Positions 1 to 38,599 of a stretch of DNA of 38,599 nt are shown piece after piece. The notes under the pieces are model-generated. The model was not told the origin of the DNA, ran no database searches, and was given only the letters and a program-made list of their open reading frames with translations. Position numbers and translations under genes: made by a program. This stretch comes from a virus, in IMG/VR virus record IMGVR_UViG_3300012008_000017, positions 1-38,599 of that record, one strand, 5' to 3'. Every line of letters begins with the position of its first letter. The stretch's first letter is position 1.

Positions 1-519
<519 letters not shown>

Positions 520-530
<11 letters not shown>

Positions 531-618
531 CCAGCATCTGCTTCTCACCGTTGGGGTGCTTGCGTTCGTCGCGATCGCGGTCGCGACGCACATCCTGTTG
601 AAGGACGGCCCGTCGTGA
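520..618 (+). CDS. tiny single-pass membrane protein
   Basis: A 32-residue frame starts at an ATG that overlaps the end of the repeat-protein gene and ends in a TGA overlapping the next GTG start. The sequence is MWPDQHLLL followed by a hydrophobic stretch (TVGVLAFVAIAVATHILL) and a short polar tail, so one membrane helix is predicted. The overlaps at both ends suggest translational coupling within the early operon. No family is recognised. Confidence 0.55.
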
Positions 619-800
619 GTGTCCTGGGGTGGCTCGGCGTCGCGATCCTCGCGTGGCTGGTCGCAGGCTTCGTACCTGTGCTCGCGTGGTGCGCGATCGT
701 CGAGATCTCAGCGCGCCGGCGGCGGCGTCGCAGCGCGCCGCTGATCGACCTGACCGGTGTGAAGCCGATCCCGTTCGACCGGGAGCGGATCGGCGCGTGA
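615..800 (+). CDS. small membrane protein with basic tail
   Basis: This is a 61-residue protein starting at GTG 615 inside the preceding stop context (GTGA). Residues 4-28 form one long hydrophobic segment (GWLGVAILAWLVAGFVPVLAW). A run of six arginines (EISARRRRRR) follows, consistent with the positive-inside rule, and then a polar C terminus. It is paired with the tiny membrane protein upstream. Two small membrane proteins in an early operon could act in superinfection exclusion or lysis timing, but this is only positional inference. The TGA overlaps the next GTG. Confidence 0.6.
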   Translation: MSVLGWLGVAILAWLVAGFVPVLAWCAIVEISARRRRRRSAPLIDLTGVKPIPFDRERIGA

Positions 801-1204
801 AGCGCGGCTCCCCGATGCGTCGGACGCCGTTCGCGCGCGCCACGAAGCCGCTGCGTGCGAAGCCGAAGCGCGCGAGCGAGGCTGTGCTCGAGGCTGCCGC
901 GGTGTTCAAGATCGTCGTGTGTTCGGAGCCGTGCATCGGCACCGAGATTTCGGGCCATGTCTGCGACGGTCCGCTGCAGGCGATGCACGTGGTGCCGAAG
1001 CAGACACTGAAACGTCGCGGCCTGCACGACCTGGTGTACGACGCGACCAATGGAATCGCGGGTTGCTACGAGATCCATCGGCGGCATGACCTCGCCGTAG
1101 AGAAGATTCCCCGGGCCCTGCTGCCGCAGCGTTGCGTCGAGTGGGCCCGCACGCACGGTGTGCTGGACGCGCTCGAGCGGCACTGGCCGGAGGCGACCAC
1201 GTGA
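797..1204 (+). CDS. HNH-type endonuclease-like protein
   Basis: This 135-residue protein starts at GTG 797, overlapping the previous stop. The N terminus is basic (KRGSPMRRTPFARATKPLRAK). The core reads C-x-E-P-C, then QAMHVVPK, then an Asn in DATNGIAGC, then EIHRRHD. This H...N...H spacing matches compact phage HNH or NinG-like nucleases, although the second zinc Cys pair is reduced to a single Cys. It probably cuts or resolves DNA in recombination or packaging. It sits two small genes upstream of integrase. The fold assignment rests on motif reading alone. Confidence 0.55.
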   Translation: MKRGSPMRRTPFARATKPLRAKPKRASEAVLEAAAVFKIVVCSEPCIGTEISGHVCDGPLQAMHVVPKQTLKRRGLHDLVYDATNGIAGCYEIHRRHDLAVEKIPRALLPQRCVEWARTHGVLDALERHWPEATT

Positions 1205-1332
1205 CCACCTTCACCGATCGTCGCAGCGGGGCGACTGCCGCGACGGGCGACGACACAGCCACCTCACGGCCTCTGTCGACGCACCAGGACGCCCCGCACA
1301 TTCTTCGTTCGTATGAACCGGAGCTCGGGTGA
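1201..1332 (+). CDS. hypothetical small protein
   Basis: A 43-residue frame starts at GTG 1201, overlapping the upstream TGA, and ends in a TGA overlapping the next GTG. It is polar and Thr/Ala/Asp-rich, with no recognised domain. The overlaps on both sides are the main evidence that it is translated. Confidence 0.45.
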   Translation: MTTFTDRRSGATAATGDDTATSRPLSTHQDAPHILRSYEPELG

Positions 1333-1577
1333 ACCTGGCCGATCTGTTGGTGCGGCTCGATCAGATCCGGGCGGATGAAGCGGCCGGGTTCGTCGTGCTC
1401 GTCATCGACGATGAGGACAACCGGCCGATCTCGGTTTACGGGCCGTGCCCAACACCGGAGGCTGCGCTCGTGCTCGCCGGTGATTTCGACCGTGACGAGC
1501 ACTCGGGCACGAATCCCGCCGACGGATCGCCCGGCTGGCGGCATGTAGTGTTGCCGCTCTTCGAGGCGCCGCAGTGA
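1329..1577 (+). CDS. hypothetical small acidic protein
   Basis: This 82-residue protein starts at GTG 1329 (GTGA overlap). It opens with an amphipathic LADLLVRLDQIRADEAAG segment and then a beta-like stretch, FVVLVIDDEDNRPISVYG. No family is recognised. It lies in the chain of overlapping early genes leading to integrase. Confidence 0.6.
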   Translation: MNLADLLVRLDQIRADEAAGFVVLVIDDEDNRPISVYGPCPTPEAALVLAGDFDRDEHSGTNPADGSPGWRHVVLPLFEAPQ

Positions 1578-1855
1578 CGCGGCTGGCGGACACGTTGGCG
1601 GCGGAGCTCGCGCAGCGCGCCTGGTTGGGCATCGACGCGCCGGCGGCTGAACCGACGGTCGCGGGGATCCGTGTCGCGCTTGCGCAGGGGATCCCGGGTG
1701 AGGTGTCGATGGAGGACGTCGGCGAGTGGGCACAGCCCGCGCTTGCGTCGCTGACCTATGCACCGAACGCCCTCGCCTTTGAAGGACGTCTGATCGGTGC
1801 GATCTCGGCCGCTTTGATCCTCGGCGCGAAGCTCCAGGAGACCCAGGGCACGTGA
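1574..1855 (+). CDS. hypothetical protein upstream of integrase
   Basis: This 93-residue protein starts at GTG 1574 and overlaps both neighbours by four bases. It is largely helical, with Ala-rich segments (ADTLAAELAQRAWLG and GRLIGAISAALILGAKLQ). No domain is recognised. Overlap of its stop with the integrase GTG suggests co-translation with the recombinase. An excisionase role is conceivable from position, but no winged-helix motif is visible. Confidence 0.55.
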   Translation: MTRLADTLAAELAQRAWLGIDAPAAEPTVAGIRVALAQGIPGEVSMEDVGEWAQPALASLTYAPNALAFEGRLIGAISAALILGAKLQETQGT

Positions 1856-2931
1856 CCGTGACCGTCGCTTCCGATTTGACTCTGGCGGCCGCGGCGCGGA
1901 TGCTGCGCGAGTCCGTGCGCGATCGCTCCTACAGGAGCACCCCGCTCGGTCTCGAGGTCGCGCGCTACTACCGGTGGAAGAAGAACGAGTGGGGCGCTGA
2001 AGAGAGCACGCTGCGTGACTACGAGGCGATCCTGCGCAATCTCTGCGTTCACTTCGCCGACCTCGAGCTCAAGGACTTCTCTCCACCCATCGGCATCGAG
2101 CGGCTCCGCGAGGCGATGGACTACTTCTGGGGCACAGCCGCTGCGCGCACCCGCAACAAGGTTCGGAGCGTCTGGATCGACTTCTTCGAGTGGGCCGTTC
2201 GTGAGGGACGTGGCATCCACGGCAACCCCGCGCGCGCACTCGCTAGGGCGAAGGCTCGTGACACCGAGAAGGAGCTGTTCGGCGAGAACTTCATCGACCG
2301 TGTCCTGACCGCCCAGACCTATGAGGCCGACTGGATCGGTGCGATTCTGATCTTGCGGTACGCGCTCAGGCGGTCCGGCGTGATGAACATCCAGCTGAAG
2401 CACTTCGACGTCGAGCGGCGCCTGCTGACTGTGCACACGAAGGGCGGACGGATTCACCCGTTGCCGATCCCCGACGACCTCTTCTGGCTCAAGCTGCTGT
2501 CGCTGCAGGCGCAAGGACTCGGCCCCGACTCGCCGCTGCTCTACCGCCAGGACACCCGCCGGATGAAGGTCGACGACGCGGACGCGACGGAGATCCTCCA
2601 GCTCGGCAACGGCCGATCCCAGGGATACGCGAACGTCACCCGCCGCCTCCACGATCGTAAGCCGACCGGGAAGCTCGTCCATCTTTGGTGGTACCGCCTC
2701 CTCGAGCGCGCCGACCTGATCCCGAAGGGCGTCACGGCAGGAATGAACATGCACCGCGGCCGTCACACCTCGATCACGGCGATGGTCAGAGGCACGCACA
2801 ACTTGAAGCTCGCTCAGATGCTCGCCGGCCACGCCGACATCCGCACGACCGCTGGGTACGCGAACCTCGACACCGCCGACCTCGAGGAAGCGATCACGCA
2901 GATCTACAACCTGGGCACGGACGAGGACTGA
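1852..2931 (+). CDS. int: tyrosine recombinase / phage integrase
   Basis: This 359-residue protein inserts the phage into the host chromosome through attP and a host attB. Residues about 10-110 form an N-terminal core-binding (SAM-like) domain; the rest is the catalytic domain. The catalytic set is visible: Arg173 in ALRRSG, Lys197 in HTKGGR, His301-x-x-Arg304 in MHRGRHTS, His327 in LAGHAD and nucleophile Tyr336 in TAGYANL. Length is normal for XerC/phage-type integrases without a long arm-binding extension. The start is GTG, overlapping the upstream stop. The attP-like tRNA segment lies about 550 bp downstream, a typical int-attP arrangement with two small genes between. Confidence 0.93.
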   Translation: MTVTVASDLTLAAAARMLRESVRDRSYRSTPLGLEVARYYRWKKNEWGAEESTLRDYEAILRNLCVHFADLELKDFSPPIGIERLREAMDYFWGTAAARTRNKVRSVWIDFFEWAVREGRGIHGNPARALARAKARDTEKELFGENFIDRVLTAQTYEADWIGAILILRYALRRSGVMNIQLKHFDVERRLLTVHTKGGRIHPLPIPDDLFWLKLLSLQAQGLGPDSPLLYRQDTRRMKVDDADATEILQLGNGRSQGYANVTRRLHDRKPTGKLVHLWWYRLLERADLIPKGVTAGMNMHRGRHTSITAMVRGTHNLKLAQMLAGHADIRTTAGYANLDTADLEEAITQIYNLGTDED

Positions 2932-2936
2932 CGGCG

Positions 2937-3281
2937 ATGGCGGACGTGAAAATCTCGATCGTCAGCACGCCCGCTGACCGGGCGCTCGTCGAGGTCGGTC
3001 GCGAGCTCGCGGCGGCTCGCCGGCGCTTCGGCGCGATGGCGTCTCCCCACGAAGGCCACTCGGTCATCCGTGAGGAGTTCGAGGAGCTGTGGGAGCACGT
3101 CCGCTCGAACACTGGCCGGTCGCGCGAGGCGCGCGCGGAGGCTATCCAGCTCGCCGCGATGGCCGTCCGCTACGTCGTCGACCTGTGCGGCCCTCCCGGT
3201 GCCGCCGGCGGCCTGAAGTGCGACACCCACGACCAGCCGGATTGCCCCACCTGTCTCAGATGGGCAGCGGAGAGCGCGTGA
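2937..3281 (+). CDS. MazG-like nucleotide pyrophosphohydrolase-type protein
   Basis: This 114-residue protein starts at ATG 2937, five bases after the integrase stop. The central helix EEFEELWEHVRSN and the later EAIQLAAMAVRYVVDL reproduce the ExxE...E/D pattern of all-alpha MazG/dUTPase-like NTP pyrophosphatases found in many actinophages. Such enzymes would hydrolyse noncanonical or excess NTPs. The C terminus carries a possible small metal site (KCDTHDQPDCPTC). The family call is by pattern only; a non-catalytic relative is possible. Confidence 0.55.
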   Translation: MADVKISIVSTPADRALVEVGRELAAARRRFGAMASPHEGHSVIREEFEELWEHVRSNTGRSREARAEAIQLAAMAVRYVVDLCGPPGAAGGLKCDTHDQPDCPTCLRWAAESA

Positions 3282-4252
3282 CCCCCCAGGTCTACGTCTA
3301 CGCGTGGGGGAACAACGAGCGCCGGGCTGCGCTGAAGGGCCGTCGGTGTGTGATCGAGGCCCGCGGCGGCATGCGCACTGTCCTGGTGCGGTTCCTGGAC
3401 ACAGGCGAGCGGGTGACGACGAGCATCAGAGCGCTTCGTAGGGAAGTGTTTCCTACGGAAAACGCTCTGAGCAGGATTTATGGAGGCGGCGGGAATCGAA
3501 CCCGCGTAAGCGGCAATCCCGACGCACCGGATTTGCAGGGAGAACGCGCAAGCGTTCCCGCGGATCCCGCTCGACCACGACTTAGTAACACCAAGATCCC
3601 ACACAGGGGACGGCCGGCGAAGCGTGCCGGTGACTGGGCGATGCTCGACGCTCGCGGTTCGTCCGCGGCCACTCGGGCTGTGGTGCCGACTACCAAAGTG
3701 TCGGGCACCGTCACGTCGAGGCTGTCCCCGCCTGACGCGCACGACGGGGGCGGGCTCGACCGCAGGGTCGATGCTCGCCCCCTGCTCTGCACGCCGGCCG
3801 CTTGCGAGGCCGAGGCCGTGTCCCCTCACAAGGAGATCTCTGATTCGCGCTGTCGCTGTCATCGCGGCGGGCTTCGCCTGCATGGTGTTGCTCGCCCCCA
3901 CTGCAAGGTCAGGTACCAGCACGCCGCGCTCGTATGCGCACCAGTTGACGATCGCCATGTGGCACTCCGAGGCGGAGTGGCGCGCGTTGGACGCGGTCGT
4001 GATGCCGGAGTCGGGTTGGAATCCGTGTCGTCACTACCCGTCGACGACGGACTGTCGCTACACCGGCTCGAACAGCTGCGGGATCCCGCAGGCGAACCCG
4101 TGCCCGTCAGCGTGGCGGGGACGACTCGGGGTCACGTGGCGTGCGCAGGTGCGGTGGCTGATCTCGTATGTGAAGCGCCGGCACGGCTCACCGTCGGGCG
4201 CGCTCGCGTTCAGACGCGTCCACGGCTGGTACTGACCGGGGCTGCTGCGTGA
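3278..4252 (+). CDS. small phage protein whose frame runs open through attP (end uncertain)
   Basis: The frame starts at GTG 3278, overlapping the upstream TGA. Residues 1-58, about 3278-3451, look like a genuine small beta-rich phage protein (PQVYVYAWGNN, RRCVIEARGG, VLVRFLDTGERVTTS, ALRRE). No in-frame stop follows until 4252. The frame therefore crosses a strong hairpin at 3427-3469 and the tRNA-like attP at 3481-3538, where it reads the typical spurious GGGNRTRV string, and then runs antiparallel in phase to a different real gene. The biological product is probably the first 60-70 residues. In the prophage the 3' end would be replaced by host sequence. Function unknown. Confidence 0.4.
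   Translation: MTPQVYVYAWGNNERRAALKGRRCVIEARGGMRTVLVRFLDTGERVTTSIRALRREVFPTENALSRIYGGGGNRTRVSGNPDAPDLQGERASVPADPARPRLSNTKIPHRGRPAKRAGDWAMLDARGSSAATRAVVPTTKVSGTVTSRLSPPDAHDGGGLDRRVDARPLLCTPAACEAEAVSPHKEISDSRCRCHRGGLRLHGVARPHCKVRYQHAALVCAPVDDRHVALRGGVARVGRGRDAGVGLESVSSLPVDDGLSLHRLEQLRDPAGEPVPVSVAGTTRGHVACAGAVADLVCEAPARLTVGRARVQTRPRLVLTGAAA
3427..3469 (+). terminator. nested inverted repeat upstream of attP (terminator or protein site)
   Basis: Outer arms CAGAGCG (3427-3433) and CGCTCTG (3463-3469) enclose a second dyad. The inner arms are CGTAGGGAA (3437-3445) and TTTCCTACG (3449-3457), pairing with one G-T wobble around a 3-base loop. There is no clear T-tract, so it could be a terminator for the early operon or a binding site for integrase or an excisionase next to the core site. 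Confidence 0.5.
3481..3538 (-). other. attP: attP core-like segment: 3' half of a host tRNA gene
   Basis: On the minus strand the segment reads from an anticodon-loop-like CTGCAAA, through a TCCGG anticodon-stem arm and a roughly 21-base variable region. A perfect T-arm follows (GCGGG, loop TTCGATT, CCCGC; 3505-3489), then acceptor arm CGCCTCC (3488-3482) and discriminator A (3481). No matching 5' acceptor GGAGGCG or 5' anticodon-stem arm is present upstream, and CCA is absent. It is therefore half a tRNA, exactly what integrases that target the anticodon loop carry in attP. The long variable region points to a class II tRNA (Leu/Ser type) or a tRNA-Sec-like gene as attB. Confidence 0.75.
3539..3839. 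other. non-coding attP flank with inverted repeats
   Basis: There is no convincing gene in these 300 bases. Immediately next to the core is a hairpin, GAACGC-GCAA-GCGTTC (3542-3557), with a GNRA-type loop. A second dyad has arms GGTGCCGAC (3682-3690) and GTCGGGCACC (3700-3709), pairing with a one-base bulge. Both are candidates for arm-type integrase or regulator sites. The region ends with an AAGGAG ribosome-binding site (3830-3835) for the transglycosylase-like gene. Confidence 0.5.
3840..4235 (+). CDS. exported lytic-transglycosylase-like protein (non-ATG start)
   Basis: This is a protein of about 131 residues. It opens with a signal-like segment (IRAVAVIAAGFACMVLLAPTARS), followed by a small lysozyme-fold domain. 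The likely catalytic Glu57 lies in MPESGWNP. Four Cys (NPC, DC, NSC, NPC) may form disulphides outside the membrane. SNSCGIPQ and the terminal HGWY match SLT/aggregation-promoting-factor-like transglycosylases of actinobacteria and their phages. AAGGAG at 3830-3835 fits CTG 3840 (4 bases) or ATT 3843 (7 bases). The only in-frame ATG upstream (3624) would add a non-hydrophobic 72-residue leader, so a rare start is preferred. It probably cleaves peptidoglycan. Confidence 0.7.
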   Translation: MIRAVAVIAAGFACMVLLAPTARSGTSTPRSYAHQLTIAMWHSEAEWRALDAVVMPESGWNPCRHYPSTTDCRYTGSNSCGIPQANPCPSAWRGRLGVTWRAQVRWLISYVKRRHGSPSGALAFRRVHGWY

Positions 4253-5958
4253 GCGCGGTCGCGATCGTAGACGGCCGCGCCGTCGTGACGTTCGACCGGT
4301 TCGACCTTGATGCGTACGAGCTGTTCTTGAAGGCGAAGAAGTTGCCGGAGCGCGAGCTGTCGTACGACTGGCGCACCGATTCGTACACGTTGTCGACGGC
4401 CGCGCGGTATGCGGGGATGCTCGACGAGGGGCTCGCTGCGTCCACCGCCGCGGCTGAGCCTCTCGCCGAGCATCTGTTCGACTATCAGGCGTTCATCGTC
4501 GGCGAGGCGTTGGCTGCGCGCCGGTATGCGATCTGGGCTGACACTGGGTTGGGGAAGACGGCGATGTTTTTGGAGTGGGCCCGTCAGGTGCAGGCCTGGA
4601 CCGGCGGGCGTGTGTTGGTGTTCTCGCCGACGCATGAGTTGATCGCGCAGACGTGCGAGGAGTGGCGGCACTTCTACCCGGACGCCGTCCCGCTCGACCG
4701 GTTGACGACGCGTGTCGCGTTGGCTGAGTGGTGCGCTGGTGACGGGCCCGGGATCGGCATCGCGACGTACGCGCTGATGGTGCCGGGGCAACTCGACGAA
4801 CTGCGCCGCCTCGCGGGTCTCGTGCTCGACGAGTCGTCGCTGTTGAAGTCAGGTGGCGGGACGATCAAGTGGAACGTCATCCATTCCGCGAAGGGCATCG
4901 ACTACAAGCTCAGCTGTACGGCGACGCCGGCGCCGAACGACACGATGGAGTACGCGTCGCAGGCGGCGTTCCTGGAGAAGCTCCGCAACGAGGGCGAGAT
5001 CCTCTGGACGTACTTCACCCGCGACAACAAGACGAACGCGTGGTCGGTGAAGCCGCACGCGCGGGAGGCGTTCTTCCGGTTTATGTCGTCGTGGTCGATC
5101 TATCTCCGCGATCCGGCGCATTACGGCTTCGCGGACATTCTGGCGACGTTGCCGCCTCCGGTGATCCATGAGTGGCCGGTCGAGATCACCGAGGCGCAGC
5201 GCGGCCTGATGCAGGAGCTGCTCGCGCATGAGGGCCGCGGCCTTTTCGATGAGCGGCTGGGTGTGCGTGAGCGGTCGAAGTTGTCGCAGATCGCGAAGGG
5301 CTTCGTGTACGAGAAGGCGTTGGAGGGGACGGCGGCGGCCGTGGGCCAGACTGCTGTTTCGGGCGCTGCCGCCATCAACGGTGAACCCGAGCGAGTCGCC
5401 GCCCCCTCGAACGCCCGCACCGTAACCCGTGTTCAGTCGCGGAAGCCGCGGCTCGTCGCGGAGCTCGCGATCGACGAGTCGCGTCGCGGCCGGCCGACGA
5501 TCGTCTGGACGGTCTTCGACGAAGAGTCCGAGATCCTGTGTGCCGAGCTCGCCGCCCAGGCGAGCGGTGTGCGCGTCGCCGCGTTGCATGGCTCGATGAG
5601 CGACGCGGCGCGCGCGACCGCGCTCGACGACTTCCGCGCGGGCCGCGTTGAGGTGCTCGTGTCGAAGGCGTCGCTGATCGGCTACGGGCTGAACTTGCAG
5701 CACGCGCAGGCGATGGTGTTCTCGGGCTTCGACGACAGCTTTGAGCGGATGTATCAGGCGATCCGCCGTGCGTACCGGTTCGGCCAGACCGAGACGGTGC
5801 ATGTGCATGTGCCGTTCGTGCCCGAGCTCGAGGGGCTGATGCTCACGAACGTCAACCGTAAGCAGGCCCTGTTCGAGGCCGACGTCTCGACGCAGGAGAT
5901 CAATTACCGCGCGGCGCTCGCTGACGCGCTCCCAATCATCCAACTGGAGGCTGCGTGA
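4249..5958 (+). CDS. SNF2-family DNA helicase / translocase
   Basis: This 569-residue superfamily-2 ATPase starts at GTG 4249. Motif I is TGLGKT (Lys103), motif II LDESS (Asp194-Glu195) and motif III SCTATP. The second RecA lobe carries IVWTVFDE, GYGLNLQ (motif V) and QAIRRAYRFGQ (motif VI, from Gln503), with the Gln typical of SNF2 proteins. It translocates on double-stranded DNA and probably acts in phage recombination or repair. It overlaps the downstream methyltransferase start and heads a cluster with two methyltransferases and a VRR-NUC nuclease. SNF2 with VRR-NUC is a recurring pair in phages. A linker around 5330-5440 (residues about 361-398), Ala- and Val-rich, looks like an insertion between the lobes. 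Confidence 0.9.
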   Translation: MSAVAIVDGRAVVTFDRFDLDAYELFLKAKKLPERELSYDWRTDSYTLSTAARYAGMLDEGLAASTAAAEPLAEHLFDYQAFIVGEALAARRYAIWADTGLGKTAMFLEWARQVQAWTGGRVLVFSPTHELIAQTCEEWRHFYPDAVPLDRLTTRVALAEWCAGDGPGIGIATYALMVPGQLDELRRLAGLVLDESSLLKSGGGTIKWNVIHSAKGIDYKLSCTATPAPNDTMEYASQAAFLEKLRNEGEILWTYFTRDNKTNAWSVKPHAREAFFRFMSSWSIYLRDPAHYGFADILATLPPPVIHEWPVEITEAQRGLMQELLAHEGRGLFDERLGVRERSKLSQIAKGFVYEKALEGTAAAVGQTAVSGAAAINGEPERVAAPSNARTVTRVQSRKPRLVAELAIDESRRGRPTIVWTVFDEESEILCAELAAQASGVRVAALHGSMSDAARATALDDFRAGRVEVLVSKASLIGYGLNLQHAQAMVFSGFDDSFERMYQAIRRAYRFGQTETVHVHVPFVPELEGLMLTNVNRKQALFEADVSTQEINYRAALADALPIIQLEAA

Positions 5959-6896
5959 GCGAGTTCGCGATCCACTGCTGCGACTGCGTGACCGGGTTCG
6001 GCGAGCACCTGAAGCCGGAGTCGGTCGACCTGACCGTGTCGTCGATCCCATTCGGCTCCCTGTTCATGTACTCGGGGAAGAACGAGGACATCGGTAACAA
6101 CCAGGACGGCACGGATTTCGTGCAGTCGATGTTCGGCCTGCACCTCCGGTTCTGCGTTGAGCAGCTGCTCGCGGCTCACAAGCCGGGCACGAACGCGTGC
6201 ATCCACATTCAGCAGCTCGTCACCTATCGGGTGCAGCACGGCTACATGGGCCGCCGTGACTTCCGCGGCGCGGTGATCGACGTGTTCGAGGCTGCAGGCT
6301 GGGAGTGGAAGGGCGAGGTGTCGATCCCGAAGAACCCGCAGGTGATCGCGCGCCGGCAGAAGCTCCATTCGCTGTTGTTCAAGACGGCGAAGACGAACGC
6401 GCGCAACCTCGCCCCGGCCGTCAACGATTTCTTGTTGATCTTCCAGAAGCCCGGTGAGGCCGTCCCGGTGAAGGCGATGCGCCATGAGGGCAACCCTGAC
6501 GGATGGATCACCGGCTCGGATTGGATCCGGTGGGCGCGCGGCACGTGGGATGACATCCGCGAGACCGACGTCCTTGAAGGGTGGAAGACCGCACGTGAGG
6601 ACGACGACGAGAAGCACGTGTGCCCGCTGCAGCTTGAGGTGATCCGCCGCTGCGTGATGCTCTACAGCAACCCGGGCGAGATCGTCTGCGATCCGTTTAT
6701 GGGGATCGGCTCGACCGCCTACACCGCGTTGAACGGCCCAAGTCCGGCGACGGGCCTGTCCGTGGGCTCGCCGCGGCGGGTGGTCGGGTTCGAGTTGAAG
6801 GAGAGCTACCACGCCTCTGCCGTGAAGAACGCGCAACTCGCCCTCGACGGCGGCGCCGACGCTGACCAGCTGACGCTCGAAGAAGCCGCCGCGTGA
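5955..6896 (+). CDS. beta-class N4/N6 DNA methyltransferase
   Basis: This 313-residue AdoMet-dependent enzyme starts at GTG 5955, overlapping the helicase stop. The order catalytic motif first, AdoMet motif last defines the beta class. Motif IV lies near residue 25 in DLTVSSIPFG, where IPF replaces the common PPY. Motif I near residue 246 is CDPFMGIGST, followed by VGFELKESY. It should methylate adenine N6 or cytosine N4 at a short site. A stretch after motif I (NGPSPATGLSVGSPRR) is longer than usual and may be an insertion. No cognate restriction enzyme is adjacent, so protection of phage DNA is the likeliest role. The IPF variant may affect target choice. Confidence 0.88.
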   Translation: MSEFAIHCCDCVTGFGEHLKPESVDLTVSSIPFGSLFMYSGKNEDIGNNQDGTDFVQSMFGLHLRFCVEQLLAAHKPGTNACIHIQQLVTYRVQHGYMGRRDFRGAVIDVFEAAGWEWKGEVSIPKNPQVIARRQKLHSLLFKTAKTNARNLAPAVNDFLLIFQKPGEAVPVKAMRHEGNPDGWITGSDWIRWARGTWDDIRETDVLEGWKTAREDDDEKHVCPLQLEVIRRCVMLYSNPGEIVCDPFMGIGSTAYTALNGPSPATGLSVGSPRRVVGFELKESYHASAVKNAQLALDGGADADQLTLEEAAA

Positions 6897-8764
6897 ACGG
6901 GCTGACGGCGACCGATCAGTTCTGCGGTGCGGGAGGGTCGAGTCTCGGCGCCGCGATCGCGGGCGTCGAGCTGCGGCTCGGGCTGAACCATTCGAAGCTC
7001 GCTATCGAGACGCACAACACGAACTTCCCGGGTGCGGATCACGACTGCACTGACATCTCGGCGTGTGACCCGCGCCGCTATCAGTCGACGGACATCCTGA
7101 TCACGTCGCCCGAGTGCACGAACCACACGCTCGCGAAGGGCGCCCGGCGTAAGCCGGTCGTGGCGCCGTCGCTGCTCGATGAGGCGCCGCTGAGCGACGA
7201 TCTCGCGGAGCGGTCCCGGGCGACGATGTGGGACGTCGTCAGGTTCACTGAGTTCCACGCGTACAAGATCGTGATCGTCGAGAACGTCGTCGACGCGTTC
7301 TGGTGGGGGCCGAAGATGCCCGGCTTCAAGATGGGCAACGGCGAGCTCTTCAACGCGTGGCTGAACGCGATGGACGCGCTCGGCTACCGCCACCGCGTCG
7401 TGCTGCTCAACAGCATGTTTGCGCCGCCGACACCGCAGTCACGCGACCGCATGTACGTCGTGTTCTGGCGGAAGGAGCAGCGCGCCCCGGACTTGGACTT
7501 CGTGGTGCCGTCGTGGTGCCCGCGCTGCGAACAGGTCGTTCAGGCGGTACAGGCGTGGAAGCCGATGACAAGGAGCGGCGGCCGGCCGTGGGGCTCCTAC
7601 GGTTCGCAGTACGTCTACCAGTGCCCGACGTGTCAGACGCAGGCGTGGCCGGGTGCCTATCCGGCAGCGACCGCGATCGACTGGTCACTGGGAGGCCAGC
7701 GGATCGGCGACCGCAAGAAGGCGTTGGCGACGGCGACGCGCGAGCGGATCCGCCGCGGCCTCGAACGCTACGGCTTGCAAGGTCAGGCGTTCAGGTTGCT
7801 GCAGGACGGGATGCCGCGCCCGCTGACGATTCCCTTGGTCACGCAGACGGGCCGTCAGGATCTCGGTCTGTTGTTGCCGGTCGCGGGGAACCGTTCGGAG
7901 CGCACGTCGGGCTCCCGGGTGAAGACGACGGATCAGCCGATGGTGACGCGGACGACGCAGGCCGACCTTGCGCTCGTCGTGCCGCTTCGGAAGAACGGCA
8001 ACGCCGACGACGCGAACCAGCAGTCGCTACCGACGGTCTGTGCGAGCGGGAACCATCACGGCCTCGTCGTCGCGAAGGGCTCCGGCTCGACGCCGCGCTC
8101 AACGGATGAGGCGCTGCCGTGCGTGACGACGATCCCGCAGCTGCGGCTGCTCGTCCCCGCGGGCGGGCCGACCGGCCAGGGTCGTAACCCGAAGTCCGTC
8201 GATGAGCCAATCGGAACGGTGCTCGCGGAGAACCATCGCGCGCTCGTCGTCTCGAACATGGCGAACAACGCGCCCCGCGACGCAGCGACTGAGCCGTCGC
8301 ACGTCGTAACGACGGGCGGGAAGCTCGCTCTCGTTGAGCCTGCCCCTGGCGCGTTCGTGATGCGGAACAACACGGCGCGCGGTGACGCCGGCCAGATGTC
8401 AACGCCGGTTAAGGATCCGATCCGGACGCTGACCGGTGCCGGGCATCAGTCGCTGATCGTCCCGTACTACCGGACTGGCGAGGCTGTGCCGCCGGTCGAG
8501 CCGATCGGTGCGGTCACGACTCACGACCGTTTCGGCCTCGTTGATCTCGAGGAGGCGATCGACGACTGCACGTTCCGGATGCTGCAGCCGCACGAGATCG
8601 CCCGCGCGATGGTTATGCACGAGCACGTCGACGGATCGCCGTACGTGGTGCTCGGTAACAAGCGCGACCAGGTCGCTCAGTACGGCAACGCCGTCACGCC
8701 GCCCGTCATGCGGATGCTCGTGGAGCGGTGCGCCGAGTCGCTCGAGCCGGAAGGCGTCGCGTGA
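6893..8764 (+). CDS. C5-cytosine DNA methyltransferase with internal repeat region
   Basis: This 623-residue protein starts at GTG 6893. Motif I is FCGAGGSSLGA (residue 10 on). The catalytic loop is SPECTNH with Cys75, where Glu replaces the second Pro of the usual PPC. ENV follows at residues 130-132, then SRDRMYVVFW (motif VIII). A CPRC...CPTC zinc-ribbon-like insert lies near residues 209-246. Residues about 320-555 hold about seven degenerate units of 28-40 residues, each with an LVVP-like strand and a DEPxxTVTT-like element. Motifs IX-X end the protein (GNAVTPPV, near residue 598). The large repeat region sits where a target-recognition domain is expected. It is the second methyltransferase in an overlapping operon. 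Confidence 0.88.
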   Translation: MNGLTATDQFCGAGGSSLGAAIAGVELRLGLNHSKLAIETHNTNFPGADHDCTDISACDPRRYQSTDILITSPECTNHTLAKGARRKPVVAPSLLDEAPLSDDLAERSRATMWDVVRFTEFHAYKIVIVENVVDAFWWGPKMPGFKMGNGELFNAWLNAMDALGYRHRVVLLNSMFAPPTPQSRDRMYVVFWRKEQRAPDLDFVVPSWCPRCEQVVQAVQAWKPMTRSGGRPWGSYGSQYVYQCPTCQTQAWPGAYPAATAIDWSLGGQRIGDRKKALATATRERIRRGLERYGLQGQAFRLLQDGMPRPLTIPLVTQTGRQDLGLLLPVAGNRSERTSGSRVKTTDQPMVTRTTQADLALVVPLRKNGNADDANQQSLPTVCASGNHHGLVVAKGSGSTPRSTDEALPCVTTIPQLRLLVPAGGPTGQGRNPKSVDEPIGTVLAENHRALVVSNMANNAPRDAATEPSHVVTTGGKLALVEPAPGAFVMRNNTARGDAGQMSTPVKDPIRTLTGAGHQSLIVPYYRTGEAVPPVEPIGAVTTHDRFGLVDLEEAIDDCTFRMLQPHEIARAMVMHEHVDGSPYVVLGNKRDQVAQYGNAVTPPVMRMLVERCAESLEPEGVA

Positions 8765-9042
8765 CCGAGGCGCAGCTGCAGGACGCGATCATCGCGTGCG
8801 CTCGTGCGTTGCGGTGGCTCGTCTATCACACGCACGACTCGCGCCATTCGGCCGCCGGCTTCCCTGACCTGACGCTCGTGCGCGGTCGCCGCCTGCTCTT
8901 CGTGGAGTTGAAGAAGGCGACGGGCGACACAACCGCGGCGCAACGCGCCTGGATGCAGGCGCTTCGCGATGCGAACGTCGAGGTTTATCTCTGGCGTCCC
9001 GTCCAGTGGACTAACGGCGAGATCGAGGGGGTGCTCCGTTGA
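8761..9042 (+). CDS. VRR-NUC domain nuclease
   Basis: This 93-residue protein starts at GTG 8761, overlapping the methyltransferase stop. The PD-(D/E)xK site is clear: Asp36 in GFPDLTLV and Glu49-x-Lys51 in VELKK. The conserved Gln follows in TTAAQRAW, and VYLWRP closes the domain. The length is that of a stand-alone virus-type replication-repair nuclease. Such nucleases act on branched DNA and often travel with SNF2 helicases, as here, suggesting a joint role in recombination or repair. Confidence 0.88.
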   Translation: MTEAQLQDAIIACARALRWLVYHTHDSRHSAAGFPDLTLVRGRRLLFVELKKATGDTTAAQRAWMQALRDANVEVYLWRPVQWTNGEIEGVLR

Positions 9043-9338
9043 GCAGCAGCCCGTTCAAGCGTCCGGAGGGCTCGTATGACCGGTTGGGGTTCCTGAACGC
9101 GAAGGGCGATCGGGTGAAGCTGCTTGAGCATCCGAACATGGAGATCGAGCGGGTGTTGCGCTGCACGGGTTGCCGGATGGATATCGCGGTGGGCCCGTGC
9201 TTCGAGCACATCGACCCTGCGACGTATGTGGGCGTCGTGTGCGGCTGCGCAGAGGTTGAGCTGCTCCCGAGTCCGGCCGGGACGGTTGAGGGCGCGGGAC
9301 GGCTCGGGCCGACTCCAGACGAGGCAAAGAATGGCTGA
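9039..9338 (+). CDS. small putative zinc-binding protein
   Basis: This 99-residue protein starts at TTG 9039, overlapping the nuclease stop. The N terminus is polar (SSSPFKRPEGSYDRLGF). The middle contains CTGC, PC and VCGC, a possible four-cysteine metal site. The family is not recognised. Its stop overlaps the next gene's start at 9331 by eight bases. Confidence 0.6.
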   Translation: MSSSPFKRPEGSYDRLGFLNAKGDRVKLLEHPNMEIERVLRCTGCRMDIAVGPCFEHIDPATYVGVVCGCAEVELLPSPAGTVEGAGRLGPTPDEAKNG

Positions 9339-9684
9339 GCCGGAGTTCCTGTTGCCGCACGAGATCTTGTCGGGCGTTGGCGTCCCTGACGCGATGCGTG
9401 CCGAGGTGCAGTACCGCGTCGTGACCGGCAAATACTGCGCGATCGTCGAGGCGGCGATGAGGGTCACCGGCGGCGAGCCGCTGCAGATGAGCCTCGACCG
9501 GGTCAAGGAGATCCTCGCGATGACGCCCCGCACCGATCCGAGGGAGATGGTGATTGTCGTCGAGGAGAAAGCTCCACCAGGCGAGCCGGGCCCGCTGGTC
9601 AACGTGCGGCTGGCGACGGTCGCTGAGATCCAGGACGCGAACCGCCGCTACGCGCTCTTGCGGATGGGAGCGAGGCGCAACTGA
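9331..9684 (+). CDS. hypothetical protein upstream of DUF5131 remnant
   Basis: This 117-residue protein starts at ATG 9331. It is mostly helical (MRAEVQYRVVTGKYCAIVEA, then MSLDRVKEILAMTP) and then an acidic and proline-rich linker (VVEEKAPPGEPGPL). No family is recognised. Its stop codon shares a base with the ATG of the truncated DUF5131 reading frame, which shows where the original neighbour began. Confidence 0.6.
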   Translation: MAEPEFLLPHEILSGVGVPDAMRAEVQYRVVTGKYCAIVEAAMRVTGGEPLQMSLDRVKEILAMTPRTDPREMVIVVEEKAPPGEPGPLVNVRLATVAEIQDANRRYALLRMGARRN

Positions 9685-9722
9685 TGGCGCAGACGACCGG
9701 TATCGAGTGGTGCGACGCGACG
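9684..9722 (+). pseudogene. 5' remnant of a second Gp37/Gp68 (DUF5131) gene
   Basis: The first 13 codons read MAQTTGIEWCDAT, the characteristic N terminus of DUF5131 proteins, with the start fused to the upstream stop (TGATG). Resemblance stops there. The frame stays open but reads composition-driven Ser/Arg/Ala sequence lying under the HNH gene that begins 27 bases later. A full-length member of the same family starts at 10301. The simplest reading is a DUF5131 gene truncated by insertion of, or replacement by, the HNH gene. Confidence 0.6.
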
Positions 9723-9748
9723 TCCGGAACGGGCGCGATCATCGTCGC

Positions 9749-10282
9749 ATGGGAAGCATCGAGGGAGTTCGCCGAGCCGCCGCCGCTCGCATTGGCGTCA
9801 CGATCGAGGAGTACGAGCGGCGTCTCGCTGAAGGCGAGCGCTGGTGCTCGGGCTGCAAGGCGTGGCACCCGCTCGACGCGTTCACCCGCGACGGCTCCCG
9901 CGGCGACGGCCTCGCGCGTGCCTGCCGCGACGTGCAGAGCAAGCGCGGCAAAGAGCGGTACGTCCCGGTTCCCGTCGCCGAGCGCAAGTCTCCTGGCCCT
10001 GCTCCCCAGCCGCCGCGTGACGGCGACGTGCGTCAGGCACGCGAGCGTGTTGCGCTCCTCGTGCGCACCGGCAGGCTTCCGCGCCCGGGAACCCGTCCGT
10101 GCGCGGACTGCGGTCACCTCGGCGACGATCGTCGCCACGAGTACGACCATCGCCTCGGCTACGGCGGCGGCCATCACGAGGACGTTGAGCCGGTCTGCAC
10201 TGTGTGTCACGCGCACCGCAGTCGCGAGCGTGGCGAGCTCGTGCAAGTGCGCGGGCCGCACGGCCGCTTCGCCACGGCGTAG
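9749..10282 (+). CDS. HNH endonuclease with N-terminal zinc-finger region
   Basis: This 177-residue protein starts at ATG 9749. The N-terminal part (GVTIEEYERRLAEG, then CSGCKAWHPLDAF, then GDGLARAC) is a phage zinc-binding module. After a Pro-rich linker comes an HNH domain: CADCGH, EYDHRLGYGGGHHEDVEPV and CTVCHAH, with two CxxC pairs and the His/Asn-type metal site. It probably nicks or cuts double-stranded DNA. It sits between a truncated and an intact DUF5131 gene, which fits a free-standing mobile HNH gene. Confidence 0.85.
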   Translation: MGSIEGVRRAAAARIGVTIEEYERRLAEGERWCSGCKAWHPLDAFTRDGSRGDGLARACRDVQSKRGKERYVPVPVAERKSPGPAPQPPRDGDVRQARERVALLVRTGRLPRPGTRPCADCGHLGDDRRHEYDHRLGYGGGHHEDVEPVCTVCHAHRSRERGELVQVRGPHGRFATA

Positions 10283-10300
10283 CCACTTCGGGAGGCCCTC

Positions 10301-11368
10301 ATGGGCCTGACGAAGGTGGAATGGGCTGACCTCAGCTTTAACCCGTGGTGGGGCTGCGAGAAGGTTTCTCCGGGGTGCGCGCACTGCTATGCGGACACGT
10401 TGTCGAAGCGGTACGCGAACGGCGTGCAGCTGTGGGGTGACGGTCACGAGTTCAGGTTCTTCGGCGACAAGCATTGGGCCGAGCCGCTGAAGTGGGCGCG
10501 ACTGCTGCCGGCGAAGCTGGGCCGCCGTCCCAGGGTGTTCTGCGCGTCGATGGCCGACGTCTTCGAGGAGCGCGACGAGCTCGTTGAGCCACGCGCGCGA
10601 CTCTTCGACCTGATCCGTCTCACGCCGCAGCTCGATTGGCTGATCTTGACGAAGCGTCCCGAGGCTGCGCGCGACGAGCTCGCGCGCCTCTACGACTACC
10701 TCGAGTACGACATCCTCGAGCCGAGCGACCCGCTCGGCTATCTGCCGAACGTGTGGATGGGCGTGTCGATCGAGAACTCCCGGTTCACGTGTCGGGCGGA
10801 TGTGCTCCGGGAGATCCCGGCGGCGGTCCGCTTCATCAGCGCCGAGCCGCTGCTCGGCAGCCTCTTCCCAAAGATCGAGAGCAGGCCTCGCCCGGCGGTA
10901 CATCCCGGGTCACCGTCAACGGCTTCGCTCGAGCCCGGGGCTGCGATGCCCCGGGCCGCTCTCGACCTCACCGCCATCGATTGGGTGATCGCGGGCGGCG
11001 AGTCGGGCCGGCATGCGCGGCCGTCGCATCCGGATTGGTTCCGCGAACTCCGCGACGCCTGCTTCACCATGACCGACGTCGCGTTCAGCTCTGACCACGA
11101 GCCGGTCGTTTCGCGGCCGGCGTTTTTCTTCAAGCAATGGGGCGAGTGGGCGCCCGGGTCAACGTTCGATGGATCTGAGCGCGATCGCGTGGTCACCTAC
11201 GACGGCCGTGATCGCACGTGGCCGCAGTGGATTGAGGACGGCTATCGCGCTGGCGCCGGTCACGCGCGACCTGTTGTCATGCACCGCGCGGGAAAGCGCA
11301 ACGCTGGACGTGAGCTTGACGGTCGCACGTGGGATGAGTTCCCGCAGAGCGCGGCGGTGCCTGCGTGA
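10301..11368 (+). CDS. phage Gp37/Gp68 family (DUF5131) three-cysteine protein
   Basis: This 355-residue protein starts at ATG 10301 behind a GGGAGG ribosome-binding site. It opens KVEWADLSFNPWWGC and carries the family's cysteine motif at Cys19, Cys26 and Cys29 (C-x6-C-x2-C), which suggests an Fe-S or metal centre. Later blocks FCASMADVFEE, LDWLILTKRPE, VWMGVSIEN, FISAEPLLGSL and DWVIAGGESG are typical, as is FFKQWGEW near the end. The biochemical role of the family is not established. Between EPLLGSL and DLTAIDW is an extra segment of roughly 30 residues encoded by GC-rich DNA with an inverted repeat (10933-10956). The partner TcmP, often adjacent in other genomes, is not seen. Confidence 0.87.
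   Translation: MGLTKVEWADLSFNPWWGCEKVSPGCAHCYADTLSKRYANGVQLWGDGHEFRFFGDKHWAEPLKWARLLPAKLGRRPRVFCASMADVFEERDELVEPRARLFDLIRLTPQLDWLILTKRPEAARDELARLYDYLEYDILEPSDPLGYLPNVWMGVSIENSRFTCRADVLREIPAAVRFISAEPLLGSLFPKIESRPRPAVHPGSPSTASLEPGAAMPRAALDLTAIDWVIAGGESGRHARPSHPDWFRELRDACFTMTDVAFSSDHEPVVSRPAFFFKQWGEWAPGSTFDGSERDRVVTYDGRDRTWPQWIEDGYRAGAGHARPVVMHRAGKRNAGRELDGRTWDEFPQSAAVPA
10933..10956 (+). repeat. intragenic inverted repeat in DUF5131 gene
   Basis: Perfect 8-base arms GCCCGGGG (10933-10940) and CCCCGGGC (10949-10956) flank an 8-base loop. They lie within a stretch that appears to be an in-frame insertion between two conserved family blocks. It could be a small palindromic element or just a GC-rich linker. 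Confidence 0.5.
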
Positions 11369-12288
11369 GCGTGCATGTGTCGTCGTGGGCGTGGAAGCAG
11401 GAGATCGGCGACGATGGCGCCAAGCTGGTGTTGTTGAAGCTCGCTGATTCGGCGAACGACGACGGTGTGGCGTGGCCGAAGCGGGAGACGTTGCAGTCGG
11501 AGTGCGAGGCCGGCCATGAGGACACGGTGAAGCGCAGGTTGCGGAAGCTGCGCGACCTGGGGCTGATCATCAGCGTGCCGTGGAACGACGCGAACGGCCG
11601 TCAGACGTCGTCGATGTATGTGCTTCCGCATCGCGGGATCCCGTCGGCTGAGCGGCTCTGGCAGATCGTTGAGAACGCGAATCGGAAGGGCTCGGTTGGC
11701 ATCGACCGGGCCGAGTTGGTGGCCACGGAGGCCGTCGGTTCGTTCCTTCGAGGGGGTGCATCTGTGCACCCCCTCAACTTTGGCTCAGGGGGTGCATCCA
11801 CGCACCCCTCAGGGGGTGCACCGGCGCACCCCTCTATAGAGGAACCATCATTTGAACCGTCAGAAGATCTCTTGCCGGACGAGTCCGGCGGGAGGTTCGA
11901 GATTGAGCTTGCGCTGAGCGCGACGCTCGGTGTGCAGCTGTCCGGCATGACCGACCGGGAGCGCGGCCAGTGGGCGATCGCGGTCGGCGAGCTCGTGAAG
12001 GTCGGAGCGACCGCCGTCGAGGTCGCTGAGCGTTGCGCGGCGTACCGGTCGGTGTGGCCGTCGGCGAAGTTGACGCCGATGGCGCTCGTCCGTCATTGGT
12101 CGATGCTCGGCGCCGAGGTCGACGTGAAGACGTCGGGCTTCGCCGCATGGCTCGCCGCCGACCACTTCGACCGCCAGACGACGCACGAGATGATCGACGA
12201 CACGCCAGGGCTCGACGACGCCGAGCGCGCGCGCCGTCACCGGCTGATCGATGAGCGCTTCGACGCGCGCCGGGAGGACGCGGCCTGA
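11365..12288 (+). CDS. HTH replication-initiator-like protein
   Basis: This 307-residue protein starts at GTG 11365, overlapping the previous stop. Residues 1-75 form the winged-helix domain common to phage replisome organisers (VSSWAWKQEI, LLKLADSANDDGVAWP, TVKRRLRKLRDLGLI), followed by a wing and MYVLP. A low-complexity linker encoded by the iteron array (11750-11832) joins it to a helical C-terminal domain (LGVQLSGMTDRERGQW, WLAADHFDRQT). It probably binds the origin and recruits the host replisome. No phage polymerase or helicase loader is recognisable nearby. Origin-in-initiator-gene organisation is known from lambda O. Confidence 0.75.
   Translation: MSVHVSSWAWKQEIGDDGAKLVLLKLADSANDDGVAWPKRETLQSECEAGHEDTVKRRLRKLRDLGLIISVPWNDANGRQTSSMYVLPHRGIPSAERLWQIVENANRKGSVGIDRAELVATEAVGSFLRGGASVHPLNFGSGGASTHPSGGAPAHPSIEEPSFEPSEDLLPDESGGRFEIELALSATLGVQLSGMTDRERGQWAIAVGELVKVGATAVEVAERCAAYRSVWPSAKLTPMALVRHWSMLGAEVDVKTSGFAAWLAADHFDRQTTHEMIDDTPGLDDAERARRHRLIDERFDARREDAA
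11750..11875 (+). other. candidate replication origin: three palindromic iterons plus AT-richer tract
   Basis: Three dyads lie inside the initiator gene. The first is perfect, with arms GAGGGGGTGCA (11750-11760) and TGCACCCCCTC (11765-11775). The second and third have arms GGGGTGCA and CGCACCCC at 11789-11808 and 11813-11832, each with one mismatched pair. All have a 4-base spacer (TCTG, TCCA, CCGG). Centres are 36 and 24 bp apart. A CTCTATAGAG palindrome and an AT-richer stretch (to about 11875) follow, as expected of an unwinding region. Function as an origin is inferred. Confidence 0.6.
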
Positions 12289-12437
12289 TGCCTCGGTGTC
12301 GTCACTGCGACCGGGTGCAGGCGACCGTTGAGGTGCGTCAGACGCCGCTCGGTTTCGTGTGCAAGGACAAGCCTGCGTGTGCCCGCCGGGTACGCGCGAA
12401 CCAAACGACGATCGATGAGAGGAGCGCAGCAGCGTGA
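12288..12437 (+). CDS. small zinc-finger protein
   Basis: This is a 49-residue protein whose ATG overlaps the initiator stop (TGATG). It starts MPRCRHCDRVQ and continues GFVCKDKPACARR, giving a CxxC plus a second Cys pair, a compact zinc ribbon. Its basic C terminus overlaps the next start. Likely a nucleic-acid-binding accessory protein; no family assigned. Confidence 0.6.
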   Translation: MPRCRHCDRVQATVEVRQTPLGFVCKDKPACARRVRANQTTIDERSAAA

Positions 12438-12781
12438 GCACGATCGAATGCACGTGTCCTGGCCCGAGGGTGAACACGCACGTCGATGGTAACGGCGGGC
12501 ATAGTCCGGGATGCCCCGCGCATCCGGCCAACCGGCCTCACGCCCGCTTCCTGACGGCGGAGGACGGCGAGCCGATCTGGATTCTGCAGTCGGCGTTCGC
12601 GTCGCCCGAGGAGGGCTTGCGCGCCTACGTCGCTGAGTACGGCAGCGAGTGGGATCCCACGACGCCACCGACCGGGGACGCGCACATGCGCGCAACGCCG
12701 ACGTCGGACGATCCCGACTGGCACGAGACGGTCGAAGAGGCCGATCACCTGACGGCGCTCTACTGGAGGTTCGACGCATGA
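12434..12781 (+). CDS. hypothetical protein
   Basis: This 115-residue protein starts at GTG 12434. The N terminus has Cys and His residues (IECTCPGP, GHSPGCPAHP) that could bind metal. The remainder is acidic (EYGSEWDP, DDPDWHETVEEADHL). No family recognised. Overlaps both neighbours, so it is part of the same operon. Confidence 0.55.
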   Translation: MSTIECTCPGPRVNTHVDGNGGHSPGCPAHPANRPHARFLTAEDGEPIWILQSAFASPEEGLRAYVAEYGSEWDPTTPPTGDAHMRATPTSDDPDWHETVEEADHLTALYWRFDA

Positions 12782-13278
12782 TCACGAAGCAGTTGACACG
12801 GAACGCGGCCGGCGATCCGGTGCTCTCTTTGCGGGTGACGGGGGCCGACGATGTCTACCGGTTCGCTCATGGGATGCAGACGTTGCAGGTGGAGTTCGCG
12901 AAGAAGGGGACGCTCGTGCTCACCGGTCTCCGCCGGATGATCGGCAAGGCCAACTACGGGTGGCTCGTCGACACGTTCCACGGCTCCGGCCGGCATTCCG
13001 AGATCGACCGTCGCGGCGCGTACGAGCGCGGCTACGCCGACGCGATCGCCGACAAGGCCGAGCTCGTCGCCCTCGCTCTGCACGTGACGTTCGACACCGA
13101 GAAGGTCGGCGACGCGATCTCACAGGACGTCTGGGACGACCTCCTCGAGCGTGGACTGGTTCACATGGGCCGCGAGCCGTTCACTGAGGAAGGCTTCACG
13201 GCGACGACGGCTGTAGGCGTGTCGTTGCTGCTCGCAAGCCTCTCTCCGGAGCGCACGCGTCAGGTGGAGGCGGCCTGA
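12778..13278 (+). CDS. hypothetical protein
   Basis: This 166-residue protein starts at ATG 12778, overlapping the previous stop. It contains beta-like segments early (VLSLRVTGADDVYRF, LQVEFAKKGTLVLTG) and a helical second half (YERGYADAIADKAELVALALH). No domain recognised. Position between the initiator and the packaging genes suggests a middle-expressed accessory function. Confidence 0.6.
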   Translation: MITKQLTRNAAGDPVLSLRVTGADDVYRFAHGMQTLQVEFAKKGTLVLTGLRRMIGKANYGWLVDTFHGSGRHSEIDRRGAYERGYADAIADKAELVALALHVTFDTEKVGDAISQDVWDDLLERGLVHMGREPFTEEGFTATTAVGVSLLLASLSPERTRQVEAA

Positions 13279-13544
13279 TGCCACGGGCGATCACTGAACG
13301 GTTGATCGGATATAGCGCCGGCATACATCGCGAGACGTTCGACATGCAGAAGGCTGAGATCACCGACGACGGCGGGAAGCCGACGGTGTCGGTGGAGAAG
13401 ATCGAGGTGACGATCCTGACGTTTTTCGATCCCGGCTCTGGTCACAAGGTTGAGATTCCGTTGCTCGACGGTGATCGTCAGGAGCTCGCACGCGGGTTGC
13501 TCGGCGGCATCGAGATCGCTTCCCAGGTGCCTGGGCGCGCATGA
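13278..13544 (+). CDS. hypothetical small protein
   Basis: This 88-residue protein starts at an ATG sharing a base with the previous TGA. Alternating strand-like segments (PTVSVEKIEVTILTFF, HKVEIPLLDGD) suggest a small beta-rich protein. No family recognised. It overlaps the downstream HTH gene. Confidence 0.55.
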   Translation: MPRAITERLIGYSAGIHRETFDMQKAEITDDGGKPTVSVEKIEVTILTFFDPGSGHKVEIPLLDGDRQELARGLLGGIEIASQVPGRA

Positions 13545-13741
13545 GCAGCCGTGACGTTTGGAAGGTCGCGGCGGCGACGCTGACGGCGAAGCAGCTCCAT
13601 GTGTACGAGTTGACGCATCGGCATAACCTGTCGCTGCGGCAGATCAGCCTTGCTCTCGACATCAGCGTGTCGACGGTGCGGACGCACCTCGAGGCGGCTA
13701 ATCGGAAGATGGCGGCGGCGCTCAGGAAGCAGGCGGCATGA
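13541..13741 (+). CDS. sigma-70 region 4-like HTH regulator
   Basis: This is a 66-residue protein starting at ATG 13541. Nearly the whole chain is one helix-turn-helix unit: LTAKQLHVYELTHRHNLS, LRQISLALDISVSTVRTHL and EAANRKMAAALRK. This matches region 4 of ECF-type sigma factors or a LuxR-type HTH with no other domain. Three genes upstream of the large terminase, it occupies the place where many temperate phages encode a late-transcription activator. It may redirect host RNA polymerase to late promoters; that role is inferred from fold and position. Confidence 0.7.
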   Translation: MSSRDVWKVAAATLTAKQLHVYELTHRHNLSLRQISLALDISVSTVRTHLEAANRKMAAALRKQAA

Positions 13742-14010
13742 GGTCGCGTCGTGAGGATTTCGACGCGATGCCCGCGAGCTTGAGCTTGGCGGTGCAGCGG
13801 CGCCAGTACGCCGAGCATTGCGCGAAGCAGCTCGCCGAGATCGTCGTGACCGACGACGAGGTGCAGCCGCAGCGGTTCGCTTCGAAGCTGCCCGGCGACG
13901 AGAAGGCGCTCCGTGGCATCCCGGCGATCGGCCGCGGCGTCGCCGGCGCGATCCCCCGCACCCGGCCCGGTGACGGGCTCGACTACGACAAGGAGAGAGA
14001 CCTTGCCTAA
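13738..14010 (+). CDS. hypothetical small protein
   Basis: This 90-residue protein has an ATG overlapping the upstream stop (ATGA). It is Arg/Ala/Glu-rich and helical (SLAVQRRQYAEHCAKQLAEIV) with a Gly/Pro-rich second half. No family recognised. The start of the next gene (TTG 14003) lies inside its 3' end. Confidence 0.5.
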   Translation: MRSRREDFDAMPASLSLAVQRRQYAEHCAKQLAEIVVTDDEVQPQRFASKLPGDEKALRGIPAIGRGVAGAIPRTRPGDGLDYDKERDLA

Positions 14011-14314
14011 ACGCCATCAGACCGCGCTGCAGGGCCAGGCGGTGCAGCTCCTTCGTGCGCAGCTCGAGGTCGTGATCAACGACACGCTCGCGGCTGCGCC
14101 ACGCAGCTACCGGCTGATCCAGTGGTTTGCGGTGCACACTCGCCGGGTGCCGCTGCTCGGACGTCTGCTCGAGCGGGCCCGCGACCGCTCCTACGTGAAG
14201 CGCGTGAAGCCGCTCGTCACGCTCGCTCGGCTTGAGGCCGAGGGGAAGCTGCCGCGCCGCTACAGGCGTGCGCTCCGAGGCGACGCGATGGCACCGTCGG
14301 TGCGGCCCGAGTGA
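14003..14314 (+). CDS. hypothetical basic helical protein upstream of TerL
   Basis: This 103-residue protein is read from TTG 14003, chosen because AAGGAGAG lies about 6 bases upstream. It is strongly basic and helical (GQAVQLLRAQLEVVIN, VPLLGRLLERARDRSYVKRVK). It directly precedes and overlaps TerL, so it is an alternative candidate for the small terminase, but a better match lies at 17267. Confidence 0.55.
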   Translation: MPKRHQTALQGQAVQLLRAQLEVVINDTLAAAPRSYRLIQWFAVHTRRVPLLGRLLERARDRSYVKRVKPLVTLARLEAEGKLPRRYRRALRGDAMAPSVRPE

Positions 14315-15789
14315 AGAAGAAGACGCTGATCGGTGTTCAGGAGCCGCGGATCTACTCGGTGCCGCCTTACGTGTCGTCGGCTGGCCAGGAGGCAGTCGAG
14401 CTCGCAGCGATGGCCGGGCTTGACCTTGACGAGTGGCAGCAGTTCATCCTGGTCAACGCTCTTGGCGAGCGGGTCGATGGGAAGTGGGCTGCGTCGTCGG
14501 TCGGTGTGACGGTGCCGCGTCAAAACGGCAAGGGCGGCATCATCGAGGCGCGACAGCTGACGGGGCTATATCTGCTGCCCGAACCGCTTCTAATTTACAG
14601 CGCGCATTTGTTCGACACGTCGTTGGAGGCGTTCCGCCGTCTCTCGAACCTGATCGAAGGCAAGGACGAGCTGTTACGCCGCGTGAAGCGGATCTCTCGT
14701 GCGCACGGTGAGGAGGGCATCGAGTTGTACGGGCCGAAGGGACGCCGTGTCACTGGTGGCCAGCGGATCCGGTTTCGCACGCGGACGAAGGGCGGCGGCC
14801 GTGGCTTCTCGGGCGCGTGCGTGTTCTTCGACGAGGCGATGATCTTCCCGGAGGTGTCGCATGCGGCGATCCTGCCGATCCTGTCGGCACAGCCGAACCC
14901 GCAGGCCTGGTACACCGGCTCGGCCGTCGATCAGATGGTTCACGAGGACGGCATCGTCTTCTCACGTATCCGGGAGCGCGGCATCCGCGGCGGCGACGCA
15001 CGTCTCGCGTACTTTGAGCACTCAGTCGATTTCGACACGCCTGACGACGTCGACGAGCACGACCTGGCTGACGAGGCGCTGTGGGCGCAGGCGAACCCTG
15101 CGCTCGGGATCCGCATCACGGTTGAGCACATCCGTGACGAGATCGCTTCGCTCGGCGCCCGCTCGTTCGCTGTCGAGCGGCTCGGCGTCGGCGACTGGCC
15201 GGCGACCGAGGAGGGCGCCGACTCCGTCATTGACCTGGCCACGTGGCGTGCCCGTACCGATCCGGAGTCAACTATCGAGGGTCAGGTGTGCTTCGCGTTC
15301 GACGTCAGCCCGGATCGTCAGTGGGCGTCGATCAGTGCCGCCGGCGAGAACCCTGACGGTTTGATGCACACCGAGGTCGTCGAGCGGCAACGTGGAACCG
15401 GTTGGGTGGCTGACCGGGCGGCGGAGCTGCGTGATGATCACGATGCGGTGGTGTTCGTCTGTGACGGCGCGTCTGCGGCTGCGTCGCTCGTTCATCAGTT
15501 CGAGGAGCTAGGCATCGACGTCGAGGTCGTGAACGCGAAGGAGATGGCGAACGCGTGCGGCATGATCTTCGACCTGGTCGAGCAGGACAAGCTCCGCCAC
15601 CTCGGCACACCCGAGCTCGAGTCCGCGATAAAGGGCGCCCGCAAGAGGCCACTCGGTGAGGCGTGGGCGTGGTCACGCAAGGGATCGAACGTGGACATCA
15701 CACCGCTCGTGTCCTGCACACTCGCGGTATGGGCGTGCGAGACGATCGACGAAGACCTCGGAGCGATCAGCGTGGACGTATCGACGTGA
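14311..15789 (+). CDS. terL: terminase large subunit
   Basis: This 492-residue ATPase-nuclease packages DNA into the prohead. A Walker-A variant PRQNGKGG (Lys74) and Walker B VFFDEAM (Asp174-Glu175) lie in the N-terminal half. The C-terminal RNase-H-like nuclease shows acidic residues Asp331 (FAFDVSP), Asp385 (FVCDGAS) and Asp462 (VDITPLV). It starts at GTG 14311, overlapping the upstream gene. It belongs to the HK97-like/actinophage TerL group. The probable small subunit is unusually placed 1.5 kb downstream. Confidence 0.93.
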   Translation: MKKKTLIGVQEPRIYSVPPYVSSAGQEAVELAAMAGLDLDEWQQFILVNALGERVDGKWAASSVGVTVPRQNGKGGIIEARQLTGLYLLPEPLLIYSAHLFDTSLEAFRRLSNLIEGKDELLRRVKRISRAHGEEGIELYGPKGRRVTGGQRIRFRTRTKGGGRGFSGACVFFDEAMIFPEVSHAAILPILSAQPNPQAWYTGSAVDQMVHEDGIVFSRIRERGIRGGDARLAYFEHSVDFDTPDDVDEHDLADEALWAQANPALGIRITVEHIRDEIASLGARSFAVERLGVGDWPATEEGADSVIDLATWRARTDPESTIEGQVCFAFDVSPDRQWASISAAGENPDGLMHTEVVERQRGTGWVADRAAELRDDHDAVVFVCDGASAAASLVHQFEELGIDVEVVNAKEMANACGMIFDLVEQDKLRHLGTPELESAIKGARKRPLGEAWAWSRKGSNVDITPLVSCTLAVWACETIDEDLGAISVDVST

Positions 15790-16478
15790 ACATCACCGCC
15801 GTCCTCTGTTGGTACAACGAGCCGCCCGAGTTCCTCGGACGGTGCGTGCGCTCGCTCGCAGGCATCTGCGACCGCCTCGTTGCGCTCGACGGCGCATGGC
15901 AGCCGTACCCTGACGCGTCGGCGCATTCGCCTAAGGAGCAGCATCAGGCGCTCCTAGTGGCCGCGGGTGACGCTGGCCTCGTAACCTACGCACGTCCTGG
16001 ATCTCTGTGGGAATCGCAGATCGTCAAGCGCGACTACGCGATGGCACTCGCTGTCGGCTCGGGTGCCGACTGGATCATCGTCATCGACGGAGATGAGTAC
16101 GTCGCGCCTCTTGATCTGACGGTTGCGGAACGGCGGTTGAAGCGGATGCAGATTGAGGACGCCCTTGCGCACACTGACCTACTCGTCGCAGAGACCACGC
16201 TGCGCAACGTCACTGGCGACGATCACCGCGGAGTCGATCAGCGCTGGCGTCGGCTCTTCCGCGCTGCTCCAACGCTAGGCGTCAGCGGCAGCCACCAGGG
16301 CTACACGATCCCGCCTCACCACCTCCACGGCGACACCCGAGACGGCCTGACGCTCGCGCCTGCGGCCGACCTCACGTCGCTGCTGACGATCGAGCACACG
16401 CCGCGTTCGCGCGGGACGGAGCGCAACGCAGCCGCGCGCGCGTACCGACACGCACGTGCGAGAATCGGTGAGCGATGA
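15786..16478 (+). CDS. GT-A fold glycosyltransferase
   Basis: This 230-residue protein starts at GTG 15786, overlapping the TerL stop. It begins ITAVLCWYNEPPEFL, a nucleotide-sugar-binding strand and loop, and carries the DxD metal motif in IVIDGDEYV (Asp101-x-Asp103). The final part is basic and helical (AARAYRHARARIG). It should transfer a sugar from an activated donor. Glycosyltransferases in packaging operons of actinophages are associated with virion-protein glycosylation; modification of DNA or host surface is possible too. Confidence 0.78.
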   Translation: MNITAVLCWYNEPPEFLGRCVRSLAGICDRLVALDGAWQPYPDASAHSPKEQHQALLVAAGDAGLVTYARPGSLWESQIVKRDYAMALAVGSGADWIIVIDGDEYVAPLDLTVAERRLKRMQIEDALAHTDLLVAETTLRNVTGDDHRGVDQRWRRLFRAAPTLGVSGSHQGYTIPPHHLHGDTRDGLTLAPAADLTSLLTIEHTPRSRGTERNAAARAYRHARARIGER

Positions 16479-16699
16479 GCGGCGAGCCGAGGTGGACGCC
16501 AGAGCAGCTCGACAACGTCTTGAGGTATGGCCTCTGCGTGACGTGTGGTAGCCCTCGCGAGCCTCGCGTCGAAGGAGGAGTCACGACGCTCGGCTGTCCG
16601 AACGACCACGACCAGGACACAACGACCACGACCAGGACACCTGGGCCGAGTTCGACACCATGCCGCTGCTGCCCTATCCGTCCGGTGGTGCAGCTATGA
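16475..16699 (+). CDS. zinc-ribbon protein frameshifted by a tandem duplication
   Basis: The frame starts at ATG 16475. The start is a clear small protein (WTPEQLDNVLRYGLCVTCGSP, then TLGCPNDHDQD) with a CxxC...C zinc-ribbon pattern. At 16601-16640 a 20-bp block is present twice, and the frame then becomes Thr-, Pro- and Ser-rich and stops at 16699. With one copy only, the frame would continue TWAEFDTMPLLPYPSGGAAM to a TGA at 16702-16704, with codon use like its neighbours. The present product is 74 residues with a scrambled C terminus. Function unknown. Confidence 0.65.
   Translation: MSGEPRWTPEQLDNVLRYGLCVTCGSPREPRVEGGVTTLGCPNDHDQDTTTTTRTPGPSSTPCRCCPIRPVVQL
16601..16640 (+). repeat. exact 20-bp tandem duplication
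   Basis: The block AACGACCACGACCAGGACAC occurs at 16601-16620 and again, identically, at 16621-16640. Twenty is not a multiple of three, so it shifts the reading frame of the gene containing it. Confidence 0.97.
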
Positions 16700-16771
16700 A
16701 GTGATCGAACGGTGGGCGCGCGTGGACAGGACGCGCTTAGCCACACACACGCACTGGCGCTAGCCATCACT

Positions 16772-16795
16772 GAAGCCGCCCATCGAGGCGGCTTC
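16772..16795 (+). terminator. strong hairpin, possible terminator
   Basis: Perfect 9-base arms GAAGCCGCC (16772-16780) and GGCGGCTTC (16787-16795) surround loop CATCGA. It lies in the short gap (16705-16803) between the zinc-ribbon gene and the next small gene. No T-tract follows, so termination efficiency is uncertain. Confidence 0.55.
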
Positions 16796-16803
16796 ACTCG
16801 TTC

Positions 16804-16971
16804 ATGCAGCCGAACTCCATCGATACGGCGAGGCTTCTGCCGGCGCTGCGTCAACGCACGCGCATGGTCGAGTCGCTCGCCGAGCGTGCGCTCGTGCAGC
16901 AGCGGCTTGAGCAGCGCTTCGACGTGCCTACCCCCCGGTTCGTAGATCGCCACACGAGGGCCGGGAGATGA
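16804..16971 (+). CDS. hypothetical small helical protein
   Basis: A 55-residue frame runs from ATG 16804 to a TGA overlapping the ATG of the HNH gene (ATGA). The sequence is helical and charged ([21 protein letters not shown], then [10 protein letters not shown]). The tight coupling to the HNH gene supports translation. No family recognised. Confidence 0.5.
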
Positions 16972-17267
16972 CCCCGGGTCAGTTCCCCTCCCCGCTCGCC
17001 AAAAAGGGGCATATGAGGCCCCGCAAGGGCACTGCTGCGAGGGGCTATGGAGGCGGTCATCAGCAGCTCCGCCGGGCTTGGGCGGCGAAGGTGGCGGCCG
17101 GCACGGTCGTCTGCGCGCGGTGCAAGAAGCCGATCGAGAAGGGTCAGGCCTGGGACCTCGGTCACGACGATCACGACCGCTCGAAGTACACCGGGCCGGA
17201 ACACGCGAAGTGCAACCGCGCGACTGCCGGCCGCACCCGCGTCGCGGCCACCTCGAGGAGATGGTGA
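16968..17267 (+). CDS. HNH endonuclease of the packaging module
   Basis: This is a 99-residue protein starting at ATG 16968. After a basic N terminus it carries [27 protein letters not shown] and CNRATAG: one CxxC knuckle with the H...N...H metal site, the minimal phage HNH. HNH proteins beside terminase and portal in HK97-type phages are needed with TerL for specific cleavage and head morphogenesis. Position next to the probable TerS supports that role here. Confidence 0.85.
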
Positions 17268-17683
17268 TGGCGGAGCCGAAGAAGCGCGCGGCGACCAAGT
17301 CGCGCGCGGCGACGACGAAGCCGCGCACCGCGAAGAAGCGCAAGACCGCCACTCCGAAGCGCCGCGCCGCGACGAAGGTCGTCCCGTCACTGTCATCGAT
17401 CCTCACCGACCTGAAGGTCGAGGATGCTGTGCGGAACGATCTCGAGAAGCTCGCCGACCGCGACCGCGAGTTGGCGACGTCCTCGCTCGCAGCGAACGCA
17501 CTGCAGCTCGCGCGCGAGATGGACTCCAAGAGCTCGGCGACATCGAAGTCGATGTGCGCGCGCGCGTTGAATGAGACAATGGAGAAGCTCCTGGCGCTCG
17601 CGCCTGTTGAACAGCTCCCCGACATGCTCGACGAGCTGACGATGCGCCGGCAGGCTCGCCGGCAGAAGGTTGTCGCATCGTGA
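17267..17683 (+). CDS. terS: probable terminase small subunit
   Basis: This 138-residue protein is read from ATG 17267 (TGATG overlap). A second ATG at 17261 is too close to the GAGGAG motif. Residues 1-35 are very rich in Lys, Arg and Ala (KKRAATKSRAATTKPRTAKK), suited to DNA binding. The helical part (LAANALQLAREMDS, ALNETMEKLLALAP, LDELTMRRQARRQ) resembles actinophage small terminases, which end in an LDELxxRRxARR-type helix. It would recognise packaging-site DNA and load TerL. Its location downstream of TerL is unusual. Confidence 0.55.
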   Translation: MAEPKKRAATKSRAATTKPRTAKKRKTATPKRRAATKVVPSLSSILTDLKVEDAVRNDLEKLADRDRELATSSLAANALQLAREMDSKSSATSKSMCARALNETMEKLLALAPVEQLPDMLDELTMRRQARRQKVVAS

Positions 17684-17886
17684 TCCGGCTGAACCAGTCT
17701 CCTCTCGAGGTGCCCGAGCGTGTCGTGCTGCACGACTTCGACGGCGAAGACATGGTGAGCGGCGACCCCGTTGGTGAAGCGCAGACCTTGCCGATGCCCG
17801 CGCCCGCGCGGGCAGGCGCTCGCAAGAGGCGCGAGCGCCTAAACCAACTCGGCGGCGGCTTCGGTTTCGGGGTGCACCAGTCGTGA
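17680..17886 (+). CDS. hypothetical small protein
   Basis: This 68-residue protein starts at GTG 17680, overlapping the upstream stop. It has a polar acidic first half (VVLHDFDGEDMVSGDP) and a basic, Gly-rich end (KRRERLNQLGGGFGFG). No family recognised. Four-base overlaps on both sides. Confidence 0.5.
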   Translation: MIRLNQSPLEVPERVVLHDFDGEDMVSGDPVGEAQTLPMPAPARAGARKRRERLNQLGGGFGFGVHQS

Positions 17887-18317
17887 CGGTCTTCGGCCCG
17901 TACAGGGCAACGGTCTCCTCGATCCACGACGGCGACACCCTGGACGTTGATCTCGTGCTTGCCCCGACGGGCAAGGTTCGCGCCGGCCATGAGCACGATC
18001 TCGGATTCAACGTGTGGCGCACGACGCGCGGCACGGAGATCCGTAGCCAGTCGGTCAGGCTGCTCGGCTGCAACGCGCCCGAGCTCGCAACGCCGGCGGG
18101 GAAGGCCGCACTCGCGTTCATCGAAACGCTCGTCAAGGTCGGCGACGTCGTGCAGCTCGTGTCGCACGGTTGGGACAAATACGGTGGCCGCATCGACGGC
18201 ACGGTGACGCTCGCCGACGGTCGCGACCTGACCGCGACGATGATCTCAGCCGGTCAAGCAGCGCCGTGGGACGGCAAGGGTGCGAAGCCGATCCCGGCCG
18301 CGGTGACGGGAGCCTGA
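17883..18317 (+). CDS. staphylococcal-nuclease-like (SNase/TNase) protein
   Basis: This 144-residue OB-fold nuclease starts at GTG 17883. The opening VSSIHDGDTLDVDL holds the calcium-binding Asp pair. The catalytic triad equivalents are Arg59 and Glu67 in RLLGCNAPE and Arg103 in YGGRIDG. TPAGKAALAF and the later GRDLTATMISAG are typical of the family. No signal peptide is present, so it acts in the cytoplasm, perhaps in host DNA breakdown or packaging-linked processing. All key residues look intact. Confidence 0.85.
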   Translation: MTVFGPYRATVSSIHDGDTLDVDLVLAPTGKVRAGHEHDLGFNVWRTTRGTEIRSQSVRLLGCNAPELATPAGKAALAFIETLVKVGDVVQLVSHGWDKYGGRIDGTVTLADGRDLTATMISAGQAAPWDGKGAKPIPAAVTGA

Positions 18318-18526
18318 TGTTGCGCTCAGCGTTCGCCAATCTCGCGCGTGTCGCGGGCCGCTTCCGGCTGCCCAAGGTCGGCGTCGCCGACTCGCTCGCC
18401 GCGACGGGGATCGCCGCGATCTCAGCGGGTGTCGCGCTCATCTATCTGCCAGCCGGGCTGATCGCGCTCGGTGTGCTGCTCCTTGTTGTCTCGGTTGGCC
18501 TCGTCCGGATCGGGGTGGCGCGGTGA
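18317..18526 (+). CDS. small two-helix membrane protein
   Basis: This 69-residue protein starts at an ATG sharing a base with the upstream TGA. After a basic N terminus (RSAFANLARVAGRFRLPK) come two adjacent hydrophobic stretches (AATGIAAISAGVALIYLPAG and LIALGVLLLVVSVGLVRIG). It sits between the SNase-like gene and portal; similar small membrane proteins occur at this spot in other actinophages. Function unknown. Confidence 0.65.
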   Translation: MLRSAFANLARVAGRFRLPKVGVADSLAATGIAAISAGVALIYLPAGLIALGVLLLVVSVGLVRIGVAR

Positions 18527-19935
18527 TCGCTCGTGCGCTCGGTGCCGGACTCGGTTTGAAGGCCGAGAACTACGACGGCGGCCCGATGCCGTCGGCCGGC
18601 GTCACCGGGTCGCTTTCGGGGTCGATCAACGCGCTCGGGCCTGGCGGTGTGAACCTCGTGCCGTCGAAGGGCGAGTCGATCTGGGCGAGCTTCCGGCTGA
18701 TCTATCTGACGAACCCGTGGGTGTTCGCTAGCGTGAACCTGATCGCGTCGTCGATCGCGCGGATGCCGATCGACGTTTTCGGCACCGACCCCGCGACCGG
18801 TGATCCGGTGTTGCAGCGCGACGATTGGCCGATCACTCCGGGCCGTCTGACCGGCGGCCAGTACCTCGACAAGCTCTTCGATCAGCCTGCCGGCGGCATC
18901 AGCCGCCAGGCGCTGATTCGGCGGACGATCGTCGATCGTCTCGTGCTCGGCAATGGGCTGTGGGAGATCCTGCCCGGTAACGGTCTGCCTTCCGGGTTGA
19001 AGTCGGTTCCGTGGCGCGGTGTGCGTGACGTCATCGAAGGCGATGACGGACTCCCGCTGTTCTACAAGGTTGCAACCGACCTTTCGACTCGCCGGATCGG
19101 TTCGTCACAGACTCGGAACGTCGCGTCGATGGACGTCGTTCATTTCGGCCGTGGCGCCGACCCGGATTTGCCCGTTGGTGTGTCACCGCTCGCGGCGTGC
19201 CGCAACACGATCCGGCTGCATGACGCCGTCGTGCGGTCGCTGATCGCGTGGTTCACGAACTCGATGAAGCCGTCGGCGCACATCAGTGTCGACAAGCTCA
19301 CCCGGGAGAAGGCACGCGAGATCCGCGAGATGATCGTTGAGGCGTACGCATCCCCGGAGAACGCCGGCAAGGTGCTCGTCACCTCGGGCAGTTGGGAGAA
19401 GACGCAGGACGGCCCGAGCAACTCGCAGGTCATGGAGCTGCTGCAGGCCTCGCGTGACGAAGTCTCGGCCGCCTACGGGGTGCCGCAGCTCGTGCTTGGT
19501 CTGCTCACAGGCAGCCGCTCCGCCGGTAGCGCGACGACGACGATCCGGAGCCAGTACATCCGCGACACCGTCGGCACATGGACAGCCGACGTGGAGGGCG
19601 ACGTCGAGGCGCAGCTCCTCCCCGCCGCGCCGTCGTGGAGTTCGCTGCAGGTCAAGTTCAACATGAGCGAGCAGCTGCGGCCGGATCTCGAGTCGCTCTC
19701 GACCGCGCTCGACTCCCTAGGCGACGCGATGTCTCCCGACGACAAGCGCGGCTATCTCGGCCTCACTCCATACAGGGAGCCGTGGTCGGAAGTTCCGTAC
19801 ACGAAGCCTGGGTCGGTGCCGCTCGATCATGCCGCCGATGCAGCAGCAGGCGGTACCGCCGTTGCGGCTCCTCCCTCAAAGAAGGCGCCGCCTTCCCAGA
19901 ACGCTCCCGACGACTCAGAGGACGGTTTCGCATGA
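18523..19935 (+). CDS. phage portal protein (HK97 type)
   Basis: This 470-residue protein starts at GTG 18523. Typical elements are YLTNPWVFASVNLIASSIARM near residue 70, GNGLWEILPG, a wing with WRGVRDVI, the LIAWFTNSM stem region and the later YGVPQLVLGL. Portal forms the dodecameric ring through which DNA enters and leaves the head. It is followed by protease and capsid, the standard HK97 order. The C terminus is Ala/Pro-rich and probably disordered. Confidence 0.92.
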   Translation: MIARALGAGLGLKAENYDGGPMPSAGVTGSLSGSINALGPGGVNLVPSKGESIWASFRLIYLTNPWVFASVNLIASSIARMPIDVFGTDPATGDPVLQRDDWPITPGRLTGGQYLDKLFDQPAGGISRQALIRRTIVDRLVLGNGLWEILPGNGLPSGLKSVPWRGVRDVIEGDDGLPLFYKVATDLSTRRIGSSQTRNVASMDVVHFGRGADPDLPVGVSPLAACRNTIRLHDAVVRSLIAWFTNSMKPSAHISVDKLTREKAREIREMIVEAYASPENAGKVLVTSGSWEKTQDGPSNSQVMELLQASRDEVSAAYGVPQLVLGLLTGSRSAGSATTTIRSQYIRDTVGTWTADVEGDVEAQLLPAAPSWSSLQVKFNMSEQLRPDLESLSTALDSLGDAMSPDDKRGYLGLTPYREPWSEVPYTKPGSVPLDHAADAAAGGTAVAAPPSKKAPPSQNAPDDSEDGFA

Positions 19936-21158
19936 GCGAGCTCGAACATGAGCCCGCGGACGAGCTCGAGCTCGCCGCCGGCGACCAGGTGAAGTACAGG
20001 CACATCATCAACGCTGTGTCAGAACGGCCGTGGGCGATCCTTCCGGGCACGCTCGCGGTGATCGTCGATCTTCTCTCGTATAGGTCGCGCGGCCATCGGC
20101 TGACGACCGTCGAAGTGGATTCAAGGATCGCCGAAGGGCGGTCAGCAGCCGCAGCGCGTCGCAGCCAAGCGAGAACCCAGGGCGCAGTGGCGGTGCTGCC
20201 GCTCTTCGGCGTGATCGCTCCCCGCGCGGCGGCGCTGAACAGCGTCAGCGGACCGAGCGGCACCGGCGTGGATGCGTTTACGCAGATGTTCCGGCAGGCG
20301 CTCGCCGACCCGTCGGTCGGTTCGATCCTGATCGAGGTCGACTCGCCCGGCGGCCGTGTCGATCAGATTCCCGAGCTTGCCGCGGAGATCCGCGCCGCGC
20401 GCGGGCAGAAGCCGATCACCGCGATCGCGAACACGACAGCAGCGTCGGCTGCGTATTGGATCGCTTCGCAGTGCGACGAGCTCGTCGTCACCCCGTCGGG
20501 TGAGGTCGGCTCGATCGGCGTCTACTGCGCACACGAAGACCTCAGCGCCGCGATGGAACAGGACGGCGTCAAGGTCACGCTGATCTCGGCCGGCAAGTTC
20601 AAGACGGAGGGCAACCCCTTCGAACCTCTGTCCGAGGAAGCGCTCGCGGCCGTCCAGGCCGACGTCGACGCGTACTACGGCATGTTCGTCGCCGACGTCG
20701 CGAAGGGCCGCGGCGTCGCCGTCGCCGACGCACGCGACAACTTCGGCCAGGGCCGCATGGTGATGGCCCGCGACGCCGTGAAGGCAGGGATGGCCGACCG
20801 CGTCGCGACGTTCGACGACACCGTCAGGCGTCTCGCCAGCGGTACCAAGCCGACCGGCAAGTCCGCGTTCGGTGCGCAGACGATCGACGTCGAGATCCAG
20901 GCCGACACGTCCGCGCTCGCCGCAGCACTCGTCAGCGCCTACGTGACGCAGCACATGGCCGCGATCACCGCGGCCGGGATCTCTGTCATCGCGGCGCTCG
21001 CGATGAGCGTCACCGAGATCGAGGCCGCGCTCACTGCGGCCCGTGAAGACCCCGAGGGCGGGCAGCCCTCAAGCCCTGAGCTCGTCGACGGAGCCGAGCG
21101 TCTGCTCGCTCACGCCGCCGTGCGCGAGGCATTCACCCCCGGGCACACCACCACCTAG
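19932..21158 (+). CDS. S49/ClpP-type capsid maturation protease
   Basis: This 408-residue protein starts at ATG 19932, overlapping the portal stop (ATGA). The crotonase-like fold shows IEVDSPGGRVDQ, the nucleophile Ser172 in TTAASAAYW and the S49 general base Lys224 in GKFKTEGNPFEP. It cleaves the N-terminal delta domain of the capsid protein during head maturation. The region after residue 300 is Ala-rich and may act as an internal scaffold extension. Confidence 0.88.
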   Translation: MSELEHEPADELELAAGDQVKYRHIINAVSERPWAILPGTLAVIVDLLSYRSRGHRLTTVEVDSRIAEGRSAAAARRSQARTQGAVAVLPLFGVIAPRAAALNSVSGPSGTGVDAFTQMFRQALADPSVGSILIEVDSPGGRVDQIPELAAEIRAARGQKPITAIANTTAASAAYWIASQCDELVVTPSGEVGSIGVYCAHEDLSAAMEQDGVKVTLISAGKFKTEGNPFEPLSEEALAAVQADVDAYYGMFVADVAKGRGVAVADARDNFGQGRMVMARDAVKAGMADRVATFDDTVRRLASGTKPTGKSAFGAQTIDVEIQADTSALAAALVSAYVTQHMAAITAAGISVIAALAMSVTEIEAALTAAREDPEGGQPSSPELVDGAERLLAHAAVREAFTPGHTTT

Positions 21159-21172
21159 AGAAAGGAACCAAC

Positions 21173-22486
21173 ATGGCGCCCGCCACTCAGATCCTGGAGC
21201 AGGAGCTCCGGGAGGCAACCGCACGCATTCGGACGCTCGAGTCCGAAGCGTCGAACGACAAGGAGACGGCTGACAAGCTCGTCACCTCGCTGAAAGAGAG
21301 CGGCATCAACCCGCTCAACGACGCGGAGGCGTTCGACCAGGTCGACTCCGCGTACAAGGTCGGCAGCGAGAAGCTCGAGCAGGCCTCGAAGCTCCGGCAG
21401 CGCGCCGATGCGCTGATGGAGCACCTCGGCAACAAGGCCGCAGGCTCGCCGTCGCTGAAGAAGCTGTTCGGCTCGGCGGCGGAGGCTCTCATGGCGTCGC
21501 CCGAGTACGCACGGCTGCAGGAGACCGGGGCGTTCACCAGCCCGAACGCACGGATCGACATTCCGGGCATCGAGATCGTCGGCCGGGATGACTTCGTCGC
21601 CCGGATTCAGGCGCGCGCACCGCTGTTCGCGGTCGACACGCCTGTCGATGGTGCTGCACTGGTCGACATCGATCAGCGTCGCTACCCGCCGGTCGGGATC
21701 CCCGTTCGGCCGTTGCGGCTCCTCGACCTGATCACCGTCGGGACGACCGAGTCCGACCAGATCATCTACGTCGAAGAGACGACCCGCACCGACGCGGCGG
21801 TGGAGACGGCACTCGGCGACGCCTACGGCGAGGCCGAATACGTCTACACCGAGCAGACCGCGAACGTGCGGGACATCGGCCACTGGACGCCGGCGCACCG
21901 CTCGCAGCTGGCCGACCAGGGGCAGCTCCAGACGCTCGTGTCGGGCCGCCTCGAGTACGGCGTCGAGAACCGCCTCGACGGACAGATCGTGTCCGGCGAC
22001 GGGGCAGGCTCGAACCTGAAGGGCATCCTGAACACGACAGGGATCGGTGCGATCAACCGTGACGGCACCGCGGCGGAGCGGAAGATCGAGGCGATCCACC
22101 GCGGCATCACGTGGATCCGCCTGCACGGGTTCATCGAGCCGGACGGGATCGGCATGCACCCGCAGGACTACGAAGACGTCCTGTTCGAGAAGGACGCGAA
22201 CGACAACTACCTGCTGCCGGGCGTGCTCGGCGGCGTCTCCGGCACCACCCCGATGACGGTGTGGGGCAAGTCGATCGTCGTCACGACCGCGTTCCCGCAG
22301 TACTCCGTTCTCGTGGGTGCGTACAAGCCGGGCGCGGTCTGCTGGATGCGCTCCGGCGTGTCCGTTCGTGCGACCGACAGCCACGCCGACTTCTTCACGA
22401 AGCGGATGATCGCGATCCTCGCCGAGTTGCGGGCGGCGTTCGCGGCGTGGCAGCCGAACTACTTCGCCGACGTGGACGTCTCCTAG
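21173..22486 (+). CDS. major capsid protein (HK97 fold)
   Basis: This 437-residue protein starts at ATG 21173 behind AGAAAGGA. Residues 1-100 are coiled-coil (QELREATARIRTLESEA), the delta/scaffold domain normally removed by the protease. The rest has HK97-fold features: VGIPVRPLRLLDLI, YVEETTRTDAA, QLADQGQLQTLV, FIEPDGIGMHPQDYEDVLF and a final AFAAWQPNYFADVDVS. A strong terminator after the next small gene probably makes it the most abundant late transcript. Confidence 0.92.
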   Translation: MAPATQILEQELREATARIRTLESEASNDKETADKLVTSLKESGINPLNDAEAFDQVDSAYKVGSEKLEQASKLRQRADALMEHLGNKAAGSPSLKKLFGSAAEALMASPEYARLQETGAFTSPNARIDIPGIEIVGRDDFVARIQARAPLFAVDTPVDGAALVDIDQRRYPPVGIPVRPLRLLDLITVGTTESDQIIYVEETTRTDAAVETALGDAYGEAEYVYTEQTANVRDIGHWTPAHRSQLADQGQLQTLVSGRLEYGVENRLDGQIVSGDGAGSNLKGILNTTGIGAINRDGTAAERKIEAIHRGITWIRLHGFIEPDGIGMHPQDYEDVLFEKDANDNYLLPGVLGGVSGTTPMTVWGKSIVVTTAFPQYSVLVGAYKPGAVCWMRSGVSVRATDSHADFFTKRMIAILAELRAAFAAWQPNYFADVDVS

Positions 22487-22488
22487 CC

Positions 22489-22656
22489 ATGAGCGGCGAC
22501 GATACGTACAAGGTCGAGGAGTTCACCCGCCTCGTGCACAACGAACGCGTTGTTGTGCTCCAGGCGGGCCAGACGATCCCGCAGACGCTGGCCGTCAAGT
22601 ACGGCCTCGTCAAGGGCACGAACGCGAAGAAGAAGGCGTCCGACAAGGACTCCTGA
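22489..22656 (+). CDS. small protein downstream of capsid
   Basis: This 55-residue protein starts at ATG 22489, two bases after the capsid stop. It reads SGDDTYKVEEFTRLVHNERVV and then LKxG-like strands, and ends in a Lys-rich tail (NAKKKASDKDS). Small proteins here are often head decoration or connector accessories. Not recognised as a specific family. Confidence 0.6.
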   Translation: MSGDDTYKVEEFTRLVHNERVVVLQAGQTIPQTLAVKYGLVKGTNAKKKASDKDS

Positions 22657-22665
22657 ACCGGGACG

Positions 22666-22698
22666 GGCGAGGGACGGCGAAGGCCGCCGTCCCTCGCC
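22666..22698 (+). terminator. rho-independent-type terminator after capsid genes
   Basis: A perfect 13-bp stem with arms GGCGAGGGACGGC (22666-22678) and GCCGTCCCTCGCC (22686-22698) has a 7-base loop and is followed by TTCTCC. It lies in the gap between the capsid operon and the connector gene, and probably attenuates read-through into the tail genes. Confidence 0.8.
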
Positions 22699-22713
22699 TT
22701 CTCCTGAGACGTC

Positions 22714-23562
22714 ATGCATATCTTGAAAAACACCCAGGGCGAACTGTCGATCGTCTTCGACGCCGGCTACGCCGACGCGGACGACGTCGCCGTCGCGATC
22801 GTCGACGCCGCCGGTAATGTCGTCGTCGCTGCCGGCGCCGCGGTAAAGGATCCCGACACCGCGGGCCGCTACACCTACCTGCTCGCCCCGCAAGCCGAGG
22901 TCGCTTCGCTGACGGTCACGTGGAGCGGCATCTGGAACACGGTCGCGCAGTCGGTTGACACGTCAGCGGAGATCGTCGGTTCGCAGCTGTTCACGCTTGC
23001 GCAGCTCCGTGACTACGACGACCGGAAGCTGGCGAGCCTGACGTTCACCGACGAGCTGCTCGCCGCGAAGCGCGACGAGATCACCGACTTCTTCGAGCAG
23101 GTCTGCAACGTCAGCTTCGTCCGCCGCTACGCACGCGACGAGCTCGAGGGGCAGAACCGCCGGATCATCTACCTGATGAACCGTCGGCCGACCAGGCTGC
23201 TGTCGGCGACCGTCAACGGGCAGGCCCTCTCCGACGACGACTTCGCGTCGATCGCCCGTTACGACTCCGGGAAGATCGAAAGGCCGACGCCGTGGCCGTA
23301 CAGGCCCGTCCAGGGCCGCAACGTGGTCGTCGCCTACGAGTACGGCTGGCAGATGCCGCCCGCGAAAATCTCGGAGGCTGCAAAGCTTTTGGCCCGGCTC
23401 GAGCTGATGGCCACAGACATCGGCGACCGCACGCTGAGCGTCACGAACGACCTCGGCACCGTTCGTCTCTCAGTGCCCGGTGCGAAATATCCGACAGGGA
23501 TCCCTGTTGTCGATGCGACGCTCGGCCAGTACGACGAGACCAGCGACATCGAGGCGTTCTGA
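22714..23562 (+). CDS. head-tail connector (HK97 gp6-like)
   Basis: This is a 282-residue protein starting at ATG 22714. The first about 95 residues look like a beta-sandwich (LSIVFDAGYADADDVAVAIVD, GRYTYLLAP). The rest has the adaptor pattern: YDDRKLASLTFTDELLAAKRDEITDFFEQ and later YGWQMPPAKISEAAKLLARLEL. It would form the ring under the portal. The N-terminal beta domain is an addition compared with HK97 gp6. Confidence 0.72.
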   Translation: MHILKNTQGELSIVFDAGYADADDVAVAIVDAAGNVVVAAGAAVKDPDTAGRYTYLLAPQAEVASLTVTWSGIWNTVAQSVDTSAEIVGSQLFTLAQLRDYDDRKLASLTFTDELLAAKRDEITDFFEQVCNVSFVRRYARDELEGQNRRIIYLMNRRPTRLLSATVNGQALSDDDFASIARYDSGKIERPTPWPYRPVQGRNVVVAYEYGWQMPPAKISEAAKLLARLELMATDIGDRTLSVTNDLGTVRLSVPGAKYPTGIPVVDATLGQYDETSDIEAF

Positions 23563-24038
23563 TGGTCGCGTTCACCGTCCCTGATTTCATCGCAGCGTTG
23601 AAAGTATCGATGGTCGCACGGCTCGCCGCGAACCCGGATCTCTCGACGGTGCAGGTGCAGCTCGTTCCGCCGGCCGTTGAAGAGTTGCCGCTCGGCAACT
23701 TCCTTTACCTGATCTCCGGCCCGATCGTCGACGACTCGAAGCTCGCGACGGCGTCACGGACACGCCGACGCGACGAGCTCGTACGGATCCCCGGCCTGGT
23801 TGAGGGATACGAGGTCACCCGGTCCGGTGGTGACGAAGCGTTCCAACCCGCGTTCGCGCGGGCCGTCGCGATCCTCACAGAGCTCCAGTTCGAGGTTCGC
23901 GACAACCTGCCGCAGGTCGGTCAGCAGACACGCAGCGGCATCGTCTCGAACGTCAAGTGGACACCCGCACCCGTCGACAAGGGCGGCTGGTCGGTTCGCG
24001 GCAACTTCGAGCTCACGTACTCAAGCCGAGTCTCCTAG
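23562..24038 (+). CDS. probable tail terminator / tail completion protein
   Basis: This 158-residue protein starts at an ATG overlapping the previous stop (TGATG). It opens FTVPDFIAALKVSMVARLA, then strand-rich segments (VQVQLVPPAVEELPLG, EVTRSGGDEAF) and ends GNFELTYSSRVS. Size, fold pattern and place between connector and major tail protein fit a lambda gpU-like tail terminator. A separate head-closure protein was not recognised. Confidence 0.55.
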   Translation: MVAFTVPDFIAALKVSMVARLAANPDLSTVQVQLVPPAVEELPLGNFLYLISGPIVDDSKLATASRTRRRDELVRIPGLVEGYEVTRSGGDEAFQPAFARAVAILTELQFEVRDNLPQVGQQTRSGIVSNVKWTPAPVDKGGWSVRGNFELTYSSRVS

Positions 24039-24052
24039 AAGGAGGACATCAC

Positions 24053-24355
24053 ATGAAGTGGCTGGTCTACACAGGGCCTCACCTGGAGGTCGAGGTTCCA
24101 CACGACGAAGTGACAGGCGGTCTCATCGAGGCGACTCGCGGCAAGGCCGTCGAGGTTCCCGATCCGATCGCGGAGAGCTTGCTCTCCCAGGGCGAGGATC
24201 AGGTTTCCGACAGCGACGATCGCGCTCCACAGCACGACCACACGTGGCGGACGGCGACGTCGAAGGAGATCAGCGCGGCGCAGAAGACCGAGCCCGACGC
24301 GGCACAGCCGAACGCAGCCGTGTCCGAGGAGACCCCGAAGGAAGGTGACAAGTAA
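24053..24355 (+). CDS. small structural-module protein
   Basis: This 100-residue protein starts at ATG 24053 behind AGAAGGAGG. The first half is beta-like (KWLVYTGPHLEVEVP, RGKAVEVPDPIAESLLSQ), the kind of small head-tail protein seen upstream of major tail genes. The second half is acidic and disordered (DSDDRAPQHD, SEETPKEGDK). Stop shares a base with the next ATG. Confidence 0.6.
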   Translation: MKWLVYTGPHLEVEVPHDEVTGGLIEATRGKAVEVPDPIAESLLSQGEDQVSDSDDRAPQHDHTWRTATSKEISAAQKTEPDAAQPNAAVSEETPKEGDK

Positions 24356-25335
24356 TGGGCCAGCTCGACAACCAGCTCGGGATCTCCGACGAGGTCACGT
24401 ACGGCACACGTGTCGTGCCGAGCTACTTCAACGACTTCAACAACGAGTCGATCGCACGCGTCCAGAACAACCGCGTGTCGGCCGGTCTACGGAAGGGCCA
24501 ACGCGTTCAGCGTTCCGACCATCAGTCGCCGGCCGCGAAGGGCGCGAACGGCGGCGTGCAGTTCGACCTGTCCGCAGAGGGCACGTCGAAGTGGCTGAAG
24601 CATCTCTTCGGCAAAACACCGGCACTGTCGCAGCCGTCCGTCGGCACCGCGCCGACGGCGTGGGATCACACGTTCACGCTCGGCGACGGCGCAGGACTGG
24701 CGTTCACCGCCCAGGTGGGCCGACCGGGAACCGCAGGTGCGGTGAAGGCGTTCGACTACACGGGCTGCAAGGTCGCCGACGGCACGATCACGCAGGGCCT
24801 CGACGACTACGCGACGCTCGACGTGACCGTCGACGCCCAGGCGGAGGACGACACGCAGGCGCTCGTCGTCGCACCGACCTATCCGTTGGCGCAGACGCTG
24901 TTCCATGATGGGGAGCTCGGCGTGACGGTCAACGGCACGGCGTTCTTCTCGAAGAGCATGTCGCTGAAGCTCGACCGTCTGCTTGCGCTGGATCGCTTCT
25001 TCCAGCGCACCTCGACGCTGAAGAAGGAGCCGCTCGCGAACGCGCTCGCCGGGCTCACCGGCGACCTGATGGGCGAGTTCGAAGACCTCACGACGTGCGA
25101 CCTGTTCAAGAACGGCACGATCCTCCCGATCGTCTTCACCTGGACGGGGCCGGTCATCGCGGCCGCGATCACCTACGGGCTCGTGATCACGTTGCCGGCA
25201 TGCCGGTTGGACGGGCCGAAGCCGGTCACGAAGGGCCCCGGCATCCTCGACGCCGACACGCCGTTCACGGTGCTCTACAACGGTGCGGCCGAGCCGATCA
25301 CGCTCAAGCTCACCACGACCGACGCGACCGCGTAA
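24355..25335 (+). CDS. major tail (tube) protein
   Basis: This 326-residue protein starts at ATG 24355 behind GAAGG. It begins GQLDNQLGISDEVTYGTRVVP, the common start of actinophage tube proteins, and continues with beta-rich segments (GVQFDLSAEG, TFTLGDGAGLAFTAQV, YTGCKVADGTITQ, LDVTVDAQAED). It would polymerise as hexameric rings around the tape measure. Neighbouring chaperones and tape measure confirm the module. Confidence 0.82.
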   Translation: MGQLDNQLGISDEVTYGTRVVPSYFNDFNNESIARVQNNRVSAGLRKGQRVQRSDHQSPAAKGANGGVQFDLSAEGTSKWLKHLFGKTPALSQPSVGTAPTAWDHTFTLGDGAGLAFTAQVGRPGTAGAVKAFDYTGCKVADGTITQGLDDYATLDVTVDAQAEDDTQALVVAPTYPLAQTLFHDGELGVTVNGTAFFSKSMSLKLDRLLALDRFFQRTSTLKKEPLANALAGLTGDLMGEFEDLTTCDLFKNGTILPIVFTWTGPVIAAAITYGLVITLPACRLDGPKPVTKGPGILDADTPFTVLYNGAAEPITLKLTTTDATA

Positions 25336-25350
25336 GGGGCATCACCGGGT

Positions 25351-25737
25351 ATGGCGGAGAAGGAAACGATCGCGGTGAGGGGCCTCGGGCCCCTCATCCG
25401 CGATTTCTCGAAGCTCAGCAAGGAAGCGAGCAAGCAGCTGCGCGACGAGCTCCGCAAGGTCGCGGCACCGGTCGCGATCGACGCGAAGTTCCGCGAACAG
25501 GATTACGGCTCGAAAGAGCCTGGCGGTGTGAAGGTCGTTGTTCGTCAGCGCGGCGTCGCCGTCGAGCAGACGCTCCGCCGCTCACCGCTCCCCTCACGCA
25601 ACCGCCGCAACTTCGGCGAGCTGCAGATGCGGAACGTCTTCATCCCCGCGCTCGAGGACAACGTCGACGTCGTGAACCGCCGCGTCGAAGAGTTCCTCGA
25701 CCGCTTCACAAGCGAAGGTTTCGGAGGTGCGATTTGA
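25351..25737 (+). CDS. HK97 gp10-like neck/tail protein
   Basis: This is a 128-residue protein starting at ATG 25351. It opens with RGLGPLIRDFSKLSKEASKQL and continues LRDELRKVAAPVAIDAK, the helical start of HK97 gp10-family neck proteins, then a strand-rich middle (GGVKVVVRQRGVAVEQ). Placement after, rather than before, the tube protein is unusual for that family, so the call is moderate. Confidence 0.5.
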   Translation: MAEKETIAVRGLGPLIRDFSKLSKEASKQLRDELRKVAAPVAIDAKFREQDYGSKEPGGVKVVVRQRGVAVEQTLRRSPLPSRNRRNFGELQMRNVFIPALEDNVDVVNRRVEEFLDRFTSEGFGGAI

Positions 25738-26102
25738 AAGTCACTGTCAACGGTGCCGAGATGCGCACCGTGCGTGTCGGCGACTGGACGTTCCGGCAGG
25801 CCGACAAAGTGCGGCAGCTGACATCGACGGAAACCGAGGCGGGCCTGCTGCCGGGCGACATCCTGGCGCTACTGATGCGGGAAGATCCGCGGGCGGCGCT
25901 CGCGTTCACGATCGTCGCGTACATGCTCGACGGGCAAGACCCGTCGAGCCTGCCCGACCTGAGCATCGAGGCGATCGTGCTCGACACCCGTGAGGAAGGT
26001 GACGACACCGCAGACCCTCCGGAAGGCGGCAAAAAGGCCGCCGCGCCCAGCAGGCGCGCGGCGAAGGCCCGCGCCGCAAAGAAACCACGCCGGAAGAGCT
26101 GA
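25734..26102 (+). CDS. tail assembly chaperone (gpG-like)
   Basis: This 122-residue protein starts at TTG 25734, overlapping the previous stop. A short globular part (VTVNGAEMRTVRVGDWTFRQ, LLPGDILALLMREDPRAA) precedes an acidic linker and a basic tail (KKPRRKS). A second frame in -1 phase continues to 26296, the standard arrangement of tail chaperones. It would coat the tape measure during tail assembly. Confidence 0.78.
   Translation: MKVTVNGAEMRTVRVGDWTFRQADKVRQLTSTETEAGLLPGDILALLMREDPRAALAFTIVAYMLDGQDPSSLPDLSIEAIVLDTREEGDDTADPPEGGKKAAAPSRRAAKARAAKKPRRKS
26030..26036 (+). other. candidate -1 frameshift site C-AAA-AAG
   Basis: In the gpG frame the codons are GGC AAA AAG; a -1 slip on C AAAAAG enters the frame that ends at 26296. 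It is not a perfect X-XXY-YYZ heptamer. A second candidate, A AAG AAA at 26078-26084, lies nearer the gpG stop. Either would give the fused chaperone. Confidence 0.5.
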
Positions 26103-26296
26103 ACCGTCTCTACCTCAAAGACCCACGCGAAGCGTGGACACCACACATGACCCACTACTTCCCCAGCGTCTTCCCTGACGACTCGATGTTCGACCTCACA
26201 CCCGCCCGTCTCGAGGCGCTCGTGAAAAGCACCGACGCCACCGTCGCCGCCGCGAACAAGGCAACCAGCCCGAACAAGAGGGGCGGCCGTACGTGA
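26036..26296 (+). CDS. -1 frame extension of tail assembly chaperone (gpGT-like)
   Basis: The -1 frame has no good start of its own and is open from the slip site to TGA 26294-26296. It encodes TTPEELNRLYLKDPREAW, then HYFPSVFPDDSMFDLTP and a helical ARLEALVKS segment, conserved-looking sequence typical of the T domain. Fused to gpG it gives about 187 residues. The T domain should contact the tube protein. The stop overlaps the tape measure GTG. Confidence 0.72.
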   Translation, partial: GRRAQQARGEGPRRKETTPEELNRLYLKDPREAWTPHMTHYFPSVFPDDSMFDLTPARLEALVKSTDATVAAANKATSPNKRGGRT

Positions 26297-29200
26297 CCTC
26301 GTCGGTGACGAGACGGATCAGCGTTGAGATCGTCGGTGATGCCGACTCGATCGAGAAGGCGTTCCGCACCACCTCGACGTCGGGTGCGAGGCTCAGTGGC
26401 GACCTCGAAAAATACGCGCGCGCCGCGATCGTCTCGAACAGCAAGCAGCGCGAGTCACAGAGGCTGCTGCTCGACGAGTACGTCAAGGTCGCGAACGGCG
26501 CGAAGAAAGGCTCCGAGGAGCAACGGGCCGCACACCAGATGGCCGAGAAGTCCGCGAAGCAGCTCGGGCTGACGTTCGAGCACACCGGCGGCCAGGCACG
26601 CGTCATGGAACGCGACCTCGGCCGCGCCGGCAAGGGCGCGATCGGCGCCGGCCTCGGCTTCAAAGGGTTGGGCCGCAACGTCGCGTTCGCCTCAGCACAG
26701 TTCCTCGGCGCAGCCGGCTTCGTCGAAGTCGTCAAAACATCGATCAACGCCGTCGGTTCGCTCGAGGAGCAACTGACCCGCACCGACAAGGTGTTCAAAA
26801 CCAGCTCCGGCGAAGTGAAGGCGTGGTCTCAGAACTCCGCTGAAGCACTCGGCCTATCCAGGTCTGCCGCACTCGCCGCGGCGAACACCGTCGGCACGCT
26901 TCTGACCAACGTAGGCAAAACACCGGCCCAGGCGGCGGGGATGTCGAAGAGTCTCGTCCAACTCGCCGTCGACGTCGGCGCGTTCAACAAGGTCTCCTCC
27001 GCGACTGCGCTTACCGCTTTCCAGTCGGCGTTGGCCGGACGCCTACTGGGGTTGAAGCGGATGGGGATCGTGATCGACGCGAACGCGGTCAAGGAAGAGG
27101 CCTACCGGTCCGGGATCGCCCAGACAACAGTCGTCAGCGCCAAGGTTGCGGACGCGACGACGAAGCTGGAGATCGCACGTGCGAAACTCGCCGCCGCAGA
27201 GGCCAAATACGGCGCCGGCACCACCCAGGTCGCGCAGGCGACGGTCGCGCTGCACAACGCGGAGACCAGCCTCACCAAGGCGCGCGCCGGGTCGGCCGTG
27301 CAGCTGACGGCCCAGCAGAAGGAGCTCGCGACCTTCAACCTCCTCCTGCAGAAGGGGAAGTTCGCGCAGGGCGCGTTCGCTGCCAGCTCAAACGAGCTGT
27401 CGGTGATCGAGCAGAAACTCCACGCGAACCTCGTTGGTGTCGAGGTACAGATCGGCCAGGCACTGTTGCCGACCGTCGAGAAATACGGGGCCGAGCTCGA
27501 CAAGTGGCTCGCGAAGGAACAGAAGTCCGGTGCGATCCAACGCGACGTCGAGAAGGCCGTCCATCTCGTGACGGCTGCCATCAGCGCGGGCATCCCGGTG
27601 GTCAAGGTAATCGCCGGCCAGTTCAACGCTCTCTCTGACGCTGTCGGCGGCGACCAACACGCGATCGAGCTGCTGATCGGCGCCTGGATCGCCTACAAAT
27701 CGACGACGAAGGCGTTGGCGCTCTACGCGTTAGCGCAAGACGTCGGACTCGTCGGCGCCGCCGCGACGGCGGCCGGCCTCGAGGTCTCTGCTCTTCGCAC
27801 AGCGCTCCTCGCTCTTTCGCGCATGGCACCGATCGTCATCGGCGTCGAAGTCGCGATCCACCGCGCCAGCATCCAAGACTGGCTAAAGAAGAACATCCCC
27901 GGCGGCAAAGTGATCGGCAGTTCGCTGTTCATGTACGACACGATTTGGAAGGAGCTGAACCAGCCAGGCAAGGACGCGTACGTGAACGCGCCCGGATACG
28001 GCGTAGGTGCGTCCGCTGGAGGTGCAGGTTCTGAGGCCGCCGCGAAGGCTGCGCACGGCGTTGGTGCAACCAACGCCGGGATGTCAACGGGCAAGCAGAA
28101 GATGCTCGCCCTCGCGCAGCAGGCGCTCGGCACGCCGTACCTATGGGGAGGCAACGCGCCTGGCGGGTTCGACTGCTCCGGTCTTGTGCAGTGGGCGTTC
28201 GCGAACGGGCTGAACGTCAACATCCCGCACAGCACCTATGAGCAGGTGAAGATGGGCAGCGCCGTGTCGGCTTCGAAGGCGAAGGTCGGCAACGTCGTGT
28301 TCACGAACTACGGTGAGAACGGCAACCCGGGCCCTGGCCATGAGGGCTTGATCGTCGGGTTCGATAAGAAGGGCGAGCCGATCGTGGAGTCGGCTCCTCA
28401 TAGCGGCACGAAGGTGCACACGTCGTCGCTCTCAGCGTTCGTGGGAGGCGGCCAGTATCAGATCAGAGATCTACTAGCCCAGGCCACGAACAGCCCGGGG
28501 ACGACGGCGGCCGGCGGCGCAGGCGGCAATCCTCTCGTCGTCGGCCATGCACCGCATAAGCCGACGACTGTAAGCGGTGACTCTCTCTTCTCGACGGCTC
28601 TCGGCGATCAGGTCAGCCGGTTGCGGGATAAGGCGAAGAACGCCGCAGCATCCGGTGACAACTCGCTCGCTGCGGACTACTTGAAGCAGGAAGAAGCGGC
28701 GCTCGAGCAGGCCAAGCAGCAGGTTGCGAAGCTGAAGGGGAAGGGGACGGCGAAGCAGCAGGCCGCGGTCGCGCGCGAGGTCACGTCTTTGCAGAACCGG
28801 CTCGATGACGTGAAGACGAAACTCGCCGGGTCGCTCGCGGCGACGGTCCCGGCCGGGCTCGCGGATCAGATCAGCCGTGCGGCTGATCAGGCGAGGAACG
28901 CCGGCAAGACCGCCGGCGACGACAGCCTCGCGGTCAGCTATCTGAAGTCGGAGGCGAAGCTGCTCGAGAAGGCGCAGGCAGCGATCCGGTCTCAGATTAA
29001 GAAGGAGGGGCTTGACCCGAAGAAGTCCGCAGCGGCGAACAAGGAGCTGACGAAGCTCAAGAACCAGCATGCCGACGTTCAAACGTCGATCCAGGTGCTT
29101 GCCGATAAGGCGTTCGCCGCGTCGCTGTTAACGGAGCAGACCGGGTTCGCCGCGAAGATGCAACCCTCGACGGTCGCCTATTCCGCTGAGATCAAGCGCG

Positions 29201-30609
29201 AGTACTACTTGACCGGCAAGGCGCTCCAGGCGAGCTATGTGACGGTCGCGGGGAACCTTTCGACGCAGCGGGCGACGATCATCACCGAGATCAGCAAGCT
29301 GCAGGCGGGGATGGTCGGGAAGGACGCGAAGCAGCGCGCGCTGATCCAGGCGACGATCTCGAAGCTGAAGACATCGCTGTCGAACGTCGATTCGGAGGTC
29401 GCGTCGAACCTCGACAACGAGTACCAGGCGCTCACGTCGTCCCTCTCAACGCTCCAGTCGACGGTGTCAACGAAATGGGGCACCTACGCGGCGGAGATCC
29501 AGTCGGCGTTCAGCGCGCAGACGCAGAAGCTTCTCGACCAGCTGACCAAGAATCCGTCCTACTTCCAAAACGGCGCTTTGACGCCGTCCGAGAAGCAGAT
29601 GCAGGGGATGCAGAGCCAGGACACGGTCGACGGTTTGAACAAGACGCTCGATGACGCGAAAGCGCAGTTGCAGAATGACATGGCCGCCGCCGCGAGCGCC
29701 GTCTCGGATGGGGCAACTGCGGTGGCCGGTGCCGCTACCGACACCGTCACGAACGTGGCGCAGCTCGCTGACGGCATCACCCTGATCAGCACCTCTACGG
29801 CGCAGGCCGCGCAGGCGGCGCAGACCGCGACCGCGACGGCTGACCAGTCGACGATCGACGCCGACAACGCTGCGGTCGCGGCCGCGCAACGTCAGCTCGA
29901 CGAGTACGACCTTGGGATCAAGGCGCAGCAGGAACGTGTCGACGCTGACACCGCGTATGCGGCGGCGGTACAGACAGTGACTGACCAGCGCACGCTGCAG
30001 GAGACCGAGCTTTCGAAGGTGCTCGACGAGTTCGGCGCCGGCCTCGCCGCCGGCACGCTCAGCATCTCCGATCTGCAGGGCTGGTTGAACGGTGCGAACC
30101 CGCAGGGCTGGCAGTTCGGCCTCAACCTCGACACGTTGAACGCGTTCTCGCCGCTCGTCGCCTCCGACTTCAAGGACCTCGTCGGATCAAGCGCCGCACT
30201 GAAGCAAGCGTTCGCTGACCTCGCGCAATGGATCGCCGCCCACACCGGCAACGCAGCCGGGTTCACCACGGACGTGACCGCCGGCGGCTGGACAGGCCCT
30301 GTCGACACGAACGGTGTCCCGGCCGCCGCCGGCTTCTACGGCTTCGACAACCAGGGCAACTGGGTCGGAGGCGACATCAACAGCATCAGCCTCCCCCACC
30401 TCGCCGCCGGCGGCGTCGTTACGAAACCGACAGTCGCGGTCATCGGTGAGGCAGGCCATGAGGCAGTCATTCCGCTCGACCGGCTGATGGGTACCTCGAC
30501 GTCGCCTGGTGGCGGCCATCAGACGATCGTGATCGAGGTCGACGGGCGTGAGCTCGCCCGCGCTGCTGCGCCGTATACCGATGGGCTTGTGAGGGTGAAG
30601 CTGCGGTGA
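26293..30609 (+). CDS. tape measure protein with NlpC/P60 peptidase domain
   Basis: This is a 1438-residue protein starting at GTG 26293. Residues 1-560 are helical with hydrophobic stretches (AVGGDQHAIELLIGAWIAY). Residues about 605-735 form an NlpC/P60 domain: Cys628 in FDCSGLVQW, His683 in PGHEGLIVG and His703 in SAPHSG. Two coiled-coil repeats of about 75-80 residues follow, each with a GDxSLAxxYLKxE core. The C terminus has HLAAGGVVTKPTVAVIGEAGHEAVIPL, common in tape measures. At about 0.15 nm per residue the tail would be roughly 0.2 micrometre. The peptidase would open the cell wall during DNA entry. Confidence 0.92.
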   Translation: MTSSVTRRISVEIVGDADSIEKAFRTTSTSGARLSGDLEKYARAAIVSNSKQRESQRLLLDEYVKVANGAKKGSEEQRAAHQMAEKSAKQLGLTFEHTGGQARVMERDLGRAGKGAIGAGLGFKGLGRNVAFASAQFLGAAGFVEVVKTSINAVGSLEEQLTRTDKVFKTSSGEVKAWSQNSAEALGLSRSAALAAANTVGTLLTNVGKTPAQAAGMSKSLVQLAVDVGAFNKVSSATALTAFQSALAGRLLGLKRMGIVIDANAVKEEAYRSGIAQTTVVSAKVADATTKLEIARAKLAAAEAKYGAGTTQVAQATVALHNAETSLTKARAGSAVQLTAQQKELATFNLLLQKGKFAQGAFAASSNELSVIEQKLHANLVGVEVQIGQALLPTVEKYGAELDKWLAKEQKSGAIQRDVEKAVHLVTAAISAGIPVVKVIAGQFNALSDAVGGDQHAIELLIGAWIAYKSTTKALALYALAQDVGLVGAAATAAGLEVSALRTALLALSRMAPIVIGVEVAIHRASIQDWLKKNIPGGKVIGSSLFMYDTIWKELNQPGKDAYVNAPGYGVGASAGGAGSEAAAKAAHGVGATNAGMSTGKQKMLALAQQALGTPYLWGGNAPGGFDCSGLVQWAFANGLNVNIPHSTYEQVKMGSAVSASKAKVGNVVFTNYGENGNPGPGHEGLIVGFDKKGEPIVESAPHSGTKVHTSSLSAFVGGGQYQIRDLLAQATNSPGTTAAGGAGGNPLVVGHAPHKPTTVSGDSLFSTALGDQVSRLRDKAKNAAASGDNSLAADYLKQEEAALEQAKQQVAKLKGKGTAKQQAAVAREVTSLQNRLDDVKTKLAGSLAATVPAGLADQISRAADQARNAGKTAGDDSLAVSYLKSEAKLLEKAQAAIRSQIKKEGLDPKKSAAANKELTKLKNQHADVQTSIQVLADKAFAASLLTEQTGFAAKMQPSTVAYSAEIKREYYLTGKALQASYVTVAGNLSTQRATIITEISKLQAGMVGKDAKQRALIQATISKLKTSLSNVDSEVASNLDNEYQALTSSLSTLQSTVSTKWGTYAAEIQSAFSAQTQKLLDQLTKNPSYFQNGALTPSEKQMQGMQSQDTVDGLNKTLDDAKAQLQNDMAAAASAVSDGATAVAGAATDTVTNVAQLADGITLISTSTAQAAQAAQTATATADQSTIDADNAAVAAAQRQLDEYDLGIKAQQERVDADTAYAAAVQTVTDQRTLQETELSKVLDEFGAGLAAGTLSISDLQGWLNGANPQGWQFGLNLDTLNAFSPLVASDFKDLVGSSAALKQAFADLAQWIAAHTGNAAGFTTDVTAGGWTGPVDTNGVPAAAGFYGFDNQGNWVGGDINSISLPHLAAGGVVTKPTVAVIGEAGHEAVIPLDRLMGTSTSPGGGHQTIVIEVDGRELARAAAPYTDGLVRVKLR

Positions 30610-31859
30610 GTGCCGACGACCGGATCGCCGACTACCGGGTGCAGGCCGGCTTCGGTGGCGGCATCGGTGGACGGTTCACGATCGGTGGTTCGCTGATCGG
30701 CGGCACCGACATCCTCACGAACGGATGGACGGAGTTCTTCAACGGCCCCTACGACGACCTCACCGACGATGTCGCGGCCGGTTCGACGATCCAGATCAGC
30801 CGCGGCTGGGACTCTGTCCTCGCGTCGATCCAGTCGGGCACGTGTTCGGCGACGGTGTTGAAGTCGTCGCTGATCTACCACTACGACCCGAACGACTCCC
30901 GCTCGCCGCTCTACACCGAGTCACCGGGGTTCGTGCCGATGCGGCCGTTCCGGGTGATCGCTTCCGCTGACGCGTGGGCGACAACGAAGGGTCTCTTCTA
31001 CGGGTTCATTCGCACCGCCGACTACAACCCCGACACCGGCGAGTGTGCGATCAAGGCGGAGGATCTGCTGCTCTGGATGCAGCGCATCGAGAACCCCGTG
31101 ATCGGTCCCGCGATCGGTATCTCGAGCTCACAGGCTGTTGGTTTGCTTCTCGACAGCTTCGGCTTCACGGATCCGGCGTTCCGTTCGTTGAGCGGCACAC
31201 CGGCGATCACGTCGATGTCGTTCTCGGCTGACGGCACCGTGTCGGCGCTCGACCTGTTGAAGGGCATCCTCGACGCCGAGCAGGGCTACGCGTTCATCGA
31301 CGGCAACGGTGTCTTCCACTTCGAAGACCGTTACGCACGTGACCGCCGCCGTGTTGCTTCCTATGCGTTCTCGGCTGAGCTGACCGACATCAACAGCCGC
31401 GCGTCCGCTGACGCGATCGCGAACCGTGTCACCGTCACCCCGGTAGCTACCGGGCATCCGCAGATCGCCGAAGACCTGACGAGCATTCAGAACTACGGTG
31501 TCGGCGACGCCGCGGCGATCTCCAGTTCCTACCTGCCCGACGACGTCTCGGCGGCCGCGTTGGCGGTGTTGATCATGAAGCGGTTTAAAGACCCGCATCC
31601 GCCGCAAACCGGAACGATCTACAACGAGACCGCAGCACTGCTCGCCACACAACTCGGGCTTGAGCTGCAGCAGCGTCTCACGATCTCAGGCGTCGACTGC
31701 TACCTCGAACGGCTCGACCATGCGATCTCCGCCGGCGGCGTCCAGCACGCGACGACCTTGCTCGTGTCGCAGGTTCCGGCGGAGCTCGCATTCATTATCG
31801 GCACCTCGCTGATCGCCGACCCGGCGAACACCACCACGGCCGACTACCTGGCCGCCTAA
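30606..31859 (+). CDS. minor tail protein / baseplate hub-like
   Basis: This 417-residue protein starts at GTG 30606, overlapping the tape measure stop. It opens with Gly-rich GGIGGRFTIGG, then GWTEFFNGPYDDLTDDV and ISRGWDSVLASIQSGTCSATV, sequences typical of actinophage minor tail proteins with hub-like (gp27) folds. LFYGFIRTADYNPDTGECAIKA and VLIMKRFKDPHPPQTG support this. It probably forms the tail tip with host-contact functions. Confidence 0.75.
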   Translation: MSADDRIADYRVQAGFGGGIGGRFTIGGSLIGGTDILTNGWTEFFNGPYDDLTDDVAAGSTIQISRGWDSVLASIQSGTCSATVLKSSLIYHYDPNDSRSPLYTESPGFVPMRPFRVIASADAWATTKGLFYGFIRTADYNPDTGECAIKAEDLLLWMQRIENPVIGPAIGISSSQAVGLLLDSFGFTDPAFRSLSGTPAITSMSFSADGTVSALDLLKGILDAEQGYAFIDGNGVFHFEDRYARDRRRVASYAFSAELTDINSRASADAIANRVTVTPVATGHPQIAEDLTSIQNYGVGDAAAISSSYLPDDVSAAALAVLIMKRFKDPHPPQTGTIYNETAALLATQLGLELQQRLTISGVDCYLERLDHAISAGGVQHATTLLVSQVPAELAFIIGTSLIADPANTTTADYLAA

Positions 31860-31909
31860 CCAAACCACCTGATGACGAAAACAACGAACCCCTCAAGGGA
31901 GGCGGCCGC

Positions 31910-32518
31910 ATGAGCAACTTTACGAAGGTCATCGACAAGAACGTCGGCGACACCTTCACCCAGCCGATGTGGGCCTCCTATATCGAGGCGAACATCAACT
32001 ACGGCGTTATGCGCCCGCTCGCCGACGTTCTTCTCGGCTCGCCTGCAGCAACCATCGATTTTGCGACGATCGACCAGAACTTCGCTGGTCTGATGGTCGA
32101 CGTGATCGCACGCACCGACGCCGTCGTGACGACCCAGGACATCGGGTTGCGCGTGAACGCCGACGCGGCAGCGACGGACTACCTCATGCAGCTCGTTAAG
32201 GGTGTCGGTGCGGCAGCGTCCGCAGCCGAACAGCTCACCCCAACCTACGCGCCGGTAGGCGGACAGCCTGGCGCGTCAGCGGCCGCGGCCTTCTTCGCGG
32301 CCACCAGGATCGTGATCCCGCATTACCGATCGTCGTCGTTCAAGACGTTCCTCGCGCAGTGCGGGTTCTTCACCGGCATCACGACGGGCCTCGGTTCTGC
32401 GCAGTTGATCACCAACGTGTGGCGCGGCGTGACCGCGATCACCGAGCTGACTCTGGTCAACCCGACAGGGAACTTCGTTGCCGGAACCAGGGCCACCCTC
32501 TACGGGCTGCCCTTCTAG
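31910..32518 (+). CDS. putative minor tail / tip protein
   Basis: This 202-residue protein starts at ATG 31910 behind AAGGGAGG. The first half is helical (MWASYIEANINYGVMRPL); the end is beta-like (NVWRGVTAITELTLVNPTGNF). The central Ala/Gly-rich region resembles linkers in tail-tip proteins. No receptor-binding fold is recognised, but no longer fibre gene exists in the window, so this and the gene at 32533 are the best candidates. Confidence 0.5.
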   Translation: MSNFTKVIDKNVGDTFTQPMWASYIEANINYGVMRPLADVLLGSPAATIDFATIDQNFAGLMVDVIARTDAVVTTQDIGLRVNADAAATDYLMQLVKGVGAAASAAEQLTPTYAPVGGQPGASAAAAFFAATRIVIPHYRSSSFKTFLAQCGFFTGITTGLGSAQLITNVWRGVTAITELTLVNPTGNFVAGTRATLYGLPF

Positions 32519-32532
32519 AAAGGACGGGAAAA

Positions 32533-32976
32533 ATGGACACGATCCTCTCGACCGACGAGATCACTGGGGCGACTCTCGTCGAACATACATTCCCTGCCGA
32601 CGTCCCCGTGTGCGTCGTTGTCAACTGTTCCCCGCCGCCAGGTTCGGACATTGCACTGGCGGCGATCGAGGAAGGCATCGTGCTCGCCCGCAGCGGCGAT
32701 GCGCCAGGCGGCGCCTCGAAGATCGCCGAAGGGCAGAAACTGCTCGAGCAGCTGGCCAACGACGGCCCGGCCCAGGTGACGGTACGTCCACTCAGCGTCG
32801 ACGAGCTCGCGCAGTGTGTCGCCGATGAGGAAACCTCGGCCGCCGCCGTCGCCGCCGCCGAAAAGGAGGCGTCAGCCCGTGACGCGCTTGTCTTGAAGTT
32901 GAGCGGCGGCACCGCATCCGACTCCGAGGTTCAGTCGGCGATCGCGCAGATCCTCGGCCCGCCTTCAACCGCCTAA
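32533..32976 (+). CDS. hypothetical protein between tail and lysis genes
   Basis: This 147-residue protein starts at ATG 32533 behind AGAAAGGA. It has mixed strand and helix (GATLVEHTFPADVPVCVVVNC) followed by helical, Ala/Glu-rich sequence (SAAAVAAAEKEASARDALVL). No family recognised. It may be a small tail accessory or a regulator of lysis. Confidence 0.55.
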   Translation: MDTILSTDEITGATLVEHTFPADVPVCVVVNCSPPPGSDIALAAIEEGIVLARSGDAPGGASKIAEGQKLLEQLANDGPAQVTVRPLSVDELAQCVADEETSAAAVAAAEKEASARDALVLKLSGGTASDSEVQSAIAQILGPPSTA

Positions 32977-32992
32977 CCAGGAAGGAAATCAG

Positions 32993-33904
32993 ATGAACGC
33001 AACGCCATCCGGCAGGCGCAAGCCTGCCCTCATAGCGCTCGCCGCGTTGGCTGTGGTGCTCGCTCCCTCCGGAGCACACGCCGCGGTTCGCCATGACACC
33101 TTCCCGCTTCATGCGGGCTCGAACGGGCAACGGGTGCAGGATCTGCAGTGGCTCTTGGGCGGTCATCGCCCGTACGTGTTCACGCAGGTCAAGCCGACGT
33201 TCAAGTTCAAGCCGAACGGCGCCTACGGCGCGCGCACGAAGAGCGCCGTGATCGCCATGAAGTACCGGGTCGGCTACCCGAAGCTCGGCCAGTGCGGCTC
33301 GAAAACGACATTGCTGCGCGACACAACGACCCGGTACTTCTTCGCGATCCTCGAGGGGAAGGCGCTTCGGCCGCGCTGCTGGGTGGCGCTCGCCGCGCAG
33401 CGCGTCAAAGGCCTCGTCCGTGTCGGCGCGACAGACACAGCTCTCAAGATCCAGGCGCTCGAGGTGCTGCAACTCGGCGTTCAGGAGGTGCCGGACGGCT
33501 CGAACCGCGGCCCGCGCATCTCCTTCACCGCGAACGGCTTCGGCCCCTACCAGGGCTCAACCGGGGCGTACGGCGCCGCCTGGTGTGCGTCGTTCGCGCA
33601 GTGGGCGTTGAAGAGCGTCACCGGGCACACGATGCCCGCACCGCTCCCCGCGTATGTGCCGTCGATCGCCGCATGGGCCCAGGCGCACAACTACCTCGCG
33701 GCGAAGCCGAAGGTCGGCGCGTTCGTCATCTTCCTCTCGCCCGATCTGCAGCTCGTCAACGCGTTCCACATCGGCTACATCGTTCGCGTCACCGCGTCAG
33801 GCGTGCAGACCGTCGAGGGCAACTACGCCGACGGCGTCCATGAGGTTTGGCGGCCGTTCGACGCGAACCCGATGGTCTACGTCGACGTCCCGGGCGTAGC
33901 GTAG
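32993..33904 (+). CDS. exported endolysin: PG-binding plus CHAP domain
   Basis: This 303-residue protein starts at ATG 32993 behind AGGAAGG. A classical signal peptide covers residues 1-30 (KPALIALAALAVVLAPSGAHA). A peptidoglycan-binding domain follows (GSNGQRVQDLQWLLGG ... GAYGARTKSAVIAMKYRVG). The C-terminal CHAP-type amidase/endopeptidase carries Cys198 (AWCASFAQWAL), His259 (FHIGYIVR) and Asn277 (VEGNYADG). Having its own signal peptide means secretion through Sec, with the holin needed mainly to depolarise the membrane. Confidence 0.9.
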   Translation: MNATPSGRRKPALIALAALAVVLAPSGAHAAVRHDTFPLHAGSNGQRVQDLQWLLGGHRPYVFTQVKPTFKFKPNGAYGARTKSAVIAMKYRVGYPKLGQCGSKTTLLRDTTTRYFFAILEGKALRPRCWVALAAQRVKGLVRVGATDTALKIQALEVLQLGVQEVPDGSNRGPRISFTANGFGPYQGSTGAYGAAWCASFAQWALKSVTGHTMPAPLPAYVPSIAAWAQAHNYLAAKPKVGAFVIFLSPDLQLVNAFHIGYIVRVTASGVQTVEGNYADGVHEVWRPFDANPMVYVDVPGVA

Positions 33905-33906
33905 GC

Positions 33907-34350
33907 ATGTTCGCTGGGATCTCGTTCTTCTCGAGTGTGGTTGTTGCATCGTCGTCGTTGCTGCAGACGCAGTCGACGAACTTCGTCTTGCTCGGAGCGA
34001 TCCTCGTCGGCGGCATCTTCGCGTGGCGGCAGAAGCGCGGAGACTTCTATAAGGCTGTCGCCGAAGAGAAGACGGACGAGAACGAGAAGCTGAAGCAGGA
34101 ACGCGACCAGCTGCGCGCGATGACCGACATCACCCCGATCGTCCAGGCGCTCCAAGACGTGACGGCTGCGCTCGCGCGCAGCGTCGCGATGAGCGACCAG
34201 GTGCTCACGAAGGTCGTCGAGATGAACGGCAGCCTCCGCACACACGGCGAAGCGATGAAGGCGCTCGCCGACCATCTGATCCTCGAGGAATCCGCTCGCG
34301 GTCTTTTGGCCGCGGCCGCAGAACCACACCAACCAAGGAGGAAAACATGA
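33907..34350 (+). CDS. membrane-anchored coiled-coil protein of lysis cassette
   Basis: This is a 147-residue protein starting at ATG 33907, two bases after the endolysin stop. One or two hydrophobic segments lie in residues 1-40 (FFSSVVVASSSLL, NFVLLGAILVGGIFAW), then a long charged coiled coil (AVAEEKTDENEKLKQERDQL) and further helices. It could be a second holin-type or spanin-like factor; the tail is unlike lipoprotein spanins. Overlaps the holin-like gene. Confidence 0.65.
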   Translation: MFAGISFFSSVVVASSSLLQTQSTNFVLLGAILVGGIFAWRQKRGDFYKAVAEEKTDENEKLKQERDQLRAMTDITPIVQALQDVTAALARSVAMSDQVLTKVVEMNGSLRTHGEAMKALADHLILEESARGLLAAAAEPHQPRRKT

Positions 34351-34550
34351 ACGGAGCACTCGCACTTCACCCGAAGGTGACCGCTTCGCTGCTCGGCGGC
34401 TGGGTCACCACCCTGATCCTGTACAGCCTCTCGCAGTGGGGACACGTCGACCCGCCGACCGTCGTCGGTGCCGCGCTCGTCGGTGTCGTCACGTTCGGCT
34501 GCGGATACCTCGCACCCGTCGCGGCCGCCGACACACAGCCGGCGAAGTAA
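34347..34550 (+). CDS. putative holin (two membrane helices)
   Basis: This 67-residue protein starts at ATG 34347, overlapping the previous stop. It has two hydrophobic helices (VTASLLGGWVTTLILYSLS and PTVVGAALVGVVTFGCGYLAP) with a short turn between and a short polar end. Size, topology and position right after endolysin fit a class II holin. Holins share little sequence, so the call rests on topology and context. Confidence 0.7.
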   Translation: MNGALALHPKVTASLLGGWVTTLILYSLSQWGHVDPPTVVGAALVGVVTFGCGYLAPVAAADTQPAK

Positions 34551-34562
34551 ACGGGGCACCTG

Positions 34563-34757
34563 ATGGTTGCGGCGGCGAAGCAACGAGACCTCGAGGCTGA
34601 CGAGGTACACCGCCGCCGCAACCAAGAAGCACGCGACGCCGGACTGTCCGAACTCGAAGCGAACGTGTTCGCGATCAACGACACCGACATCGGGCAGCTA
34701 CGCAAACTCGTCGCCGACGGCTGCCCACCCGACCTCATCGCACTCATCGTCGTCTAA
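34563..34757 (+). CDS. hypothetical small charged protein
   Basis: This 64-residue protein starts at ATG 34563. It is charged and helical (LEADEVHRRRNQEARDAGLSE) with a C terminus ending in PPDLIALIVV. It is the last + strand late gene and converges with the minus-strand moron only four bases away. No family recognised and no terminator hairpin between them. Confidence 0.55.
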   Translation: MVAAAKQRDLEADEVHRRRNQEARDAGLSELEANVFAINDTDIGQLRKLVADGCPPDLIALIVV

Positions 34758-34761
34758 CAAC

Positions 34762-35157
34762 TCAGCCCTTGACGATGCGGTGGGAGTTGATTCCAAATCC
34801 GTGACCCGACGCGGCGACGCAAGCAACCCCTCCGTACGTCGGGTCACAAGTGAACGGCCCTCCATGCCACCTCCCCGACAACTGCTGGAAGACAGCAGGA
34901 TTCTTCGGAGCACTCGGAGCGGGAGCTGTCAACGGTGCCCCCTGTCGGCTCAGGAGGACGGTCGTCCAACGCCCTCCGATCCGAGCGGTGCAGCCAACGA
35001 ACGCATCAGCCTTGGCCAAGTTGTAGGCGATGCAGTACACGGAGCTGCTCTTGAACGGCGTGACACCGGCCGAATGAGCCGTTCCATGTGCGGTCGCTAC
35101 ACCAGCGGAGGCGAGCGCCCCGGTCGTGACTCCGACGAGCAACAGTCGCCTCAGCAC
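34762..35157 (-). CDS. secreted Cys-rich moron protein (DUF6636-like)
   Basis: This 131-residue protein starts at GTG 35157 on the minus strand, preceded by a GGAAAGGGG ribosome-binding motif. A signal peptide covers the first about 22 residues (LRRLLLVGVTTGALASAGVATA). The mature part has four Cys in two pairs (VYCIAY...GCTARI and FTCDPTYGGVACVA) and ends SGHGFGINSHRIV. The GVxC...GHGF ending recalls a family of secreted actinobacterial proteins (DUF6636) of unknown function. It lies downstream of, and in the same orientation as, the repressor, so it is probably expressed in the lysogen as a conversion gene. Confidence 0.7.
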   Translation of the reverse strand: MLRRLLLVGVTTGALASAGVATAHGTAHSAGVTPFKSSSVYCIAYNLAKADAFVGCTARIGGRWTTVLLSRQGAPLTAPAPSAPKNPAVFQQLSGRWHGGPFTCDPTYGGVACVAASGHGFGINSHRIVKG

Positions 35158-35158
35158 C

Positions 35159-35236
35159 CTAATCCCCTTTCCCTACTAGGTCGTCGCTCGCGACGATGAC
35201 TGCGAGAACGATGAAGCCGAAGATCAATCCACACAC
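35159..35236 (-). CDS. possible 25-residue membrane peptide
   Basis: On the minus strand a GTG-initiated frame encodes a hydrophobic helix (LIFGFIVLAVIVA) followed by an acidic end (SDDLVGKGD). A GGGAGAGG motif lies about 11 bases upstream, and its stop is one base from the moron's GTG. Coupling to the secreted gene is plausible, but the frame is very short. Confidence 0.35.
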   Translation of the reverse strand: MCGLIFGFIVLAVIVASDDLVGKGD

Positions 35237-35434
35237 ACGTCAGCGGGCCTCTCCCTGGAAAGAGTGAACTAGAGGAATCGTAGTTGATGCTTGAGTCATC
35301 GTCTAGTTAGGCTCGGCAGGCGGGCGTACGACTGAGGGAGGCAGGCTTGAGCGGCGAGCATCATCCGAGACACCCGGTAGGTTCCCCGGTCCGGTCACGC
35401 GAGGCCGGCGGCAAAGTGAGCGAATCACTGGACA
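35237..35434. other. non-coding gap between repressor and moron
   Basis: About 200 bases hold no credible gene on either strand. The stretch around 35255-35310 is clearly AT-richer than the surroundings and could contain an independent promoter for the moron. No unambiguous -35/-10 pair was identified. Confidence 0.4.
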
Positions 35435-35842
35435 TCAGTTCGCGCCTCCCTGATCGCCCGTCTCTTGACGATCTGATCGCTGCGCTGCGGGCACCTGGTC
35501 TGCTTCTAGAGCAGCCAGCCGTGCAATCACTTCTTCGGCGAAGGTCAGCTGTCGTTCGTGAAGACGTTCGACCTCTGCTTCGAGTTCTGCCAGGCGGCTT
35601 GAACGTCGTCCCGCCCGAGGTGTCACCTCAGCTAGCTCAGGGGCGCTGAGCACAGCTGCCAGGTGCTCTGCCCTTTGTGGCATCGGCTCTTGAGTCTTGA
35701 GGTAGCGATAAACCGAGCTCCGCTCGTCCTCGAGCGTGTTTCCGGTTCGGTCAGCTAGCAGCTTTGCGACTTGCCGGACGCTCTTTCCTGACCGGGCGAT
35801 CGCGTCCTTCAGCTTCGCTGCGTACGGGGATTCCGTCGCCAC
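35435..35842 (-). CDS. HTH repressor (CI-like) with coiled-coil tail
   Basis: This is a 135-residue protein if read from GTG 35842. An ATG at 35926 would add 28 residues that have no counterpart in the divergent paralogue, and it would lie beside that gene's promoter. Residues 5-70 form an HTH of the Cro/CI type (YAAKLKDAIARSGKSVRQVA, then SSVYRYLKTQEPM). The C terminus is a coiled coil (LAELEAEVERLHERQLTFAEE) for oligomerisation. The GTG lies in an operator and close to a candidate -10, suggesting a leaderless mRNA and autoregulation. It is the only regulator facing the lytic operon, so the lysogenic repressor role is likely. Confidence 0.75.
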   Translation of the reverse strand: MATESPYAAKLKDAIARSGKSVRQVAKLLADRTGNTLEDERSSVYRYLKTQEPMPQRAEHLAAVLSAPELAEVTPRAGRRSSRLAELEAEVERLHERQLTFAEEVIARLAALEADQVPAAQRSDRQETGDQGGAN

Positions 35843-35849
35843 TGTGGCG
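35837..35849. promoter_or_regulatory. operator O1
   Basis: CGCCAC-T-GTGGCG, a perfect 6-bp dyad with one central base, overlaps the proposed GTG start of the minus-strand repressor. It is identical over 13 bases to O2. Confidence 0.7.
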
Positions 35850-35851
35850 CG

Positions 35852-35881
35852 AGTCTTGTGCGACAGGGCGTCGTTCCGCAA
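35852..35881 (-). promoter_or_regulatory. candidate repressor promoter
   Basis: On the minus strand TTGCGG (35881-35876) and AAGACT (35857-35852) are separated by 18 bases. Transcription would start about 1-4 bases before GTG 35842, a leaderless transcript. The match to consensus is modest. Confidence 0.35.
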
Positions 35882-35897
35882 GGTGGTTTCGGTAGTT

Positions 35898-35910
35898 CGC
35901 CACTGTGGCG
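35898..35910. promoter_or_regulatory. operator O2
   Basis: CGCCAC-T-GTGGCG, identical to O1, ends two bases before the TTGACA box of the lytic promoter. Binding here would touch the -35 region. Confidence 0.7.
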
Positions 35911-35911
35911 C

Positions 35912-35940
35912 TTGACATTTCGCCACATGTGGTTAATCAT
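35912..35940 (+). promoter_or_regulatory. early lytic promoter
   Basis: A consensus TTGACA (35912-35917) is followed after 16 bases by TAATCA (35934-35939), or after 17 by AATCAT. The spacer contains operator O3. The predicted start is within a few bases of ATG 35950, and there is no Shine-Dalgarno sequence, so the transcript would be leaderless or nearly so. Confidence 0.7.
35921..35933. promoter_or_regulatory. operator O3 between -35 and -10
   Basis: CGCCACATGTGGT contains the perfect palindrome CCACATGTGG and keeps the CGCCAC half-site with a two-base centre. It lies exactly between the promoter boxes. Its centre is about 23 bp from O2. Confidence 0.6.
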
Positions 35941-35943
35941 GCT

Positions 35944-35955
35944 CACCACATGGCG
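35944..35955. promoter_or_regulatory. operator-like O4 over the start codon
   Basis: CACCAC-ATGGCG keeps one half-site and a degenerate second one. It covers the predicted transcription start and the ATG of the + strand gene, about 22 bp from O3. The weakest of the four. Confidence 0.45.
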
Positions 35956-36315
35956 ATGGCAACTCCTCGCAGCTTCCGTTCCTGGTTGAGCCATCAGCTC
36001 GAGGAGCAAGGAATGCCTCGCCGCGAGCTCGCGCGCCGCCTCGCGACGAAGCATCCGGAGGGCGTCACCCCTCAGACGATCGAGACGTACCGGCGTGCCA
36101 TTTATCGGTACCTCGACGTCACCGAGCCGATGCTCCCGAATCTGCAGACGCGCTCCGCGTTCGCGGCTGCGCTCGGTGTCTCACCGTCGGAAGTCCCCTC
36201 CTCTGACGATGAGGAGGGCGAGCCGGATTTGTCCGCGACCTTGCAGTCACTCGCGCGGGAACAGGCGGAGCTGAGTCGGAAGCTCACCAGGGCACTTCGG
36301 TCGGTGCAGTCGTGA
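35950..36315 (+). CDS. HTH regulator (Cro-like), paralogue of the repressor
   Basis: This 121-residue protein is read from ATG 35950; ATG 35956 is an alternative. The HTH region (SWLSHQLEEQGMPRRELARRL, then AIYRYLDVTEPM) aligns with the minus-strand repressor, sharing YRYL-x3-EPM. The C terminus is again a short coiled coil (LSATLQSLAREQAELSRKL). It is the first gene of the early operon and probably binds the same operators to shut off the repressor. Its mRNA seems leaderless. Overlaps the next GTG. Confidence 0.75.
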   Translation: MAMATPRSFRSWLSHQLEEQGMPRRELARRLATKHPEGVTPQTIETYRRAIYRYLDVTEPMLPNLQTRSAFAAALGVSPSEVPSSDDEEGEPDLSATLQSLAREQAELSRKLTRALRSVQS

Positions 36316-36902
36316 GGACGCTGTTGGAGCGTGTGATCGATTTCGTGGTGGCGAACCCGGGACGGACGTTGCCGGAGATCGCGCGGGGTGTTCGTGCGCG
36401 TGATGCGGCGATCCGGGACATTCTGTCGTCTGAGCGGTTCTCGGCGTCTGTGCGCGACGAGAACGAGTACCGGTCGCCGCAGGTGTATCGGTTGGCTGCT
36501 GGGGGCGCGGACGGCCTGGGCTTGCGGCAGAGGCGCACTCAGTGCGACCTGATCGCGGCGGTGCTCGCCGATGGTGGGTGGCATACGACCGCCCAGATTC
36601 ATCACCGCTGCGGCTTCTCCCGGTTGAACTCGCGGATCTCGGAGTTGCGGAAGCGGCGGAGCATGGTGATCGAGTGCCGTCACGTTGACGGTGAACACAC
36701 CGGCCCGAACGCGTTCGAGTACCGGCTGGTCTCTGTGCCTTCGGAGGCAGCCGACACGTCGACTGGCAGCGCTGCGGCGCGCAGCGGTGAGTCGGCTGCC
36801 TCGGACGGCCCGAATGATCAGCTGCACTCCCCCGTTGCTGCTCCCCTCCTGACGGAAGCCGGGCCGTCCGATGAACAGCTTGATCTTGGAGCGGCGGCGT
36901 GA
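36312..36902 (+). CDS. double winged-helix DNA-binding protein
   Basis: This 196-residue protein starts at GTG 36312, overlapping the upstream stop. Two HTH units are visible: LLERVIDFVVANPGRTLPEIA and LIAAVLADGGWHTTAQIHHRC, followed by FSRLNSRISELRKRR and a wing (FEYRLVSV). The last 60 residues are Ser/Ala/Asp-rich and probably disordered. A second early regulator or replication accessory; target unknown. Confidence 0.65.
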   Translation: MRTLLERVIDFVVANPGRTLPEIARGVRARDAAIRDILSSERFSASVRDENEYRSPQVYRLAAGGADGLGLRQRRTQCDLIAAVLADGGWHTTAQIHHRCGFSRLNSRISELRKRRSMVIECRHVDGEHTGPNAFEYRLVSVPSEAADTSTGSAAARSGESAASDGPNDQLHSPVAAPLLTEAGPSDEQLDLGAAA

Positions 36903-37108
36903 GCCGGTTCTTCAAGGTGCGCCTCGTTACGCAGGCGGGTGAGCGTATCGAGGTCGGTGTGGCGGCGAATGACGGCATGACCGCGATGGATCGCGCCTGG
37001 ATCGATTACCGGGAGGCGCACCCGGACGTTCGTCTCGCCGGCGGCGCGACTCTCTGCACGATCACCAAGGCTGAGTACGACGAGATCCTGATCGGAGCGG
37101 CAGCGTGA
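36899..37108 (+). CDS. hypothetical small protein
   Basis: This 69-residue protein starts at GTG 36899. It reads RFFKVRLVTQAGERIEVGV then AAMDRAWIDYREAHPDV-type helix and TLCTITKAEYDEILIG, an alpha/beta pattern. No family recognised. Overlaps both neighbours. Confidence 0.55.
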   Translation: MSRFFKVRLVTQAGERIEVGVAANDGMTAMDRAWIDYREAHPDVRLAGGATLCTITKAEYDEILIGAAA

Positions 37109-37326
37109 GCGTGCTCGACGTGCGTCATGCGCGGCACCGTTCGGGGATCCAGATCGCGGATCTTCTGCTGCTCGAGTTGCCGGAGGCGCAGCCGATCATC
37201 AAGCGGATCGGCGAGGCCGTCCCTGCGGAGTATCCGTTGCGGATGGCGCACGTTCTGCGTGTCGCGACGATCGCCGTCACGGCGAAGCTGAAGCCTTCCA
37301 ACCCGCACGCGGGGGCGACGCTCTAG
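37105..37326 (+). CDS. hypothetical small protein
   Basis: This 73-residue protein starts at GTG 37105. It is helical with Leu-rich segments (IQIADLLLLELPEAQPIIKRI, MAHVLRVATIAVTAKLK). No domain recognised. The stop directly abuts the next ATG. Confidence 0.55.
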   Translation: MSVLDVRHARHRSGIQIADLLLLELPEAQPIIKRIGEAVPAEYPLRMAHVLRVATIAVTAKLKPSNPHAGATL

Positions 37327-37542
37327 ATGAGCATGCTCACATGCCCTCGGTGCGACGATCTGTGTCCGCCGTCCGCGTCGATGTGCGATTGCGGCGAGCC
37401 GCTGCTGCCGATCGTGTCGACGGCGCATCCGACGCCGCTCGCTCCGATCCCTTCCTGCTCGTGCGGCAACGAGAGCGGCGATCCGAACCAGGGGTTCTGC
37501 ACGGTGTGTGTGCTCGCGTCGTATGAGCCGGTGGCGCGCTGA
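37327..37542 (+). CDS. small double zinc-ribbon protein
   Basis: This 71-residue protein starts at ATG 37327. Cysteines occur as CPRC...C and C-x-C in the first half, then CSC and CTVC in the second, compatible with one or two zinc sites. The linker is Pro-rich (STAHPTPLAPIP). Likely a structural or nucleic-acid-binding protein. Its TGA overlaps the next ATG. Confidence 0.6.
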   Translation: MSMLTCPRCDDLCPPSASMCDCGEPLLPIVSTAHPTPLAPIPSCSCGNESGDPNQGFCTVCVLASYEPVAR

Positions 37543-37721
37543 TGGAAGAGATCCGCGCACGGCTGATCGAGCTTGCCGAAGAGGTTGCCGCGCAGCTGAA
37601 CGTGATCGAGGACGACGACGAGCGCGAGGAGTTGCAGGTCGACTATGAGCGCCGCCTGAACGAGCAGATGTTCGCGGGCTCTGAGCGTCGCGACGCCCGG
37701 CGTGAGGCGGGTACGTGGTGA
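37542..37721 (+). CDS. hypothetical acidic coiled-coil protein
   Basis: A 59-residue frame starts at an ATG sharing a base with the upstream TGA. It is highly charged and helical (EEIRARLIELAEEVAAQLNVI, then DDDEREELQVDYERRLNEQ). Coupled at both ends (TGATG, GTGA). No family recognised. Confidence 0.55.
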   Translation: MEEIRARLIELAEEVAAQLNVIEDDDEREELQVDYERRLNEQMFAGSERRDARREAGTW

Positions 37722-37966
37722 ACGGCCGCGTCGTGCATCCGGCCTTGTCGGTTCCGCTGCGGAAGCGCCAGTCGGTGATCGACGAGCTTGGCCGTGACGC
37801 CGTGATCGTCGGCTTCCGCAAGCAGCGGTCTTGGATCTTCGGCCGGCCAAGCTCGGTCTCCTGGGTGGTCGTCCAGGCGGCTGACGGCATCAGGTCGTAC
37901 CGGGCTCCGTCGGAGCTTCGTGTCGTCGAAAAAACAGCTATCGAGATGGAGGGACAGTCAGCATGA
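37718..37966 (+). CDS. hypothetical small protein
   Basis: This 82-residue protein is read from GTG 37718, overlapping the previous stop; GTG 37715 is possible. It reads LRKRQSVIDELGRDAVIVGF, RSWIFGRPSSVSWVVVQA, then a helical end. No family recognised. Overlaps the repeat-protein start (ATGA). Confidence 0.55.
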   Translation: MNGRVVHPALSVPLRKRQSVIDELGRDAVIVGFRKQRSWIFGRPSSVSWVVVQAADGIRSYRAPSELRVVEKTAIEMEGQSA

Positions 37967-38599
37967 GCAGCATCACGTTGGCGCATGGCGCCCACGAACC
38001 ACCGACCGATGGAACGCCTCCGACTGAGGTCTTGGCGTGCGCGGCCGAGCTCGTCTCCTATGTGGTGCGTGAGCCGTTCTCGGATCACCCGAAGTGCGTG
38101 TCGCCGGTCGTCGGCCAGTTCCTCAGGTCTTTGAACGATCGCCTCGACGACGAGCGCCGGCAGAAGCTGCTGCCGTTCCTGGTGGAGTGCGACGACGACG
38201 GCCAACCGATCTTGGACGATGACGGCTGGATGAAGGCGGGCCCGGTCGTCGGGACGAACACCGGCCGTGAGGACGACATGGCGCGCCGCTGGATGTGCGT
38301 CGATTGGCTCGTCCACGAGTACGCGCCGGCGATGTTCCGCTTCGCGGGATGGACGACCGAGGCAGAGCAGTTCGAGCAGATGGTCGCGATCGTCGACCGG
38401 GAGACGTGGGAGTCGGTCAGGCCGACAGTCCGTTCGGTGCGCGATCGTGCTTGGGCAACTCGCGCTGCGGCTGTAGAGCGCCTACGTGGCGAGTTGCAGC
38501 GGCGTGCCGTTGCCGGTGCCGTTGCCGGTGCCGATGCCGTTGCCGGTGCCGGTGCCGTTGCCGATGCCGATGCCGATGCCGTTGCCGTTGCCGCTGCCG
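37963..38599 (+). CDS. 5' part of Ala-Val/Gly/Asp repeat protein (continues at 1-530)
   Basis: The gene starts at ATG 37963, overlapping the upstream stop. A unique N-terminal domain of about 181 residues comes first. It contains VSYVVREPFSDHPKCVSPVV, FLRSLNDRLDDERRQKLLP, ARRWMCVDWLVHEYAPAMF and a helical end. The dipeptide array then begins at 38506 and runs to the window end, continuing in frame at base 1. The N-terminal domain resembles an actinophage protein family whose members carry Ala-rich repeats; function unknown. Assembled across the junction the product would be near 389 residues, with about 142 in the array. Confidence 0.75.
   Translation, partial: MSSITLAHGAHEPPTDGTPPTEVLACAAELVSYVVREPFSDHPKCVSPVVGQFLRSLNDRLDDERRQKLLPFLVECDDDGQPILDDDGWMKAGPVVGTNTGREDDMARRWMCVDWLVHEYAPAMFRFAGWTTEAEQFEQMVAIVDRETWESVRPTVRSVRDRAWATRAAAVERLRGELQRRAVAGAVAGADAVAGAGAVADADADAVAVAAA
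38506..38599 (+). repeat. GCCGNT hexanucleotide microsatellite (right part)
   Basis: Fifteen hexamers precede the window end, with variable bases T, G, A and once C (GCT, Ala). The unit and the phase are identical to bases 1-335, so both parts belong to one array. Confidence 0.95.

Follow-up and report, generated by a model that had tools for sequence, protein, structure and literature searches.

The window analysed here, the whole 38,599-nucleotide stretch of IMG/VR record IMGVR_UViG_3300012008_000017, has ends that comparison with a relative confirms, at the level of sequence, to be the two halves of one predicted gene, cut by assembly inside an in-frame repeat. The gene encodes a member of a widespread, undescribed phage protein family with a fast-changing alanine-rich middle, as relatives carry other unit lengths at the same place. 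By the same comparisons the window is a circularly closed (circular or permuted) tailed-phage map opened in the array; the tailed-phage assignment follows from its gene content, which comprises an integrase, a helicase, methyltransferases and a replication-initiation-like protein together with terminase, portal, head protease, major head protein, tail proteins and endolysin. A methyltransferase-like gene (6893–8764) has short stretches near 6910–7492 that match Gordonia phage DNA methylase genes with 75–86% identity, hinting at an actinobacterial host.

The gene is transcribed rightwards, and its ATG overlaps the stop codon of the preceding open reading frame (37715–37966). It starts with an N-terminal domain of 181 residues containing an EPFSDHP motif (37963–38505) and enters a GCCGNT array coding for Ala-(Val/Gly/Asp/Ala), of which a first assembled part of 15 units plus GCCG (38506–38599) lies at the right end of the window. 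The second part occupies positions 1–335 at the left end (5 bases plus 55 units, rightwards in frame 3), and is followed by a C-terminal helical domain ending in a TGA stop (336–530). Both array parts were read from the sequence and with TRF. The last 94 and first 335 bases are thus one GCCGNT array, as originally noted. It has 70 whole units; their variation is confined to N (T 38, G 18, A 13, C 1), and the other five bases are invariant in 70 of 70.

Joining the window ends gives a single open frame (37963–38599 continued at 1–530) of 388 amino acids and a TGA stop, close to the about 389 residues of the original prediction. That frame stands, but not as proof of the join; the array lacks stop codons in all three forward and all three reverse frames, so an open frame across the join is weak evidence, and the join rests on homology and synteny. 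Coding of the array on the minus strand or in another frame was rejected: all frames are open, yet the conserved flanks are connected by the Ala-X frame alone. A bare join shifts the hexamer phase by 3 bases, GCCG meeting CCGTTG to read GCC GCC GTT; the sole exact overlap of the ends is the 3 bases CCG, and collapsing it restores the phase, with the reading frame kept either way. Duplicated contig ends were also rejected, as the two array parts overlap no more than expected by chance, their best placement matching in 60% of states, no better than shuffled arrays. Since neither assembled part duplicates the other, the true array must span at least about 70 units, and probably more. The order of states in the window array looks random, with no signal of block duplication.

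The window's two flanks were searched separately for relatives. The N-terminal flank identified IMGVR_UViG_3300049456_000062 (locus L002; 62% identity), in which one intact gene comprises a homologous N-terminal flank, a 9-nt Ala-Ala-X array and a C-terminal end that is 63% identical to the flank at the window's first end. Two unique domains joined by an alanine-dipeptide region had been proposed, and this intact gene bears that out. The two sequences are colinear on both sides of the junction (window 32903–38598, then 3–3278), including the rightwards upstream neighbour (36312–36902; 44% identity) and the rightwards downstream neighbour (629–1204), which adjoins the gene in L002 (59%) and also in L011; both support the junction. 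The rest of the L002 contig keeps the window order, and its ends fall between window positions 3197 and 3837. The two contigs were therefore opened at different points of one map, which upholds the prediction of a circular or permuted genome. It is extremely improbable that the two end arrays belong to different loci and that the joined protein is an artefact; the phase offset of 3 at the bare join is what speaks for such an artefact, and against it are the intact L002 gene with colinear neighbours on either side, the relative opened elsewhere on the same circular map, and about ten other contigs in which the same gene is cut alike. Neither flanking host DNA nor separate loci were found at the window ends.

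The same cut recurs in other viral contigs. A profile built from five members found 45 viral loci, and the contigs of 14 of these end in or at the array; none of the 45 ends 500–1500 bases beyond the N-terminal domain. For eight of the 14 (G002, G003, G006, G007, G009, G010, G012 and G015) the opposite contig end carries the C-terminal half, and MT835534.1 may be another such contig. In all, about ten other viral contigs are cut in this gene with the N- and C-terminal halves at opposite ends. Exact end overlaps are 46 bases in G007 and 57 bases in G009. In G010 (IMGVR_UViG_3300036859_000026; loci L038/L068) the ends overlap by 133 bases, 126 of them exact, and diverge where the array starts, which suggests that two array versions were present in the sample. 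A scan for six GCCGNT units gave 13 loci with the N-terminal domain among the matches listed, including those of two contigs, of 70,719 and 53,177 bp, that have the array at both ends. A small contig of 8,903 bp (IMGVR_UViG_3300036800_000167; loci L035/L067) carries the gene and has an exact end overlap of 57 bases; its gene shares 97% identity with the copy in a 49.9-kb contig of that sample. This small contig may be a deletion derivative, a small circle or the product of misassembly.

Family members combine an EPFSDHP-motif N-terminal domain with an Ala-rich array and C-terminal helices, and the window protein has a homologous N-terminal domain, an in-frame Ala-rich array and a C-terminal helical segment. 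Relatives match the N-terminal domain with 62–31% identity and share C, E, EPFSDHP, ND and R residues. Against Pfam and NCBIfam the family gave no match at the curated cut-offs. PHROG 13065 and PHROG 3416, phage protein families without an assigned function, match 18 and 16 of 31 family members, respectively, at E ≤ 0.01, sharing the first ~60 residues of the N-terminal domain with the family; these matches are limited to the N-terminal motif. The window protein itself reaches only PHROG 13065, with an E-value of 0.036 that falls short of significance. PADLOC profiles of known anti-phage defence proteins give only stray single-member matches (E 0.03–0.05), the gene neighbourhood is not conserved across the family, and within the set of papers searched none on the repeat motif or protein family was found. 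Among sampled genomes of the Paraburkholderia family, 9 of 349 hold copies with arrays; in the sampled order of Microbacterium the profile matches 62 of 347 genomes, nearly all through a short domain form. Actinobacterial chromosomal proteins (L086–L113) have in common with the family about 70 residues of the N-terminal domain (GxH..G.C..E....AGE.WSDHP.C), but continue into a non-repeated region, with no Ala array in those read.

AlphaFold2 predicts the flanking domains with confidence and as mainly helical; the mean pLDDT is 94.7 for the window N-terminal domain, and the C-terminal helices of the L002 model have pLDDT values of 85–94. The array itself is modelled largely as helix, though with low confidence (pLDDT 31–60), and the Ala-Gly/Val/Asp dipeptides may not fold as the four-residue arrays do. 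Neither the full L002 protein nor the window N-terminal domain had a Foldseek match in the PDB at E ≤ 0.001; BFVD gave none at E ≤ 0.001 (the best rows being unnamed or uncharacterised phage proteins), and VIA structure comparison gave only middling helical matches with Z under 6. A collagen-like repeat was rejected, as only L002 of nine full-length relatives reached PF01391, with 19.4 bits against a cut-off of 27.2.

Array units are 6 nt in the window, L010, L011, L014, L051 and others, 9 nt in L002, L029 and L043, 12 nt in most relatives, and codon-sized in L023 and L032; all of these periods are multiples of three and therefore preserve the reading frame. A maximum-likelihood tree groups the window and L002 (9 nt) as a pair, within a fully supported clade that also contains L010 and L011 (6 nt), and the supported branches force at least three changes per period class. 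The recommended homologue search and comparison of middle regions recovered an intact homologue whose middle differs in unit length, and the predicted variability of array length is seen directly in relatives of the window virus. The family itself, the change of unit length and the excess of nonsynonymous variation go beyond the original prediction. Across 10,348 aligned bases L043 and L044 show no mismatch, and a 60-nt array block, a duplication, is all that separates them. Burkholderiaceae copies have N-terminal domain DNA that is 84–91% identical, with arrays of 23 to 87 residues that differ in order. In IMGVR_UViG_3300049432_000202 (L141) a 51-unit GCCGNT array contains a 17-unit block repeat that 0 of 500 shuffles reach; such a repeat is absent from the window array. 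The most divergent alphabet in the family is that of IMGVR_UViG_3300040980_000029 (L051), in which Ala/Asp alternates with Leu/Arg/Cys.

Variation within 35 arrays was scored as deviations, codons that depart from the majority codon at a given unit position. There are 599 nonsynonymous and 17 synonymous deviations, with about 184 synonymous expected; units copy each other and deviations are therefore not independent, so the count of distinct variants is safer, and here 5 of 140 are synonymous compared with 41.6 expected. Within any one array the third positions hardly ever vary, but they differ between arrays (GNC, GNT, GNA or GNG), and variation between an acidic residue and Ala recurs on each of these synonymous backgrounds. 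At the place occupied by W, G or R, Arg is encoded by AGG only in 16 arrays and by CGG only in 11, with none of the 27 mixed; L068, for example, has three AGG and no CGG. This pattern is consistent with a small number of mutational origins in each array that were propagated as units copied one another, together with selection for the amino acid. It does not agree with random mutagenesis of N. A diversity-generating retroelement was rejected: the window genome has no RVT_1 match at E ≤ 1, and there is no adenine signature, as several arrays have variable sites that lack A (e.g. C/T in L012, and C/G/T in L025 and L049).

The explanation that we favour, and hold to be probable, is a closed phage map bearing a length-variable Ala array whose side chains are under selection to remain mixed, the array forming a putative helical spacer, scaffold or interaction surface of an accessory phage protein, a label that reflects its position in a few genomes only. 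The window would be the map, complete or nearly so, of an integrase-bearing tailed phage, and the assembler would have opened it within a short tandem repeat that is the coding middle of a single gene between its N-terminal domain and C-terminal helices. With units of whole codons (2, 3 or 4 amino acids, depending on the phage), gain and loss by replication slippage or unequal recombination would leave the frame intact, and unit turnover would keep synonymous positions uniform within each array. Selection on the protein would maintain variation among a few side chains at one or two fixed places per unit (A versus D/E, G or V; W/G/R). The array would most likely serve as a helical Ala scaffold, setting the spacing of the two folded parts of the protein and decorating them, its length and side-chain pattern being free to change rapidly. 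The comparisons establish the gene structure, the circular map, the family, the change in length and the nonsynonymous excess, whereas slippage, selection and the helical spacer or interaction surface are proposed.

The main rivals are a neutral linker and a recognition code. If the array were microsatellite filler in a tolerant linker, shaped by slippage alone and with irrelevant side chains, the wide range of lengths among close relatives and the mostly random unit order would be expected; neutral mutation predicts, however, about 30% synonymous deviations, where 17 of 616 are seen, and the same residues recur on different synonymous backgrounds, Arg being reached through AGG or CGG according to the array. 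The nonsynonymous excess already disfavours such filler, and we regard it as unlikely. That excess also accords with a rewritable code in which side-chain order sets the partner bound, a host factor or a defence protein, as do a constant scaffold with one or two residues varying in each unit and the differing order among close relatives. Most arrays nevertheless have only 3–6 unit types in largely random order, and no known repeat-recognition family was matched nor a partner found, leaving a code of this kind an outside chance, of roughly one in five.

Origin iterons lie within the lambda O gene, between two domains, and the position of the array between two domains of a gene resembles that arrangement. 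A role at the DNA level, as intragenic iterons or as a packaging or recombination site, is nonetheless very unlikely: even sister phages differ in the length and sequence of their units, only nonsynonymous bases vary, and a separate replication-initiation-like gene is present at 11365–12288.

Intragenic coding repeats occur in other systems. The E. coli tolA repeat is described as an in-frame coding tract in one gene with a copy number that varies among strains (PMC3477136); as far as that description extends, tolA-type repeats have in common with the window family an in-frame tract of variable copy number within one gene, but the family differs in that its homologues vary in the length of the unit itself, nearly all variable bases are nonsynonymous, and the protein is a different one. 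Palindromic amphipathic repeat coding sequences of Mollicutes and others are likewise described as intragenic and spread across diverse genomes (PMC2996958); the likeness is one of description only, both being intragenic coding repeats in diverse genomes, and implies no relation.

These findings explain why databases list a set of complete phage genomes as open contigs interrupted in a single gene, and provide a simple rule by which such contigs can be recognised and closed. They describe a coding repeat with a unit length that shifts from homologue to homologue as the amino-acid alphabet converges, which offers a natural test of how slippage and selection jointly build proteins, and the Burkholderiaceae prophage copies open the effect of array length and pattern to direct testing. 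A more ambitious reading, which we put forward tentatively and as a minority possibility, is that the array is a dedicated fast-evolving module, an Ala scaffold of 1–4 codon units in which turnover would rewrite the length, the period and the pattern of D/E, G, V, W and R, and selection would keep them diverse. If so, the phage could quickly retune its binding of a host factor or escape a host sensor.
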